From contig NSIK01000010.1 of the NCBI GenBank assembly GCA_002737345.1, positions 1,014 through 65,013 on the forward strand: a DNA stretch of 64,000 nt, read 5' to 3'. The notes under the pieces were generated by a model. That model saw nothing but the letters and a program-made list of their open reading frames with translations. It did not search any database and was not told the origin of the DNA. The stretch's first letter is position 1; each line of letters opens with the position of its first letter. The DNA comes from Nitrospirota bacterium (GTDB taxonomy: Bacteria; Nitrospirota; Nitrospiria; Nitrospirales; Nitrospiraceae). The position numbers and the translations under genes are program-made. Below, piece by piece: positions 1 to 64,000 of the stretch.

Positions 1-686
1 GAAAAGAACGCGCCGCCGTCGTAGCCGACTTCATTCGTCAGCCGCCTGGCTCTCGACCCGTCAAGACTCATCGCATAAATATCCAGGTCCCCGTCCTTGA
101 CGGAGGTCCAGACGATCGTCTTCCCGTCGGGTGAGACCGTTGCTTCCGCATCGTAGCCAGGTGCGAAGGTCAGCCGCTGCATTTCCTGACCATCGAGGCG
201 CACGGCATAGAGGTCATAATCGTCCAAGGCCCAGCGGGAGGTTTCCTTCGGCGTGAGCGGACAATTCGGCCCGACGGCATAGGTCGAGGAATAGAGCACG
301 CGGCGATCGCCAGGGAAAAAGAATCCGCCGGTCGCGACCCCTGTGCCGGTGCTCACCAATCGCACGGTCGCACTCTCCAGATCCATCACGTATATCTGAT
401 AGCAGGCCAACTTTTTATCGGTCGGCGAGCTCGTGGCCGCGTAGGTATCTTTCATCCAATTGTTCGTGGATTGGAACACCAGCTTGTTCCCGCTGAAGGA
501 AAAGTAGGCTTCGGTATTTTGCCGGCCCACCGTCAGCTGGCGAATGTTCGTCAAATGCCGCTCGGCCTGGTGCGCAGGCACTGATCGGGCTTTCAACGCA
601 GGGCTCTCCGACCACCCCTGCTGCTCACAGAGCAACAGACCGATCAGTCCGATCAGGCACCACTTACCGAAGGGGATGACTGACAT
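1..686 (-). CDS. Exported TolB-like beta-propeller protein, N-terminal part (C-terminus outside window)
   Basis: The frame is open from an ATG at 684-686 to the window edge, about 228 codons, and is missing from the ORF track because it has no stop here. The start has a clear GGAGGA ribosome site. The first residues (MSVIPFGKWCLIGLIGLLLC) form a signal or lipoprotein-like segment, so the product is probably exported. The body carries WD40-like/PD40 blades: 'VSPDGKTIVWTS', 'DLDIYAMSLDGS' and 'LYAVRLDGQ' match the usual xSPDGxxIxF and DxxIYxMxxDG pattern of TolB-type propellers. Such proteins usually bind partners in the periplasm; the ligand here is unknown. No neighbour on the left is visible. 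Confidence 0.8.
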   Translation of the reverse strand, partial: MSVIPFGKWCLIGLIGLLLCEQQGWSESPALKARSVPAHQAERHLTNIRQLTVGRQNTEAYFSFSGNKLVFQSTNNWMKDTYAATSSPTDKKLACYQIYVMDLESATVRLVSTGTGVATGGFFFPGDRRVLYSSTYAVGPNCPLTPKETSRWALDDYDLYAVRLDGQEMQRLTFAPGYDAEATVSPDGKTIVWTSVKDGDLDIYAMSLDGSRARRLTNEVGYDGGAFF

Positions 687-1053
687 CGAGACGCTCCTCC
701 GTGCGATCGCTTGTAAATGGCGACTCTGCACAAGCCGCCGCCTTCCCGCAATGTTTGGCCAGAATCGGTTGAATCTTCGAACGGGACTCGGGACGGCTCA
801 ATACTAGCATCGAACCTTCCCGGGGGACAGCTCATCGTGAGCCGGCGAAACAATCGTGGCTCTCTCCCCAAAAGGTTTCTGCTGCCCCTGCGCCTCGAGG
901 CGAGAGTCCAGGCCCCCTCACGGCGAGAGAGAGCTCGGCTCATCCGTGCAGGCCGTCCAACACGAGCGCCGCGAGCGCTACACTTACAGTCCTATCACTC
1001 TCCCTCGTGCATTGCTCACCGTTTTTCAGCTGGCGGAATTTTTCAGTATTCCG
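687..1053. other. Intergenic region without a supported gene
   Basis: About 370 bases lie between ftsY and the propeller gene, both on the minus strand. The ORFs listed here (653-943 minus, 717-1169 plus) have arginine/serine-rich translations typical of GC-rich noncoding sequence and no ribosome site. An inverted repeat (GCGGAAT...ATTCCGC, 1033-1054) sits right after the ftsY stop and may be a transcript-end hairpin, but no T-run follows. The promoter of the propeller gene should lie here; I found no convincing pair of hexamers. Confidence 0.5.
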
Positions 1054-1992
1054 CTAGACGAAGGATGAGGCCGAGGTGCCAAGCAACGCATCGACAAAAG
1101 CTTCGCTCTGAAAATCCTGGATATCTTCGGCGGACTCCCCGACTCCGATCAGCCGCACGGGCAGCTTGAGTTCCTCGGCAATCGCGACGACGATCCCACC
1201 GCGAGCGGTGCCGTCAAGCTTCGTCAGGACCAAGCCGGTGACGCCAACCGTCTGATGGAATTGACGGGCTTGCGCCAGCGCATTCTGCCCGACCGTCGCG
1301 TCCAGCACGAGGAGCACTTCATGCGGCGCACCGGGGCATTCCTGCGCGATGACGCGCGTGATCTTGCGGAGTTCTTCCATGAGGTTCGATTTCGTATGGA
1401 GCCGGCCAGCCGTATCGATGAGGACCACATCCACCTGCCTGGCCTTCGCTGCGGCGATTCCGTCGAATGCGACTGCGGCCGGGTCCGAGCCATGGCGGTG
1501 GCGAATCACGTCGACGCCGACCCGGTCGGCCCAGACTTGCAATTGATCGATGGCAGCTGCGCGAAAGGTATCGGCTGCCACCAACAAGGGCACTTTCCCT
1601 GCCTGCACGAGCCGTTGCGCGATCTTGGCGATCGTCGTGGTCTTGCCCACCCCGTTGACCCCCACAGCCAGGATGACGAAGGGCTTAGGGCCTTTGGCCA
1701 GTAGGGCCTCCAACGACAGACCCTGCACCGGCGTCAGCACATCCAACAACGTGTCCCGCAATGTCTGCTGCACCAGGCCTGCCTGCGAGGCATCGGTCCC
1801 TTGCAACTGTTTCTTGAGACGCTCCATCACGCGCGCGACAACGCGGGCGCCGAGATCGGAGGCGATGAGGGCTTCTTCGAATTCTTCCAGGAGGGCAGGA
1901 TCGGCCGCGCGGCGCAGCAGACGATCTAAGGACCCGCGCACGACATCGCGTGTTTTGGTCAGCCCCTCGCTCAGTCGCTGCAACCATCCCAT
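1054..1992 (-). CDS. ftsY: Signal recognition particle receptor FtsY
   Basis: SRP receptor GTPase that docks ribosome-SRP complexes at the inner membrane for co-translational insertion. The 312-residue protein has the N helical bundle (about 1-95) and the NG GTPase domain: P-loop GVNGVGKTTT near residue 112, DTAGRLHT (G3), and TKLDGTARGG (G4). It lacks the long acidic A domain of the E. coli protein, as many non-enteric FtsY do, so the membrane contact is probably the amphipathic start MGWLQRLSEGL. It is the last gene of a minus-strand run phoH-ybeY-ftsY, four bases after ybeY. Confidence 0.97.
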   Translation of the reverse strand: MGWLQRLSEGLTKTRDVVRGSLDRLLRRAADPALLEEFEEALIASDLGARVVARVMERLKKQLQGTDASQAGLVQQTLRDTLLDVLTPVQGLSLEALLAKGPKPFVILAVGVNGVGKTTTIAKIAQRLVQAGKVPLLVAADTFRAAAIDQLQVWADRVGVDVIRHRHGSDPAAVAFDGIAAAKARQVDVVLIDTAGRLHTKSNLMEELRKITRVIAQECPGAPHEVLLVLDATVGQNALAQARQFHQTVGVTGLVLTKLDGTARGGIVVAIAEELKLPVRLIGVGESAEDIQDFQSEAFVDALLGTSASSFV

Positions 1993-1996
1993 AGAT

Positions 1997-2449
1997 CTAC
2001 GCGCGCCTCTTTCGAGTTACGCGTGTCGGTCGCGGCCCGATCGCGCGGAGAATCATCCGTTCACGGCGCTGCATCCGTCGCGCTTCCTGCTCGCTCCGCT
2101 CATGGTCGTAGCCGCAGAGATGCAAAATGCCATGGACCAATAACACCGTAAGCTCTTCATCCAGCGATCGCCCGCCCTCTTTCGCTTGGCGAACTGCCGT
2201 CGGCACGGCAATCACCACATCGCCCAGCAGTCCGGGGGAAGCATGGGGCGCCTCCCTCATGGCAAAGGCCAACACGTCGGTCGTGCGATCCTTCGCCCGA
2301 TACCGATGATTGAGGCTCTTCATTCGCTGATCGCCTACAAGCAAAATCCCCAGCTCAGCCGTCGATTCCCCGACAGAGGAAAGAATCGCCCGCGCCTGCC
2401 GATCCAGGCGAGCCTGGTCGAAGGTCACACGCCGAATCTGAATCTGCAT
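1997..2449 (-). CDS. ybeY: Endoribonuclease YbeY (rRNA maturation)
   Basis: Metal-dependent endoribonuclease for 16S rRNA 3'-end maturation and ribosome quality control. The signature HGILHLCGYDH supplies the three zinc-binding histidines. The ORF track starts at a TTG (2479) inside phoH. I prefer ATG 2449 (MQIQIRRVTF), giving 150 residues, close to the family length. A GTG at 2461 that overlaps the phoH stop (TAGTG) is also possible and would couple the two genes. phoH-ybeY is a widely conserved pair, which supports the assignment. Confidence 0.95.
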   Translation of the reverse strand: MQIQIRRVTFDQARLDRQARAILSSVGESTAELGILLVGDQRMKSLNHRYRAKDRTTDVLAFAMREAPHASPGLLGDVVIAVPTAVRQAKEGGRSLDEELTVLLVHGILHLCGYDHERSEQEARRMQRRERMILRAIGPRPTRVTRKRRA

Positions 2450-2460
2450 ATGGACCGGCA

Positions 2461-3513
2461 CTAATGAGCCTGGCCCCAAGAATCCGTTTGCGATGAGGAG
2501 GGGGAAGCAGGCTTTGGCGGTTTGCCGTGAGACGGCATGCGCCGTCCCGACGCGTTGGAAGACTGCGCGGAACCCTGATGCTGATCGTAGGCCTTGATAA
2601 TGTCCTGCACCAATTTATGACGAACGACATCGCGCTCATCGAAGTAGACAAATTCGATCCCTGCGACGTCGCGCAGAATCTCCCGCACCTCGATCAGGCC
2701 CGAGACCCGTTCTGGCGGGAGATCCACCTGAGTGATATCGCCGGTAACGACCACCTTGGAATGGAACCCGAGTCTCGTGAGAAACATCTTCATTTGTTCT
2801 GCGGTCGCATTTTGCGCTTCATCGAGAATGACGAACGAATCGTTCAAGGTGCGCCCGCGCATAAAGCCGAGCGGCGCGATTTCTATGTCGCCCCGCTCGA
2901 TTGCGCGCGTCGCCCGCTCCATATCCATCATGTCAAACAGCGCGTCGTACAAGGGGCGGAGATAAGGATTTATCTTGGCGTACATATCGCCCGGCAAAAA
3001 TCCGAGCTTCTCTCCCGCTTCAACCGCCGGCCGCGCGAGAATGATGCGGCTCACTTCTTTCTTCATCAAGGCGCTCACCGCCATCGCCATCGCCAGGTAG
3101 GTCTTGCCTGTGCCAGCCGGACCGATGCCGATCACGATGTCGTGCGTCTCGATCGCTTCGATATAAGCTTTTTGCGTCGGAGTTTTCGGCGCAACGAATC
3201 GTTTTTTCGTGACGATGGCGGCGGATCGAGACAGGAGTTCCTTGATCGGAGCTTCAGAACTATGCCGGAGCGCGCTCAAAACGTGGGTAATGTCATCCGA
3301 TTGGAGCACCATCCCGTCGTTAGCCAAAGAGGCTAATTCTGTAATGATACGTTCGGCATGGCGCGTGGCGTCTGGCGTACCGTCGAGGGTGAGTTCTTCC
3401 CCGCGCGCCGAGAGGCGCACGCCAAGACCGTCTTCGATCAGCTTGAGGTGCTGATCGTGGTGACCAAATAGGACGGCGGTGTTGGTGCCTTCTGGTAATT
3501 TAAGTTTGCGCAC
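2461..3513 (-). CDS. phoH: PhoH-like ATPase
   Basis: PhoH/PhoL-type P-loop ATPase of 350 residues, linked in many bacteria to RNA metabolism with YbeY. It shows an N-terminal KH-like/RNA-binding part (about 1-110), Walker A GPAGTGKTYLA near residue 133, and Walker B FVILDEAQNATAEQMK. The start is a GTG (3511-3513). The C-terminal tail is Ser/Pro/Lys-rich and probably disordered. It is the first gene of the phoH-ybeY-ftsY operon and has a predicted promoter 40 bases upstream. The precise substrate is unknown for the family. Confidence 0.95.
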   Translation of the reverse strand: MRKLKLPEGTNTAVLFGHHDQHLKLIEDGLGVRLSARGEELTLDGTPDATRHAERIITELASLANDGMVLQSDDITHVLSALRHSSEAPIKELLSRSAAIVTKKRFVAPKTPTQKAYIEAIETHDIVIGIGPAGTGKTYLAMAMAVSALMKKEVSRIILARPAVEAGEKLGFLPGDMYAKINPYLRPLYDALFDMMDMERATRAIERGDIEIAPLGFMRGRTLNDSFVILDEAQNATAEQMKMFLTRLGFHSKVVVTGDITQVDLPPERVSGLIEVREILRDVAGIEFVYFDERDVVRHKLVQDIIKAYDQHQGSAQSSNASGRRMPSHGKPPKPASPSSSQTDSWGQAH

Positions 3514-3553
3514 GCGTAATGAGTGGGGGCCTCTCGTTAATACGAATGTCTCT

Positions 3554-3583
3554 ATTCTAACAAGCCGGGGAAAGCGGTGGCAA
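3554..3583 (-). promoter_or_regulatory. Predicted sigma70-type promoter of phoH-ybeY-ftsY
   Basis: On the minus strand, TTGCCA (3578-3583), an 18-base spacer, then TAGAAT (3554-3559). It lies 40 bases before the phoH GTG. The -10 hexamer matches those of the ferredoxin and alaC promoters in this window. Sequence match only. Confidence 0.55.
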
Positions 3584-3652
3584 GGGGCTTAGGCCCCCTC
3601 GACTTTCGATGTGGTCTGCACTAAGTAGTTGCGCCGTCCCAATATCCTGCGG

Positions 3653-3682
3653 TTTACTTCCATGGCAAGCGTCTCTTATAAT
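3653..3682 (+). promoter_or_regulatory. Predicted promoter of the LuxR-type regulator
   Basis: TTTACT (3653-3658), an 18-base spacer and a perfect TATAAT (3677-3682), 91 bases before the chosen ATG. It lies inside the upstream extension of the track ORF, which supports the shorter gene start. Confidence 0.5.
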
Positions 3683-3773
3683 TCGCGTGTGTTCAGCAAG
3701 GGTTTATCCTTGCGAGGCATTCCAGCAAGTTTATTATGCGGCGATAGGTCGCCCGTCAAAGGAGCATGTAGCA

Positions 3774-4082
3774 ATGGCACGAACTGCACCGACTGCGAAG
3801 CCGAAGCCGAAAGCAAAAGCCAAAACGAAAGCCAGCCATTCCTGGACGAAGGTCGCTCCGCCACCCCGCAAGAAGCGGCCTGAATCACTGACGAGCCGGG
3901 AGCAGGAGATCCTCGAACTGATCTGGGCCGGGTTTAAGAATAAAGAAGTTGGAGAGAGGCTCAAGATCAGCGTCAAAACCGTCGAGGCGCATCGGGCCAA
4001 TATGATGAAAAAGATGCGGGTGTCGAACACCGCTCAGCTGCTGAAGACGGCAATCCAGGACGGAACGATCAAGATTCGGTAG
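3774..4082 (+). CDS. Small LuxR-family DNA-binding protein with Lys/Pro-rich tail
   Basis: Start chosen at ATG 3774 (AAAGGAG upstream), giving 102 residues; the 55 extra codons in the track cross a likely promoter. Residues about 42-95 form a complete LuxR/FixJ (GerE) helix-turn-helix: 'SLTSREQEILELIWAGFKNK', then VKTVEAHRANMMKKM. There is no receiver or ligand domain. Instead the first 40 residues are a basic repeat (AKPKPKAKAKTKA...), like a histone-H1 tail. The protein probably binds DNA constitutively or through partners. It is transcribed alone, facing rlmB, whose 3' end overlaps it by 14 bases. Targets cannot be read from the sequence. Confidence 0.85.
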   Translation: MARTAPTAKPKPKAKAKTKASHSWTKVAPPPRKKRPESLTSREQEILELIWAGFKNKEVGERLKISVKTVEAHRANMMKKMRVSNTAQLLKTAIQDGTIKIR

Positions 4083-4959
4083 GCTTCACCGCCGGCGCTG
4101 CGATTCTGCGGCGCTGGCGGACCGCTTCAAACAGAGTAACGGCTGCGGCAGCCGAGACATTGAGCGACTGCACCTTCCCCAACATCGGAATTCTGATCCG
4201 GTCGTCGCAGGCCCCCAGCACACCGGGACGAATCCCTTCTCCCTCTCCTCCCAAGACCAGCGCAATCGGCCCGGTCATGTCGATGTCGGTGTGGAGCTTC
4301 TCCGCCTGCGGATCGACGCCATAGACCCAGAGGCCGTCCTCTTTCAAATCCTGAATCAGACGGATCAGATTAGCCACACAGCCAACATGGATGTGATCAA
4401 TCGCCCCGGCTGAGACCTTTGCCACCACCGGCGTCAGACCGACGGCACGACGTTCCGGAATAAAGACCCCATGGACGCCAGCCGCTTCAGCCGTCCGCAA
4501 GACCGCGCCAAAATTGTGCGGGTCTTCGACTCCGTCGAGAAGCACCAGGAAAGGCTTCTCGCCTCGCGTCTTCGCCAGGCCGAGAATATCCTCCGTCGTG
4601 CTGAACGACTTGGCCGCAATGTAGGCGATGACGCCTTGATGATTCCCGGTCGGCACCAATCGCGCAAAAGCCGGAGGGGGCTCGATATGAACGGGGACTC
4701 GCTTGACCTTCGCCAGCTGCACGAGATCGGCAAATTGCCGATCGGTTCGCATCAGGATCAGCCGCTGCAATGGCCGCGTGCCGGCGCGCAAAGCCTCGCG
4801 CACCGCATGCAGCCCGTAGATCAGATCCGGAGGACTATCGCTTCCAGCGGCTGGTGCCGTCGGGCTTATCTTCAATGACGATACCGCGGGCGGCGAGGAA
4901 ATGACGAATCTCGTCGGCCTTCTTGAAATCTTTCTGTTTCCTGGCTTCATTTCGTTCAA
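4069..4959 (-). CDS. rlmB: SpoU/TrmH-family rRNA ribose 2'-O-methyltransferase (RlmB-like)
   Basis: SPOUT methyltransferase, probably forming Gm2251 in 23S rRNA. An N-terminal substrate-binding domain (YGLHAVREAL...) is followed by the SPOUT domain with 'LLDGVEDPHNFGAVLRTAEA' (motif 1), LVLGGEGEGIRPGV (motif 2) and IPMLGKVQSLNVSAAAAV (motif 3), which build the knotted SAM site. The start is uncertain: the track uses TTG 4959, ATG 4950 is possible, and TTG 4875 would shorten the overlap with cysS. With the longest form, 125 bases overlap cysS in another frame. The family match is firm; the exact nucleotide target is by analogy. Confidence 0.9.
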   Translation of the reverse strand: MNEMKPGNRKISRRPTRFVISSPPAVSSLKISPTAPAAGSDSPPDLIYGLHAVREALRAGTRPLQRLILMRTDRQFADLVQLAKVKRVPVHIEPPPAFARLVPTGNHQGVIAYIAAKSFSTTEDILGLAKTRGEKPFLVLLDGVEDPHNFGAVLRTAEAAGVHGVFIPERRAVGLTPVVAKVSAGAIDHIHVGCVANLIRLIQDLKEDGLWVYGVDPQAEKLHTDIDMTGPIALVLGGEGEGIRPGVLGACDDRIRIPMLGKVQSLNVSAAAAVTLFEAVRQRRRIAAPAVKPTES

Positions 4960-6286
4960 CCAACTTACTTTCTATGTCATGGTCCGCCAGAACAGCCTGC
5001 GAGCCGTCCCTGCCCGATAAAACACCTGGTGCAAGTTTAAACTGCCATGTCTCCAATTGAAACAGGCCGAGCACCGCTCCCAGCGAGCGGAAAGCCGTAC
5101 GGGCCAACTTCCGTTTCTCGGGTGAAAGGCCCTGCTCCAGAAACTTATTCACATCACTGCGGAGCTTTTGAAGCGTAGCCAGCGCCATTGGCGTATTGAC
5201 ATCGTCGTCCATCGCCTGCCGGAAGGCCTCCTGTGCGCGATCGATCCCAGAAGCCAACTCCGACTCACCCGCGGCACGATCTCCCACCTCGTGCAGGCGC
5301 TGAAAGAGATCGTAGAATCCGTCCAAGGCCTGCTTCGCTTCCTTGATCGCGCGATCGGAAAAATCGAGCGGGCCTCGATATTGGGTCGCGAGCAGAAAAT
5401 ACCGCAGCATCTCTCCGGTAATATCTTCCGGCCACTCAGACTTTTCAAAGATCTCGCGGATCGTGAAGAAGTTCCCCAAAGACTTGGACATCTTCTCCTG
5501 ATTGATCTGCACAAATCCGTTATGAATCCAGTAGCGCGCAAATTCTTTCCCGGTGGCCCCGCAGGACTGGGCGATTTCATTCTCATGATGGGGGAAAATG
5601 AGATCCATCCCTCCGCCGTGAATATCGAAGGTCTCCCCCAAATGGCGCATTGCCATGGCGGAACATTCGATATGCCAGCCTGGACGCCCTGGCCCCCAGA
5701 GACTCTCCCATGACGGCTCACCAGGCTTACTGCTCTTCCAGAGGGCAAAATCCATCGGATGGCGCTTCCGTTCATCCACATCCACTCGCGCGCCTGCCTG
5801 CAGATCTTCGAGCTTCCGTTTTGAGAGGCGCCCATAGTCCCGATATTTTTCGACTTGGAAATAGACATCCCCTGCGACTGGATAGGCGAGACCCTTCTGA
5901 ATCAGCGTACCGACCAACGCAATGATCTCGGCCATATGCTCTGTGGCTTTTGGCTCATGCGTTGCCCGTCTGACCCCGAGCTTCCCCATGTCCTGGTAGT
6001 AGGCTTCGATAAACTCTGCCGTGATCGTCTCACAGGAGACGCCCCGTTCATTCGCCCGCTTGATGATCTTGTCATCCACATCGGTGAAGTTCTTGACGAA
6101 TTCAACCTGGTAGCCGCTGAACTCCAGATACCGCCGAAGCACGTCGAATACGAGCGCGCTCCGCGCATGACCGATATGGCAATAGTCGTAGACCGTCACG
6201 CCGCAGACATACATCCTGACGTGCTTTGGCTGGAGCGACTGGAACAGCTCTTTTTTCCCGGTCAGCGTGTTGTAGAGCGAGAGCAT
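4835..6286 (-). CDS. cysS: Cysteinyl-tRNA synthetase
   Basis: Class I aminoacyl-tRNA synthetase charging tRNA-Cys. The 483-residue protein has the zinc-binding/active-site start YVCGVTVYDYCHIGHARSA (HIGH), the second zinc region 'GWHIECSAMAMRHLGETFDI', and the KMSKSLGNFFTIRE motif. The C-terminal part is the DALR-type anticodon helical domain. Length is normal. It follows the DedA gene by six bases and runs into rlmB, so it belongs to a surE-dedA-cysS-rlmB transcription unit. Confidence 0.97.
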   Translation of the reverse strand: MLSLYNTLTGKKELFQSLQPKHVRMYVCGVTVYDYCHIGHARSALVFDVLRRYLEFSGYQVEFVKNFTDVDDKIIKRANERGVSCETITAEFIEAYYQDMGKLGVRRATHEPKATEHMAEIIALVGTLIQKGLAYPVAGDVYFQVEKYRDYGRLSKRKLEDLQAGARVDVDERKRHPMDFALWKSSKPGEPSWESLWGPGRPGWHIECSAMAMRHLGETFDIHGGGMDLIFPHHENEIAQSCGATGKEFARYWIHNGFVQINQEKMSKSLGNFFTIREIFEKSEWPEDITGEMLRYFLLATQYRGPLDFSDRAIKEAKQALDGFYDLFQRLHEVGDRAAGESELASGIDRAQEAFRQAMDDDVNTPMALATLQKLRSDVNKFLEQGLSPEKRKLARTAFRSLGAVLGLFQLETWQFKLAPGVLSGRDGSQAVLADHDIESKLVERNEARKQKDFKKADEIRHFLAARGIVIEDKPDGTSRWKR

Positions 6287-6292
6287 GGACGG

Positions 6293-6931
6293 TTACAGCT
6301 CCGGATTCACGGGGCGCTTCGGCCAATGCGACCAGAGAAAATAGCCCAATCCAAAGGCCAAGCTCAAGCCGATCACGACGTCGAACTGATGGAAATAGTC
6401 GCGCAGGTGCTCCCACTTTTCTCCCATTTTCAGGCCGATATAGGCCAGGAGATAACACCAGGGCAGAGCACCGAGAAAAGTGAAGAGGATGAACCGATAG
6501 ATATTCATGCCGGCAATGCCGGCTGGCAATGAAATGAAAGTCCGGACGACCGGAAGCATTCGGCCGAAAAAGACCGCCGCCTCTCCATACTTGGCAAACC
6601 AGGAATCCGCCGTCGCCATATCTGTTGGCGACACCAGCATATAGGGCCCGTATCGTTCGACGAAGGGCCGGCCGCCCCAAACACCAGCATAATAGGCCGC
6701 AATCGACCCAGCGACGTTTCCAATTGCGCCGGCCAAGGTCACTCCCAGCATCGTGAACTGGCCCGACGATACGAGATAGCCGGCGAAGGGCATGATGATC
6801 TCGCTGGGCAAGGGGATACAGGCGCTTTCAATGGCCATGGTCACGAAGATGCCGGTGTAGCCGAATGTCGAAATCATCGACACGATAAATCGGCTCAGCT
6901 CCGTAATGAGGGCTTCGATCAGGTTGCCCAC
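6293..6931 (-). CDS. DedA/VTT-domain inner-membrane protein
   Basis: DedA-family (SNARE-associated/VTT) membrane protein of 212 residues. The signature region is visible: 'ESACIPLPSEIIMPFAGYLV', then GAIGNVAGSIAAYYAGVWGGRPFVERYG, and FGRMLPVVRTFISLPAGIAGM with the conserved arginine pair. Four to five hydrophobic segments span the protein, including two re-entrant-type helices. Members are thought to act as proton-dependent lipid or undecaprenyl-phosphate translocases; the substrate of this one is unknown. It is five bases after surE. Confidence 0.92.
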   Translation of the reverse strand: MGNLIEALITELSRFIVSMISTFGYTGIFVTMAIESACIPLPSEIIMPFAGYLVSSGQFTMLGVTLAGAIGNVAGSIAAYYAGVWGGRPFVERYGPYMLVSPTDMATADSWFAKYGEAAVFFGRMLPVVRTFISLPAGIAGMNIYRFILFTFLGALPWCYLLAYIGLKMGEKWEHLRDYFHQFDVVIGLSLAFGLGYFLWSHWPKRPVNPEL

Positions 6932-6936
6932 AGACC

Positions 6937-7725
6937 CTAGCTCCTCTTCTTACCCTTGGGCTTCGCCGCCGTAGCAGGCCGACGTCCCATTTCCCATTTG
7001 CGGAATCGCTCCAACGCGCGGTGATTCGTCGTATCAAGATGAACAGGCGTAAGCGAGACGGCCCCCTGCTCCAACGCCTCGTGGTCCGCATCCTTGCTCC
7101 GGCTCCAGGACACTCTGGTTCCGGCAAGCCAATAGTAGGCCCTCCCACGGGGATCGACCTTCTCAGTGATCGGATTATCGAACCGCCTGCGGCTGAGACA
7201 GGTCACGCGCACGCCCGTGATAGCTGAGAAGGGCCGATCAGGGATATTCAAATTGACCAATGTTTCGTCCGGCAAACCATCTTTCAGAATCAATCGAGCC
7301 ATCCGAACGGCGTAGCGGGCACCCGCGTCGAAATGAAACCGCTCCTGCCCCTCCTGCGAGACAGCCATGGAGGGAATACCGAGAATCGTCCCTTCCATCG
7401 CAGCCGACACGGTGCCGGAATATAAAACGTCGTCGCCGAGATTGACGCCTTTATTGATACCGGACACGAGGAGATCTGGCGGCGCAGGCAAAAGCTTCAG
7501 CACGGCCAAATTCACACAATCAACCGGTGTGCCGCTCACGGCATAGATCCGCTTCCCCAACTTCTGCACGCGCAGTGGTTTATGGAGCGTCACCGAATGG
7601 GCCGCGGCGGTCCGCTCGCGATCTGGCGCCACGACCCAGACCTCGCCGACTTTGGCTAAGGCCTTGGCCAGCGCCGTCAAGCCAGGCGAAAGAACCCCGT
7701 CATCGTTGGTCACTAAAATGCGCAT
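6937..7725 (-). CDS. surE: 5'/3'-nucleotidase SurE
   Basis: Survival protein SurE, a metal-dependent nucleoside monophosphate phosphatase. I start at ATG 7725 (MRILVTNDDGVLSPG), because the NDDG metal site must sit at the very N-terminus. The extra 53 codons in the track run through a terminator and tRNA-Pro. The 262 residues include the SGIN(K)GxNxGxDVxYSGTVSAAMEG signature ('SGINKGVNLGDDVLYSGTVS'). The C-terminus is basic (KPKGKKRS). First gene of the surE-dedA-cysS-rlmB set. Confidence 0.95.
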   Translation of the reverse strand: MRILVTNDDGVLSPGLTALAKALAKVGEVWVVAPDRERTAAAHSVTLHKPLRVQKLGKRIYAVSGTPVDCVNLAVLKLLPAPPDLLVSGINKGVNLGDDVLYSGTVSAAMEGTILGIPSMAVSQEGQERFHFDAGARYAVRMARLILKDGLPDETLVNLNIPDRPFSAITGVRVTCLSRRRFDNPITEKVDPRGRAYYWLAGTRVSWSRSKDADHEALEQGAVSLTPVHLDTTNHRALERFRKWEMGRRPATAAKPKGKKRS

Positions 7726-7729
7726 CAGT

Positions 7730-7766
7730 CTTTCAGAAACAAAAAGAGCTGCCGGCGGCAGCTCTC
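7730..7766 (-). terminator. Intrinsic terminator after tRNA-Pro
   Basis: On the minus strand GAGCTGCC and GGCAGCTC pair around a three-base loop, followed by TTTTTGTTT. It sits between tRNA-Pro and surE, so the tRNA transcript should end here and surE needs its own start signal or read-through. Confidence 0.8.
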
Positions 7767-7839
7767 TGTTGTAATGCTGAGTGCTGGAAACCGAGTCCGC
7801 GGCTATCCTGTTCGTCTCAGTCCTCAGCGCTCTGTGTTT

Positions 7840-7916
7840 TGGTCGGGGCGAGCCGATTTGAACGGCCGACCACTCGCACCCCAAGCGAGTACGCTACCGG
7901 GCTGCGCCACGCCCCG
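7840..7916 (-). tRNA. tRNA-Pro (anticodon GGG), CCA encoded
   Basis: Read on the minus strand, the 77-base cloverleaf has a seven-pair acceptor stem (CGGGGCG with CGCCCCG), discriminator A and encoded CCA (7840-7842). The anticodon arm is CTCGC-TTGGGGT-GCGAG, giving GGG, and the T-arm contains TTCAAAT. C1 with A73 fits prokaryotic tRNA-Pro. It lies between a MerR regulator gene and a strong terminator. Confidence 0.95.
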
Positions 7917-8013
7917 ACACGCTCTATTCACTTTCACTACCCGTACATTGTCTCTCTGGAGGGGCCCGGAATGCAACCGGCCAGGAGACAAGGAATCCGG
8001 ACCGTCGCAGGGC

Positions 8014-8358
8014 TTAATAGGATTCCAGGATTTTGAGAATCGCCTGGAGATTCCCCCGCAGTTTCTGCGCCAGTTCTTTGGGGCGGATCCGTTGGCTCGC
8101 TACCCGCCCGCGCCTGGCCCAATAACGCTTAACGCCTGCAAGGGTATGGCCCTCTTCGTACAGCATCCGCTTGATTTCCAACACTGTTTCGATTTCACGC
8201 CTGACATAAAGCCGCTGATTCCCACGACTTTTCTTGGGCTTGAGAAACGGGAATTCTGATTCCCAGAATCGCAGCACATATGCCGGCAGCTTGACGATCT
8301 GGCCCACTTCGCCGATTTTGTAGAAAACCTTGCTGCCCAGCCTGGGCTCGTTCCCCAT
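8014..8358 (-). CDS. MerR-family transcriptional regulator
   Basis: Small MerR-type regulator of 114 residues. The winged helix-turn-helix is visible as 'KVFYKIGEVGQIVKLPAYVL', RFWESEFPFLKP and RGNQRLYVRREIETVLEIKRML, followed by a short dimer helix. There are no metal-binding cysteines, so it is not a metal sensor of the classic kind. It follows ihfA at 42 bases; an ihfA-merR pair is common beside pheT in many bacteria, and its target is usually unknown. Confidence 0.9.
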   Translation of the reverse strand: MGNEPRLGSKVFYKIGEVGQIVKLPAYVLRFWESEFPFLKPKKSRGNQRLYVRREIETVLEIKRMLYEEGHTLAGVKRYWARRGRVASQRIRPKELAQKLRGNLQAILKILESY

Positions 8359-8400
8359 GACCCATCCTCGTGGTAAGATCAGTTGAGGTGAGTCAACGTC

Positions 8401-8676
8401 TTATAAGTTCACGTATTTTTTAAATACTTGGCTAGGGCGAAAGGTCACGACTCGACGAGGCGTGATCCCGATTTCTTCGCCGGTCCTGGGATTCCGGCCT
8501 TTCCGTGCCCCTTTACTCCGCACCACAAAATTTCCAAATCCGGCAATCTTGATCGACTCGCCCTTATGCAGCACTTCTTTCAACATATTGAGGACAAGTT
8601 CAACGATATCTGCGGCTTCGTTCTTCGAAATACCAACCTGCTTGTAGATTTCGTTCGCGATATCCGCCTTCCTCAT
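8401..8676 (-). CDS. ihfA: Integration host factor alpha / HU-type DNA-bending protein
   Basis: 91-residue HU/IHF-family nucleoid protein. It shows the dimerising helices (MRKADIANEIYKQVGISKNE), the GFGNFVVRSKGARKGRNPRTGE signature of the DNA-intercalating arm, and a VVTFRPSQVFKKYVN end. The arm has the Pro-containing 'GRNPRTGEEI' typical of IHF-alpha. The adjacent merR gene supports IhfA over HU, but the two cannot be separated with certainty by eye. It has its own strong predicted promoter. Confidence 0.92.
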   Translation of the reverse strand: MRKADIANEIYKQVGISKNEAADIVELVLNMLKEVLHKGESIKIAGFGNFVVRSKGARKGRNPRTGEEIGITPRRVVTFRPSQVFKKYVNL

Positions 8677-8755
8677 GCTTCCCCCTCAGATGCCGCTGCA
8701 CACTTTCGGAATGGTCGTCTCTCAAGTCGACTCGCCCAATAGGCAGTTTCACCAT

Positions 8756-8784
8756 AATTTACGTAAGGTTAGATAGCCTGTCAA
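8756..8784 (-). promoter_or_regulatory. Predicted promoter of ihfA-merR-tRNA-Pro
   Basis: Minus strand TTGACA (8779-8784), a 17-base spacer, TAAATT (8756-8761), 80 bases before the ihfA ATG. The -35 is perfect. It lies in the gap after cimA, separating the two transcription units. Confidence 0.65.
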
Positions 8785-8811
8785 GAGTAAAGATACAAGA
8801 TTCGCTCAGGC

Positions 8812-10461
8812 TCAGAGGTCTTTAGCGAGCAATTTGTACTCAATACTGTCTGCCAGCGCTTGCCAGCTCGCCTCCATGATGTTCTCGGAGACGCCGACCG
8901 TGCCCCATTTATCCTTGTGATCGCCCGATTCAATCAAAACCCGGACCTTCGACTCAGTCCCACGATCGGCCGACAAGACCCGCACTTTATAATCGAGCAG
9001 TTTAACTTCTTTAAGCTGGGGATAGAACTTCTCCAAGGCTTTCCGCAAGGCATGGTCGAGCGCATTGACTGGGCCGGCGCCTGACGCTGCCGCATGTTCC
9101 ACCACATCGCCGACCTTCACCATGACCGTGGCCTCCGACAACATGGCGCCCTGGTCCTGTTTTTTCTCGACGATCACCCGGAACCCCAGCAGTTGGAAAG
9201 AAGGCTTATGGGTCCCCATGGCTTTCCGCATGAGCAACTCGAAGGAGCCTTCCGCCGCCTCAAATTGGTAGCCCTGGCTTTCACGCTCCTTCAGCACATC
9301 GATCAATTCTTGTAGTTTGGCGTGATCCTTGTCTAATTTGATCCCGTAGGCCTCGACCTTTTCCATCAATCCGCTCCGGCCTGCTGCATCCGACAGCAAC
9401 ATCCTCTGGCGGTTCCCGACTAACGACGGAATCACATGTTCGTAGGTCGCAGCATTCTTCAGCACCGCATGGATATGGACCCCGCCCTTATGGGCGAAGG
9501 CCGAATCGCCCACGTAGGGCTGATGCGTATTGGGCATGAGGTTCGCGATCTCGGTCACGAATCCTGACACCCGCTTGAGATGGCTCAAGCGATTGCCCAG
9601 CACCGGCCGTTTCATCTTCAGTTCAAGATTAGGGATGATGGAGCAGAGATTGGCATTGCCGCACCGCTCACCAATCCCATTGATCGTCCCTTGCACTTGC
9701 AGAATGCCCGTCTCGATCGCCATCAACGAGTTCGCGACGGCCATTTCACAATCGTTGTGGGCATGGATCCCCAAGGGCACGGCACATTCACGCCGCACGA
9801 CTTCGCAAATCTCTTTGATTTCCCACGGCATCGTCCCGCCATTGGTGTCGCAAAGAATGACCCGCTCGGCGCCGGCCGCGACTGCCTGGCGAATGGTCTC
9901 CAATGCATAGTCAGGATTCGTTTTGTACCCATCGAAGAAATGTTCCGCATCATAGAACAGTCTCCGGCCCTTCGAACGGAGATGGGCCACGGAGTCGCTG
10001 ATGAGTTCAAGATTCTTCGCGAGAGAAATATTGAGCGCGTCAGTGACGTGCAACGACCAGCTCTTCCCGAAGAGCGTGATCACTGAAGTCTCGGCATCCA
10101 GCAGCGATTTAATATTCTGATCGTCCTGTACCGCGTTGCTGGCCTTTCGCGTCGAGCCGAAGGCCACGACCGTCGACGTCTGCAGTGGGACCGCCTTGAT
10201 CCTCCGGAAGAACTCAATATCTTTGGGATTCGCCCCAGGCCACCCGCCCTCGATGAACTGCACGCCAAGCCCGTCTAACTGTTGCGCAACCCGCACCTTG
10301 TCTTCCACCGAAAAACTGACGTCCTCGGCCTGGGCTCCATCGCGCAGGGTCGTGTCGTAGATTTCCAATGCCGGCTTCACGGCAAGCGCAGGTGTGCCTG
10401 GCGCTGACGCCGCAGCCTGCTTGCCTTGCGAGGATCCTGATTGGGGTATTTTTCGAATCAT
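8812..10461 (-). CDS. cimA: (R)-Citramalate synthase
   Basis: Condenses pyruvate and acetyl-CoA to citramalate, the threonine-independent entry to isoleucine. Start at ATG 10461 (MIRKIPQSGSS), giving 549 residues; the track's extra 48 codons are unsupported. The DRE-TIM barrel begins IYDTTLRDGAQAEDVSF, with FIEGGWPGANPKD typical of CimA rather than LeuA, and GIHAHNDCEMAVANSLMAI carrying the metal-binding His-x-His. The C-terminal LeuA allosteric domain (about 420-545) suggests isoleucine feedback. Last gene of the amino-acid operon, after lysC. A short Ala/Ser-rich N-terminal tail precedes the barrel. Confidence 0.93.
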   Translation of the reverse strand: MIRKIPQSGSSQGKQAAASAPGTPALAVKPALEIYDTTLRDGAQAEDVSFSVEDKVRVAQQLDGLGVQFIEGGWPGANPKDIEFFRRIKAVPLQTSTVVAFGSTRKASNAVQDDQNIKSLLDAETSVITLFGKSWSLHVTDALNISLAKNLELISDSVAHLRSKGRRLFYDAEHFFDGYKTNPDYALETIRQAVAAGAERVILCDTNGGTMPWEIKEICEVVRRECAVPLGIHAHNDCEMAVANSLMAIETGILQVQGTINGIGERCGNANLCSIIPNLELKMKRPVLGNRLSHLKRVSGFVTEIANLMPNTHQPYVGDSAFAHKGGVHIHAVLKNAATYEHVIPSLVGNRQRMLLSDAAGRSGLMEKVEAYGIKLDKDHAKLQELIDVLKERESQGYQFEAAEGSFELLMRKAMGTHKPSFQLLGFRVIVEKKQDQGAMLSEATVMVKVGDVVEHAAASGAGPVNALDHALRKALEKFYPQLKEVKLLDYKVRVLSADRGTESKVRVLIESGDHKDKWGTVGVSENIMEASWQALADSIEYKLLAKDL

Positions 10462-10516
10462 AGAAAACTCTACTGTGAGTAGACAATGTTGCCGAAACTG
10501 ACATCGCCAATAGTCG

Positions 10517-11758
10517 TTACTTTGTGGGTCGGCCTCCCTCCCGCGCTTGATCCAATCCGAACGCGGTATGGAGCGCGCGCATCGCGAGCTCCACATACTT
10601 TTCATCGATGACGCAGGAGATCTTGATCTCCGACGTGCTGATCATGAGGATGTTTACGCCTTCCCGCGCCAGAACCTCGAACATCTTGGCCGCAACCCCG
10701 GAATGGGAACGCATCCCGACGCCGACCAACGAGACCTTGGCGATCGCCTCGGTCACGGCCACAGACTTCGCCTCGATCCCCTTCGCCACATCCTGGATGA
10801 TCGGCATGGCCTTCGAGATGTCCACCCGTGGAATCGTAAATGACATATCCGTCAGGCCGGACTGGCTCATGTTCTGAATGATCATATCAACGTTGATATT
10901 GGCTTTGGCTACCGGCCCGAAAATTTTCGATGCAATACCCGGCTTGTCCGGCACGCCCACAATCGTGATTTTGGCCTGATTCTGGTCCCCAGTGACTCCC
11001 GACACCGCGACCGCCTCCATATCCTCGTCTTCACGCGTCACGAGCGTCCCCTTTCCTTCTTTGAAGCTGGAGTTCACCTCCACCGGCACATTGAACTTCG
11101 CGGCAAATTCGACCGAGCGGCTCTGCAGCACTTTGGCGCCCAGACTGGCCATCTCCAGCATTTCTTCATAGGAAATCTTGTCGATGCGGCGCGCTGCCGG
11201 GACAATATTGGGATCCGAAGTGTAGACGCCGTCGACGTCGGTAAAAATGATGCAGCGATCGGCCTTCAAGGCCGCCGCCAGCGCCACCGCCGTCAGATCG
11301 GAACCTCCGCGCCCCAGCGTCGTGACATCCGACTGTTCGTTGATCCCTTGAAACCCGGCCACTACCGGAATCACCCCTTTGGAGAGGGCTTCACGGATGC
11401 GCTCAGCCGCCACCTTGGTAATCCGCGCTTTCGTATGGGCGCTGTCCGTCATGATCCCGACTTGACGGCCCGTGAACGATTTGGCATCGAATCCGCGGGC
11501 CCGCAAGGCCATCGCCAACAAGGCAATGGCCACCCTCTCTCCCGTCGACAACAGCATATCCAGTTCACGATCGTCCGGAAGCGATGTCACCTGATGGGCC
11601 AGCTTGAGCAGCCGATCCGTTTCACCGCTCATCGCAGAGAGGACGACAACGACGCGATGGCCCTCTTTATAAGCCTTTTCGACCCGTTCGGCGACGCAGC
11701 GGATCCGCTCGATGGTGCCGACGGATGTTCCTCCATATTTCTGAACAATCAGCGCCAC
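10517..11758 (-). CDS. lysC: Aspartate kinase
   Basis: First step of the aspartate family: aspartate to aspartyl-phosphate. The 413-residue form (GTG start) has [10 protein letters not shown] at the N-terminus, '[20 protein letters not shown]' in the kinase domain, and two C-terminal ACT domains (about 270-405; [30 protein letters not shown]) that bind lysine and/or threonine. It is not fused to homoserine dehydrogenase. Five bases after the ApgM-like gene. Confidence 0.96.
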
Positions 11759-11763
11759 GACCG

Positions 11764-13002
11764 TCAGGATCCTTTTGCGAACAATCGCACGACGAACTTC
11801 GTCGCGTCACGTGGAGGCACAGTCGACGCCTGGGCATGCGCTTCGGTGAATTTTCGTCCGCTTCCGGCTGCGGGATCGGCGGCACTGTCACGATAGGCGA
11901 AGAAGCCCAGCCCCTCCGCCGCCTGACCCTGATGCACGTTGCCCGCATCACAGAAAGCCGCAAGGCGATAGGGGCCGGATTTGGCCAGCCCTTCAAGCAA
12001 CGGCCCGACCAGTTCGCGATCGACCGCTTCAATCGCCTTCACCTTGGCCGCAACGTCCGATCCATAGGCAACCTCGTCCGGCAACTCCACATGCACGTAG
12101 GCAAAATCTTTTTCCTTGAGGTCCTCCAACGCCACCGCCGCCTGGGCGCGCAGATCCCCCTCGGCCAACCGTGCCCTATCCACCGCCTCGAGCCCTGCCA
12201 TTATACCGAGCCCCCGATGGACATCGCTCTGTGACACCACCGTACCGGTCATCTTAAAACGTTCCGCCAGACTGGGCCAAAACACGGCCCGGCCCTGGCC
12301 CCAGAGCCAGAGACAATTGGCTTGCTTCTGCCCCGCCTTGCTGCGCTCCGCATTAAGGGGATGGTCGCGCAAGATTTGAAATGACGCGTCCATCAGCTTC
12401 CACAAATGGTCCGCTCCCTCGCCCGTCGGCATGGCTTCGGCGATCGGCCGGCCGACCAGCGATTGCGGATCCTGACAAACTGCGCGCACCTTCCCGTTGA
12501 CCCACACCATGAGGTGGCGGTGGCCTACGCCTGGATAGAACTGAATTATCTCAGACCCGAGCTGTTCATTGATCGCCTCGATCAATTCACGAGCCTCTTC
12601 CGTCGCAATCAACCCGGCGGTCGCATCGTCCATGACCACATGCGGCCCCAGCTTCTTAATTCCATCCAATCCGCCTTTGCCCGCGGACGCGTCTGCCCGC
12701 AACGTGACCATCGTGCAACGATAAACCACGTCCTGCTCGCCGACAGTAACCCCCAAGCTCGCTGCTTCGAATGGGCCGGGCCCCTGATAGTATTTCTTAA
12801 GGTCGTAGCCGAGGATGGCCGTCTCCATCAACCCGTTCCCCTTCCGCACGCCCTCGGGCGCCGCAGCTAAGATCCCCAACTCTCCCTCTTTCGCGAGACG
12901 ATCGAGATGAGGAGTCGAGGCCGCCTGCAGAGGAGTCTGCTTGCCCAATTCCTGCCGGGGAAGGTCTGCCATCCCGTCGGCATGGAGCATCACATATTTC
13001 AT
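11764..13002 (-). CDS. apgM: ApgM-family phosphoglycerate mutase homologue (candidate homoserine kinase or pseudoenzyme)
   Basis: 412-residue member of the archaeal-type, cofactor-independent phosphoglycerate mutase family (alkaline phosphatase superfamily): [46 protein letters not shown] and [15 protein letters not shown] are clear. A branch of this family beside thrC and hom is known as 'proposed homoserine kinase', and no thrB is present here. However, compared with recalled family motifs, the nucleophile region GSD...LGYDP reads GNG...LGYDL, a late His (aGHdgd) is Tyr (VAYGSD), and the usual DH pair reads DA. True mutase activity is therefore doubtful. It lies between thrC and lysC with short gaps. 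Confidence 0.8.
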
Positions 13003-13024
13003 CGAAGCCCTGCGCTCATTGTAT

Positions 13025-14083
13025 CTACACCCTTAAAAGACGAGCGACATCCTCCCGCGTCGCTCTAACGGTTTTCGGTTGAGCCGATACACTAATCGCC
13101 GTATCGGCATCTTTCAATCCATGGCCTGTCAAGGTACAGACCACCGTCTCGCCTTCGCGAAGCCCGCCCTGCTTACTCAACTTCGTCAGGCCGGCCACCG
13201 AAGCAGCGGAGGACGGTTCGCAGAAAACGCCTTCCGTGGCCGCCAGCATCCGATAGGCCTGCAAAATTTCCTCATCCGTGACCGAATCGATCGCCCCGGA
13301 GGATTCCTTCACGGCGTTCAAGGCGGCTTGCCAACTGGCCGGATTGCCGATCCTGATCGCCGTGGCCACCGTCTGCGGATTCTCCACGATGTGCCCCAAC
13401 ACGATCGGCGCCGCGCCGGTGGCCTGAAACCCGATCATGCGTGGGAGTTTCGTGGATTGATTAGCCGCACGGTATTCCTGATAGCCCTTCCAATAGGCCG
13501 TAATATTGCCGGCGTTCCCGACCGGCAGCACATGAATCGTCGGTGCATCACCAAGCTGATCGCAGACTTCCATCGCGGCGGTCTTCTGCCCCTCGATCCG
13601 ATAGGGATTGAGCGAGTTGACCAGCTCAATGTGGTGGCTCACCGACAATTCCTTCACGATAGTGAACGCCTGGTCAAAATTTCCCTGGATCTGAATGACC
13701 GTGGCCTGGTGCATCATGGCCTGGGACAGTTTGCCCATCGCAATTTTCCCCGCAGGAATCAGCACATAAACCGCCAGCCCAGCCCGCGCCCCATAGGCTG
13801 CGGCAGAGGCAGAGGTATTCCCCGTGGAGGCGCAGATGACCGCTTTGACGCCGGCCTCAACAGCCTTCGAGATCGCCAGCGTCATGCCTCGGTCTTTGAA
13901 CGATCCAGTGGGGTTCGCGCCTTCAATTTTAAGATAGAGATCAATGCCGGGCGCAATCTGCTGGGCCAACCTCGTCGCCCTGATGAGCGGGGTATTGCCT
14001 TCACACAACGTCACCACGGGTGTACGGTCGGTTACAGGGAGGAACTTGCGATATTCTTCAATCAGGCCGCGCCAGCGAGTCAT
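13025..14083 (-). CDS. thrC: Threonine synthase
   Basis: PLP enzyme converting O-phosphohomoserine to threonine. ATG 14083 ([17 protein letters not shown]) lies four bases after the hom stop and gives 352 residues. The PLP lysine is in '[20 protein letters not shown]', and the glycine-rich phosphate loop is [16 protein letters not shown]. Length and motifs fit the short bacterial ThrC type. Its substrate requires a homoserine kinase, which is not obviously encoded nearby apart from the ApgM-like neighbour. Confidence 0.96.
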
Positions 14084-14087
14084 CACA

Positions 14088-15401
14088 TCAGTCGTCCTTG
14101 CCCTCAACGCGGATCAACGTCGTCGGCTCGGAAATAAAGGCCATCTGGTTGATTGCGCGCAATGCCGCCTGGACATCGCGCTCCATGGCCGTATGGGTTT
14201 TGATCACGACCGGCACCGTTTGCCCGTCACGCCGCCCCTGTTGAAGGACGGACGAAATACTGATGCCGCACCGGCCCAGCTCCCCTGCGATCTGCGACAG
14301 GACACCGGGACGGTCCAGCACCATAAAGCGGAGATAGTAGAGCGAGCTAATTTCTTCCATCGGCCGCATGCGAAGCGGGCGGCGCTGCGCCTGCTGGAAC
14401 GAAGCAGGCGGCACTCGCCCCACCGCACCCTTCAGCAGATTGCGCGAAATGGCAATGAGGTCGCTGACCACCGCGCTGCCGGTCGGCAGGGATCCGGCGC
14501 CCCTACCATAGAGCACCACATCGCCCACGGCATCGCCGACGAATTGAATTGCGTTGTAGACTCCTTCGACTTGGGCGAGCGGAGACGAAGCGGGCAGCAT
14601 CGTGGGATGCACGCGGGCTTCGACTTCGTTGCCCCCCAGCTTGGCAATGCCCAAGAGCTTGATCGTACAGCCAAACTCTTTGGCATAGGCGATATCGAGC
14701 GGCGTAATGTGGGTGATTCCCTCGGTATACACCTCTTTGAAATTGACTGGCGTGCCATAGGCCAGGGCCACCAGGATCGCCAGCTTGTGCGCCGAATCGA
14801 TCCCGGCCACATCGAAGGTCGGATCCGCTTCGGCATAGCCGGCCTGTTTCGCGTCGTCGAGTACCGAATCGAAACTCCGGCCTTCACTCGTCATGCGCGA
14901 GAGGATGTAATTGGCCGTCCCGTTGATGATCCCGTAAATAGATTGGATGGTGTTGGCCGCCAGTCCTTCCCTCAGGGCCTGGATCACGGGAATCCCTCCT
15001 CCCACACTCGCTTCGAAACCGATGTCGACTCCCTTGCGGGAGGCCGCGGCAAAAATTTCTTCTCCATGTAATGCGAGCAGGGCCTTGTTCGCGGTGACGA
15101 CCTGTTTACCTGCCGCAATGGCTTCCAGAATGATACGTTTGGCGAAATCGCAGCCCCCGACCAACTCGACCACGATGTCGATCGACGGATCGTTGAGAAT
15201 CTGTTTCGCATCGGTCGTAAGGACGCCAGGCTGCAAGGTCAGCCCCCGATTCTTCGTCACATCCAAGTCCGCAATCCGAACGATTTCGATCGGCACGCCG
15301 ACACGGCGGCTGATCACGGCAGCATTCTCCAGAAGAATCTTCGCGACCCCCGTTCCGACCGTACCGAACCCAATGATGCCGACGCCCACGCGTGAAATCA
15401 T
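14088..15401 (-). CDS. hom: Homoserine dehydrogenase
   Basis: NAD(P)H-dependent reduction of aspartate semialdehyde to homoserine. The 437 residues start with a Rossmann site [17 protein letters not shown], contain the catalytic region '[20 protein letters not shown]' and [11 protein letters not shown], and end in an ACT domain (about 350-430) that suggests threonine feedback. The start overlaps the alaC stop by four bases, so the genes are likely coupled. Confidence 0.97.
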
Positions 15402-16594
15402 TCTTCAGATCCTTCCAGCTTCAGAGCCTTGCGAATGCCGCGTACGGCTTGCCTCGTGCGATGTTCATTTTCAACCAGGCCGAACCGCACATACTCGTCT
15501 CCGCCTTCACCGAATCCAATCCCGGGAGACACAGCGACTTTGGCCTCGCGAAGCAGGAGTTTGGAAAACTCCAATGAGCCCATCGACCGATAGGGCACGG
15601 GGATCCTGGCCCAGACGAACATGGTCGCCACAGGCTTCGTCACCTGCCACCCGATGCGGTTCAGGCCGCCCACCAACACATCGCGCCGTTTCTGATAACG
15701 CAACACTGTCTCCTTGACGCATTCTTGCGGCCCATTCAGGGCGATGACGCTGGCGATCTGCAAGGGCTGGAAAATTCCGTAGTCGAGATAACTCTTGATC
15801 TTGGCCAGGGCTCCGACGACTTCGCGATTACCGCAACAGAAGCCCACGCGCCAGCCCGGCATATTGTAGGCCTTGGACAAAGTATAGAACTCCACTCCGA
15901 CATCCTTGGCACCGGGAGCTTGCAAGAAGCTCGGCGCCTTGTAGCCATCGAAGACCAGGTCCGCATAGGCCAGGTCGTGAATGACGATCACGTCGTGCTC
16001 TTTGGCAAAGGCGACGATTTTCTTGAAGAACTCGAGGTCCACCACGGCGGTAGTGGGATTGTGCGGAAAATTGATCACCAAAATCTTCGGTCGCGGGAAA
16101 CTCTGGCGATAGACCTTCTGGAGCTCTTCGAAGAAGTCACTGTCCTGACGCAACTCGATTCCGCGGACTTCGCCGCCCGCAATGATAAAACTATACATAT
16201 GGATGGGATAGGTCGGGGTCGGCGTCAAGACGACGTCCCCTGGGCCAATCAAAGCCAAGGCCAGATGCGCCAATCCTTCCTTGGAGCCGATCGTGACGAT
16301 CGTCTCGGTCTCAGGATCCAGCGCGACGTCGTAATTCCGTTTATACCAGCCAGTGATCGCATGGCGCAGCTTGGTAATGCCGCGCGAGGCCGAGTAGCGA
16401 TGGTTCTTCCCCTTCCGCGCCGCCTCGATCATCTTTTCGACGATATGGCTCGGCGTCGGTTGGTCAGGATTGCCCATGCCAAAATCGATAATGTCTTCGC
16501 CCTGTTGACGAGCCTCAAGCTTGAGACTCTGCACTTGGGCAAAGACATACGGTGGTAGCCGTTTGATGCGATAAAATCCGTCGCCCAGTCCCAT
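15398..16594 (-). CDS. alaC: Class I aminotransferase, AlaC-type (glutamate-pyruvate)
   Basis: PLP aminotransferase of 398 residues. It begins [17 protein letters not shown] and [20 protein letters not shown], hallmarks of the AlaC/YfdZ group, has [24 protein letters not shown], and the PLP lysine in [16 protein letters not shown]. AlaC makes alanine from pyruvate; related enzymes act on methionine or LL-diaminopimelate, so the substrate is probable, not proven. It leads the six-gene operon and has an AGGGG ribosome site. Confidence 0.88.
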
Positions 16595-16638
16595 GTATCC
16601 CCTGTCGACAATTCCCCTGCGCAGAAGGCGTGGAGAAA

Positions 16639-16663
16639 CCCCCTGCCTCCCTAACTCAGGGGG
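16639..16663 (-). promoter_or_regulatory. Hairpin at the 5' end of the alaC operon transcript
   Basis: CCCCCTG and CAGGGGG pair around an 11-base loop. From the promoter at 16667-16696 the transcript should begin at about 16660, so this stem would sit at the very 5' end, some 45 bases before alaC. It may protect the mRNA or be regulatory. There is no leader peptide rich in Thr/Ile codons that I can see. Confidence 0.35.
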
Positions 16664-16666
16664 CCT

Positions 16667-16696
16667 ATTCTAATGGCGAGGGACACGTCGAGTCAA
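16667..16696 (-). promoter_or_regulatory. Predicted promoter of the alaC-hom-thrC-apgM-lysC-cimA operon
   Basis: Minus strand TTGACT (16691-16696), an 18-base spacer, TAGAAT (16667-16672). Both hexamers are 5/6 matches. No other good promoter was seen in the next five gene junctions, which are short or overlapping. Confidence 0.65.
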
Positions 16697-16779
16697 ATTA
16701 TCCCGTGATTCTGTGGGGTTCGACATTCGGCTCTTCCAAGAGACTGAGCCAGCCAGACCGCGCTTCCCCCTCCCTATCC

Positions 16780-16809
16780 TTGCCCCTCCCGGCCAATTTC
16801 TGTTACAAC
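16780..16809 (+). promoter_or_regulatory. Possible promoter of pdxJ-nnrD-tsaE-lapA-mutS
   Basis: TTGCCC (16780-16785), an 18-base spacer, TACAAC (16804-16809), 68 bases before the pdxJ GTG. Both hexamers are moderate matches. It is divergent from the alaC promoter. Confidence 0.35.
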
Positions 16810-16877
16810 TAAAACCTCTTTCGACTCATCGCGCAACTCAGCTTCTCCTTGCTTCACATAGCCAGAACGGAGGATCC

Positions 16878-17591
16878 GTGCCACGACTTGGGGTGAATAT
16901 TGACCATGTGGCCACGTTGCGGCAAGCCCGCGGTGGAACCGACCCGGACCCTCTGACTGCCTCCGTACTGGTGGAACTGGCTGGCGCCGACGGCATTGTC
17001 GTCCACCTCAGAGAGGATCGTCGGCATATTCAGGACCGCGATCTTCGTCTCTTGCGGGAACTCATCCGCACCAAGCTCGATCTGGAAATGGCCGCTGATG
17101 AGACCATGGCCAAAATTGCCCTGACCATCAAACCGGACATGGTCACGCTCGTTCCGGAACATCGACAGGAACTTACGACCGAAGGCGGCCTGGATGTGGC
17201 AGGCCACAGAGACCATATCCAGGAACTCGTGGCCATGCTCCACGATGGCGGCATTCCCGTCAGTCTCTTCATCGAACCGGATTTGGCCCAAGTCAAAGCG
17301 GCACACCGAGTTTCAGCCGATTTCGTCGAACTCCATACGGGCCGCTACGCGAATGCCAAACGCTCCAAAGAAGCCGATGCGGAAGTAGACGCCATTACGC
17401 AGGCAGCCAAACTCTCCTACAAGCTGGGCATGGGCGTCAACGCCGGACATGGATTAGACTATCGCAACATCGCACGGTTGCTGAACATCCCTGAAATCGT
17501 CGAATACAACATCGGGCACAGCATCATTGCCCGAGCAGTCCTGGTGGGTCTCGACCAAGCTGTCAGGGAAATGAAAGCCTTGCTGGGGTAA
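16878..17591 (+). CDS. pdxJ: Pyridoxine 5'-phosphate synthase
   Basis: Makes PNP from 3-amino-2-oxopropyl phosphate and deoxyxylulose phosphate in the DXP-dependent vitamin B6 route. Start set at GTG 16878, with GGAGG five bases upstream; the protein then begins [20 protein letters not shown], the conserved PdxJ N-terminus. The 237 residues contain [37 protein letters not shown] and GHGLDYRN, all catalytic barrel motifs. The 55 upstream codons in the track are noncoding. Confidence 0.97.
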
Positions 17592-17680
17592 CCGTCTCCT
17601 CCAAGCACAACGCGACTCCCCCTTGCCATGACATTGCGACGTAGGCCACAAACCTCTCGATTCCCCCTACAAGGCCACCG

Positions 17681-19234
17681 ATGAACATCGTGACCGGAGC
17701 CGAGATGCAACTGCTCGATCGCCGCACGATCACTGAGGCGAAGATCCCGAGCGCCACCTTGATGGAGCGGGCCGGTGAGGGAATCGTCAGTCAGCTGGAA
17801 ACCCAGTACGGGCCAATGCGCGGCAAGACCGTGACTATCCTCTGCGGCAAAGGGAACAACGGAGGAGATGGATTGGTGGTGGCCCGCCTGCTGCACCGCC
17901 AACGAGCCCAGGTCCGAGTGCTGCTCCTGCCACCTGTTGCCGACCTGAGCCGCGATGCCGCCGCCATGTATCGTCGGTTCGCGAAAGCAGCAGGAAATGC
18001 CAAGACCATTCGATTCCGATCTGCCAAGCAGGTTCGGCCTCTTCTTGCCTCCAGCGATATCCTCATCGATGCCCTTCTAGGCACAGGCTTAGCCTCCGAA
18101 GTCACCGGAGCCTATCGTGAGGCTATCGAACTCATCAACAAGACAGGAAAGCCGGTCATTTCAGTCGATCTGCCATCCGGCATTCATGCCGATACAGGGG
18201 CCATTCTAGGGCAAGCGGTCCGCGCCTCGCTCACCGTCACCCTCGGCCTCCCGAAACTCGGCCTCTACGTCGGGGCGGGAATCGATCAGTCCGGCATCAT
18301 CCGCGTCGTCGATATCGGCATTCCCCAAGCCTGTATGGACAAGCTCGACCGCAGAACGCAGCTCCTGACCAGTGACGACATCGTCACCATGCTGCCGGAA
18401 CGGTGGCCCTCCTCCCATAAAGGCACGTTCGGCCATGCGGGGATTATTGCAGGATCCGTGGGGAAAACCGGCGCAGCAGCTCTCGCAGCTCAGGCAGCAC
18501 TCCGCGTCGGAGCAGGCCTCGTCACCGTGGCCACCCCCAGCAGCGTCAACGATGTGCTGGAGTCCAAACTACTGGAAGCGATGACGCTGCCGCTCCCCGA
18601 AACGAAGGCGCGAACCTTGGCCCGATCGGGACTCGATCGCATCCTCGCCTTTATCCAGGCTCGCACGGCCATTGCCATCGGCCCAGGCCTCTCAACCCAT
18701 CACGAAACGGTCGAGCTGGTGCAGTCACTCATGAAACATCTGGATCGGCCCTCCGTCCTCGATGCCGATGCGCTCAATGCCTTGGCCGGGCGGGCCTCCT
18801 TGCTGACCGAATGCCCCACTCTGCCCATCCTGACTCCTCATCCCGGTGAAATAGCCAGGCTGGAAGTCGATGCCACAGCGCAGAGCGTCAACGCAGACCG
18901 CATCGGCACGGCCAGACGGTTTGCCAGGCAACGAGGTGTGTTCGTTGTTTTAAAAGGCGCGCGAACCGTCATCGCCCGCCCCGATGGACTGGTCGCCATC
19001 TGTCCCACCGGGAATCCCGGCATGGCCACGGCCGGAACCGGCGATGTCTTAACCGGTATGATTGTGGGCCTTCTGGCGCAAGGAGTCCCATCATGGGAAG
19101 CGGCTTGCGCCGCAACCTATCTTCACGGATCAGCCGGCGACTTGGCAGCCAAACAACTCGGACAGGCAGGAATGATCGCCAGCGATCTGATCGCTCAAAT
19201 TCCTTATGCGCTCCAACAAATCACTACAACCTAA
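17681..19234 (+). CDS. nnrD: Bifunctional NAD(P)H-hydrate epimerase / ADP-dependent dehydratase
   Basis: Repairs hydrated NAD(P)H. The N-terminal epimerase domain (about 1-215) shows 'TVTILCGKGNNGGDGLVVAR' and ALLGTG; the C-terminal ribokinase-like dehydratase (about 235-515) shows GHAGIIAGSVGKTGAAALAA, LTPHPGEIARL and the catalytic NPGMATAGTGDVLTGMI. Length of 517 is normal for the fused YjeF form. No acpS lies between pdxJ and this gene, unlike in many bacteria. It overlaps tsaE by 29 bases. Confidence 0.95.
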   Translation: MNIVTGAEMQLLDRRTITEAKIPSATLMERAGEGIVSQLETQYGPMRGKTVTILCGKGNNGGDGLVVARLLHRQRAQVRVLLLPPVADLSRDAAAMYRRFAKAAGNAKTIRFRSAKQVRPLLASSDILIDALLGTGLASEVTGAYREAIELINKTGKPVISVDLPSGIHADTGAILGQAVRASLTVTLGLPKLGLYVGAGIDQSGIIRVVDIGIPQACMDKLDRRTQLLTSDDIVTMLPERWPSSHKGTFGHAGIIAGSVGKTGAAALAAQAALRVGAGLVTVATPSSVNDVLESKLLEAMTLPLPETKARTLARSGLDRILAFIQARTAIAIGPGLSTHHETVELVQSLMKHLDRPSVLDADALNALAGRASLLTECPTLPILTPHPGEIARLEVDATAQSVNADRIGTARRFARQRGVFVVLKGARTVIARPDGLVAICPTGNPGMATAGTGDVLTGMIVGLLAQGVPSWEAACAATYLHGSAGDLAAKQLGQAGMIASDLIAQIPYALQQITTT

Positions 19235-19808
19235 CGGCACGAAGCCAGCCAAGACACAGCCGCCTGTTGTCAAAGGGAGCGCCGCAGTGGTCCTGCCGTG
19301 GACACTCCTGTCTTCATCGAGCCAACAGACCGACCGCTTAGGCCAAGCGCTTGGCCGGACGCTGCGCGGAGGAGAAACGATCGCGCTCTACGGGCCGCTC
19401 GGCGCGGGCAAGACCGCGCTCGTGCGCGGCATCGCGCAGGGCCTGGGCGCAGCGCCTGAAGCCGTGACCAGTCCGACCTTCGTCGTTATTCATGAATGCC
19501 AAGGCCGCCTGCCTCTGGCCCACATGGATTGGTATCGCATCACCTCGCTCCGCGAGCTTGAATCAACCGGCGTAATGGAGTATTTCTCTGGCCAGACGGT
19601 CACGGCTATCGAATGGGCCGACAAGGGCCTGGCCTTGTTGCCGCAGGACCGGATCGAAATTACCCTGAGCCATCGGGCCAAGCAGAGCCGGGCGATTCAG
19701 CTGAACGCAACAGGGCCGATGTCCGGCAAAGTCCTCGCACGCACGCGCCAAGCCCATCGAAGAATGCCGAATAAAATTTCGAATAAGAAGAGGATCACGA
19801 AGTCATGA
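19206..19808 (+). CDS. tsaE: tRNA threonylcarbamoyladenosine biosynthesis ATPase TsaE
   Basis: ATPase partner of TsaB/TsaD in t6A37 tRNA modification. Walker A GPLGAGKTALVRGIAQGLG is followed by VTSPTFVVIHEC, HMDWYRI and IEWADKG, the standard TsaE set. At 200 residues it is longer than usual (about 150): some 40 extra residues stand before the core and about 25 basic residues after it. The start may be later, for example the GTG before VLPWTLLSS. It overlaps nnrD upstream and lapA downstream, consistent with translational coupling. Confidence 0.93.
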   Translation: MRSNKSLQPNGTKPAKTQPPVVKGSAAVVLPWTLLSSSSQQTDRLGQALGRTLRGGETIALYGPLGAGKTALVRGIAQGLGAAPEAVTSPTFVVIHECQGRLPLAHMDWYRITSLRELESTGVMEYFSGQTVTAIEWADKGLALLPQDRIEITLSHRAKQSRAIQLNATGPMSGKVLARTRQAHRRMPNKISNKKRITKS

Positions 19809-20149
19809 TTCGATTGATTTTAGTCGGAGTCCTGCTGCTCCTCGCTCTGGCATTCTTCCTTCAAAACCAGGAACAGGAAGCCACGATTCGCTATTTCTTC
19901 GGTCTACTCGAATCCTCGACGCCGATCTATAAACCCATTCTGGCAGGATTCGCCGTGGGGCTGCTGGTCTCAGGCATTCTGCTATTCCCCCCCTGGGTGC
20001 GGGGCCGGATCGAACTTCGCCGAAAGACCAAGGCCCTGCAGGATGCCGAAGTAGACTTGGAGCAATTGCGCCACTCGCTCGAAAAAGTCACAGGCCGGAT
20101 CTCCCATACCGTCACCGACGAATCCCCTCGAGACCGCCACGATGAGTGA
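19805..20149 (+). CDS. LapA-domain inner-membrane protein
   Basis: 114 residues with two hydrophobic helices (MIRLILVGVLLLLALAFFLQ and ILAGFAVGLLVSGILLF) followed by a cytoplasmic coiled coil (RRKTKALQDAEVDLEQLRHSLEKV). The LQNQE...Y tract after helix one is typical of LapA (DUF1049). In E. coli LapA works with LapB in lipopolysaccharide assembly control; LapB is not seen here. It overlaps tsaE by four bases and mutS by eight. Confidence 0.85.
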   Translation: MIRLILVGVLLLLALAFFLQNQEQEATIRYFFGLLESSTPIYKPILAGFAVGLLVSGILLFPPWVRGRIELRRKTKALQDAEVDLEQLRHSLEKVTGRISHTVTDESPRDRHDE

Positions 20150-22805
20150 CGCAGACGCCTCACCCCTCATGCGGCAATACCGCGAGGTCAAGCGCGGCTA
20201 TCCCGACGCGATCCTCCTGTTCCGCGTCGGCGACTTCTATGAGATGTTTTACGAGGATGCGCAGGCCGCAGCCAAACTGCTCTCCATCGCCCTGACCTCT
20301 CGCGACAAATCGAGCGCCACCCCTATTCCCTTATGTGGCGTGCCTTACCATGCAGCCCAGGGCTATATCGCCAAGTTACTCAGGGCCGGACGGACCGTGG
20401 CCCTCTGCGAACAGGTGGAAGACCCCAAGCTTGCGAAGGGTCTGGTGCGCCGGGAAGTCGTCCGTCTCTATACGCCTGGCACATTGGTCGATACAGAATT
20501 TCTCTCACCAGGTGAATCGCATTTCTTGGTCGCCGTGGCCTTCTCCGATGCCACCGCCTCCTCTGCCAAGGGACAATCCATCATTGGGCTGGCCTGCCTG
20601 GATGTCTCCACCGGGGATTTCTGGATTACGGAATTCCAGGGAGCACAGGCCACCACCCAGCTCATGGATGAATTGGCCAGGCTGGAACCGCGGGAAGTCC
20701 TGCACCAGAATGCCAATGCAAATGCCGTGGCCTGTCTCGCTCACCTGCGCGGGCCCCGTCTCTGCGCCCAACCCTCCGCCTCCTTTGATCCCAACACTGC
20801 GGCGCAAGTGCTCCAGACACAGTTTGCCGTACATTCGCTCGATGGGTTCGGCTGCCGTGGCCTGACCGCCGGAATCGGCGCAGCCGGAGCGGTCCTACGA
20901 TATGTCAGAGCAACCCAACCGACCGCCTCCCTGGGGCATCTCCACCGCCTACACACACGCTGGAGCGGCGACTCCATGCATCTAGATAGCGCGACGATTC
21001 GCAATCTCGAACTCGTGCGGCCCTTTGGCTCAAGCGATCGATCGGGACAGGACCAGCCGACGGTCCTGTCCGTGCTGGACCGGACAGCAACCGCTATGGG
21101 CAGCCGCCTACTGCGAGATTGGCTCATCAGACCGCTGCTTAATAGTGCGGCCATTCATGCCAGACTTGACTCGGTCGGCGAGTTAAAAGATTTAATTCAA
21201 CAACGGGTCTCGCTCCGGGCCACGCTCCGCAATATTCAAGACATTGCCCGGTTGAGTAGCCGCGTGACGCTCGGGGTTGCAGGACCGCGCGAACTGCTCG
21301 CATTGAAACAGTCCGTACGCGCCCTGCCTGAACTCCGGTCTCATCTCCAGCCATTCACCGCCTCGTTGCTAGCCGATCTTCGCGCATCGTGGGACGATTG
21401 CCATGACGTGCATGATGCGATCGAACAGGCCATCAAGCAAGATGCGCCGATAGCCCTCCGCGACGGAGGCGTCATTCGGGAGGGATACCATGCGGGAGTC
21501 GATGCGCTACGCAAGGCGAGCACGGAAGGCAAGGGCTGGATCGCCTCGCTGGAGGCCAAGGAGCGGGAGCGAACAGGAATCGAATCGCTCAAAGTACGCT
21601 ACAACCAGATCTTCGGCTACTACATCGAAATTACGAAAACCAATCTCACGCGCGTCCCGCCTGATTATATTCGCAAGCAGACCTTAGCCAATGCCGAGCG
21701 ATTCATGACGGCGGAATTGAAAGAACTGGAAGAAACGGTCACGGGAGCGGAAGCGAAGCTGTTAGCCTTGGAGCAGAAACTGTTCGATCAATTGCGCAGT
21801 CGTTTAGCCAACGAGGTGCCGCGCCTTCAAACGATGGCCAGAGCCGTCGCATTACTCGACATCCTCGCCGGTCTGGCGGAAACCGCGGCATTGCAGCGCT
21901 ATGTCAAACCCCTCGTCGACGAGAGCAGCACGATCCTCATTCGAGAGGGCCGGCATCCAGTGGTTGAGCGACTCAGCAGCGATCTCACCTTCGTGCCTAA
22001 CGACACCGCCCTCGACTGTGACGGCCAGCGGCTGGTCATCCTTACAGGCCCCAACATGGCGGGAAAGAGCACCTATCTCCGCCAGGTCGCGCTAATCGTG
22101 CTGCTGGCGCAGATCGGGAGCTTCGTGCCGGCGGCTGAAGCGCACATCGGATTAGTTGATCGAATTTTTACCCGCGTGGGAGCCTCGGACAATCTCGCGG
22201 CTGGCCAGAGCACCTTTATGGTGGAGATGATCGAATCCGCTCACATCTTGAACAGTGCGACCTCTCGGAGCCTCATTCTCCTGGATGAAATCGGCAGAGG
22301 CACCAGCACCTACGATGGACTAAGCATCGCCTGGGCCATTGCGGAGTATATTCAGGACCGTCGGCACGTGGGAGCCCGAACCCTCTTCGCCACGCATTAT
22401 CATGAGATGACGCAACTGGAAGGATTACGGGAGGGGATTAAAAACTATTGCGTGGCGGTCCAGGAACGGGATGGCGATGTGGTCTTCTTACGCAAGATCA
22501 TTCCTGGCGGGGCAGATCGCAGTTACGGAATCCATGTGGCCAAACTGGCCGGGCTGCCTCCCACGGTCATCGAGCGCGCGAAACAAGTCTTGGCCCAACT
22601 GGAACAGCCGGATCACACCATCCAAGGCATGCCTGCCTCTTTAGAGCAAGAGGCCCCCAAGACGTTACTTCCCAAGCCCCATCTGCTCATCGATGAAGTC
22701 AGGCAGATCGACCTCTTCTCCATGACCCCGCTCGATGCGCTCAATCGGCTGGCCGACCTTCAGCGTCGAATTGGCCCAGCCGGTCAACCTGATCGCGACA
22801 CATAA
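20142..22805 (+). CDS. mutS: DNA mismatch repair protein MutS
   Basis: Mismatch-recognition ATPase of 887 residues. The N-terminal mismatch domain has RVGDFYEMFYEDA, the Phe-x-Glu wedge; the connector and lever regions follow. The ATPase has Walker A TGPNMAGKSTYLRQVALIVLLAQ, Walker B LILLDEIGRGTSTYDGLSIAWA, and ATHYHEM. The C-terminal helix-turn-helix is in VAKLAGLPPTVIERAKQVL. Length is normal. It ends the pdxJ-nnrD-tsaE-lapA-mutS unit at a strong terminator. Confidence 0.98.
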   Translation: MSDADASPLMRQYREVKRGYPDAILLFRVGDFYEMFYEDAQAAAKLLSIALTSRDKSSATPIPLCGVPYHAAQGYIAKLLRAGRTVALCEQVEDPKLAKGLVRREVVRLYTPGTLVDTEFLSPGESHFLVAVAFSDATASSAKGQSIIGLACLDVSTGDFWITEFQGAQATTQLMDELARLEPREVLHQNANANAVACLAHLRGPRLCAQPSASFDPNTAAQVLQTQFAVHSLDGFGCRGLTAGIGAAGAVLRYVRATQPTASLGHLHRLHTRWSGDSMHLDSATIRNLELVRPFGSSDRSGQDQPTVLSVLDRTATAMGSRLLRDWLIRPLLNSAAIHARLDSVGELKDLIQQRVSLRATLRNIQDIARLSSRVTLGVAGPRELLALKQSVRALPELRSHLQPFTASLLADLRASWDDCHDVHDAIEQAIKQDAPIALRDGGVIREGYHAGVDALRKASTEGKGWIASLEAKERERTGIESLKVRYNQIFGYYIEITKTNLTRVPPDYIRKQTLANAERFMTAELKELEETVTGAEAKLLALEQKLFDQLRSRLANEVPRLQTMARAVALLDILAGLAETAALQRYVKPLVDESSTILIREGRHPVVERLSSDLTFVPNDTALDCDGQRLVILTGPNMAGKSTYLRQVALIVLLAQIGSFVPAAEAHIGLVDRIFTRVGASDNLAAGQSTFMVEMIESAHILNSATSRSLILLDEIGRGTSTYDGLSIAWAIAEYIQDRRHVGARTLFATHYHEMTQLEGLREGIKNYCVAVQERDGDVVFLRKIIPGGADRSYGIHVAKLAGLPPTVIERAKQVLAQLEQPDHTIQGMPASLEQEAPKTLLPKPHLLIDEVRQIDLFSMTPLDALNRLADLQRRIGPAGQPDRDT

Positions 22806-22840
22806 AAAAGGCGGCATCCCCTTTCGGAGATGCCGCCTTT
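22804..22840. terminator. Bidirectional intrinsic terminator between mutS and a convergent gene
   Basis: Perfect 12-base stem AAAGGCGGCATC / GATGCCGCCTTT with a 10-base loop, starting at the mutS stop. A-run and T-run flank it, so it can stop transcription from both sides (mutS on plus, the exported-protein gene on minus). Confidence 0.9.
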
Positions 22841-22859
22841 ACACAGAGACCGACTCAGT

Positions 22860-23531
22860 TCAATGAGCAGCAGTGCCCAAGTTGTACTTCGCGGTCCAGG
22901 GGATGAGCCCTGCAACGGGCCGACCACCAGGGATCAATACATCATACTGCATCGGGATGAGGCCTCCATCAGGAGACTTCGGCGAGGTGTTGAGCTGTTG
23001 CTTTGCTGCGGCACAACCGGCTTCAACTTCGCTCTTTCCCGCACATTCCTTCAAACGCAAACCGGAGATGCTGAGCGGACGCCCCATGGAACCGGCCACT
23101 TCCTGAAGCTTCTTGACTGAAGAAATGACCCGATGGTTCTGCTCAGGCTCCGTCACGGTAAACTCAATCAAATCAGTCGTGCTGGATGGCGGCACTTCCT
23201 TCGCAGCTGCCGGTCCTGCATGGGGACGGCCCATCTTCTTCAGCTCAGCCCAGGCGCCGCTGTCCGCGTAGAACTTCAAGTTCTTGCCCGGGTGAATCTT
23301 CTGCCAGAAAAAACCGCTCTCGGCGTTCCCGCCGAACACGGCCACGTTGATCCAGACCGCTTCATCGTAGTGATCGAGCACGATCACGCGACCCTGAAGG
23401 GTCGTGGGCTTGCTCAAATCTCCCCACTCGAAACGCTCCTGAAATGACTCGATGGCCAATGCGGTGGAGGCAATGGAAACCCCCAGCGCTACAGCGGCCA
23501 CCACGGCCCAACCTTTCCCATGGAACTTCAT
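22860..23531 (-). CDS. Exported protein of unknown function
   Basis: 223 residues from ATG 23531 (AGGAGG upstream). A clear Sec signal peptide, 'MKFHGKGWAVVAAVALGVSI' continuing to ASTALA, gives cleavage before IESFQERF. The mature part has two cysteines (KECAGKSEVEAGC), possibly a disulfide, and a stretch LQGRVIVLDHYDEAVWINVAVFGG. I do not recognise the family. It lies 51 bases after a second exported protein gene, which has a similar L(K/Q)GRV start, so the two may be distant paralogues in one transcript. Confidence 0.8.
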   Translation of the reverse strand: MKFHGKGWAVVAAVALGVSIASTALAIESFQERFEWGDLSKPTTLQGRVIVLDHYDEAVWINVAVFGGNAESGFFWQKIHPGKNLKFYADSGAWAELKKMGRPHAGPAAAKEVPPSSTTDLIEFTVTEPEQNHRVISSVKKLQEVAGSMGRPLSISGLRLKECAGKSEVEAGCAAAKQQLNTSPKSPDGGLIPMQYDVLIPGGRPVAGLIPWTAKYNLGTAAH

Positions 23532-23582
23532 AATCGCGTCCTCCTTGCTGGACATAAAAGAATTAAATCTTGTCAAGGTCGA

Positions 23583-24089
23583 TTACTTAATAACCTTAAA
23601 GCTGGTGATCGTCCGACCATCCAGGCTCACTTCCATAGCCACGAGTTCCTGGGAGGCCTTGATGATCTGATCCATCAACGCTTTGTCCTTCACTGCCAGG
23701 CGAACAGTCGTGGCAGCATGGTACCAGCCGGAATAGGGGCTGTTCTTCTCGGCCCCGCCCACAAAGCCCCAGCCACAGCAGCTGAACAATGGATCCGGCG
23801 GCTTCACATCGAGATCGGAAGACGAACGACCGTTCGGGGTGCCTGAGGCTGGCTCACCGCTGTTCCAATATTGAATACCAAACAACAACTCGCCATCTGG
23901 ATTGTCGGCCCACTGCGACCACACGCGACCCTTCAGGGTCTTGATGATTTCGCCCTTCATCGGCTTGCCACCGACGATGGCGTCAACCGGACCTGCCCCA
24001 GGCGCATCGGCCGCAACGGCAAATTCCGCCGTCAACATACCGAACATGGACAACATTGCCACGGAGGCTAAAACTACGACTCTTTTCAT
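23583..24089 (-). CDS. Exported protein of unknown function
   Basis: 168 residues with an AGGAGG ribosome site and a Sec signal peptide (MKRVVVLASVAMLSMFGMLT...AVAA, cleavage before DAPGAG). The mature protein contains LKGRVWSQWADNPDGELLFGI, a glycine/cysteine segment FSCCGWGFVGGAEK, and WYHAATTVRLAVKD. The vicinal CC could bind metal or form a disulfide. No family recognised. It is the first gene of a two-gene unit ending at the mutS terminator. Its 5' untranslated region is long (about 160 bases). Confidence 0.8.
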   Translation of the reverse strand: MKRVVVLASVAMLSMFGMLTAEFAVAADAPGAGPVDAIVGGKPMKGEIIKTLKGRVWSQWADNPDGELLFGIQYWNSGEPASGTPNGRSSSDLDVKPPDPLFSCCGWGFVGGAEKNSPYSGWYHAATTVRLAVKDKALMDQIIKASQELVAMEVSLDGRTITSFKVIK

Positions 24090-24418
24090 ACCTAGTCCCT
24101 CCTTACATAAAAAATAACAACCGCAATAACCGATGAACGCTTGTCAAGAATCATGACACCGTAAAAACTATTCAGAGACTCTTTACTCAGCCACGCGCAA
24201 TGCGTTCTACTCTCTCGTTAAATCTCTCGGCTGAGAATCGTTGTCAAAAATCTGTGTCATGGTACTGAAACCACGAAAACCTGTCAAGACAATGTTTGTC
24301 CTGTTGATAACTTTGAATTTATCGTTAAACACTCATGTAAATCAATTGGTTGTGATCGTTAGGCAGCTTTAACTTTTCCGTAATTTTCAGTACCGCACGG
24401 TCATCTATTAGAAAATTC
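24090..24418 (-). promoter_or_regulatory. AT-rich regulatory region with several TTGACA boxes
   Basis: About 330 bases without a gene, clearly richer in A/T than the surroundings. Minus-strand TTGACA occurs at 24142-24147, 24242-24247 and 24282-24287. The last pairs with TACCAT (24259-24264) over a 17-base spacer and is the best promoter candidate for the two exported-protein genes. The motif GTGTCATG/TCATGACAC also occurs twice in opposite directions (around 24153 and 24255). Confidence 0.55.
24259..24287 (-). promoter_or_regulatory. Predicted promoter of the two exported-protein genes
   Basis: Minus strand TTGACA (24282-24287), a 17-base spacer, TACCAT (24259-24264). The start site would be near 24252, about 160 bases before the ATG at 24089. 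Confidence 0.55.
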
Positions 24419-25672
24419 TCATCTGTAGGACTGAAGCGTGCGGGGTGCGAGAGGCCCTAATCCGGTGATTGCGAGCGAGTCCAGCTTGAAAAATTGGCGC
24501 CCGACATTGAACATCTGCTCCTCGCTCACGCGATCGATATGAGCCAACATGTCGTCCAGCGACGTATGTTTTCCATAAATCAGTTCGTCCTTCGCCAATT
24601 TGCTCATGCGGCTGTGCGAACTCTCGAGACTCAACATCAGGCTCCCCTTCATCTGGGTCTTCGCCCGCTCAAGTTCTTTCCCGCCGATGCCCGTGCGCCC
24701 GATCCGTCTAATTTCACGGCAGACGAGATCTACGACACGGTCTACCTCTTTAGGTCTGGTCGCCGCATAGACGGTCATCATGCCGCCGTCTGAATAGCCC
24801 TCCAGATAGGAGTAGATCGAGTAGACGAGCCCCCGCTTTTCCCGGACTTCCTGGAATAATCGCGAACTCACACTGCCGCCCAGCACGTTGTTGAGTGCAT
24901 AGAGGGCATACCGATCCTTATGTCCGGCAGGCATACCCTTGAGCCCAAGGCAGAGATGAACCTGCTCCAACTTCTTCTTCTTCAGCACGAGACCGCCGTA
25001 CACCTCAGGTGGACGACGGCCATTGGCGTGGGGCGCCTTTGCGGCGCAGCTCTTGCCGAAATACTTCGCGACCAGGCTATCCAACTCCGTCTGCTTAAAG
25101 TTGCCGGCAATCGCCAGCACGGTCTGGCCTGGCTCGTAGTAGGCCTCTCTATAGTCCAGCAGATCCTGGCGGCGCAGCCCACGGATCGTCTTCTCGCGAC
25201 CGAGAATCGACCGACCGAGCGGATGACGCCCCAGCACTTGGCCTATCTGGAGTTCTTGCACGAGATCTTCGGGATCGTCCTGGACCATGCGGATCTCTTC
25301 CAGAACAACCTGTTTTTCTTTTTCGATATCTTGGAGGGCAAAACGGGAATAATGAAACAGATCGGAGAGGAGTTCGAGCGCGCGGTGCAGTTGCTGATCC
25401 AGCACCTTCACGTAATAAGTTGTCGTCTCCCGCGACGTGCAGGCATTCATCTCTCCGCCGAGCGCGTCGATTGCACGCGAGATCTCGGCAGAGGAACGTT
25501 TGCGCGTTCCCTTAAAGAGCATGTGCTCGATAAAGTGTGAATAGCCTGCTTGGGAGGGCTGCTCGTCCCGCGACCCGGTGTTGACCCATACACCGACGGT
25601 GACCGACTTCAACGTCGGCATCCGTTCAGTGACGACCCGCACCCCGTTGTCCAGGACGAGCTTGCGATACAA
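24419..25672 (-). CDS. M16-family zinc peptidase (insulinase/processing-peptidase type)
   Basis: 417 residues from a TTG start six bases after pnp. The inverted zinc motif HxxEH is present in 'SHFIEHMLFKGTRKRSSAEI', followed by the distal glutamate region EKQVVLEEIRMVQDDPEDL. The second, inactive M16 half follows (about 210-417; VLGGSVSSRLFQEVREKRGLVYSIYS). Single-chain bacterial M16B enzymes like this often sit after pnp and may act in the cytoplasm; there is no signal peptide. Substrate unknown. Confidence 0.93.
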   Translation of the reverse strand: MYRKLVLDNGVRVVTERMPTLKSVTVGVWVNTGSRDEQPSQAGYSHFIEHMLFKGTRKRSSAEISRAIDALGGEMNACTSRETTTYYVKVLDQQLHRALELLSDLFHYSRFALQDIEKEKQVVLEEIRMVQDDPEDLVQELQIGQVLGRHPLGRSILGREKTIRGLRRQDLLDYREAYYEPGQTVLAIAGNFKQTELDSLVAKYFGKSCAAKAPHANGRRPPEVYGGLVLKKKKLEQVHLCLGLKGMPAGHKDRYALYALNNVLGGSVSSRLFQEVREKRGLVYSIYSYLEGYSDGGMMTVYAATRPKEVDRVVDLVCREIRRIGRTGIGGKELERAKTQMKGSLMLSLESSHSRMSKLAKDELIYGKHTSLDDMLAHIDRVSEEQMFNVGRQFFKLDSLAITGLGPLAPRTLQSYR

Positions 25673-25678
25673 AACGGG

Positions 25679-27796
25679 TTACCCGGCAGACGGACCAGGG
25701 GTCGCGCCCTCGGCCGGAGCCGGCATGGCTTCCTTACGGCTGAGGCGAATCTTCCCTTGGCGGTCCACTTCCATGACCTTCACAAGGATTTGATCCCCTT
25801 CCTTCACCTCGTCGGATACCGCTTGGACCCGATGATGCGCCAGCTGCGAGATATGCACTAATCCATCGGTGCCTGGGAGAACTTCGACAAAGGCGCCAAA
25901 GTCCATGATCTTCCGCACCGTGCCCATGTAGATCTTCCCGATCTCAACTTCTTCGGTAATCCGGTTGATCATGCCCTTAGCTTTTTCGGCCGAAGCGCCA
26001 TCGACCGACGCGATCGTCACGGTGCCGCTGTCATCGACGTTAATTTTGACTCCGCAATCGGCAATGATGCCGCGGATCGTTTTGCCGCCAGGCCCAATGA
26101 TCTCGCGAATCTTGTCCTGCTTCACCTTCATCGTGAAAATCCGAGGGGCATAGGCCGACAGAGTCGTCCTCGGCGCTTGAAGCGCTTTCTCCATGCAACC
26201 CAGAATATGCAAACGGCCAGCCTTCGCCTGCTCCAATGCCTTCTGCATCAAGGCCGACGTAATGCCGCCTATTTTAATATCCATCTGCAAGGCGGTCACG
26301 CCCTGCCTAGTGCCGCAAACCTTGAAGTCCATGTCGCCCAGGTGGTCTTCCAGTCCGAGAATATCGGAGAGGATCATAACCCGGTCACCTTCCTTAATTA
26401 ATCCCATCGCAATCCCGGCCACGGCCTTGCTGACCGGCACGCCGGCGTCCATCAATGCGAGGCTTCCACCACAGACGGTCGCCATCGACGAGGACCCGTT
26501 GGATTCAAGAATATCGGACACGATACGAAGCGTATAAGGGAAGGCATCCTTGCTCGGAATCACCGGGGCCAATGCCCGTTCCGCCAAAGCTCCATGCCCC
26601 ACTTCCCTGCGTCCCGGCGAACGAAGCGGACGCGCCTCGCCGACACTGAACGGCGGAAAGTTGTAATGGAGCATGAACGTCCTCATGTACTCCCCCTCTA
26701 ACGCATCGATCCGCTGCTCGTCGTCCGCGGTTCCCAATGTAACCACGGCTAAACTCTGGGTCTCCCCTCTGGTGAAGATTGCAGAGCCATGGGTCCGTGG
26801 CAACGCGCTGACTTCGCAGGTGATCTGACGAATATCGGCAGGGCCTCGTCCATCCGCTCGCGACCCCTTCTCCAGGATCATGTTCCGGACTTCCGTATAT
26901 TCCAGTTCATGAAACACCAGCTTGACGTGCCGCTCCCGATTGGGATCTTCCGCATTCTTCAATTTTTGAACGGCGTTGCTCTTGACCTCGTCCAACTTCT
27001 CCTGCCGGGCAGATTTGTTCGGGATCATGATGGCATCGCGGATCCCCTGCGCCACCAAAGCCTTCACCTGAGCGGCCAAGGCCTCATCGATCTGCTCCTT
27101 CACCACTTTCCGCTTGGGCTTGCCGGCGAGAGTTTGCAGCTTGCGAATCTTGGCCACAATCTTCTTGATCTCGGCATGAGCCAATTCGATCGCTTCCAGC
27201 ATGATGGCTTCGGACAATTCGTTCGCTCCTGCTTCAACCATCATGACCGCATCGGCCGTTCCCGCCACGACGAGCTGCAACTCGCTCTTCGCCACCGTCT
27301 CGAGATCAGGATTGACCACGAACTTGCCGTCCAGCCGACCGATCCTCACGCCGGCGATTGGATTGTCAAAAGGGATGTTCGAAACGGTCAGGGCTGCGGA
27401 CGCTGCGATGATGGCAAGGATGTCTGATGAGCCGGTCTGATCGGCTGAAAGGACTGACGCGATAACTTGGGTCTCAAAGTAATAGCCTTCAGGGAACAGC
27501 GGACGGAGCCCCCGATCGATCTGCCGGCTGGTCAGCACCGCCTTTTCGGACGGACGCGCTTCCCGCTTAAAATATCCGCCGGGGATCTTTCCTGCTGCGA
27601 AGGATTTTTCCTGATAATCAACGGTGAGGGGAAGAAAATCGATGCCTGCCTTGGCGACCTGTGAGGCAACGGCTGTCGCCAACACAACGGTATCGCCGTA
27701 CGTAGCCCAAATCGAACCGTCTGCTTGTCGCGCGACACGACCGGTCTCAAGCCGCAGGATGCGACCGGCAACCTCTATTTCAACTGTGTGTACCAT
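25679..27796 (-). CDS. pnp: Polyribonucleotide nucleotidyltransferase (PNPase)
   Basis: 3'-to-5' phosphorolytic exoribonuclease of the RNA degradosome. ATG 27796 ([19 protein letters not shown]) has a GAGGAGA site and gives 705 residues. It contains two RNase PH-like domains (about 1-215 and 310-545; [46 protein letters not shown]), a KH domain ([15 protein letters not shown], GxxG loop) and an S1 domain ([24 protein letters not shown]). rpsO-pnp order is classic. Confidence 0.97.
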
Positions 27797-27912
27797 CTGC
27801 TCTCCTCTGGTTAGGCCCCACAGATGCCCACAGAGAGAAGCTCGAGCGATACGGGACACTCCAAGCCTCTGTCCGTGTTCACCTGTGCGACTGACAACTG
27901 ACGACTACTGCC

Positions 27913-27940
27913 CGCTGTAGCGCCCCCTGGCGCGACAGCG
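27913..27940 (-). promoter_or_regulatory. Hairpin between rpsO and pnp
   Basis: CGCTGT-a-GCGCC / GGCGC-g-ACAGCG pairs with one internal mismatch and a four-base loop, 11 bases after the rpsO stop. There is no T-run. In enterobacteria this junction carries a terminator and an RNase III site used in pnp control; a similar processing role here is inference. Confidence 0.5.
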
Positions 27941-27950
27941 AGACGGGATA

Positions 27951-28220
27951 CTACTTTCTAATGCCCAATCGCTCGATCACCGCACGGTACCGGGCATCGC
28001 TCACACCACGAAGATAGTCGAGCAACCGACGACGGCGGCCGACCAATAGCAGGAGGCCACGTCGCGAATGGTGATCTTTCTTGTGGAGCTTGAAATGCTC
28101 CGTCAAATACGTGATCCGGGTGGTAAGCACCGCGATCTGGACTTCCGGCGAACCGGAATCCGTCTCATGCTGCCGATACTGCTTGATCAATTCAATCTTT
28201 GCTTCTTTAAGTAATGCCAT
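27951..28220 (-). CDS. rpsO: 30S ribosomal protein S15
   Basis: 89 residues, the standard S15 length: [36 protein letters not shown], then [20 protein letters not shown], the 16S rRNA binding helices. Placed between truB and pnp as in many bacteria. Confidence 0.98.
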
Positions 28221-28264
28221 GGGTTCCTTCCTTCCTATTCCTTTCCTTCATCCGCAACGGAGGA

Positions 28265-29224
28265 TCATCCAACTTGATCGCTGAACACCTTCTCAACCTT
28301 GAGCGCATCTCCCGAAACTTCCGGATATTTCCCGATCGCGACCAACCGTCCGGCGCTATCGTGGATACGGACCGGCTCGTGTGAGCGACGCTCGCCAGCG
28401 GCCGCCCCTTCCCATCGAAGAATTTTCGCAAGAGGCACTGGGGCCCCATGCCCGACACGATCGGCAGTCTGCTCATCCACCACCGCAACCGGCAGCTGGC
28501 TTAGCGCCAGATCCATCGACAACAGATCGTCTCCCAACCGGCCGAGGGCATGACGGGTGACCACCTCATCCACCGTCATGGCCTGCTCGATCGTGAAGGG
28601 ACCGACGCGCCTTCGCTCCAACGCCAACATGTGGCCGCCGACACCCAACACGTCGCCGATGTCCGCGCAGAGCGTCCGAATATAGGTTCCCTTGGAGCAG
28701 ACGACGCGCAACGTCACATCCCGCCCCTCGATCGCCATCACCTCAAGGGTATGAATGACGATGGTTCGCGCGTCTCGTGCAATCGTTTTGCCCGCGCGAG
28801 CGGACCTATATAAAGGAACCCCGGCGATTTTCACCGCGGAATACATCGGAGGCATTTGCTCGATCGGCCCGCGGAACCGGCCGACCGCCTCATGGGTCGC
28901 CGCCGCCGTCACCTGATCGGTCGCATGACTCGCCAGAACCGTCCCTGTCGCATCCTGCGTGTCGGTGGTGTCACCGAGGCGCAGCACCGCGCGATATTCC
29001 TTGTCCCACTCCACCAGGTATTCAGCAATGCGGGTTCCCTTGCCGATGAGCACAGGCAACACGCCCGTTGCGGCAGGATCGAGGGTCCCAGCATGACCGA
29101 CCTTCACCCCACCGAGAAGATGCCGCACCTTTGCCACGACATCGTGGGAGGTCCAACCCGCTTCCTTCTTAATGATCAACACGCCATCGGCAACGGCGCA
29201 GCTCTGTGCGAGATCCATCATCAC
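28265..29224 (-). CDS. truB: tRNA pseudouridine-55 synthase
   Basis: Forms pseudouridine 55 in the T-loop of tRNAs. The 319-residue protein has the nucleophile aspartate in VGHAGTLDPAATGVLPV, plus MYSAVKIAGVPLY and VVCSKGTYIRTLCADIG. The C-terminal TruB_C/PUA-like part (about 240-319) is present. It starts ten bases after the rbfA stop, with three candidate Met codons in a row. Confidence 0.96.
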   Translation of the reverse strand: MMMDLAQSCAVADGVLIIKKEAGWTSHDVVAKVRHLLGGVKVGHAGTLDPAATGVLPVLIGKGTRIAEYLVEWDKEYRAVLRLGDTTDTQDATGTVLASHATDQVTAAATHEAVGRFRGPIEQMPPMYSAVKIAGVPLYRSARAGKTIARDARTIVIHTLEVMAIEGRDVTLRVVCSKGTYIRTLCADIGDVLGVGGHMLALERRRVGPFTIEQAMTVDEVVTRHALGRLGDDLLSMDLALSQLPVAVVDEQTADRVGHGAPVPLAKILRWEGAAAGERRSHEPVRIHDSAGRLVAIGKYPEVSGDALKVEKVFSDQVG

Positions 29225-29234
29225 GCCCCCGACG

Positions 29235-29657
29235 CTACGAAGCCGGCCGCTCGTCGGACGAGCCGCCCGCGGCCTCCGTCTTCTCGTGAAGTTCGTCCAA
29301 CAGTTTCAACACGCGATCGCCCCTCGGCCCGCTGACATCCATCGTAAACACGATCTCCGGCAAATACCGAAGCGAAAGCCGCCGACCGAGCTCGCCGCGA
29401 ATAAACCCGCTGGCCTGCTCCAACCCGACGAGGACCTGCTTCTCTTCTTCTTTCGTACCCATGGTCGTCACGTACACACGGGCAATCCGCAGATCGCTCG
29501 TCAACTTGACGTCGGTCACGGTCACAGCCTGCACGCGCGGATCCTTGATCTTCCGCATGAGAATGTCGGCCACTTCCATGCGAACCTGATCCGCCACACG
29601 ATCGGCCCGATTATATCCCGTCTTGGCCACCGTGCACTCCACCAGACATGCCACCAT
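29235..29657 (-). CDS. rbfA: Ribosome-binding factor A
   Basis: 30S maturation factor with a KH-like fold: YNRADRVADQVRMEVADILMRKIKDPRV and VTVTDVKLTSDLRIARVYV are diagnostic. The start is ATG 29657, whose A is shared with the TGA of the DUF503 gene (TGATG); the track's earlier start would run through that gene. A GTG at 29630 is also possible. 140 residues with an acidic/Gly-Ser tail. Confidence 0.95.
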   Translation of the reverse strand: MVACLVECTVAKTGYNRADRVADQVRMEVADILMRKIKDPRVQAVTVTDVKLTSDLRIARVYVTTMGTKEEEKQVLVGLEQASGFIRGELGRRLSLRYLPEIVFTMDVSGPRGDRVLKLLDELHEKTEAAGGSSDERPAS

Positions 29658-29944
29658 CACAACAGTTCCACTCGCAACTGAACGAGTTCCACGTGCGGGA
29701 CGCGCCGAACCAGGTTCAGCGCCTGGGCACAGACTTGATTGACGTATCGGCCGTCGTTGGCCACACAGGCGAGCCCTAGCACCACCTTCTGCCACAGGTC
29801 CTGGCCATCCACTTCGGCCACGGACAGGTTGAACTTCTCCCGCAAGCGACCTTTCAGACTTAACAACACCTGTCGCTTGTCCTTGGGCCACTGACTTTCT
29901 GGAAGAAACAGCTCAACCGTACAGAGCCCGACAATGATACCCAC
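29657..29944 (-). CDS. DUF503 protein (YlxP-like)
   Basis: 95 residues beginning MGIIVGLCTVELFLPESQWPK, with LKGRLREKFNLSVAEVDGQDLWQKVVLGLACVANDG, the DUF503/YlxP pattern. Members lie between infB and rbfA in many bacteria and are thought to assist ribosome maturation; the biochemical role is not established. It overlaps rbfA by one base. Confidence 0.93.
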   Translation of the reverse strand: MGIIVGLCTVELFLPESQWPKDKRQVLLSLKGRLREKFNLSVAEVDGQDLWQKVVLGLACVANDGRYVNQVCAQALNLVRRVPHVELVQLRVELL

Positions 29945-29960
29945 AGGACAAACTTACGTC

Positions 29961-32450
29961 TTATAACTTTGCGGCAATCTTATCGATCGCATAGGCCTCG
30001 ATATTGTCCCCGGCCTTAATGTCGTTAAAATTCTCAACGCTGATTCCGCATTCGTAGCCCTCCTGGACTTCGCGGACATCGTCCTTGAAGCGGCGCAACG
30101 ACCCGAGCTTGCCTTCGTAGACCACCACACTGTCGCGAAGCACCCGAACCCCGACCGCCGCGCGGCTGATCGTGCCGTCCACCACATAGGCGCCGGCAAT
30201 GACGCCGGCCTTAGACACCGTGAAGACCTGCCGCACCTCGGCCCGTCCCAGAATCCGCTCCTTGAGCGTCGGCTCAAGCAGCCCTTCCATCGCAGCCTTA
30301 ATCTCGGTCATCGCATCGTAAATAATGCTGTACTGCCGGACATCGACGCCTTGCTGTTCGGCCAAGGCGGACGCCTTCGGCTCCGGCCTGACATTGAACC
30401 CGATCACAATGGCGTTCGACGCGGAAGCGAGCAACACATCGGATTCCGTGATCCCGCCCACACCGCTGTGAATAACGCGTAGCTTGACTGCGGGGGTCGC
30501 AAGCTTTTCGACGCTCGCAGTCAAGGCTTCGGCTGACCCCTGCACATCGGACTTGATCACCAATGCCAGCTCCTTCACGGAGCCTTCGTTAATCTTGGCA
30601 AACAAATCATCGAGAGTGACTTTCGCCGACCCGGACAAATCAGTCGTGCGCTGCTTATGGGCGCGATCTTCCGCAATCTCTCGCGCAACTCGCTCATCCT
30701 TCACAACTTGGAAAACATCGCCAGCAGAAGGCACACCGGGAAGCCCCGCCACTTCGACAGGAATGGAAGGACCGCCCTCCCTTACCTTGGCGCCCGTATG
30801 GGTAATGAGCCCCCGCACTTTTCCGCTAAATACTCCAACGACGAACACATCGCCGACGCGCAAGGTCCCGCTCTGAACCAGCACCGTCGCCACCGGGCCA
30901 CGGCCGCGCTCCAGCTTGGCTTCCACCACAACGCCCCTGGCCATCCGATGCGGGTCCGCCTTAAGCTCCAGCACTTCGGACTGTAAAAGAATCATTTCCA
31001 GCAACGTATCTAAGCCGGTCTTTTCCTTGGCCGACACTTCAACCATGATCGTGTCGCCCCCCCAGGACTCGGAAATGAGTCCATGTTCGGACAGAGCATT
31101 TTTCACACGGTCGACGTTTGCGCCGGGCTTATCGATCTTATTGATGGCCACAATCATCGGAACAGATGCGGCCTTGGCGTGGTTGATTGCTTCAATCGTT
31201 TGCGGCATCACGCCGTCATCCGCTGCCACGACCAAGATGACGATGTCGGTAATCTTGGCGCCACGACCGCGCATGGCGGTAAAGGCTTCGTGGCCCGGCG
31301 TGTCCAGAAACGTGACCTGCTTCCCGCGGACCGTCACCGTGTAGGCGCCGATGTGCTGCGTAATTCCGCCGGCCTCGCCTTCCGCCACCTTCGTTTCCCT
31401 GATGGCATCAAGCAGCGAGGTCTTGCCGTGGTCAACGTGGCCCATGATCGTCACGACCGGAGGCCGCGACTCAAGCTGGGCATCTTCCTCCGTCTGCACG
31501 ACGGACTCCAACAACTCTTCCCCCATCTTCTCCGTCGAGAGATCGAGCTTGATCCCGTTCTCTTCTGCAATCATCACAGCCGCGTCCACATTCATCGTCT
31601 GATTGAACGTGAGCATCTGGCCCATATCCATCAACTTGCGCATAATGTCGGCCGGACGTTGGCCGATCAGCTCGGCAAACTCCTTCACCGTGATACCAGG
31701 GGCAAACTTGAAGCCTTTCCGGCGCGGCTTCGTCACTTCCCCTGGCGTGGCGTGATGCACATGCTTGCTGCGATCGTCTCGTCGTTGCTGTAAGGGAATC
31801 GCGCGCAGGTCCTGCCAACGAGCAGCATCCTCGCGAAGACGAAGCTCTTCCTCTTCCCGCGTGCGGCCTGACTTCTTCGCCTTCTTCGCTTTTTCCTTCA
31901 AACCCTCGGCTTGAATCTCTTCAAAGGAGAGCGCTTTCTTTTTTCCGGCGGTCAGATCGATGCTGGGCACAATGGCGGGCTTGACGGCAGTCAGTGAAGG
32001 CGGAGCGGTCGCAGCCCCGACAACAGGCGCCAGCTCCGACATCACCGTCAGTTCAGGATGCGGCAGGTGGATGCCGCCGACGCTGCCGTGAAAAACATCG
32101 ACAGCCGCTTTACTCGTCTCGGTCGTTTCCGCTGCTGCCAGGGATACAGGCTCTTCGGCTGAAGCCTCATCGTCGCGCTTACGCTTGATCAGAATGCGGC
32201 GCTTATCAGTCTTGGCACCTTCAACCACCGGAGCGGCATGGGCCGCCCCAGCCTTGCCTCCCGCCGTGGCCTTACCCGGCGCTTTCGGGAGAGCCTTCGC
32301 TTTCGCGCTGAGCTTGGCCAGCGCCTTTTGCACCACGTCGTCATCCAACGCACTGCTGTGCGATGTGACGGCGACACCCATCCGCTTCAATTCCGGAATG
32401 AGTTCGCGATTTTCCATTCCGAGCTGCTTAGCCAATTCGTAAACGCGCAT
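29961..32450 (-). CDS. infB: Translation initiation factor IF-2
   Basis: 829-residue GTPase that positions initiator tRNA on the 30S subunit. The N-terminal IF2-N helix ([26 protein letters not shown]) is followed by a charged linker (about 60-250). The G domain has [15 protein letters not shown] (G1), [15 protein letters not shown] (G3) and NKIDKPGAN (G4); domains II, III and IV follow, with '[20 protein letters not shown]' in domain III. It is 23 bases after nusA. Confidence 0.98.
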
Positions 32451-32473
32451 GAGGATTTGACACCTGTTCTTCT

Positions 32474-33637
32474 TTACCCGGCAGCCGACTCCGACTCTGC
32501 CTGGGCCTGTAATTCCTGTTCCCGGGTTTCTTGTTGCTGGTGCAGCGCCTCGGCTTCCTCTACAAACGCCGCCTTAATATCTTTATCCCGCTCGGCTTTT
32601 TCTTTTTCGTATTCTGTCGCGCTGATGATGTCGATCTTCCAGCCGGTCAGGCGGGCCGCCAACCGCACGTTCTGACCGTTCTTCCCGATCGCGAGCGACA
32701 GCTGGGAATCCGCCACCACGACCAACGCGGACTTCTTCTCTTCGTCAACACCGACCTTCTCGATGCTCGCAGGATTCAAGGCTTGCGCGATGAAGACGCG
32801 CGGGTCGGAGGTCCAGGTAATGATATCGATTTTCTCGCCGCGCAGCTCACGAACAACCGCCTGAACCCGTGAACCCTTAATCCCCACGCAGGCCCCGACC
32901 GGATCGACCGCCTTCTCGCGCGACGTCACGGCAATCTTTGTCCGATCGCCAGGCTCCCGGACGATGGACTTGATCTCGATGATCTTCTCGAGCACTTCCG
33001 GCACTTCCAACTCGAACAGCTTCGCGACAAACTGCGGGTGGCTCCGCGTCAAAATAACCTGTACATCTTTCGGAGTCCGGCGCACTTCCAGGAGCATGGC
33101 CTTGACCCGGTCACCCCGGCGATAGGTTTCCCGCGGGATCTGCTCCTGAACCGGCAGGACCGCCTCGGTCTTGCCTAGATCCACCAGGTAGTTCCGACGC
33201 TCCATTCCGAGAATGATGCCGTTGACCAAATCGCCCTGTTTCGTCGAATACTCTTTTTGAACCGCTTCCCACTCGGCCTCGCGGACCTTCTGGAAAATCA
33301 CTTGCTTGGCAGTTTGAGCGGCAATCCGACCCAAGTCGTTCATCTCGATCAACGATCCGATTTCGTCCCCGACCTCCGCCTCGCTGTCGAACTGGCGCGC
33401 TTCCTGAAGGGCGACCTCGGTTTTCGGATTGGTGACCGTGTCGACGATGGTCTTCTTCGATACGACAGAAATTTCACCGGTCTTAGAGTCGATCTCGACC
33501 TGGATGTTTTCAGCCTGCCCGAAACGCTTCTTGGCGGCCATAAGCATGGCGGCTTCGATCGCGCCGATCACGCGGCTCTTCTCGATGCCCTTTGACCGGA
33601 CAAGTTCGTCGATGACGGAAATTAATTCACGATTCAT
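32474..33637 (-). CDS. nusA: Transcription termination/antitermination protein NusA
   Basis: 387 residues: NusA N-terminal domain (about 1-125), S1 domain (RKQ-like [23 protein letters not shown]), and two KH domains ('[20 protein letters not shown]' and [19 protein letters not shown]). It lacks the C-terminal acidic repeats found in enterobacteria, the usual state outside that group; a Glu/Gln-rich tail ends the protein. GGAGAG lies before the ATG. Confidence 0.97.
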
Positions 33638-33720
33638 AATTTACTCTCCGGCGACTGCCCCTGCAGCCACCCTCCAATGCGGCGGCAGACTGCTACCGCG
33701 GTGATCAACTTCGGTACGGC

Positions 33721-34236
33721 CTAAAACGTGACGACGCGACGCGCTTCAGCAATCGAGTCGAACCCCAGGATAACCGTCCGCTCAGGGGGCGAATCGCTTA
33801 CCACGACCGTCACTCCCTGCTCATTCACTTCCGTCAACAGCCCGACCACACGCCACTGCCCGTCAATCGGCTGCCGGAGCTTCACGCTCACTTGCTTTCC
33901 CATGGCCCGGCGATAATCCTGAATCCGTCTGAAGGCCCGATCCAGACCGGGCGAGGAGACTTCCAGCGTGTAGGCATGGGGGAAGGGATCAGCCACATCC
34001 AAGGCTGGACTGATCGCGAGATGGGCACGCCCGCAATCTTCTACCGTGACGCCGTCTGGCTTATCAATATACACCCGCACGACTGACCGCGGACCTTGCC
34101 CCACACAGACGACATCGACCAATTCCAAGCCCAAAGCCCACAGGATAGGCGATACTACCTCGCTGATGCGGTCGACGACCGGTCGGGACTCCTTCACCGG
34201 CACCCCTAGCCCTGCTTCTTTAGATAACACATTCAA
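33721..34236 (-). CDS. rimP: Ribosome maturation factor RimP
   Basis: 171 residues. Contains LWALGLELVDVVCVGQGPRSVVRVYIDKPDGVTVEDC and AYTLEVSSPGLDRAFRRIQDYRRAMGKQV, the RimP N-terminal alpha/beta signature, followed by the small SH3-like C-terminal domain. The gene heads the rimP-nusA-infB operon; a predicted promoter and a hairpin lie just upstream. Confidence 0.95.
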   Translation of the reverse strand: MNVLSKEAGLGVPVKESRPVVDRISEVVSPILWALGLELVDVVCVGQGPRSVVRVYIDKPDGVTVEDCGRAHLAISPALDVADPFPHAYTLEVSSPGLDRAFRRIQDYRRAMGKQVSVKLRQPIDGQWRVVGLLTEVNEQGVTVVVSDSPPERTVILGFDSIAEARRVVTF

Positions 34237-34244
34237 GTGATCAA

Positions 34245-34270
34245 ATAAAAAAGTGGGCCTGAGCCCACTT
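34245..34270 (-). terminator. Intrinsic terminator between the aminotransferase gene and rimP
   Basis: Minus strand AAGTGGGC-TCAG-GCCCACTT followed by TTTTATTTG. It should end the aminotransferase unit. It also lies downstream of the predicted rimP promoter (34282-34310), so it would be the first structure in the rimP transcript, i.e. a possible attenuator. Confidence 0.8.
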
Positions 34271-34281
34271 CCACTAGCCGG

Positions 34282-34310
34282 ACCATAGCATGCCCCCTAG
34301 GCCAAAGCAA
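34282..34310 (-). promoter_or_regulatory. Predicted promoter of the rimP-nusA-infB operon
   Basis: Minus strand TTGCTT (34305-34310), a 17-base spacer, TATGGT (34282-34287). Moderate hexamers. The promoter stands before, not after, the terminator hairpin at 34245-34270. Confidence 0.4.
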
Positions 34311-34318
34311 GGGGAGAG

Positions 34319-35158
34319 CTACCCAACCAGGCCCGTAAAGCCTGCGGCAAGTCGTTGGGTAATCGGTCCGGGACGCCCGTCCTTAATGACCTTGCCGTCC
34401 ACCCGAACGACGGCTAACACCTCGACAGTGGTCCCAGTGAGAAAGACCTCGTCCGCGCCATAGAGGTCCGCCTGAGCGATGCACCGCTCCTGAACCGGCA
34501 GCCCTTCTTTTCTGGCCAGCCCTAACACGACGGCCCTCGTGACTCCGGACAAAATCCGCGGTCCTTCCGGAGCAGTCATGACCGTGCCTCCACGCACTAC
34601 CATCACGTTGCTGACGGCCCCCTCGGTAATCGAGCCCTCTTTGAGTAAAATGGCTTCGAAAACCTGAGCCCGTTTAGCCTGCTGACGCGCGAGCACATTA
34701 CCCAATAGACTCAAGCTCTTAATATCGCAACGGCCCCACCTGATGTCCTCGATCGTCATCGCCTCCACGCCGGCCGCCTGCACCGATCGGCTGAGCGAAT
34801 GAAGCTCACGCACCGTCAGAACGACCGTGGGCGTCAGATCAGCCTCGTAGGCATGGTCACGGGGCGCAACGCCCCTGGTCAGCTGAATGTAAATTTTCGC
34901 CTCGGGATAGGCCGCCCGCCTGATCCCTTCGAGGATATGATTGGTCCATTCGGCGGGGGAATAGGGCTGAATCAGATCGAGCGCCGCAGCGCTACGGTCG
35001 AGGCGAGCCAGGTGAGCTTCGAGCTCGAAGGGCCGCCCCCCGTAGGTGCGGATCACTTCATAGATGCCATCGCCGAACTGAAATCCTCGATCGTCGATCG
35101 AAACCTTGGCGTCGGCTAGCGACACGAATGCTCCATTGACGAAAGCCACATCCGGCAC
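34319..35158 (-). CDS. Class IV aminotransferase (D-amino-acid / branched-chain type)
   Basis: Fold-type IV PLP enzyme of 279 residues from a GTG start. Key features: DRGFQFGDGIYEVIRTYGG at the N-terminus, the PLP lysine in 'RCDIKSLSLLGNVLARQQAK', and EGAVSNVMVVRGGTVMTAPEGPRILSGVTRAVVL. RGF..GDGIYEV and DIKSL resemble D-alanine transaminase; branched-chain transaminase or aminodeoxychorismate lyase remain possible. Last gene of a four-gene run (DUF192, Rieske, chagasin-like, aminotransferase), overlapping none but only two bases from its neighbour. Confidence 0.85.
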   Translation of the reverse strand: MPDVAFVNGAFVSLADAKVSIDDRGFQFGDGIYEVIRTYGGRPFELEAHLARLDRSAAALDLIQPYSPAEWTNHILEGIRRAAYPEAKIYIQLTRGVAPRDHAYEADLTPTVVLTVRELHSLSRSVQAAGVEAMTIEDIRWGRCDIKSLSLLGNVLARQQAKRAQVFEAILLKEGSITEGAVSNVMVVRGGTVMTAPEGPRILSGVTRAVVLGLARKEGLPVQERCIAQADLYGADEVFLTGTTVEVLAVVRVDGKVIKDGRPGPITQRLAAGFTGLVG

Positions 35159-35160
35159 GG

Positions 35161-35517
35161 CTACACACTCCCGCAGGACGAGGAATCGGAAACGGTTACC
35201 TCAAAGACGCGCCGGTCTTCGGCGGTGAATTTCCACCCCATGCGTTTCTCAAACAGCACCCGATGGGTTCCCGACTTGATCACCTGAAACTCAAAGGTCC
35301 GCCGTCCGTTGTCGACGGCATTATTTCCGGCAATCTGCAGGTAATCGTCTGCCAGCATCGACAGCCCCGTCGGATCGTAAATCGGAACCCAGAGCTCCCC
35401 TCTCGTCCGATCTTCCCAGAGATGAATCTGGATGGGCTGTTCAAGGGTCGCCTGAATTACCTTGACCCCGCCTGACAACTTGAGGCCGTCATGGTCCTGG
35501 CTGGACGTCATACTCAT
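35161..35517 (-). CDS. Chagasin-like (I42) peptidase inhibitor domain protein
   Basis: 118 residues matching the inhibitor I42/chagasin layout: a DPTGLSMLADDYLQI segment in place of the NPTTGxxW loop, then a beta-rich core, HRVLFEKRMGWKF in place of the RPW loop, and a FEVTV final strand. Classic members inhibit papain-like cysteine peptidases. No signal peptide is visible, so it is probably cytoplasmic or the start is misplaced. Loop residues deviate from the consensus, so inhibition is uncertain. It sits between a Rieske protein and the aminotransferase. Confidence 0.65.
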   Translation of the reverse strand: MSMTSSQDHDGLKLSGGVKVIQATLEQPIQIHLWEDRTRGELWVPIYDPTGLSMLADDYLQIAGNNAVDNGRRTFEFQVIKSGTHRVLFEKRMGWKFTAEDRRVFEVTVSDSSSCGSV

Positions 35518-35558
35518 CGTGAATTACGCGGCGATCCGCTTCCTCTCCGCCTGATCTT

Positions 35559-35879
35559 CTATGTTTTCTTCCTGGGCCCGACGAAAATCTCCGCGCCTTC
35601 CACCCGCACGTCATAACTGCCCACGCAATACCCGCCCCCGTCCGTTCCTTGCCCGTTTCGAATATCGAACGCCAGATCGTGCCAGGGACAGGCCACGACA
35701 AACCCCTTCACGCGCCCTTCGCTCAAGGGGCCACCCTCATGGGGGCAGAGGTTATGAATTGCGAAATATGTCCCCTGGATATTAAATAGCGCGAGCTCGC
35801 GATTCTGTACCGCCACGACTTTTGATTGCCCTGGTTGGAGCTCTTCAACGCGGGCGACGGATTGAAATCCCTCTAGCAT
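35559..35879 (-). CDS. Rieske [2Fe-2S] ferredoxin-like protein
   Basis: 106 residues carrying both Rieske boxes: CPHEGGPLSEG and CPWHDLAFDI, i.e. the two Cys and two His ligands of the cluster. It resembles small dioxygenase ferredoxins and NirD-type proteins: an electron carrier without a catalytic domain. No transmembrane segment. Upstream partner gene is a DUF192 protein; the redox partner is unknown. Confidence 0.92.
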   Translation of the reverse strand: MLEGFQSVARVEELQPGQSKVVAVQNRELALFNIQGTYFAIHNLCPHEGGPLSEGRVKGFVVACPWHDLAFDIRNGQGTDGGGYCVGSYDVRVEGAEIFVGPRKKT

Positions 35880-35923
35880 GCTGCATCGACTCCTTTTCTC
35901 AGATCTTCTCCACGCCGCAGACC

Positions 35924-36418
35924 TTACATCCGCAGCGTATATTTTAATTCCAGTCCGACCGTGACCCCTTCCCGCTGGATGAAACCGGCTTCCGCTTGAA
36001 TCGCGTAACGGACCGCATCCGGAGCGGAACTATATTGAGGGCAGACATCTTCCACGCAGGGCACGACATGCTCTTTCAGCCCCACGATATGATGGCTTTC
36101 GTCGATCCAGAGCATGTCCACCGGAAACCGATAGCCTCTCGTCCAGATATGGTTCTGGCCGGTCGACTCAAAGATATAAAGCATTCCACTGTTCGCCGGC
36201 AACGTCTCTCGAAAGGCGAGACCGAAGAGCAGCTTCTCCGGCGTATCCGCCACCTCCGTCTCGAGCGTACGGCCGTTCGGAAAGGATACGACAATGATGG
36301 TCTCGTCTTTGCGATCGATCAGAAAAAACGAGGCGCTCATCAGAAAAATCGCCATCAGCACGAGCGTGATAATGCGCTTCTTTTTCTGCTCCCGATCGCT
36401 TACCGGTGGAATGGCCAT
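35924..36418 (-). CDS. DUF192 protein, membrane-anchored or exported
   Basis: 164 residues. A hydrophobic helix (IITLVLMAIFLMSASFFLI) lies after a charged start, so the protein is anchored or secreted. The DUF192 core is clear: 'LEVADTPEKLLFGLAFRETL'-like region, GMLYIF, WTRGYRFPVDMLWIDESHHIVG and EAGFIQREGVTVG. Members are small beta-barrels of unknown role. First gene of the run ending with the aminotransferase. Confidence 0.88.
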   Translation of the reverse strand: MAIPPVSDREQKKKRIITLVLMAIFLMSASFFLIDRKDETIIVVSFPNGRTLETEVADTPEKLLFGLAFRETLPANSGMLYIFESTGQNHIWTRGYRFPVDMLWIDESHHIVGLKEHVVPCVEDVCPQYSSAPDAVRYAIQAEAGFIQREGVTVGLELKYTLRM

Positions 36419-36520
36419 AGCTATTCTCTCTCACGACTTGTAATGGTTCACTGGGCCAAAAGGCCCACAAAACGGCCCATAAAACAGGTCGTCTAGGCCT
36501 TCTGAGCAAGGACCGTTCTG

Positions 36521-36550
36521 TTGACTTAGAAAAGAACGACGGACTAGAAT
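36521..36550 (+). promoter_or_regulatory. Predicted promoter of the ferredoxin gene
   Basis: TTGACT (36521-36526), an 18-base spacer, TAGAAT (36545-36550), 90 bases before the ATG. Identical hexamers and spacing to the alaC operon promoter. Confidence 0.65.
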
Positions 36551-36640
36551 GGGCCTCACGTCGCGTCACGCACTATGTCGTGGCGAGACGGGCTTGTCAA
36601 CCATCTGTGTTTCAATTGTGGTGAGAAGGAGGCGAGGGTC

Positions 36641-36988
36641 ATGGCGCTGCTGATTACCGATGAATGTATCTCTTGTGGAGCTTGCCTCCCTGAATGTCCG
36701 AACGAGGCGATTTTCGAAACTCGCAGCGACGCGGAAGCGAAGGGCAATCATGTCGGCGACGGCCAGGGAGTCGGCGATAGTATTTATATCATTACGCACG
36801 ACCGCTGCACCGAGTGCGTCGGACACTTCGACGAACCGCAATGCGCGGCTGTTTGCCCCGTCGACAATTGCTGCATTGCCGATCCGCTCTATCCGGAAAC
36901 GACGGAAGCCCTGTTGGAAAAAGTGACCGCACTGAATCCGGACAAGACGATCGATCCGACGAAGATCTGGAGTGGTGTGCGCAACTAA
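36641..36988 (+). CDS. 2[4Fe-4S] ferredoxin (YfhL-type)
   Basis: 115 residues from ATG 36641, with AGAAGGAGG upstream; the 22 earlier codons in the track are unsupported. Cluster one: CISCGACLPECP. Cluster two: CTECVGHFDEPQCAAVCPVDNC, with the insertion between the second and third Cys typical of Alvin/YfhL ferredoxins, which hold clusters of very low potential. The C-terminal helix extends beyond the core. Single-gene unit with a strong promoter and terminator. Redox partners are not indicated. Confidence 0.95.
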   Translation: MALLITDECISCGACLPECPNEAIFETRSDAEAKGNHVGDGQGVGDSIYIITHDRCTECVGHFDEPQCAAVCPVDNCCIADPLYPETTEALLEKVTALNPDKTIDPTKIWSGVRN

Positions 36989-37010
36989 TCATCGCGCATC
37001 GTTCAATCGC

Positions 37011-37053
37011 AAGGGCCCTGCTTTTCTCCTGAGAAGCAGGGCCCTTCTGTTGT
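37011..37053 (+). terminator. Terminator after the ferredoxin gene
   Basis: AAGGGCCCTGCTT / AAGCAGGGCCCTT, a 13-base perfect stem with a 10-base loop, then CTGTTGT. The T-run is weak but the stem is very stable. Confidence 0.75.
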
Positions 37054-37199
37054 AAGGGATCACGGCCGAACCCGCCCTCGCATCTCGACTTCCTTCCCGT
37101 TTCGGAGTACCGTCACACTGATCGTTGGCGGACCGTCCGGCTCTCTCTTTTCTCGATGGAGCCGCCCCTACTTCTCGCTCCCTCGCGCGGAGGTGCAAG

Positions 37200-37532
37200 A
37201 TGCGGCCTCACTGGATCATCGTCGCCCTGCTCTGCGGCATCCTCACCCTCCCCTCGCTCACGCGGGCCAGTCCTGGGGATCTGGGCACTATTATTGAAGC
37301 GTTTGCCGTGCGCCAATTCCCCGATGCCCAAGGCCGCTATTGGGTGATTAACGACACCCAGTGGGAGGGGGATGAGATGCTCGTAGACATGCATACCATC
37401 GTGAGCCGGCCTCGCGAAGCAGAACCCACCGTAACCCATTTCTTACTATTGATCGTGGCGGGAGAGATCAGGGGAATTCAGAATCTTCCACTCGAACCGA
37501 ACACGGGCTGTCGCGCGGAAGAAGACGTGTAA
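37200..37532 (+). CDS. Small exported protein of unknown function
   Basis: 110 residues from ATG 37200, with GCGGAGG upstream. A Sec signal peptide (MRPHWIIVALLCGILTLPSL...RAS) precedes a mature domain of about 86 residues: DLGTIIEAFAVRQFPDAQGRYWVIN and FLLLIVAGEIRGIQNLPLE. One cysteine (NTGCRAEED) near the end. No family recognised. Independent small gene between two hairpins. Confidence 0.75.
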   Translation: MRPHWIIVALLCGILTLPSLTRASPGDLGTIIEAFAVRQFPDAQGRYWVINDTQWEGDEMLVDMHTIVSRPREAEPTVTHFLLLIVAGEIRGIQNLPLEPNTGCRAEEDV

Positions 37533-37546
37533 GGACCACAGAAAGT

Positions 37547-37582
37547 CATCGCCCGCTCCGCGTTATCGCGGAGCGGGCGATG
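37547..37582. terminator. Perfect 16-base stem hairpin
   Basis: CATCGCCCGCTCCGCG-TTAT-CGCGGAGCGGGCGATG between two convergent genes. The stem is perfect; no clear T-run on either side, so termination is likely but not classic. Confidence 0.65.
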
Positions 37583-37607
37583 CTCATGAATCAGCGCTCG
37601 AAAACTC

Positions 37608-38087
37608 TTACTTGATCATCAAAATCTTGCCACCAAGATGCCCTGCATGCAGCTGGCAACGATAGCTCAGCGTGTTGCCCCGCGTCGCATAGAACATGTC
37701 GCTGGTCGGAATACCAATGTACTTCGTTTCGCCAGGCTTCAAGACCACTTCTGCCTTCATGACAGTCGGCGCACCCGCGTTCTCCGCATCGGTCATCTGA
37801 AATCCATGGTCAGTTTCGCCATTGTTCGTCACCTTAAGCAAAACTGGATTCCCGGGACGAACTTTGAAATCGATGATCGTGATGGGCGGATACCACGTCT
37901 TCAAGTTGCCGATCTCGACTGCGAACAGCTGGGCATCGACGTTCAGCTCCTTGAACGCCAGCCCGACCACGGAGCCAGTCGCCAGGTCCCCGACTTCAAC
38001 TCCACCAGCCTGGAGCGCAAAGGCGGTGGGTACCCCAGTCGCGACCATCACGAGGCCCAAGAAGAGCCCTAACATCGTCTTACCCAT
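37608..38087 (-). CDS. Exported cupredoxin-like copper protein (nitrosocyanin/plastocyanin-like)
   Basis: 159 residues, with AAGGAGG and a signal peptide MGKTMLGLFLGLVMVATGVP...AFA. The beta-sandwich has the usual cupredoxin features: TIIDFKVRPGNPVLLKVTNN, ETDHGFQMTD, VVLKPGETKYIGI, and a ligand loop YRCQLHAGHLGGKILMI. Probable ligands are the His of DHGF, the Cys and His of CQLH, and a second loop His (AGH). The CQLH loop resembles nitrosocyanin (recalled as CQLHPKNIH), but the nitrosocyanin Glu position is His here; against plastocyanin, the axial Met is replaced by His. Probably a periplasmic electron carrier or copper sensor. It has its own 5' leader with a hairpin. Confidence 0.85.
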   Translation of the reverse strand: MGKTMLGLFLGLVMVATGVPTAFALQAGGVEVGDLATGSVVGLAFKELNVDAQLFAVEIGNLKTWYPPITIIDFKVRPGNPVLLKVTNNGETDHGFQMTDAENAGAPTVMKAEVVLKPGETKYIGIPTSDMFYATRGNTLSYRCQLHAGHLGGKILMIK

Positions 38088-38123
38088 GACCTACCTCCTT
38101 AAAAAAGAAGAAGAAAGTGATTA

Positions 38124-38150
38124 GGCTTGGTAAATACCTACCACCAAGCC
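38124..38150 (-). promoter_or_regulatory. Hairpin in the cupredoxin 5' leader
   Basis: GGCTTGGT and ACCAAGCC pair over an 11-base loop, about 37 bases before the cupredoxin ATG. It could be an mRNA-stabilising stem or an operator; no T-run follows, so not a terminator. Confidence 0.4.
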
Positions 38151-38342
38151 CGCGTAGCCTTGACCGTGCTGACAACGAATTATCTGCATCTATAAATCAT
38201 TCGCGTACCCGCTTCTGCGCTTATGGACAGGCACCTCTATAGCACAACGACGAAAACGGAAGCAAGAAGGTTACCCGAGCTAGGTCGTCGCTTCTCAATC
38301 GAGACAGTCGAACGCATAAACACTCTGAGCAATTTCAATAGC

Positions 38343-39905
38343 TTAGTGCGCGGCCCCTACTTCAGGAGGCGCTTCTTGAACTGCGGACCCCATCAAGAGA
38401 TCATACGGCGCATAGTCGTCAGTGAGCACGATGCCAGCCCCCCAGGGCTGCGCGCGATGGCCGGACAGCAAGGCAAGGGCCTCGAACGGAAGCCGCTGTT
38501 GCTCAACCAATCGGGTCACCTGATCCGCAATGGTGGTGAGGGTGTGCTGCTCGATCGGCGCCCCGGCGAAAAAAATCAGATTCTCCGATTTCGTCTGAGC
38601 GGATTTCCAAGGCCCCTTGACGGCAAAAGACTCAATAGAAGGAAACGACCGTTTCATCGTCTGCACAACTGCATTGGCCCGCGACAGATCGCCTCCCTCG
38701 CCGGATGACGCGAGATTCACCGCGAGGATTCCGTTCGGCGTCAGATGGGCGCGCAACGCGGCGAAGAACTCTACAGTCGTTAGATGAAAAGGAATCATGT
38801 GCCGCGCAAAGGCATCGACCCAAATAAAATCGTACCTCCGCTCTGTAGAATTGAGGAAGACCCTGGCGTCCCGGACATGCACATGATGCTGTGGAGGGGG
38901 CTGATAGGAAAAATACTCTTCAGCCATGCGGACGACCACTGGATCGAACTCGACCATATCCATTTCAAGTTCGGGCCACCGCTGCGCAAGCCACTTGGCC
39001 AGCGATCCCCCTCCATGGCCTAAGATCAAGCCCTGCTTCGGCTCCGGCACCAAGGCCAGCGACGCAACCATCAACTGACTGTACGGGAGGAACAATGTGG
39101 CCGGGTCCGCCTTCCACATGACCGCATGAAACGTCCGATCCAGGACGAGATAACGAAACAGATCGTCATCACGGATTCTGACTTGCTGGTAGGGGCTGTC
39201 TTCCTGATAGACCGGCAGCGTCAATTTCTGAATCGGCGACAAGGCTCCGGCCCCCAAGCCTCCGACAGAGAGAATGAGTAGACCGATCACGACGGGCCGG
39301 GCGGTCGTTCCCCAGATCAACCACCAAAGACCCAGCCCCACTTGAATGGCGCCAAGCCAGGCAACAAGCACCTGACTGCCGAGCCAGGATAAAAATAAAA
39401 ATGCCGTTCCCCAGGTTCCCAGCAAACTCCCCATCGTCGAGAGCGCGATCATTCGGCCTGTGTGCCGGCCGAAATATTCAAGATCCGACACGGCCAATCG
39501 CAACATGGCCGGCAGCACGCCGCTCAGACCGAAGGCCGGCGGGCCCAGGAGCAGCGCCGCCGCCACGCAGGGACCCCACCGGGGATCCTCAATGGCCGCC
39601 GCCACAGAAAAAAGCACAGGCTGGCCGAGCCAGGCGATTAAAAATGTCCAGGATCCGGAGCATAACAGCAAGCCTGCCAGCACCTGCGGCCCGCGATAGC
39701 GATCGGAGACCCAGCCGCCAAAGGCATAGCCGCCGCTCATAGCGGCAAGGATCACTCCGATCAACGCCCCCCAGACGAACAATGAGTTTCCGAAAACCGG
39801 TGCCAGGAGACGGCTACCAAGAATTTCAAGCGCCATGACGACAGCGCCGGTCACCAGCGCCGTCGTCAACAGAAACCAGCGAGGAATGTGCGTGGGTCTA
39901 TTCAT
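38343..39905 (-). CDS. Membrane-fused spermidine-synthase-like protein
   Basis: 520 residues from ATG 39905. The N-terminal half (about 1-230) has seven or so membrane helices, starting FLLTTALVTGAVVMALEILGSRLLAPVFGNS, typical of the fused spermidine-synthase membrane domain. The C-terminal half is a Rossmann methyltransferase-like domain with GHGGGSLAKWL, MDMVEFDPVVVRMAEEYF, VRDARVFL and YDFIWVDAF. Members are annotated as spermidine synthases, but the decarboxy-SAM and putrescine residues are not conserved enough to be sure. Its ATG overlaps the stop of a frameshifted CBS-domain frame. Confidence 0.85.
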   Translation of the reverse strand: MNRPTHIPRWFLLTTALVTGAVVMALEILGSRLLAPVFGNSLFVWGALIGVILAAMSGGYAFGGWVSDRYRGPQVLAGLLLCSGSWTFLIAWLGQPVLFSVAAAIEDPRWGPCVAAALLLGPPAFGLSGVLPAMLRLAVSDLEYFGRHTGRMIALSTMGSLLGTWGTAFLFLSWLGSQVLVAWLGAIQVGLGLWWLIWGTTARPVVIGLLILSVGGLGAGALSPIQKLTLPVYQEDSPYQQVRIRDDDLFRYLVLDRTFHAVMWKADPATLFLPYSQLMVASLALVPEPKQGLILGHGGGSLAKWLAQRWPELEMDMVEFDPVVVRMAEEYFSYQPPPQHHVHVRDARVFLNSTERRYDFIWVDAFARHMIPFHLTTVEFFAALRAHLTPNGILAVNLASSGEGGDLSRANAVVQTMKRSFPSIESFAVKGPWKSAQTKSENLIFFAGAPIEQHTLTTIADQVTRLVEQQRLPFEALALLSGHRAQPWGAGIVLTDDYAPYDLLMGSAVQEAPPEVGAAH

Positions 39906-40166
39906 AGGCCTCAAATAAAACCAACAGGTGAGAAAAACATCCTCCAGCGCGGTCACAGACCGCCCCAGTTTTTAAAATATCGCGGCGACCACGAATCGAG
40001 ATGAGCCCGACGATCTGCCCCTCATCAGAAACTGCCAGGTGCCGACCTTCGCCTCACGCATCGCCCGGGCCGCTTCCAGTAGAGTCGCATCAGGATCGAT
40101 CGTGCGCAATGTCCGGCACATCATCACGGCAAGCGGTCGCTGCAACGGTCCGTTCTGATTCGCCAT
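39898..40166 (-). pseudogene. CBS-domain protein remnant with one frameshift
   Basis: From ATG 40166, the frame reads PLAVMMCRTLRTIDPDATLLEAARAMREAKVG, the first half of a CBS domain, then degenerates (TWQFLMRG...). In the next frame the natural continuation appears: VSDEGQIVGLISIRGRRDILK, ending at TAG 39898-39900, which overlaps the ATG of the spermidine-synthase-like gene. One lost base near 40042 explains the break. Either a pseudogene or a sequencing error; if repaired it would be a single-CBS protein of about 89 residues. Confidence 0.7.
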
Positions 40167-40266
40167 ACGAATTGGTGCTGCCGATTGGGGCAGCAAATAC
40201 TACTCAGCCCCCAAACAGCTGTCAACGAACGGTTCCTCCCGAGAGGCGGGAGCGGCAATAACGTCG

Positions 40267-40295
40267 TTGCTCGCCCCCGATTCCATTGCTATACT
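40267..40295 (+). promoter_or_regulatory. Predicted promoter of ugd
   Basis: TTGCTC (40267-40272), a 17-base spacer, TATACT (40290-40295), 38 bases before the ugd ATG. The track ORF start falls on this -35 box, supporting the later start. Confidence 0.55.
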
Positions 40296-40332
40296 CGCCC
40301 CGACCGTTTTTATTGCAGGAGGCCCGCAACCC

Positions 40333-41658
40333 ATGCATATCAGTGTCATTGGAACCGGCTACGTCGGACTAGTCACAGGAGCCTGTTTTTCGGAATTCGG
40401 CATGACCGTGACCTGTATGGACACAGATGCCAAGCGGATCGCCAGACTGGAGAAGGGCGATGTGCCCTTCTATGAACCGGGAATCTCGGAGCTCGTCGCC
40501 AAAGGCGTCAGAGAGAACCGCATCAGCTTTACCACCGACCTTGCCAAGGCCGTCGACAAGGCCGTCGTCATCTTCATTGCAGTCGGCACCCCGCCGCGAG
40601 CCGACGGGTCGGCCGACCTCTCCTATGTCGAAGAAGTGGGCCGCGGCATCGCCAGAACCATGACCGGCTACAAAGTCATCGTTACCAAGTCAACCGTCCC
40701 GGTGGGAACAGGGGAAAAGCTGCGCGAAGTGATCAATGCCAACCAATCGGGTAAGTTCGGCTTCGACATCGTCTCCAATCCTGAGTTCCTCCGTGAAGGA
40801 TCCGCCATCGAAGACTTCATGAGGCCGAACCGGGTCGTCATCGGCGCAGACAGCGAGCAGGCCATTGCGATCATGAAAGATCTCTATCGCCCCCTCTACC
40901 TCATCGAAACGCCCTTCGTCGTGACTGATATCCCGACGGCCGAAATGATCAAATACGCCTCTAACGCCTTCCTCGCCACCAAAATTTCCTTCATCAACGA
41001 AATTGCGACCGTCTGTGAACGGGTCGGCGCCGACGTGCAGATGGTGGCGAAAGGGATGGGACTCGACAACCGGATCGGATCGAAATTTCTCCATGCGGGA
41101 CCGGGATTCGGTGGATCCTGTTTTCCCAAAGATCTGGCCGCGCTGGTCCAGACAGGCGAACGAGTCGGCTCCCCCATGCAGATCGCAGGAGCCGCAGCCC
41201 TCGTCAACGAGCAACAGCGGGCCAGAATGATTGAAAAGATTACGAAGGAAACAGGGGGACTCAAGGGCAAGACGTTCGCGATGCTGGGCCTCTCCTTCAA
41301 GCCCAACACGAACGATTTACGGGATGCACCAGCCTTGGGCATTGCGCAGGAACTCATCAAGCAGGGCGCCACGGTTCGCGCCTACGATCCGGCCGCGCTG
41401 GAGGAAGCCTGTCAAATCGTGCAAGGCCTCGTCCCCTGCAAAGACGCGTACGAAACAGCAGAGGGAGCGGATGCCTTGATTCTCATGACCGAATGGAATG
41501 AGTTCCGAACCCTCGATTTCGACAGACTGAAGAACCTCTTGCGGCAGGCCCTCTTCTTCGACCTGCGCAATGTCTATGATCCCGACCGAATCGCGGGCTT
41601 CGGCTTCCGGCATATTTCGGTCGGGAGACCCAGCAAGGCGCCTTCGCAGGCCAAGTAG
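40333..41658 (+). CDS. ugd: UDP-glucose 6-dehydrogenase
   Basis: Oxidises UDP-glucose to UDP-glucuronate for surface polysaccharides. ATG 40333 (MHISVIGTGYVGLVTGACF), with GGAGG upstream, gives 441 residues. NAD site GTGYVG; catalytic region FLHAGPGFGGSCFPKDLAALV with the nucleophile Cys; SNPEFLREGSAI; C-terminal UDP domain LGLSFKPNTNDLRDAPALGIA. Normal length. It converges with the HEAT-repeat operon, with only seven bases between. A UDP-glucuronate epimerase-like gene lies 20 kb away. Confidence 0.97.
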   Translation: MHISVIGTGYVGLVTGACFSEFGMTVTCMDTDAKRIARLEKGDVPFYEPGISELVAKGVRENRISFTTDLAKAVDKAVVIFIAVGTPPRADGSADLSYVEEVGRGIARTMTGYKVIVTKSTVPVGTGEKLREVINANQSGKFGFDIVSNPEFLREGSAIEDFMRPNRVVIGADSEQAIAIMKDLYRPLYLIETPFVVTDIPTAEMIKYASNAFLATKISFINEIATVCERVGADVQMVAKGMGLDNRIGSKFLHAGPGFGGSCFPKDLAALVQTGERVGSPMQIAGAAALVNEQQRARMIEKITKETGGLKGKTFAMLGLSFKPNTNDLRDAPALGIAQELIKQGATVRAYDPAALEEACQIVQGLVPCKDAYETAEGADALILMTEWNEFRTLDFDRLKNLLRQALFFDLRNVYDPDRIAGFGFRHISVGRPSKAPSQAK

Positions 41659-41665
41659 CAATGCG

Positions 41666-42376
41666 TTAGGTCAGTCGCGGCGCTTCGGCGTCCTTGGCTT
41701 CCTCTTTTGTTTTCGGCTTATAGCCCATCCGGTCCAAGACCTTCATCACCCGCGTCTTCAAGCGATCGTCTGCATCGGCCAGCGCGGTGGCCAAGGGCTC
41801 GACGGCAGGCTTGCCAATCTTCCGGATAATTTCCGTCACGGATTGCCGAATCTCATCTTCCTCCGACACCAGTAGGGGCACGAGCGAGGACACGGCTGGC
41901 CCGCCGATTTTGATCAACGAATCGTAGGCACGCTGCCGGACATCGCCGACTTCATCCGCCAAGGCATCGACCAGGGGGCGCACGGCGCGCACTTCTTTCA
42001 GTTCACCTAACACTTCCGCCGCATATTTCCGATTGAGCCAATGGGTGTCTTTCAGATCCAGCAGCATCGCGTCAGCGCGCGCCGCATTGGGATCCTTCGC
42101 GCGAATTCGGAAGCTCTTGGCAACCCGCTTGCCACCTTCTTCAACGACACGGATCGTGGCGCCATCCCCGACCTTGAGCTTCTTCAGCTCTTCAAGCGCC
42201 TCGTCGTCCACATCCAGCACGACTGTTTTGCCGTCGTAGGCCAACAGTTCGACTTCGATCTGCTTCGTCTCAGGGTTCACCGCAACGACCCGTTCCGTCA
42301 CGAGATTAAACCCGTCCTTCTTCACGCCGCCCTTCGGACCGATCTGAATCAACTTTGCAGGAGCTTCATCCGCCAT
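41666..42376 (-). CDS. HEAT-repeat protein with N-terminal beta domain (fifth of the cluster)
   Basis: 236 residues, last gene of the HEAT operon. Residues 1-95 are not HEAT: strands such as LIQIGPKGGVKKDGFNLVTERVVAV, ETKQIEVELLAYDGKTVVL and GDGATIRVVEEGGKRVAKSFRIR suggest a small beta-barrel. From about 100 come four HEAT repeats (WLNRKYAAEVLGELKEVRAVRPLV, VRQRAYDSLIKIGGPAVSSLV, IRQSVTEIIRKIGKPAVEPLA). It ends VLDRMGYKPK, like the other cluster members. No signal peptide. Function unknown; HEAT repeats bind proteins. Confidence 0.85.
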   Translation of the reverse strand: MADEAPAKLIQIGPKGGVKKDGFNLVTERVVAVNPETKQIEVELLAYDGKTVVLDVDDEALEELKKLKVGDGATIRVVEEGGKRVAKSFRIRAKDPNAARADAMLLDLKDTHWLNRKYAAEVLGELKEVRAVRPLVDALADEVGDVRQRAYDSLIKIGGPAVSSLVPLLVSEEDEIRQSVTEIIRKIGKPAVEPLATALADADDRLKTRVMKVLDRMGYKPKTKEEAKDAEAPRLT

Positions 42377-42405
42377 GATGTATATCCTTTACCTCGAAAT
42401 AAAAA

Positions 42406-43170
42406 TTACGGCTTTGCTTTCCATCCGAAACTTGCCAGGACACCCTCGACCGTTTCCTGCACCATTGTGTTCTCATCTTCGAGCAGCGGGAGCAAGGGAT
42501 CGATCGCTTCCTTCGCCCCGAGCCGCGCAAGCGACTCCGCCGCATTCCGCCGCACGAGCCAATCTTCATCCTTAAGCGATTCAATCAACGAGGCGACTCC
42601 GCGCGCATCGCCGATCTTGCCCAAGGCTTCGGCCGCATGGCGCCGCACCATCCAATTATTACCCAAAAGTCCCTCGATCAAGGCATCCACGGCCCGCGCG
42701 TCGCCGATCTTTTTCAGCACCCGCGCCACGTCCTCGCGTACCGTATTATCGGTCAGTGCCTCGATCAACCCCGGCACCGCCCGAGCATCGCCAATACGCT
42801 CCAACGCCCACACGGCAGCGGTCCGCACCGCGCCGTCTTTGTCCTTGAGAGCCTTCACCAAGGGATCAATGCCCCGCGGATCTTTCAGCTTCCCCAACCC
42901 AGCTGCCGCCTGTTCGCGAATCGCCCATTCATCGTCCGTCAGCGCCTCGATCAAGGGATCGACGACGGTGGGACCGATCCGCACGATCGCGCTGGTCGCC
43001 GCTTCCCTAATCAACACATCTTCGTCCGCCATGAGCGCGATCAGCGGCCCCACTGCGTCCTCACCCACCTGACTCAAACTGGCAATCGCATGGTCGCGAA
43101 GCGTTTCGTTGTCGTCTCGAAGAGCTCCGATCAGTTGTTCAATCCGTTCCACCTGCACATTGTCACTCAT
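42406..43170 (-). CDS. HEAT-repeat protein (fourth of the cluster)
   Basis: 254 residues from ATG 43170, overlapping the previous gene by eight bases (ATGAGTGA). It is almost entirely near-consensus HEAT/PBS-lyase-type repeats of 31 residues: about eight copies such as AIREQAAAGLGKLKDPRGIDPLVKAL and MVRRHAAEALGKIGDARGVASLIESL. It ends with the cap LASFGWKAKP. No catalytic PBS-lyase residues known to me; a scaffold or adaptor is most likely. Confidence 0.88.
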   Translation of the reverse strand: MSDNVQVERIEQLIGALRDDNETLRDHAIASLSQVGEDAVGPLIALMADEDVLIREAATSAIVRIGPTVVDPLIEALTDDEWAIREQAAAGLGKLKDPRGIDPLVKALKDKDGAVRTAAVWALERIGDARAVPGLIEALTDNTVREDVARVLKKIGDARAVDALIEGLLGNNWMVRRHAAEALGKIGDARGVASLIESLKDEDWLVRRNAAESLARLGAKEAIDPLLPLLEDENTMVQETVEGVLASFGWKAKP

Positions 43171-44263
43171 CGTCGTCCTGCCCTCCCTGGCTCCCGACAG
43201 GCGTCCCGTCGAGCGCTTCCAGTTTATCGGCAATCAAGCCTGAATTGTACGCAACAAGGCCATCCCGGTCTGTCCTCAACCGGTCGAACAATTCTTTGTA
43301 CGGACGCAGCACTTCCACATCCTTCACTTTAGCTAAAGCTTCCATGGCAAAGACCCTAAGCGGGCGAATGGGAATGGCCTCGATATAAAGTTGCGATGGC
43401 CTGGCATCGCCGATCAACCCCAGCGACTTCATCGCCAGTTCCTTCACGCCCGTATCCTTATCGCTCCGCAGCCGTTCCATCAAAGGCTCTACCGCGCGGA
43501 CATCACCGATCTTACCCAGCAAGTCGGCCGCGGCTTCACGGATGACCCAATCATCGTCCTCAAGATACTCGATTAAGATCTCCACGCTCGGACGCCCGAT
43601 GGCCAGGAGATTGATCACGGTGCTCATGCGAGCCTCTTCCCGTTCGCTCAACTCTTCAATCGCGCGAAGATTGTCGAAGACCTCGTTGATGCGCTCACGA
43701 ATGGCGGTCAACTTCTTCAGCGTCCGCACGGCAATGTCGCGAATGGCCGGCTGCCCCATGGCCGCGATAAAGGCATCCGACGACCGGGGGTCGAGCAGAC
43801 GCTCCAACATCGTCGCGGCCATGATCTGCGCTTCCGGATCTTGATGGGTCAGCAGCGTGCTCAAAGGCCCGATGGCATTGGGAATCACCCCTAACAACTG
43901 CGAGACCACCAGGCGAGTCTCCTCATCCTTCGATTCATAGAACAGGGAGGTCAGAGCCGCGGCGGTCGTCTCGTCCAGCACACCGGCCATATGTTCCAGC
44001 GCCGATGCGCCGGCCTTGCGGACCGCTGCATCTTCATCGCGCAGCAAACCGACCAGAGGCACACCGGCTTGCGGATCGTTCACGCGAGCCAACATAGCGG
44101 CCCCCTCGGCTTTCAGCGCCGGCGCACCGGTCGCCAGCACCTCGACCAACGCCTGCACCGCGCGGGGGCCGCCGGACAGGCAGGCCGCCGTCGCTCTCAT
44201 CCGTCGCCAATCCTCTTCATGGACGAGCTCGGATACTAGCGTTTCAATCGTTTCTTTGGCCAT
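43163..44263 (-). CDS. HEAT-repeat protein (third of the cluster)
   Basis: 366 residues with more divergent HEAT repeats, for example RMRATAACLSGGPRAVQALVEVLATG and WVIREAAADLLGKIGDVRAVEPLMERL. A non-repeat charged stretch in the middle (about 190-225; IRERINEVFDNLRAIEELSEREEARM) may form a coiled coil. The end (LEALDGTPVGSQGGQDDDE) is acidic and disordered. It is 17 bases after the second HEAT gene. Cytoplasmic, function unknown. Confidence 0.85.
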   Translation of the reverse strand: MAKETIETLVSELVHEEDWRRMRATAACLSGGPRAVQALVEVLATGAPALKAEGAAMLARVNDPQAGVPLVGLLRDEDAAVRKAGASALEHMAGVLDETTAAALTSLFYESKDEETRLVVSQLLGVIPNAIGPLSTLLTHQDPEAQIMAATMLERLLDPRSSDAFIAAMGQPAIRDIAVRTLKKLTAIRERINEVFDNLRAIEELSEREEARMSTVINLLAIGRPSVEILIEYLEDDDWVIREAAADLLGKIGDVRAVEPLMERLRSDKDTGVKELAMKSLGLIGDARPSQLYIEAIPIRPLRVFAMEALAKVKDVEVLRPYKELFDRLRTDRDGLVAYNSGLIADKLEALDGTPVGSQGGQDDDE

Positions 44264-44280
44264 AATATTTCCGCGGCCCG

Positions 44281-45372
44281 TTACACCCGCCCAGCCCGCC
44301 AGCCTACTCTAGCCAGGGTATCTTTGACATGATAGAGAATATTCTCATCCGACTCACGGGTCAGCACGGCCAGCAACGGCGCAATCACGGCATCTCCGAA
44401 TCGGGTCAGCGCCTCCGCTGCTTCCGCCCGCGTCACCGTATAACGGAGCGCCTTCATGAGCGACGGGATGGCCGCTTCGTCTCGGATCGTACCCAAAGCC
44501 CTGACCGCCGCGCCCATCGTCAGGATTTCTTCATCCCACTGATCGCTGCAGCCATCAATCGGGCGCGCCGCCTCCGGTTGATCCACTCGCTCAATGACCG
44601 CAATCAACATTGGCACCGCAGAACGGTGGCCGATCCGGCCCAACGCCTCAACCGCCAGAGGCCGCAGCCCAGTGGTGTTCATCGCCGTCACTAGAAACTC
44701 AACGGCTCGCGCATCCCCAATCTGACCCAGCGCGCGGACTGCATCCTCGCGAACCGCCCGATCCCGATCGTTGAAGAGCACCGATAGCAGAGGGTCGACC
44801 GCCTCTGGCGACCTGGTTTTCCCCAAGGCCTCAACCGCATGCAGCCGCACGAGCCATTCCGTATGGGTCAGCGCGTCGAGCAGCGACGAGAGGGCCGCCT
44901 CCCCAATCGCCGCAAGGGCCGTTGAGGCCTCCTCTCGCACGGCCTTCACCTTGTCCTGTAACAACGGCACCAGCGGCGCCACCGATTCAGGATCTTGAAT
45001 CCGCCCTAACGCTTTAGCCGCATGCATCCGCACGATCCAGTCGGGGCTCTTGAGCGCCTTGATGAGTGGCGCGACCACCCGCACATCGGCAATAGCGGCT
45101 AGCACCGACGAGGCCAACTCCTGAACTGTGAGCACCGGATCGGAGAGACACGCCCCCAACGTCGTCACGGCCGGCTCGCCGATAGACAAGAGAGCGCCAG
45201 TCGCCGCATCGCGCACTGCGCGGTCACCGTCACGCAACACAGAAACCAACGGCGCCACCGCCCTCGGATCCCGCAGCCGTCCCAGCATCGTGGCGGCCTC
45301 TTCACGAATCGCCCAATCTTCGTCCTTGAGCGCCGCGATCTGTTCGGCTACTGCGTCTGCCATATCGTTCAT
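44281..45372 (-). CDS. HEAT-repeat protein (second of the cluster)
   Basis: 363 residues, about ten HEAT repeats from the first residue on: DWAIREEAATMLGRLRDPRAVAPLVSVL, DWIVRMHAAKALGRIQDPESVAPLVPLL, EWLVRLHAVEALGKTRSPEAVDPLLSVL. A less regular insert lies near 260-290 (VIERVDQPEAARPIDGCSDQWDEE). It ends LARVGWRAGRV, again the Gly-Trp cap. Six bases after the first HEAT gene. Confidence 0.88.
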   Translation of the reverse strand: MNDMADAVAEQIAALKDEDWAIREEAATMLGRLRDPRAVAPLVSVLRDGDRAVRDAATGALLSIGEPAVTTLGACLSDPVLTVQELASSVLAAIADVRVVAPLIKALKSPDWIVRMHAAKALGRIQDPESVAPLVPLLQDKVKAVREEASTALAAIGEAALSSLLDALTHTEWLVRLHAVEALGKTRSPEAVDPLLSVLFNDRDRAVREDAVRALGQIGDARAVEFLVTAMNTTGLRPLAVEALGRIGHRSAVPMLIAVIERVDQPEAARPIDGCSDQWDEEILTMGAAVRALGTIRDEAAIPSLMKALRYTVTRAEAAEALTRFGDAVIAPLLAVLTRESDENILYHVKDTLARVGWRAGRV

Positions 45373-45378
45373 AGCCTG

Positions 45379-46743
45379 CTAACCCCGTTGCGCAAAATCT
45401 CCCGACGGACCGAATCGGCCCGTGTCACCCAGGGGCATGTCCACCCGGGCATTGTCGACCACGCTCGAATTGACGGTGATGTCTTCCGGCGCCGGCATCC
45501 AGCCCAATTTTTCAAGAGTCTCCAGCGTCAATTGCCGCAAGGCATCTTTCGCCGTGAGTCGAACCGACGCGTAGGACAGCACTCGCTCCCCTTCTTTAAC
45601 CACTTCAGACGCTTTCGGATCATACAAAAAGGCAATCAGCGGCTCAATCGCCGTATCGCCGATGGTTGCCAGGGCGGCGCTGGCCTTTTCACGCAAGACT
45701 CCATCCTTCAAGAGCATGATCAAATCGGGAATGACGCGCGGATCGCGGAACTGACCCAGCGCCGTGGCCGCCGCTTCCTTAATGAAGGCATCTTCGCTGA
45801 CGATACAACCGGGAGTCGGGGTTCCGTCCTGGCGAATGCCCTTCCCCTTCAACGCATCCAGCACCGGCGGCAGGGCACGAGGATCGCCGATCATGCCAAG
45901 CGACGCAATGGCGTGCCGCTTCACGACCCCGTCCTTCATCGCTTCAATCAAGGCATCGATGGCCCGGGGATCGCCGATCTGGCCCAGCGCGATCGTGGCA
46001 TCTTCGCGGACGGCCCGGTCCGGATCTTTCAACGTGGCAATCAGAATGTCGACGACCTTCGAGTCTCGCACCCAGGTCCGGCCGATTTGATAGTCAGTGG
46101 TCATCCCGCCGAGCGCGCGGGCGGCATGGCATCGGACGATAAAATCTTTATCCGTGAGACATTCCATCAGCGGATCGACGGACGGCTGGCCGATCGAGAT
46201 GAGGGCAGTCCCGGCCGTTTCTCGCACCGTTTTCGAGGGATCGCGGAATAGTTTGGTCAGGACCGGGATCGCTTTGGGATCGCGGATCTTGCCCAACGCC
46301 TCTGCTGCCGCGCTCTTCACGGCGCCGTCGCGATCACGACAGACGAGCATGAGAGCCTCGGCGGCTTTCGGGTCTTTGATTTCCCCGCAGGTTTTCGCGG
46401 CATGTTCACGGACGCGCCACCGCTCGTCCTTCAATGCGGCGAGTAGGCGATCGACCGTTACGGCTCCCATCGCGGCCATGGCCTCGACGGCATCGTTCCG
46501 CACATCCATGGTGGAGTCGTTGAACAGAACAATGAGCGCTTCCACGGCTTTGGGCCCGCCGATCTTGGCCGCGCCACGGCCCGCATGGGCCCGCACGGTC
46601 CAATACTCATCCCCGCACGCGCCAATCAGCGCGTCCAACGTGGCGGGGTTTGCAAGTTCGGCGAGGGCCTTGGCCGCCTCTTCACGTGTGGCATCGTCGG
46701 CATCCTCGAGTGCTTCTAAGAGATCATCAAGCGCCTGGCCCAT
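45379..46743 (-). CDS. HEAT-repeat protein (first and longest of the cluster)
   Basis: 454 residues, about twelve HEAT repeats (ATREEAAKALAELANPATLDALIGA, RWRVREHAAKTCGEIKDPKAAEALMLV, AVREDATIALGQIGDPRAIDALIEAM). Two repeats carry insertions: GGMTTDYQIGRTWVRDSKV and GIRQDGTPTPGCIVSEDAF. After the cap LEKLGWMPAPEDI there is a tail (VVDNARVDMPLGDTGRFGPS) without repeats. It follows the small exported protein by 13 bases. No signal peptide, so it stays in the cytoplasm while its two upstream neighbours are exported. Confidence 0.88.
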   Translation of the reverse strand: MGQALDDLLEALEDADDATREEAAKALAELANPATLDALIGACGDEYWTVRAHAGRGAAKIGGPKAVEALIVLFNDSTMDVRNDAVEAMAAMGAVTVDRLLAALKDERWRVREHAAKTCGEIKDPKAAEALMLVCRDRDGAVKSAAAEALGKIRDPKAIPVLTKLFRDPSKTVRETAGTALISIGQPSVDPLMECLTDKDFIVRCHAARALGGMTTDYQIGRTWVRDSKVVDILIATLKDPDRAVREDATIALGQIGDPRAIDALIEAMKDGVVKRHAIASLGMIGDPRALPPVLDALKGKGIRQDGTPTPGCIVSEDAFIKEAAATALGQFRDPRVIPDLIMLLKDGVLREKASAALATIGDTAIEPLIAFLYDPKASEVVKEGERVLSYASVRLTAKDALRQLTLETLEKLGWMPAPEDITVNSSVVDNARVDMPLGDTGRFGPSGDFAQRG

Positions 46744-46756
46744 AGGTGCCGCTCCT

Positions 46757-47191
46757 CTACGGATAGTAGTTATCGCGCTGGCCGCCGTGCGGATAGGTGC
46801 GGCTGCAACGGATGGTTAAGGTCTGGGTCCCTCGTCCCTCCACACATTGGTCGAGGGACTGGGCAATATCCAACTTTCCCTCCAGATTCACCGCGAAGGG
46901 AAAATCAAAGGTGAAACTGATGAATTTATATTTGCCTGGTTTCAATTTGAGCGCGCGGGACTCGGTCGTTCTATGGGCATCCATGGACTCGGGGTCCGAG
47001 GCCTGGATGAGAGGAGTGACGCCTGGCACATACCACCAAGTCTGAGGATTAATCTTCGTCGCGTCGATGGTGATGACATGTTCCTGCGTATAGGCGGCAG
47101 GAGGACCGGCCGCGATGGCCGAAAGGAGCGTCGCGGAGCTCAGCAACCCTCCCGCCAGACAACCCATCATGTACCGTTGCACAGTCTGCAT
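46757..47191 (-). CDS. Small exported protein in the HEAT operon
   Basis: 144 residues from ATG 47191. Signal peptide MQTVQRYMMGCLAGGLLSSA...AIAA; the mature chain runs about 118 residues: HVITIDATKINPQTWWYVPGVTPL, KLKPGKYKFISFTFDFPFAVNLEG and QTLTIRCSRTYPHGGQ. Two cysteines (QCVEG, IRCSR) could pair. The KPGKYKF...F pattern suggests a beta-sandwich, vaguely cupredoxin-like, but no copper ligands are apparent. Family not recognised. Eight bases after the phosphatase-fold gene. Confidence 0.78.
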   Translation of the reverse strand: MQTVQRYMMGCLAGGLLSSATLLSAIAAGPPAAYTQEHVITIDATKINPQTWWYVPGVTPLIQASDPESMDAHRTTESRALKLKPGKYKFISFTFDFPFAVNLEGKLDIAQSLDQCVEGRGTQTLTIRCSRTYPHGGQRDNYYP

Positions 47192-47199
47192 TCTGTGAC

Positions 47200-48198
47200 C
47201 TATTCCAGGGATACTTTTGGAGCGGCGACAAAGTCCGCCTGAAAGATTTCTTCCACGGCATGGCTTTCCCATTCTGTATGGGTCTGCAATCCCAGCGTCC
47301 GCATCACGGTCGCGCCCGTATCTAAAATAGAGACAGGCTGGTGGATCGCATAACCATGCTTGATCCCCACCCCCGAGGCAATCCAGGGCACCATCGGGAC
47401 GGCTGCGTCCGCCTGCTCCTGACCAGGATCCCGGCCCTCAGCACTGAGCGAGGTGACGAACAGGGTCGTTCCCTTGATCAGCCTTTTTTCTTTATAGAGA
47501 TCCAACACGGAATTGATCGCCTTATCCACCGAGCGCAGGGCCTCGCGATATTCCTTCGAAGTCCAACCCCGAGCTGTGCCAGCGCGGCCAGCCTCAGGAA
47601 GATGCACAACCAGGAAATGCGGCAAAGCCGAGATGGCATGGCCGTACCCATGACCGCTGGTCGCTTTTTTGAAATATTGACGAATGTAGGACACGATCCG
47701 GTCCGTGCTGCATTCAGGCTTCAGGGGCCCGCACATCTGATAGTCGGTGTAGGGCTCCGGTCTCGCCAGCTGATAGAGCGATTCGTCCATGAGGAAAATC
47801 GCGCTGTCGCGGCCCCCGCTGAGATCGAGATAGTCAAACACGCTCGGAGCGCGTGGATAGCCGCGGCTGAATTCAAAGACGTTCCAGGTAATGCCGTGCT
47901 TTTCGACCGGCATCCCCGTAATCAACGACGCCATCGTCGGGAGCCGCAAAGCTGGCTTCACCGCCGTAGCCGACCAGGTGACAGACCCGTCCTTCACCAA
48001 CTGGCTAAGGATCGGCATCGTGCCGCCCTTCAGGGAGTCCTGGCTAAACCCTTCCAGGACGAAAAGAATCACATGTTCGGTCTGAACCGTTGAAACAGGA
48101 GCGGCCACCGCCGCGCCATTCTGGAGCAACAAACCGAGAGACAGGCACGATGTGGCAAATATTCGAAATGACCATCCGCGATGGAGGCGACGTAACAT
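47200..48198 (-). CDS. Exported alkaline-phosphatase-superfamily protein with altered metal sites
   Basis: 332 residues from ATG 48198 (MLRRLHRGWSFRIF), with a signal peptide ending near AAVAAP. The fold of type I phosphodiesterase/AP enzymes is visible: VILFVLEGFSQDSL, TMPILSQLVKDGS, ALRLPTMASLITGMPVEKHGITWN with the threonine nucleophile position. However, the first metal Asp reads Glu (LEGF), the D..GH region reads LPEAGRAGTARG, and the DH pair reads LS (TSLSAEG). Metal binding is therefore doubtful. First gene of the HEAT operon. Confidence 0.82.
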   Translation of the reverse strand: MLRRLHRGWSFRIFATSCLSLGLLLQNGAAVAAPVSTVQTEHVILFVLEGFSQDSLKGGTMPILSQLVKDGSVTWSATAVKPALRLPTMASLITGMPVEKHGITWNVFEFSRGYPRAPSVFDYLDLSGGRDSAIFLMDESLYQLARPEPYTDYQMCGPLKPECSTDRIVSYIRQYFKKATSGHGYGHAISALPHFLVVHLPEAGRAGTARGWTSKEYREALRSVDKAINSVLDLYKEKRLIKGTTLFVTSLSAEGRDPGQEQADAAVPMVPWIASGVGIKHGYAIHQPVSILDTGATVMRTLGLQTHTEWESHAVEEIFQADFVAAPKVSLE

Positions 48199-48663
48199 AT
48201 CCACAGACCAGTCCTTCCTGTTCCAAGACGACATTTAAGCTATCATGGCGTTTTCCACCAAGGCAAGGGAGGCAGGGGGCTCCGCAGGCATGATTCATCA
48301 GGGTTCATGCGGCCAGGGAGCCTTCCGGCAGAATGGTCAAGAGTCGATGCCCGTGCTATGGCTATAGGGGCCTCGTGGCTGGCAAAGAGCCGGCCCTGAG
48401 GCCTCAGTTCTAATCTAGCGAGGAAGAGGGAGATGCCGGATATCTGTGCTCAACAGGCGCCAGCTCGCTGGACGCTTCCTCACATCGGACAACCCTCCCT
48501 GAGCCTCTTCGCTCTCCTGCTCATCCTGCCTGCAACCGAACCCAGCACCGTCACTCGTCGCCGCTCCGCCAGACAGACCAGCCCGTCGAGCATTTTCGTC
48601 TTGAAAAAAGCGCCAAATCCAGCGACAGTCGCCCTACTGTAATCAGTTCAGGAGGTCTTTCCA
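48199..48663. other. Divergent intergenic region, no supported gene
   Basis: About 465 bases between the HEAT operon and an adhesin-E-like gene. The 69-codon frame at 48433-48642 has no ribosome site and an atypical composition. A perfect 12-base palindrome CTGAGGCCTCAG lies at 48396-48407. No strong -35/-10 pair was found on either strand, though both operons need one here. Confidence 0.45.
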
Positions 48664-49065
48664 ATGACACGATTTATCCTACTCACTCTGTGTGTATTAT
48701 TAATGACCAGCGACGCATGGGCAAAATGGACACAGAGCGGAGAAAATGAAGGCGGCATCCTCACCCACTATGTGGACCGTGGCACAATACGACGCACAGG
48801 ACATCTAACAAAGATGTGGGCACTGCAGAACTTTGCGGCTGCACAGGCTTCGGCCAATAATGGAAAGCCCTTTCGATCAAAGAAGGTGCGATTTGAGTTT
48901 GACTGTCGTGATGAGAAGCACCGACTCCTCGCATCCTTTTGGTATGCAGGACTAATGGGGAGAGGCGACATCGTTGTTTCAAGCACAACGCCGGGCACGT
49001 GGGCGCCTATTATCCCGGACAGCGTGCAGGAAACCTGGTGGAGGATTGCGTGCAAGAAGAAATGA
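48664..49065 (+). CDS. Exported surface-adhesin-E-like protein
   Basis: 133 residues, CAGGAGG upstream. Signal peptide MTRFILLTLCVLLMTSDAWA. The mature part, KWTQSGENEGGILTHYVDRGTIRRTGHLTKMWALQNF and CRDEKHRLLASFWYAG, has the pattern of the surface-adhesin E (NE-like) domain: W..., YVD..TIRR.G..., W.L..F. Two Cys (FDCRDEK, RIACKKK) probably pair. Many environmental bacteria carry such small proteins with unproven roles. Confidence 0.7.
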   Translation: MTRFILLTLCVLLMTSDAWAKWTQSGENEGGILTHYVDRGTIRRTGHLTKMWALQNFAAAQASANNGKPFRSKKVRFEFDCRDEKHRLLASFWYAGLMGRGDIVVSSTTPGTWAPIIPDSVQETWWRIACKKK

Positions 49066-49118
49066 TTGAAATACTTCACGCTTATACATCGCGAATAACA
49101 TCGGGTATGTAACTCACC

Positions 49119-50390
49119 ATGCCGATTGAAAATAATTTCCAGCACGACGAGATGTCCCGGAAAAATCCCGGCGAGCGGCTCACCATTCGCGAGGCCACCC
49201 TGGCCACGCTCCAAGAATCGCCGTCCGGACACGAAACCATGGCCGCAACCGGCAAGCGCCTGTCGCAAGCGGGAGTCCGCCTGATCGTTTTTCTGCATGG
49301 CTCCATCATGGGAACCGACCTCTTCGGGGCGCAGCGACTGGATGACCTGGGAGGGCTCAAACGAGGCTACTCGCGCGGCGTGGCGGGACTCGATGCCCTC
49401 TTAGCATTGCTACGAGACGGCAGCAATGGCATCTCCTCTCTTCCGGGAGGCCTAAAGCCACCGCTCCCGAACGATGACGCCACCAAGCGGCTACTCGACG
49501 AGCAGATCGGGGATGCAGGCAATTTCACCAATGTTTACGTGGAGCAGATGAAACAGTCCCTCAACAAGGGCCTGGACCGTCCAATCCATTGCCTCCGCGA
49601 ACTCTGGTCTTGCGAGCACCATCACCTGGGCCGTGCCCTGGCAGCCATCTCACTGCTCGGACGGCTGCGAGACTGGGCCGAAACCCACAAGCTGGCCCAG
49701 GGCGATCGCATCCTTATGCAGGCCCATGGACAGGCAGGCCTCGTCCTCGCCCTCGTCTCGAACCTCTTATGTCCATCCGCATCTAGCAGCAGGACGAGAC
49801 TGTTCGACCTCCTATCGGCGTTCGCTGCTCAAACCAATCGACCGGATATCGCCACGACCATCCAACGGATCGCGCCCTTCCTGTCGGAGGGCACCCTCCT
49901 GAATAGCGCGGCACTGGACGTCGTCACCTTCGGCATGCCGGTCCGGTACGGATGGGACCTATCGGGATTGGGCAAGCTACTGCATATCGTCAACCATCGA
50001 AATCTTCGAACCGATGGCAAGACCTGGCTCGCGAAAATGGAATTACCCCAGATCACGATGGAAATGCCGATTGCCTGGGGTGGAGATTATGTTCAGGAAA
50101 TGGCTGTCGCAGGCAGCGATGCCGTGCCAGAAGCCGAAGCAGCAAAAACCGCGAACAAGGCTGTGTGGGAAATCGTCGAACCCTTTGACGGATTCGAGCG
50201 CTGGCTCGAATGCGCCCGCCGGGCCGTCCGTATCCCGAGCGAAGGGCTGGGCATGCTCGTCGACTACAAAGACTCCACGGGATCAACCAATGTGCGAGAC
50301 CACTACTTCGGCCACGCAGCCTATACCCGCCGCAACACGATGCTCTTCAACATGACAGAAATTGCGCAGGCTCTCTACCCGACTCCGTAA
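49119..50390 (+). CDS. Alpha/beta-hydrolase-like protein lacking the nucleophilic serine
   Basis: 423 residues, no signal peptide. An alpha/beta-hydrolase layout is suggested by VRLIVFLHGSIMGTDLFG (oxyanion-type HG), then GDRILMQAHGQAGLVLALVSNLL where the G-x-S-x-G elbow should be, and DVVTFGMPVRYGWD (fGtP strand). The elbow reads AHGQAG, so the serine is Gly. His near NHRNLR or the C-terminal HYFGHAAYTRR could be remnants. Possibly a non-catalytic binding protein. ATG 49119 has a weak ribosome site. It converges on polA. Confidence 0.6.
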   Translation: MPIENNFQHDEMSRKNPGERLTIREATLATLQESPSGHETMAATGKRLSQAGVRLIVFLHGSIMGTDLFGAQRLDDLGGLKRGYSRGVAGLDALLALLRDGSNGISSLPGGLKPPLPNDDATKRLLDEQIGDAGNFTNVYVEQMKQSLNKGLDRPIHCLRELWSCEHHHLGRALAAISLLGRLRDWAETHKLAQGDRILMQAHGQAGLVLALVSNLLCPSASSSRTRLFDLLSAFAAQTNRPDIATTIQRIAPFLSEGTLLNSAALDVVTFGMPVRYGWDLSGLGKLLHIVNHRNLRTDGKTWLAKMELPQITMEMPIAWGGDYVQEMAVAGSDAVPEAEAAKTANKAVWEIVEPFDGFERWLECARRAVRIPSEGLGMLVDYKDSTGSTNVRDHYFGHAAYTRRNTMLFNMTEIAQALYPTP

Positions 50391-50419
50391 CAGATCAACC
50401 AGCCTCGCAACCTTGGCTG

Positions 50420-53080
50420 CTACGGATGAGCCACTCGCCAGTTATGGCCTGTCCCCATATCCACTTTCAGCGGCACAGACAGCCCCAGCTTCTTTCCCGT
50501 CCCTTCCATCTCCTGCTTCACCAGCCGCTTCGTCTCTTCCAAATCTTTCTCCGGCACCTCGAAGATCAATTCGTCATGGACTTGAAGAATCATCTTGGTA
50601 TGGGGCAGCTCATGGTGCAGCAACCGGCTCACATTGATCATCGCCACTTTGATGAGATCCGCGGCTGAACCCTGGATCGGACTGTTCACCGCCATCCGTT
50701 CGCCAAAGCCCCTTTGCACCGGATCCCCGCTCTGCAACTCGGGAATCGGACGCCGCCTCCCGAGGATCGTGGTCGTGTAGCCCTTCGTTTTGCCTTCTTC
50801 GATATTCCAGTCCATTAGGGCCCGCACGGCCGAAAACTTCTCAAAGAAGGTCTCGATATACTTCTTCGCCTCTGCCTGCGTCACGCCAATGTTTGAAGCC
50901 AGGCCGAAGGGGCTGATCCCATACACAATCCCGAAGACAACAGTCTTGGCCACGCGCCGCATATCTCGCGTGATCTGACCGGAGGGCAGGCCAAAAATCT
51001 CCATGGCCGTCGCCATATGGATATCTTCACCCTTTGCAAAGACGGCGAGCAAGCGAGGATCTTGCGACAGGTGCGCAAGGATGCGAGGCTCGATCTGGCT
51101 ATAGTCAGCGCAGAGGAGGGTATGACCGGGAGGCGCGATAAAGGCTTCTCTGATTCGTAGCCCGTACTCGCCCTTTACCGGAATATTTTGCAAGTTCGGC
51201 TCAGTGGAGGAAAGCCGTCCAGTGGCCGCGACGGTTTGATTAAGCGAGGTATGGAGCCGTTTGGTCTCAGGCTTAACCATTTCAGGCAAGGCATCCACAT
51301 AGGTGGACTTGAGCTTGCTGAGACTTCGATAATTCACGATCTGCGCGGGCAATTCATGTTGTGCGGCAAGCTGCGCCAACGTGTCTTCGTCGGTCGAGTA
51401 GCCGGTCTTGGTCTTCCTAATCGGTTTAAGCCCAAGCTTCTCGAAGAGCACTGTGGCGAGCTGCTTGGGCGAATTGATATTGAACTCGCCGCCTGCCATG
51501 CCCTGGATTGTTTCGATCATCTTGTCGAGATCATGCTCTAACTCTTTACTGAGCTTGTGCAGCCCTTCGACATCCAATAAAAAGCCGTTTCGCTCGATCT
51601 CGGCCAGCACCGACACCAACGGCATCTCCACATCGTTGAACAGTGTAAGGCTTCCCTGCTCCGCCAGCCGTTCCGTCAAGGGCTGAGCCAGCCTGGCCAG
51701 CACCAAGGCTGCTTCCGTCGCTTCCTCTTGTGACCCTGTCTCCTCCTCATCGAAGAGGGATTTTGGCGCGGCCTTCTCCGGCTTCCCTGTCCCTAGCCGA
51801 TGGTCCAGCAGTTCCAGCGCAATCGTCTCAAGCTGGTGATCGCGGCGGTTGGGATTCAGGAGATAGTCCGCCACCATCGTGTCCAGATAGGGACCGGCGA
51901 GGGTCACGCCGATCCGGTGAAAGCCCAATAGGGTCGCTTTCAGATCATGCACCACCTTGGTTCTCGTGGAGTCATGCAGCAGCCCGATGATCGGCCTCAT
52001 GTAGGCATGGACGTCGAACGGAATGAACGCCGTCTTATCTCTCGTAGAGAGCGCAAGGCCCTCCACGTCAACCTGCGTAGGAGTTCCAGGAGGCAGCAGA
52101 CATTGCAGACCGAGGACGCCTCCCTGCGGCAAGCTCTCCACAAATCGCTGCGCGGAGGATTCATCCTGCACGAGCTTCGTCTCCGCCACAGCCTTCGCCG
52201 GTTGCGTGAAGGAGGACTGAAACGTTTTGAGGAGTGAGGTGAACCCCAACTCACGCAGCAAATCGGTCAGCTGGTCCTGATGCGGAGGCTTGATGTGATA
52301 GGTCTCGGGCTTGAAGGGGATGGGGCTATCCAGTTGGATGGTCACCAGCCTCCAGCTGAGACGGGCATTCTCGGCCTGGTCGATCAGGAGGGCCTTGATC
52401 CGGGGCGGCGTGACTTCTTCGACGCGGCGCAAGAGTTCTTCGATCGTGCCAAACTGAGCAATCAGTTTCATCGCCGTTTTCTCACCGATGCCCTTGACGC
52501 CGGGAATATTGTCCGACGCATCGCCCATAAGCCCCATGATCTCGACAACGCGCGCCGGCTCCACGCCGAAACGCTCAACACAGTCCGCTTCACCAAGCCA
52601 TTTGTCTTTTACCGGATCGTAGATGCGCACGTGGGGAGTCAGGAGCTGGAACATATCCTTGTCGCCCGTGACGATAACGACATCATACCCATACTGCTCC
52701 GCCTGGTGCGCGAGGGTACCGATCAAATCGTCTGCCTCATGCCCGGACTGTCGGACGGCGGGGATGTTGAGGGCATCCACGATGCGATGGATATAGGGAA
52801 TCTGAGCGCTCATCCCGTCCGGCATCGGTGGCCGCTGCGCTTTGTAGTCTTTGAACTCCGCGTGGCGCAGGGTCGGCCCTTTTTCGTCAAACGCCACAAC
52901 AATTCCATCCGGCTTCTTCTCGCGAATAATCTTCAGCAACATCGTCGTGAAGCCGAGGATGGCGTTGGTCTGAAGACCTTTGGAATTATTCATCGCCGGC
53001 AGGGCGAAGAAGGCACGATAGATGTACGCGCTTCCATCGATCAGATAGAGCGTCTTGCGGCTGGAATCGTTGCTGGCCAT
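50420..53080 (-). CDS. polA: DNA polymerase I
   Basis: 886 residues. The 5'-nuclease domain (about 1-295) starts TLYLIDGSAYIYRAFFALP and contains VTGDKDMFQLL and GIGEKTAMKLI. The 3'-5' exonuclease region (about 310-490) has lost the DxE motif (LGLQCLLP) and the second Asp (HDLKATLLGF), so proofreading is probably absent, as in many PolA. The polymerase has motif A DYSQIEPRILAHLS, motif B RRVAKTVVFGIVYG and motif C QVHDE. Roles: Okazaki fragment processing and repair. Confidence 0.97.
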   Translation of the reverse strand: MASNDSSRKTLYLIDGSAYIYRAFFALPAMNNSKGLQTNAILGFTTMLLKIIREKKPDGIVVAFDEKGPTLRHAEFKDYKAQRPPMPDGMSAQIPYIHRIVDALNIPAVRQSGHEADDLIGTLAHQAEQYGYDVVIVTGDKDMFQLLTPHVRIYDPVKDKWLGEADCVERFGVEPARVVEIMGLMGDASDNIPGVKGIGEKTAMKLIAQFGTIEELLRRVEEVTPPRIKALLIDQAENARLSWRLVTIQLDSPIPFKPETYHIKPPHQDQLTDLLRELGFTSLLKTFQSSFTQPAKAVAETKLVQDESSAQRFVESLPQGGVLGLQCLLPPGTPTQVDVEGLALSTRDKTAFIPFDVHAYMRPIIGLLHDSTRTKVVHDLKATLLGFHRIGVTLAGPYLDTMVADYLLNPNRRDHQLETIALELLDHRLGTGKPEKAAPKSLFDEEETGSQEEATEAALVLARLAQPLTERLAEQGSLTLFNDVEMPLVSVLAEIERNGFLLDVEGLHKLSKELEHDLDKMIETIQGMAGGEFNINSPKQLATVLFEKLGLKPIRKTKTGYSTDEDTLAQLAAQHELPAQIVNYRSLSKLKSTYVDALPEMVKPETKRLHTSLNQTVAATGRLSSTEPNLQNIPVKGEYGLRIREAFIAPPGHTLLCADYSQIEPRILAHLSQDPRLLAVFAKGEDIHMATAMEIFGLPSGQITRDMRRVAKTVVFGIVYGISPFGLASNIGVTQAEAKKYIETFFEKFSAVRALMDWNIEEGKTKGYTTTILGRRRPIPELQSGDPVQRGFGERMAVNSPIQGSAADLIKVAMINVSRLLHHELPHTKMILQVHDELIFEVPEKDLEETKRLVKQEMEGTGKKLGLSVPLKVDMGTGHNWRVAHP

Positions 53081-53085
53081 GGGGT

Positions 53086-53517
53086 TTAGGGATCTGGAGC
53101 GAGGCTCAGTGGGGGTTTATGAAACTTCTGGCGCATCGTATTGATGACGCCAAACAGGGTCGGCTGGCCGACCATTTTGGCCTCTAGCTCGCGCTTTCTG
53201 GGAAAGTCCATGAGCGAGATCCCGATCAGCATCGTCAGCAGACCCTGCCCCGGCAGAAAAAGCATGGCAAGCCCGCCCAAAAATAACACCGCTCCCACGA
53301 TGTTCTTCACGATCAGCCCTATCAGGCGCAGCAAGGGATGATGGTCTTTCATCCAATGGCGGGGTGTCCTCGTGTCGAAATAGTCGGCCGGCAGACGGAC
53401 CAGAATCAGCGGGATCGCAATCAGAGAGCCGATAAAGCCGAACACCGAAACCACAGTGAGGCCGATGAGCAGGTCGACCGGAATCCATTGCTGAATTGTT
53501 GCGAGTAGGCCATCCAT
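53086..53517 (-). CDS. PGPGW-type transmembrane protein
   Basis: 143 residues with two or three membrane helices (LLIGLTVVSVFGFIGSLIAIPLILV; IVKNIVGAVLFLGGLAMLFLPGQGLLTMLIGISLM). The loop 'LFLPGQG' corresponds to the PGPGW motif of this family of putative transmembrane proteins. The C-terminus is basic and cytoplasmic. It is upstream of polA by five bases. Role unknown. Confidence 0.8.
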   Translation of the reverse strand: MDGLLATIQQWIPVDLLIGLTVVSVFGFIGSLIAIPLILVRLPADYFDTRTPRHWMKDHHPLLRLIGLIVKNIVGAVLFLGGLAMLFLPGQGLLTMLIGISLMDFPRKRELEAKMVGQPTLFGVINTMRQKFHKPPLSLAPDP

Positions 53518-53581
53518 GGACCGCGCATCTTAGCATGCGACCTGGGAGCACTCAAGCCAACAACCAAGGGGCGGCGAGGGT

Positions 53582-53610
53582 TTGCGGCAGATTTCTGAGC
53601 GAGCTATAAT
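53582..53610 (+). promoter_or_regulatory. Predicted promoter directly abutting the next start codon
   Basis: TTGCGG (53582-53587), a 17-base spacer, perfect TATAAT (53605-53610). The ATG follows at 53620, so transcription would begin about three bases before the start codon. Confidence 0.5.
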
Positions 53611-53619
53611 CCCCCTACG

Positions 53620-53973
53620 ATGTCGCACCGGTCTCTCTGCATAGGACGAATCAGCGCCTGGCTCAGGATTGCGGTCCTGAGCTTGGGTCTTGTGACAATC
53701 GCCTCCTTCGTCAGTGCCGCCGAATATTTTCATATCGAGATTACGAAAAAAGGCCTGGGCAAGGAAGTCGTCATCACGCAGGGCGCGAGAGAATGGTTCA
53801 TGCTGATCGAGGTGACGCCGGAGAATTCGGTAGTCCTGCGGCAGGAAAAAGATCAAAATAAGTACCTTGTCGACGAGAGTGAAACGCATGATCGCCCTAT
53901 GACCACAGGCGAAGTCGATGCGACCATCACTGATTACATCAATAGCGTCAAAACACGCGCCACCAAGAAATAG
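53620..53973 (+). CDS. Small exported protein of unknown function, possibly leaderless
   Basis: 117 residues. A hydrophobic segment (LRIAVLSLGLVTIASFVSA) then cleavage before AEYFHIE; mature part about 84 residues: KGLGKEVVITQGAREWFMLIEVTPENSVVLRQ and TITDYINSVKTR. There is no ribosome site, and the promoter -10 ends nine bases before the ATG, so the mRNA may be leaderless. No family recognised. Nine bases upstream of a DsrE gene, so probably co-transcribed. Confidence 0.75.
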   Translation: MSHRSLCIGRISAWLRIAVLSLGLVTIASFVSAAEYFHIEITKKGLGKEVVITQGAREWFMLIEVTPENSVVLRQEKDQNKYLVDESETHDRPMTTGEVDATITDYINSVKTRATKK

Positions 53974-53982
53974 CCGCCGCCT

Positions 53983-54402
53983 ATGCCCCCTCAACCCAAG
54001 TTCGTCATCTTCGCCCATCACGCCACCTACGATGCGCTGCACCAGGTCGCAACCCTGGGCCTCACAGCTTCGGCGATGGGGAAAGACGTGATCGTGATCC
54101 TCTTATTCTGGACGATCAAGAAACTGGCAGAGGGAAAGATCGACGTGATCGATTTCCCTCCGGAATATGCCTCATCGGCGGAGGCAGTGACTCGGCTGCT
54201 GAAAGAAAAGAAAGTTCCGAATATTTCCGAAATGTTTCAGGATGCGAGGCTGGTCGGCCGATTCCGGCTCATCGCCTGTAGCGCGGGGCTGGAATATATG
54301 GACGTCGATCCCGATGCCGTGACAAGAAACGTCGACGAAGTCATGGGACTCCCCGCCATTATTGCGCTGACCTCCGATGCCGAAACGAAACTCTTCATCT
54401 AG
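53983..54402 (+). CDS. DsrE-family sulfur-transfer-like protein
   Basis: 139 residues, DsrE/DsrF-like alpha/beta fold: KFVIFAHHATYDALHQVATLGLTASAMGKDVIVILLFW, and RLIACSAGLEYMDVD with the single conserved cysteine, the position used as a persulfide carrier in family members. It ends DAETKLFI, nearly the same end as the DsrE2 protein at 57400 (SVNLFI). It may bind TusA-delivered sulfur or act as a membrane-associated partner. Its TAG stop adjoins the MITE-like element. Confidence 0.85.
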   Translation: MPPQPKFVIFAHHATYDALHQVATLGLTASAMGKDVIVILLFWTIKKLAEGKIDVIDFPPEYASSAEAVTRLLKEKKVPNISEMFQDARLVGRFRLIACSAGLEYMDVDPDAVTRNVDEVMGLPAIIALTSDAETKLFI

Positions 54403-54528
54403 CAGGCTGCTGAAAAGTCCCCCCAGCTTCATTCTCGCATCGTTCACACCCTCAACGTACCCCAAGGGGACACGTCTCAGGCCTTCACTCGCTGCGGCCT
54501 GGCTGGGTGGTTTTTTTGAGCAGCCTGC
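54402..54528. mobile_element. MITE-like hairpin element with terminal inverted repeats
   Basis: 127 bases bounded by GCAGGCTGCTGAAAA at the left and TTTTTTTGAGCAGCCTGC at the right. The inverted repeat extends inwards with few mismatches to CCCAGC/GCTGGG, about 27 bases per end. No ORF inside. It lies between a DsrE gene and nth, exactly at the DsrE stop. A related half-site (CAGGATGCTGAAACAGCCTGC) occurs at 62799-62819, so it seems to be a dispersed family. It can also fold into a long hairpin and may act as a terminator for both flanking genes. Confidence 0.65.
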
Positions 54529-54549
54529 GGGAACAAACCACGCGCTGCC

Positions 54550-55209
54550 TCAACGCGAGCGCGTTACCCCAGTCCGATCGCAATATGCGGTGAGTTTGCA
54601 CTGGCTGCAAAATGGCGAGACCGGCTGGCAGAGATGCTGGCCGTAGGGGACAAGCAGATCGTTCAACGTGATCCAATGGGGTTTCGGTAACTTCTGTCGT
54701 AGGGCTTCTTCCGTTTCCTCCGGCGTCTTCGTCTTTACATAACCCCAGCGATTGCTGATGCGATGGACGTGAATATCCACGCAGATACCGGGCTTGCCGA
54801 ATGCGACCGTCACCACCAAATTCGCCGTTTTCCTGCCAACCCCCGACAGCGTAACCAATTCCTCGATGGAATCGGGCACTGCGCCTCCATAGTCCCTCAG
54901 CAGGCGGCGGCAGATCGCATGGATCGATTTGGCTTTCGTCCGGTAGAAACAGGCGGGATAGATGGCTTGTTCGATCTTCTGAAGTGGAAGGGCCAGCATC
55001 GAAGCAGGCTGATATGCCAGCGCGAAGAGCCTGCCACTGGCTTCACCGGTCGTTTTATCTTTGGTCCTGAGGCTGAGGAGACAGGCAATGAGGATGCGGA
55101 AGGGATCGCGGTGCGACTCGCGTGAGACCACGCCGAGGACCGGTTCCTCCCACTGCCGAATCTCGCGCTTCACAACTCGAAGCGCAGCAGTGATCTGATC
55201 CTGGCGCAT
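54550..55209 (-). CDS. nth: Endonuclease III
   Basis: DNA glycosylase/AP lyase removing oxidised pyrimidines. 219 residues. Helix-hairpin-helix LVTLSGVGRKTANLVV with the catalytic Lys, the catalytic Asp in CVDIHVHRISNRWG, and the [4Fe-4S] cluster motif C-x6-C-x2-C-x5-C at CQPVSPFCSQCKLTAYC. Standard length. The start is ATG 55209. Gene stands alone between rpsU and the MITE. Confidence 0.96.
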   Translation of the reverse strand: MRQDQITAALRVVKREIRQWEEPVLGVVSRESHRDPFRILIACLLSLRTKDKTTGEASGRLFALAYQPASMLALPLQKIEQAIYPACFYRTKAKSIHAICRRLLRDYGGAVPDSIEELVTLSGVGRKTANLVVTVAFGKPGICVDIHVHRISNRWGYVKTKTPEETEEALRQKLPKPHWITLNDLLVPYGQHLCQPVSPFCSQCKLTAYCDRTGVTRSR

Positions 55210-55280
55210 GGACTAGAAGTGAGTACGGAGGCCTTGGGAGGAATGCGGTCAACCGAACGAGCACGCCTGTGGACAGACGC

Positions 55281-55475
55281 TTACTCTGGCTTACGCTTCG
55301 ACAACCACTTTTGACGACGACGCTGTGCTTCGCGTTCCTTGGCTTTCTTTCTGACGCTCGGCTTCTCGTAAAACCGTCGGCGCTTCAGTTCCCGGAAGAG
55401 GCCTTCCCCCGCGAGTTTCTTTTTGGCAACTTTGAGGGCTTTTTCAACGTTATTATTGAAGACTTTGATTTCCAT
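55281..55475 (-). CDS. rpsU: 30S ribosomal protein S21
   Basis: 64 residues: MEIKVFNNNVEKALKVAKKKLAGEGLFRELKRRRFYEKPSVRKKAKEREA, the complete S21 pattern with its basic C-terminus. The first 91 bases overlap the 3' end of the ftcD frame. Ribosome site GGGAAGAATGGA is weak and lies in that overlap. Confidence 0.95.
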   Translation of the reverse strand: MEIKVFNNNVEKALKVAKKKLAGEGLFRELKRRRFYEKPSVRKKAKEREAQRRRQKWLSKRKPE

Positions 55476-57028
55476 TCTTCCCGTCTATTTACTTTCCCAG
55501 GCGATGCCTGTACAGGGTTTTTCCTCGTGCGAACCCGTCCTGACCAAGGGGCGCAGTGTAGCATAGCCCCTCTCAGTTCCTCAAGACGCTTTGTCATTAC
55601 TTGCATTCGGCCAAGAAGAGACAGCTTAAGCCGTTGATTATGCTGTATTTTTATGTTTTCAACGACTGTGTGACGCCCTGCATCCGCTGCGGCGATCGCA
55701 AACAGTAATCCAACCGTCAGGTCAGACTGGACGCGGGGCTTCACCCCTGCGGAGCAAGCATGAAGCAGCATTCCCGCCTCGGTCGCCTGTTCGGCGATTT
55801 CGAGCGGGATCTCGGTCGCAAGATGAAGCGCCGCAGATAAGATGGACGGACGAGTCGTGTCTGTCTTCAAGAGCTTCGTGGCCAGGATAAAGCGCTGGTA
55901 GGCTTCGCCATCCGCTTGCATCAGCTCGCGCAGCCTCAGGCTAATTTCGCTCAGCCGACCTTCGACTGTCCGCTGCTTGCTAAGCTTCGCCCCCATGATT
56001 CCTAGCGAAGCCGCAAGGGCTCCCACCAAAGCCGCGACCGAACCACCAGCTGGAATCGCAGTCGCCGCGGCCACAGACTCCAGAAAATCCTCGAGCGCGA
56101 GGACCTGCTTTGCCGGCTTACCAGACAAGTGCGCCCCGACTCTCGTCTCCAACACCTGGGTGACATCGAACTGTTCGAGCGCCACGCTCTGCACGGCGAT
56201 CTGCACCAGCGCGGCTTGCGGCACCAACCCGATCACTTCGCTTCCCGCAACCTCCACTCCCTGCTCGGCTGCGCGGGACCGGACCGCTTCGAACGCGACA
56301 TGGATCGGCGTGATGATGTGATCGGTGAGATTCATCGCCACCTGCACCATGCGACGGCTGGCCAGCGCTACCCCGATCGCCTTGAGATGGGGGAATCCGC
56401 CGTTCGATTGACGAATGTCTTTCGCGATAGCACGAGCCAGAACTAGATCCGTTGAGCGGAGATTGACATTGAACGCGATCAAGGGAGGGCGCGCGCCGAT
56501 GACCATGGCCCCGGCCGTCTTGTGAAGTTGGGATGGGCCGAAATCCGGCATCCAGTCGGGATCGGACGCCATACGAAAGGCCAAGCCTTGCAACTCTCCG
56601 CGGCGGACCAATTCCAGCGAAGCATGACCGCGGTGCGTGGCCGCTTGCTCGTAGAGAAAGACCGGGATCTCCAGCTCAGTCCCCACCCGCTTCCCCAGAC
56701 GCTTCGCCAGACGGATACAGTCCTGCATCGTCGCACCGCGCACCGGCACGAAGGGCACGACATCCGTCGCCCCGACCCGTGGATGAACGCCCGCATGCTT
56801 GCGAAGATCAATGAGATCGGTCGCCACGCGAATCGCGCGAAAGGCCGCTTCCGCGACGGCATCAGGCTCGCCGGCAAAGCTCAAGACAGAGCGATGGTGA
56901 TCCCGATCCATCGTCTGGTCCAACAGCCAGACCCCCGGCACGGATTCCACCGCGTCGACCAGCGCGTGGACCGTCGTCCGGCTTCGCCCCTCACTGAAGT
57001 TCGGCACACATTCGACGATGCGGTCCAT
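55385..57028 (-). CDS. ftcD: Glutamate formimidoyltransferase / formimidotetrahydrofolate cyclodeaminase
   Basis: 547-residue bifunctional enzyme moving formimino groups to tetrahydrofolate and releasing ammonia. The transferase part (1-~180) has IVECVPNFSEGRS, DRDHHRSVLSFAG and KHAGVHPRVGATDVVPFVP with the catalytic His; its second domain reaches about 300. The cyclodeaminase part (about 305-500) has AIPAGGSVAALVGALAASLG. The last about 50 residues (RTRKNPVQASPGK...) look like translated leader of rpsU and overlap it, so the native stop may have been lost. Histidine degradation genes are not seen nearby. Confidence 0.92.
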   Translation of the reverse strand: MDRIVECVPNFSEGRSRTTVHALVDAVESVPGVWLLDQTMDRDHHRSVLSFAGEPDAVAEAAFRAIRVATDLIDLRKHAGVHPRVGATDVVPFVPVRGATMQDCIRLAKRLGKRVGTELEIPVFLYEQAATHRGHASLELVRRGELQGLAFRMASDPDWMPDFGPSQLHKTAGAMVIGARPPLIAFNVNLRSTDLVLARAIAKDIRQSNGGFPHLKAIGVALASRRMVQVAMNLTDHIITPIHVAFEAVRSRAAEQGVEVAGSEVIGLVPQAALVQIAVQSVALEQFDVTQVLETRVGAHLSGKPAKQVLALEDFLESVAAATAIPAGGSVAALVGALAASLGIMGAKLSKQRTVEGRLSEISLRLRELMQADGEAYQRFILATKLLKTDTTRPSILSAALHLATEIPLEIAEQATEAGMLLHACSAGVKPRVQSDLTVGLLFAIAAADAGRHTVVENIKIQHNQRLKLSLLGRMQVMTKRLEELRGAMLHCAPWSGRVRTRKNPVQASPGKVNRREEWKSKSSIITLKKPSKLPKRNSRGKASSGN

Positions 57029-57056
57029 GCCCTACCCTACCCGTTATTGAAACAAC

Positions 57057-57091
57057 GAAGCCGGAGGTCTGATCATCATCCCTCCGGCTTC
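57057..57091 (-). terminator. Terminator after tusA
   Basis: GAAGCCGGAGG / CCTCCGGCTTC, an 11-base perfect stem with a 13-base loop. On the minus strand it is followed by GTTGTTTC. It separates dsrE2-tusA from ftcD. Confidence 0.75.
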
Positions 57092-57119
57092 TCTCTCCAC
57101 TGCGTCCGAGCTGATGCAG

Positions 57120-57365
57120 TTACTTCGTCTTTTTTACAAAGGCTTTATAGATCATGCCTGCCTTCGCCTGCTCTTCTTCGAGACCGACCATCTGATGACC
57201 GGTCGTATCGCACCAGGCCGGCATGTCTTTTTTGATGCCTTCGTCGTCGGACACGACTTCCAGGACCTGACCCACCGTCAGTTCCTTGATCTTCTTCAGG
57301 GTCATAATAATCGGCATCGGGCAAAAATACCCCAGCGTATCGAGCTTCACATCGGCTTGAATCAT
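57120..57365 (-). CDS. tusA: TusA-family sulfurtransferase
   Basis: 81 residues: VKLDTLGYFCPMPIIMTLKKIKELTVGQVLEVVSDDEGIKKDMPAWCDTTGH. The CPxP cysteine carries persulfide sulfur; the downstream AWC is also typical. Placed directly after dsrE2, the arrangement tusA-dsrE2 known from sulfur-handling chemolithotrophs and others. In this organism a role in cofactor or tRNA thiolation, or sulfane-sulfur trafficking, is more probable than energy metabolism. Confidence 0.94.
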   Translation of the reverse strand: MIQADVKLDTLGYFCPMPIIMTLKKIKELTVGQVLEVVSDDEGIKKDMPAWCDTTGHQMVGLEEEQAKAGMIYKAFVKKTK

Positions 57366-57399
57366 ACGTTCCTCTCCATGTCAGCATCCGCACTCGCGT

Positions 57400-57930
57400 C
57401 TAGATAAACAAATTCACGCTGCCCTGTTTGGCTTCCGCGAGATAGGTCGTCACCCCCGCAAACTGATCGATGCCTTCGATGAGAGTATCTTTCGTGATGC
57501 CCATCAACCCCATAGTCGTCGTACAGGCAATGAAGCGAACCCCCAGCTCCAACGCCGTCTCCATGAGCTCCGGCACGCCGGGCATCCGGTTCTGCTTCAT
57601 GACTATTTTCATCATCTTCGTGCCCAGCCCACAGAAATGGAACCGCGAAAGGGGCAGGTTATCCGCGCCGCCCGTGTTCAACAAACCGAACATCCGGCGG
57701 AGCCAATCCTTCGCGGAGCTGGCCGCGCCTTTCCGACGAATGGTATTGAGGCCCCAGAAAGTAAAAAAGACCGTGACCTGCATCCCCATGGCTGCAGCCC
57801 CTGTCGCGATGATGAACGCCGCCATCGCTCGATCCATGTCGCCACTCAGCAACACGATCGTCACCTTCTCAGGCTTGGAAGCTTGGAGGTTAGCCAAGGC
57901 CACCGCTGGATCCGTCTGCGTGATTGTCAT
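57400..57930 (-). CDS. DsrE2-like sulfur carrier protein
   Basis: 176 residues. DsrE/F-like fold with a hydrophobic helix (MAAFIIATGAAAMGMQVTVFFTFWGL) that may be membrane-attached, then KMMKIVMKQNRMPGVPELMETALELGVRFIACTTTMGLMGI with the conserved cysteine of DsrE2 proteins. Known members exchange persulfide with TusA. First gene of the pair and preceded by a strong predicted promoter. Confidence 0.9.
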   Translation of the reverse strand: MTITQTDPAVALANLQASKPEKVTIVLLSGDMDRAMAAFIIATGAAAMGMQVTVFFTFWGLNTIRRKGAASSAKDWLRRMFGLLNTGGADNLPLSRFHFCGLGTKMMKIVMKQNRMPGVPELMETALELGVRFIACTTTMGLMGITKDTLIEGIDQFAGVTTYLAEAKQGSVNLFI

Positions 57931-57985
57931 ACACCCTCTTTTTTAGTCAGACCCGCGTGAATACCGCAATTTCAATGAGGTTTTG

Positions 57986-58015
57986 ACTATAGTCTCCGCT
58001 TCTTTTTCTTGTCAA
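57986..58015 (-). promoter_or_regulatory. Predicted promoter of dsrE2-tusA
   Basis: Minus strand TTGACA (58010-58015), an 18-base spacer, TATAGT (57986-57991), 56 bases before the dsrE2 ATG. Perfect -35 and near-perfect -10. Confidence 0.7.
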
Positions 58016-58172
58016 GGAAGACCGGAGGAAAGGCGGGGCGGTCTGCCGATCTTCGGTGCTCGCACAACGCGCGGCCGCAGAAGGTCCTCGTTGGATGCGC
58101 GCATGAAGGACAGCCTGACAACGCCTTGAGCAGATGTGACGGAAGAGAGAGGCCCTCGTTGGACTAGCTGGC

Positions 58173-58201
58173 TTGACCTTCTATGACCTGCTCGCTATAT
58201 T
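58173..58201 (+). promoter_or_regulatory. Predicted promoter of the Rieske oxygenase gene
   Basis: TTGACC (58173-58178), a 17-base spacer, TATATT (58196-58201), 42 bases before the ATG at 58244. Confidence 0.65.
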
Positions 58202-58243
58202 CACGGTCAGACTGGTCCTCTGACGTGCGTCCTTCCTTTTTCC

Positions 58244-59332
58244 ATGCATAGCGATCTCATTACCGAAATCAAGCACTCCAAGAACGCGCCACTGTTCGGC
58301 TTCTGGTATCCCGCATGCCTGAGCAGCGACCTCGCTCCCGACAGTCTGAAAGGGACCGTTCTGCTGGGTCTCCCAATCCTCGTCTGCAAAACCGCGCAGA
58401 GGGTTGTCGCAGCCATGCGCGACATTTGCCCCCACCGGGGGATGCCACTGTCGTTCGGCAAAATGAACGGCAACTGCGTCGAATGCGCCTACCATGGCTG
58501 GCGGTTCGATCAGGCCGGTCGTTGCCAGGGAATTCCCTCGCTGGTCACAGATTCTCCCATTCAAGCCGATAAAATCGGCATTACGACCTATGCCTGCCGC
58601 GAGCGAGACGGCTACGTGTGGGTATTCATTCCCGACCTACAACAACCGAACCAAGCCATCCCGGAGGTGCCGCCGCTTCCGCTCCCCTCGTCTCCCTATC
58701 GAATGATTCATATTTCGACGCTCTTGGATTGCACCATCGACGATGGCATCGTCGGCTTGATGGACCCCGCCCATGGCCCCTTCGTCCATCAAAGCCCCTG
58801 GTGGCGGACCCAGGCGAGCATGCACGAAAAGGCCAAGGCCTTCGAACCGATTCCCAACGGCTTCCGCATGTCGCCGCACGCCCCGTCCAAAAACAGCGGA
58901 CCCTATAAGCTCTTTAATATGCTGTACGGCGCGCCGCTCACGACAACCATCGATTTCGTGTTGCCCAACCAGCGGTTCGAATTCATCCAATGCGGATCTC
59001 TTTTCGTCTCCACCCGTGCCACGGTCACGCCGATCACGGACCAGCAGTGCCGCATTGACTTCACCGCGGCCTGGAACTGCCTCGGCTGGCTGCCGTTTTC
59101 CAAAACCATCTTTCGCTATTTCGCCAACGTATTCATGGGGCAGGATCGGGAGGCGATGGAACGCCAAACGGTGGGCTTACGCTACAAGCCGTCCTTGATG
59201 CTTATCGACGATGCCGATAAGCCGGCCAAGTGGTACTATAGGTTGAAAGCGGCGCATCTCGCGTCGGTGCAGACAGGACAGCCCCTCGACCATCCGCTCA
59301 AGGAGCGGGTTACGCTGCGCTGGAAGAGTTAA
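58244..59332 (+). CDS. Rieske non-heme iron oxygenase (alpha-subunit-like)
   Basis: 362 residues. Rieske domain (about 15-125): CPHRGMPLSFG and CAYHGWRFD give the Cys2His2 cluster site. The catalytic part has DCTIDDGIVGLMDPAHGPFVH, where Asp and two His match the mononuclear iron facial triad of PAO/Tic55-type oxygenases (N/DxxDxxHxxxxH). Later segments show no membrane anchors. Possible substrates are large ring compounds; none can be named. Start ATG 58244 lacks a good ribosome site. Converges with the kefB-like gene. Confidence 0.88.
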   Translation: MHSDLITEIKHSKNAPLFGFWYPACLSSDLAPDSLKGTVLLGLPILVCKTAQRVVAAMRDICPHRGMPLSFGKMNGNCVECAYHGWRFDQAGRCQGIPSLVTDSPIQADKIGITTYACRERDGYVWVFIPDLQQPNQAIPEVPPLPLPSSPYRMIHISTLLDCTIDDGIVGLMDPAHGPFVHQSPWWRTQASMHEKAKAFEPIPNGFRMSPHAPSKNSGPYKLFNMLYGAPLTTTIDFVLPNQRFEFIQCGSLFVSTRATVTPITDQQCRIDFTAAWNCLGWLPFSKTIFRYFANVFMGQDREAMERQTVGLRYKPSLMLIDDADKPAKWYYRLKAAHLASVQTGQPLDHPLKERVTLRWKS

Positions 59333-59343
59333 CCGGCAGCGAC

Positions 59344-61350
59344 TTACTCCGCGCCCATCGACACAAGCAGTTCCATTGCCTGCCTGATCTGCCTGCGCGT
59401 CCCGAGCAGCACCACGATATCTCCCCCCAGCAACCGGGTCTGCTCTGACGGATTCGACTGCGTCACGCCTCCTCTCGTCCAGGCGATCACCGATGCGCCG
59501 GTACGAGGCCGGAGAGAAATTTCGGTCAGCGTCTTGCCCCGCGCGGGCGAATCCTCGTCGATGCGGCAGGTTTCAACTTCCGTATCGGTCAAGGTCCCAC
59601 TACGGAGATGATGCGCCAGTTCCGGCAGTCCACTACGTCGAAGCAAGGCATAACCCTCGTGACGAATCTGCTCGGACTTTTGCGTCACAAATTCCTGCGG
59701 CAGTTTATACGTGCGGAGTACCAGGGCGAAAATCTCGATAGATGTTTCGAATTCCTCCGGCACCACATTATCCGCGCCGAGCTGGTGCAGCCCCTCCAAT
59801 TCTCGCAGATAACGGGTCCGCACGACGACCTGCAGCTTTGGATTGAGCTCCTTAGCCACCTGCACGGCCCGCCGGGTCATGAACGGATCGGAGATCGCGA
59901 TCACCATTACTTTCGCATCCTCGATCTTCATCTGCCGCAACACGTTCGGATTCGTGGCATCGCCATAGTAAACCGGCACGCCATGGCTTGCTTTGCGGCT
60001 GACAATATCGCCATCGAGATCCAGGACCACGTACGAGATCTCCGTATCGCCGAGGACCCGGGCAAGATTCTTCCCGTTCAATCCATATCCTACGATAATG
60101 ACATGGTCCTTCATCCGGATCTGCTTGCCCTCGACATGCAGGACATGGGCGGTGGTGCGGCTGGGCAGCCAATGACGAAGCCGCTGCCACGCCTCCACAC
60201 GGCGGGCCAGGTTCGGCGACCACTGCATGAGAAAAGGTGCGGCGATCATCGAGAGCACCGAAACCGCAAGAAAGATCTGGTAGGAATCGCGCTGCAGGAG
60301 GCCGCTCTCTTTCCCCTGCTGCGCCAGCAAGAAACTGAATTCGCCGACCTGAGCTAGGGCGATGCCCACCATGACCGCCGAGCGTAGAGGAACCTCCGCC
60401 AACAGGACCGCGCCGGCCCCTGAGGCAAACTTCACCAACAGCACCGTCACCAGCAAACCCCCCACTGGCAATGGATGCTCAAACAACACCCGCCAATCCA
60501 TGAGGAGGCCGACCGACACGAAGAAAAGACTCTGTAAACTGTCTCGGAACGGCAACACTTCTGCCATGGCCTGATGGCTGTACTCGGATTCGGAAATGAC
60601 CAGCCCGGCGATGAATGCGCCCAGGGCCAACGACAGGCCACCGAGCGAGGTGAGCCAGGCGATGCCGAGACAGAGGACGATGATCGTCAATAAAAATAAC
60701 TCTCGGCTGCGGCTGCGCACGATATGTTCCAGCAGCTTAGGAACCAGATACCCGGCAGCAGCAATGACCAGCGCGATGACAAGGATCGACTTCCCCAAGG
60801 TGAGCAGAATCGCCAGGCTTCCTCCGCCCGATTGGCTGGCGAGAATCGGCATCAACAGCATCATGGGAACAACGGCTAAATCCTGAAAGACGAGAATGCC
60901 GATGGTGGCCCGGCCATGGATCGAATCGTTATCTCCCCGTTCGGCCAAGGCCTTCAGGACAACCGCCGTACTGCTCAAAGAAAACAGAAAGCCCCAAAAT
61001 AGGCCCTGCCGCCAGGACAGTCCAACGAGCGTCGCCCCCAGCCAGGCGATCAACAGCACGCCGCCGACTTGGAGCGGTGCGGCCAGGAACATGAGGCGAC
61101 GCATGGAGGCCAATTGTGCCAGCGAAAACTCGAGGCCGATGGTGAAGAGGAGCAGAACGACCCCGATCTCCGCCAGCACTTGGACCGTGTCCATATCGGA
61201 GATGAGGTTCAACCCGTGGGGACCGATGAGCGCGCCCGAGAACAGAAACCCCGCGATCGCGGGAAGCCGGGATTTGTGAAACGCGAAAACGACGGCAATC
61301 GAGACCGTAAAAATTACGAGCAGGTTCACCAATACGCTGTGGTCAGTCAT
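59344..61350 (-). CDS. CPA2-family K+/H+ antiporter with RCK domains (KefB/KefC type)
   Basis: 668 residues. Twelve or so membrane helices (about 1-395; GVVLLLFTIGLEFSLAQL, LGLFWGFLFSLSSTAVVLKAL-type CPA2 motifs), an RCK_N NAD-binding domain from about 400 (HVIIVGYGLNGKNLARVLGD, GYGxxG) and an RCK_C/TrkA_C domain at the end. Exports K+ in exchange for H+ under nucleotide or glutathione control. No separate KefF/KefG regulator gene beside it. Confidence 0.92.
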   Translation of the reverse strand: MTDHSVLVNLLVIFTVSIAVVFAFHKSRLPAIAGFLFSGALIGPHGLNLISDMDTVQVLAEIGVVLLLFTIGLEFSLAQLASMRRLMFLAAPLQVGGVLLIAWLGATLVGLSWRQGLFWGFLFSLSSTAVVLKALAERGDNDSIHGRATIGILVFQDLAVVPMMLLMPILASQSGGGSLAILLTLGKSILVIALVIAAAGYLVPKLLEHIVRSRSRELFLLTIIVLCLGIAWLTSLGGLSLALGAFIAGLVISESEYSHQAMAEVLPFRDSLQSLFFVSVGLLMDWRVLFEHPLPVGGLLVTVLLVKFASGAGAVLLAEVPLRSAVMVGIALAQVGEFSFLLAQQGKESGLLQRDSYQIFLAVSVLSMIAAPFLMQWSPNLARRVEAWQRLRHWLPSRTTAHVLHVEGKQIRMKDHVIIVGYGLNGKNLARVLGDTEISYVVLDLDGDIVSRKASHGVPVYYGDATNPNVLRQMKIEDAKVMVIAISDPFMTRRAVQVAKELNPKLQVVVRTRYLRELEGLHQLGADNVVPEEFETSIEIFALVLRTYKLPQEFVTQKSEQIRHEGYALLRRSGLPELAHHLRSGTLTDTEVETCRIDEDSPARGKTLTEISLRPRTGASVIAWTRGGVTQSNPSEQTRLLGGDIVVLLGTRRQIRQAMELLVSMGAE

Positions 61351-61544
61351 ACGGAAAATATTCCGGATATCAGAAGTGAGAGAACCGGGGGAGGCTCTTC
61401 GAACATTTCACGTTTCCACCTCATGCTTCGCGAGCTTAAAATAGAGAATACCTTAGTAGTGGACAGGGAACAAGGCAAAGCTGCTTGTCCCACGCGCGCC
61501 ATGCGCTCGAGTGGTGCCGCGAGGCGACCCAGCGAGGCCTAGCG

Positions 61545-61640
61545 ATAATCCTCGCCATTATTTTCGATTTCAACGGCGTCATCGCCGACGACGAAACGCC
61601 ACATCTCCATTACTTCCAGCAAGCATTAGCAGAGCATGGC
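61545..61640 (+). pseudogene. N-terminal fragment of a HAD-family phosphatase
   Basis: About 32 codons read IILAIIFDFNGVIADDETPH...FQQALAEHG, the DxD-bearing start of beta-phosphoglucomutase-like HAD hydrolases (FDFNGVIAD, DFNG variant). The expected Met is an ATA, and after AEHG the sequence leaves the family completely and runs antisense through the epimerase gene. A truncated pseudogene. Confidence 0.75.
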
Positions 61641-61745
61641 AAGCAGAGGGCAGGCTGTTCCCCATTGAGCAGGAGCGGCACCCTATCATCCGGATCGTTC
61701 ACGCTGAGGTCGCGCTGGCAGGAGGGACAAGAGGCTTGGCGCCTC
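61613..61745 (-). pseudogene. Possible zinc-ribbon gene fragment
   Basis: Directly after the epimerase stop, the minus-strand frame reads ASCPSCQRDLSVNDPDDRVPLLLNGEQPALCLPCS: two CPxC/CLxC pairs 27 residues apart, as in a zinc ribbon. There is no start codon of its own, and the last six codons run into the HAD remnant before a stop at 61610. Probably the tail of a broken small gene; could also be chance. Confidence 0.4.
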
Positions 61746-61747
61746 TT
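61729..61747 (-). terminator. Hairpin at the end of the epimerase gene
   Basis: AAGAGGC / GCCTCTT with a five-base loop starts at the stop codon of the epimerase gene. No T-run follows, so termination is only possible. Confidence 0.4.
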
Positions 61748-62777
61748 ATACCTTGTAGAACTCCCGATACCACTGCACGAAACGGGGAATCCCCACCTCG
61801 ATAGGTGTGGCTGGCTTAAATCCGACACCCCGCGACAAGTCTTCGATATCGGCATACGTCGCCGGCACATCACCGGGCTGAATCGGCAACAGTTTCTTCT
61901 TCGCCTTTTTCCCGATCGTCTGTTCCAATACCTCGATAAAACGCAGCAGCTCAACCGGCTGATGATTGCCGATATTGTAGATCCTGGCCGGGGCCGAGCT
62001 GGTTCCCGGATCGGGCTTATCGCCGGACCAGGCAGGGTTCGGACTGGCCGGATGGTCGAGGGTCCTAATCACTCCCTCGACAATGTCATCGACATAAGTA
62101 AAGTCACGGCGCATCTTCCCGTGGTTGTAAACCTCAATAGTCTTCCCTTCCAGGATCGCCTTCGTGAAAATGAAGAGGGCCATATCGGGCCGACCCCAAG
62201 GCCCATAGACCGTAAAAAACCGCAGACCCGTGCACGGAATCCGGTAGAGATGCGCGTAGCAATGGGCCATGAGTTCGTTGGCCTTCTTGCTGGCCGCATA
62301 GAGTGAAATAGGATGGTCGACGTTGTCATGAATCGAAAAGGGCATCTGGGTATTGCCGCCGTAGACGGAACTCGACGAGGCATAGACCAGGTGCTTCACC
62401 TTCGCGTGACGGCAGCCTTCGAGAATATTTAGAAACCCTTCGATGTTGCTATCCGTATAGGCATGCGGGTTCACCAGCGAATACCGTACGCCGGCTTGCG
62501 CCGCCAGATGGACCACCTTCACAATCGGCTGTTCGGCAAAAAGCTTCCGCATCTTCACCCGGTTCGCCAGATCCGTTTTGGTAAAGGTGAACTGCCTGAA
62601 GGGCTTCAGCTTCGCCAACCGCGCTTTCTTTAGTCTCACGTCGTAATAATCGTTCACGTTGTCGAGCCCGATTACCTTCTCGCCTCGCTCCAGCAATCTG
62701 ATTGCCGTATGAAAACCGATAAATCCTGCGACGCCGGTCACGAGGATTGGAGGCTGCTCTGTCTTGCGTATGGCCAT
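61746..62777 (-). CDS. NAD-dependent epimerase, UDP-glucuronate 4-epimerase type
   Basis: Short-chain dehydrogenase of 343 residues: [40 protein letters not shown] (Rossmann GxxGxxG), [28 protein letters not shown] and the catalytic YAASKKANE. The [11 protein letters not shown] and GVRYSLxNP stretches are typical of UDP-glucuronate epimerases (capsule/LPS type), giving UDP-galacturonate. It could use the product of ugd. It follows the metallo-beta-lactamase-fold gene on the minus strand at 41 bases. Confidence 0.9.
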
Positions 62778-62811
62778 AATTAATCCTTATCGATCTAACA
62801 GGATGCTGAAA

Positions 62812-62834
62812 CAGCCTGCTAACGAGACAGGCTG
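62812..62834 (-). terminator. Hairpin at the end of the metallo-beta-lactamase gene
   Basis: CAGCCTG / CAGGCTG with a nine-base loop, spanning the stop codon; on the minus strand TTTC follows. It shares sequence with the MITE ends (GCAGGCTG), so it may be a decayed copy of that element. Confidence 0.5.
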
Positions 62835-64000
62835 CCGGCCTTCATGAAGGGGGGATCGCCATGGTCGAGCCGGTAGAGGGACAGAGGCGTCAAGGCCTCT
62901 CCTGTCTTCATCGGTACCACCAGCCCGTTGGCTGCTCCACGAAACAGATCCAGCGCCTGCCCGCAATGATACGCGCATCCATTGGGAGCGAGAAGATCCT
63001 TGAGGGATTCCGGCCTCTCCCAATGGGCCGTCACCAAGGCCGAGCGGGCGGGATTCCGTTTGCTAAACATGAACGAGAGATGATCCGGATACCAGTCTGC
63101 GCCGCCCGTGGCATAAGACACGAAGAGTGTGGCCTTCGCCGCCGCGCAGATCTCTGCCAAATACGAATTCGTGAGATAGCCGTTTTCTCCCACGTCCAGC
63201 CATTTGCCTGGATGAGACAAGGGCGCATGCGCCGCATGGCCACGGACTTCGAGCAATTGCTGCTGCGAGGCTAGCACCAGCGAAATCGGCCCATGTTTCT
63301 GTACGAGCGCCTGAATCACTCCATCCTTGAGCGCGGACTTGCCGCTGTTCGTCGGCCCGCTATCTGCATGCACAAGCACGTTGTAGCCCCGGTCGGCAAT
63401 GAGGTAACAGTTGCGCGGCATTTCCAGGTCGCAGGGATCTTCGCCGTAGAAAGGTACGGAGTAGACCGCCCCTCCCTCAAAAGCCCAACTCTCTCCATGC
63501 GCCAATTCAATCACATTGCCAAATCCCAGCTCGCGCAAAAGCGACAGATAATCATAGGACAGGATGCGACGATTTCTTCGGCTTGGCACGATAATCGGCG
63601 TGTCCTTGGGCAAGTGCAACAGCGTCCGAGGGTCCACGTGATCGTCGTGATCATGGGTCAGAAATACGGCAGCCGGCTTGGGCAAGAGCGATCCCCAGAG
63701 CGAGGGGATAGACGATTCGGCAAACCAGGGAAGCAGCCAGGGATCGAATAATAGGGCCTGGTTCTGTTGCCGATACAGCAATGCGGCATGGCCGAGATGA
63801 AGCGTGTCTTTATCTTGCAGCGTCTCGAACCAGTGGGACCGGACAGAGGAGGTATTAGCGCTGACCAAACATTCATGCTGGTGCAGCGCTTCCATCAGTC
63901 GCGTGAGGACTCGTTCCCCGTCCCGGCCCGAAGTCGCCACCACTGTTCTGATTTCATCGGGCTGATGGGTGCCGTCCAGCAACCCTAAAAGCTTTCCCAC
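62819..64000 (-). CDS. Metallo-beta-lactamase-fold protein with N-terminal PqqD-like domain (partial, start outside window)
   Basis: At least 393 residues, open at the window end. The first 45 residues visible (KLLGLLDGTHQPDEIRTVV...RLMEALHQHECLV) fit a PqqD-like winged helix. The MBL domain follows: ALLYRQQNQALLFDPWL, LTHDHDDHVDPRTLL (zinc site), NYLIADRGYNVLVHADSGP and ELRGHAAHAPL-like late His. The C-terminal 100 residues lack known domains. PqqD folds bind peptide precursors, so a link to a modified peptide or protein substrate is possible. The true N-terminus is not in view. Confidence 0.78.
   Translation of the reverse strand: MGKLLGLLDGTHQPDEIRTVVATSGRDGERVLTRLMEALHQHECLVSANTSSVRSHWFETLQDKDTLHLGHAALLYRQQNQALLFDPWLLPWFAESSIPSLWGSLLPKPAAVFLTHDHDDHVDPRTLLHLPKDTPIIVPSRRNRRILSYDYLSLLRELGFGNVIELAHGESWAFEGGAVYSVPFYGEDPCDLEMPRNCYLIADRGYNVLVHADSGPTNSGKSALKDGVIQALVQKHGPISLVLASQQQLLEVRGHAAHAPLSHPGKWLDVGENGYLTNSYLAEICAAAKATLFVSYATGGADWYPDHLSFMFSKRNPARSALVTAHWERPESLKDLLAPNGCAYHCGQALDLFRGAANGLVVPMKTGEALTPLSLYRLDHGDPPFMKAGSLSR

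Follow-up and report, generated by a model that had tools for sequence, protein, structure and literature searches.

A nitrosocyanin-related cupredoxin with a predicted Cys-His3 copper site, conserved in Nitrospira and its relatives

Nitrosocyanin and its relative in Nitrospira

Nitrospira are nitrite oxidisers, some of which also oxidise ammonia. Nitrosocyanin is a red copper protein known from ammonia oxidisers, where it is abundant (PMC5960693); it has been called the only well-characterised natural type 2 'red' cupredoxin (PMC4059628), and its own function is unsettled. The ncyA gene was not found in comammox Nitrospira by Kits et al. (2019; PMC6478695), where another candidate was called for, and the Nitrospina genome paper notes two cupredoxin-like proteins among those genes that are conserved with the Nitrospira and Kuenenia NXR clusters (PMC3578206).

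The window, by which we mean the whole 64,000-nucleotide stretch of DNA analysed, carries a single open reading frame, ATG to stop, at 37608..38087 for a 159-residue secreted cupredoxin related to nitrosocyanin; the gene and its parts all lie on the minus strand. The frame is exactly where the original prediction had placed it, the motifs named there are found in it, and its orthologs rule out a chance reading frame. A signal peptide, judged by eye, covers approximately residues 1-24 (MGKTMLGLFLGLVMVATGVPTAFA; 38016..38087), and the ortholog alignment marks out a conserved N-terminal extension, QAGGVEVGDLATGSVVGLAFKELNV (37938..38012), which is found neither in the single-domain relatives nor in the aligned part of nitrosocyanin. 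The protein then shows the motif TDHGFQM and, near its C-terminal end, YRCQLHAGHLGGKILMIK, with the loop RCQLHAGHLGG.

The host is inferred to be a nitrite oxidiser, in line with the nitrifier lineage assumed at the outset: the lineage is nitrite-oxidising, and an NxrA-like frame of 1149 aa, scoring below the curated cut-off, lies on the same contig as the cupredoxin gene. No AMO was found in the window genome, which measures 1.67 Mb at 91.6% completeness, falls below the 1.8-4.4 Mb of all other members of its genus (among them G161 with 1.8 Mb at 99%) and looks like a streamlined Nitrospira.

While the window protein alone returned nothing useful from NCBIfam or the PDB, the suggested kinship with nitrosocyanin emerged at the level of the family. 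First, the best PDB match of a family profile that took in single-domain relatives from the phylum is nitrosocyanin itself (1IBY, E 4.2e-11), followed by a Cupredoxin 1 structure (4e-4). Next, a profile drawn chiefly from the Nitrospira family, with the single-domain sequences left out, still aligned to 1IBY in hhalign with a probability of 95% (E 8.6e-9), the sets being separated by a simple sequence rule that does not split them perfectly cleanly. Finally, the profile alignment to the 1IBY chain pairs His94 (codon 37806..37808, in DHGF) with Glu60, Cys144 (37656..37658) with Cys95, His147 (37647..37649) with His98 and the third histidine, His150 (37638..37640), with His103. These four residues of 1IBY are the copper ligands reported for nitrosocyanin (Lieberman et al. 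2001). The original prediction gave the motif CQLHPKNIH and the glutamate correctly, as the 1IBY chain reads WCQLHPKNIH and ISEGF, and the histidine proposed to replace the glutamate is the His94 that aligns with Glu60.

The two proteins share the cupredoxin domain and the cysteine and two histidines of the C-terminal loop, but differ in several respects. Glu60 of nitrosocyanin is replaced by histidine in 113 of 113 ligand-bearing sequences, the loop is two residues shorter (C-x2-H-x2-H against C-x2-H-x4-H), and the Nitrospira protein has the additional conserved N-terminal stretch and a 9-residue insertion after HGF. Single-domain relatives gave E values of up to 2e-13 with TIGR03096, far under its cut-off, and the curated threshold of 142.85 bits was reached in none of 30 genomes. 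Because the alignment to 1IBY stands against scores so far below the cut-off, the Nitrospira cupredoxin is, on sequence comparison, homologous to nitrosocyanin yet outside the nitrosocyanin family as curated. The identification of the window protein as nitrosocyanin itself was rejected on account of the glutamate-to-histidine exchange and the TIGR03096 scores.

Conservation, copies and phylogeny

Among 84,980 species genomes scanned there are 34 further loci at 69-88% identity, nearly all from Nitrospira or Nitrospiraceae/Nitrospirae, and the xHGF and C-x2-H-x2-H motifs are present in every one of them. His94, Cys144, His147 and His150, numbered in the full-length protein, are invariant in the alignment of 29 orthologs, in which the commonest loop is CHLHPAHVGG, that of the window protein being CQLHAGHLGG. 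Among the ligand residues of the fetched loci the set His, Cys, His, His occurs at the four aligned positions in 113 distinct sequences of the phylum, so that the predicted Cys-His3 set is conserved well beyond the window. The cupredoxin profile matches 166 of 175 Nitrospiraceae genomes and 22 of 22 genera, some of the matching genomes possibly having only a ligand-less paralog or fragments, and it also matches the sampled genomes of the sister family f2. Matches were found in 58 of the 61 AMO-bearing (comammox) Nitrospiraceae genomes, the exceptions being G074, G097 and G150, and the frequency in genomes without AMO is the same. No relatives were found in the viral contigs searched, and the plasmids gave one weak match, in Cytobacillus. 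The literature searched, outside subscription journals, yielded no description of the protein.

The four residues and the loop are also those of single-domain HGF/C-x2-H-x2-H cupredoxins of Nitrospirota (L129-L134, L152, L171-L175), which are without the N-terminal extension and the insertion after HGF, have about 27-38% identity to the Nitrospira family and bear no family name in the libraries searched. The tree, built on 131 columns, groups the main, ligand-bearing family with its copies in a single clade (100/99), which a starred branch (97/90) joins with a part of the single-domain HCHH proteins, most of them from family f3. Nitrosocyanin lies on a long branch whose position is not resolved.

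Several other groups lack the ligands or differ in architecture. Many genomes have a second copy in which the ligands are lost (ERGF, YRDHLNPK), both in Nitrospira (L122-L128) and in other genera and family f2 (L102-L105). Given the starred branches, the ligand-less label must change at least three times on the tree, and the ligand-less copies tested are under purifying selection, with dN/dS of approximately 0.04-0.11. Another conserved single-domain group is without the cysteine and two histidines but retains the third histidine (QGFAID ... YYNQLDKAHIGGLLYIKR; L136, L154, L176-L178, L180, L181). In family f3 one 452-aa open frame (L153, genome G435) couples a Cys-His3 nitrosocyanin-like domain to a long region on its C-terminal side.

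The predicted copper site

The window protein scores 15.7 bits with Cupredoxin_1 (PF13473), below the gathering score of 27, which counts against the reading preferred here; two relatives pass this cut-off with 49.1 (L100/L129) and 57.2 bits (L101/L131), and together with the alignment to 1IBY these single-domain proteins bear out the assignment to the cupredoxins. AlphaFold models reached a pLDDT of 50.5 for 29 mature orthologs and 58.5 for 28 core sequences; they consist mostly of strands, and ligand geometry could not be judged in them. Foldseek returned no cupredoxin for either of these low-pLDDT models, which likewise counts against the preferred reading, and its matches to carbohydrate-binding and other beta proteins were disregarded in view of the same pLDDT values. 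As the models are too poor for the geometry of the site, copper, colour and function are inferred.

The loop of amicyanin has the spacing C-x2-H-x2-X. This spacing and the HG-type histidine are common to the Nitrospira family and the Met-type short-loop cupredoxins (L135, L150, L156), which have methionine as the axial residue, as does amicyanin, whereas the Nitrospira family has histidine. In Met-type loops from the same phylum (FCHLHPGMRG, RCDLHPGMKG, YCPYHKGMRG) the methionine aligns with the position of His150, three residues after the second ligand histidine, and these C-x2-H-x2-M relatives identify that position as the axial slot. The axial methionine, or Gln/Leu, of the plastocyanin or amicyanin kind is absent. 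The likeness to plastocyanin in the original prediction is therefore loose, since the replacement of the axial methionine by histidine stands but the C-x2-H-x4-M spacing does not, the match being to the amicyanin-length loop. That His150 would face the metal has in these Met-type relatives its best evidence short of a structure.

The equatorial His, Cys and His of type 1 (blue) cupredoxins are all present in the Nitrospira family, and such a complete set would suit an ordinary type 1 blue copper carrier with conventional spectra and potential, in which His94, Cys144 and His147 bind the metal and His150 points away or is weakly bound. Seven sequences of one paralog group keep the third histidine (QNDH/QSDH) with the other three ligands gone, which fits a structural role that this residue may have and weakens the argument from conservation for His150 as a ligand. 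Nevertheless, His150 occurs without exception in the 113 sequences that bear the ligands, stands at the axial-methionine position of the relatives and aligns with a copper ligand of nitrosocyanin, His103, and an ordinary blue carrier appears rather unlikely, if still worth serious consideration.

We consider it probable, at roughly 0.6, that the protein belongs to the nitrosocyanin superfamily as a soluble cupredoxin of the periplasm, that its native Cys-His3 site is formed by His94, Cys144, His147 and His150, and that it is most likely a copper redox protein. His94, Cys144 and His147 would bind copper in the manner of type 1 sites, His150 on its amicyanin-length loop would fill the axial place held by methionine in the Met-type relatives, and equatorial His, Cys and His with an axial His would make a four-coordinate site. 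The strong axial nitrogen donor would move the site away from classic blue towards green or red (type 1.5 or 2) and lower its potential. The expected colour and potential follow from the engineered Cys-His3 site of azurin Met121His, which a title cited in PMC4059628 calls type 1.5; its ligand set is that predicted for the Nitrospira protein, but it is man-made, with a longer azurin loop and an additional Gly45 carbonyl.

Expression, neighbourhood and possible role

The ribosome-site scan located a consensus Shine-Dalgarno sequence, TAAGGAGGT, 5 nt before the ATG (38093..38101, minus strand). A strong form precedes 30 of 31 orthologs, compared with 0 of 38 window frames of at least 250 aa, some of them possibly spurious, and on this ground suggests high expression of the Nitrospira cupredoxin. 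A terminator-like hairpin of 16 pairs lies 3′ of the gene (37547..37582, minus strand), about one such site being expected by chance in the scan, and there are no Rfam matches near the gene.

The neighbours conserved in both families, named by eye and partly on the opposite strand, are a 135-aa protein, DUF192 and Rieske, to which a ferredoxin and a spermidine synthase-like protein are added in f1, and no conserved neighbour indicates a pathway. The gene of the 135-aa protein, which is apparently secreted, occupies 37125-37532, convergent with the cupredoxin gene, and stands beside it in both families at approximately 30-97% identity. Consecutive genes for HEAT-repeat-like proteins lie at 41666-46743 on the minus strand. 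An operon with nitrification genes was rejected, as none are among the conserved neighbours.

A protein that is ubiquitous and probably abundant, with a soft ligand and imidazoles suited to Cu(I), could also be a copper storage protein or chaperone, its Cys-His3 site holding Cu(I) for periplasmic enzymes instead of acting as a redox carrier; single cupredoxin-type sites are usual for electron transfer, though, and no copper-handling genes were recognised among the neighbours, and we regard this as very improbable. Only slightly less improbable is a functional counterpart of nitrosocyanin, whose copper site would be open or labile and would bind NO or other nitrogen oxides arising from nitrite oxidation, or convert them. 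The kinship of the two sequences and the candidate sought in place of ncyA in comammox Nitrospira (PMC6478695) speak for it, but three histidines and one cysteine would leave less space for an exogenous ligand than the nitrosocyanin site, the cupredoxin is present irrespective of AMO, and the locus has no link to nitrification genes. Moreover, according to work cited in PMC13170337 (2026), redox activity is unlikely for nitrosocyanin itself.

For the Cys-His3 redox protein that we favour, the most likely role would be periplasmic electron transfer or redox buffering in nitrite-oxidising bacteria, in which it would be abundant. The fuller proposal, that an abundant native Cys-His3 copper protein intermediate between blue and red replaces nitrosocyanin in nitrogen-oxide or electron handling in nitrite-oxidising and comammox Nitrospira, is a long shot. 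Its near-universal presence and strong ribosome site make the protein a good candidate for biochemical study, and, with the blue-copper histidine at the glutamate place and the axial histidine of nitrosocyanin, the predicted site would offer a natural test of which ligand reddens copper. Nearly every sequenced relative of Nitrospira has this secreted cupredoxin with its unusual conserved set of four predicted Cys-His3 ligands; Nitrospira, from whose comammox members ncyA was reported missing (PMC6478695), do have relatives of nitrosocyanin.
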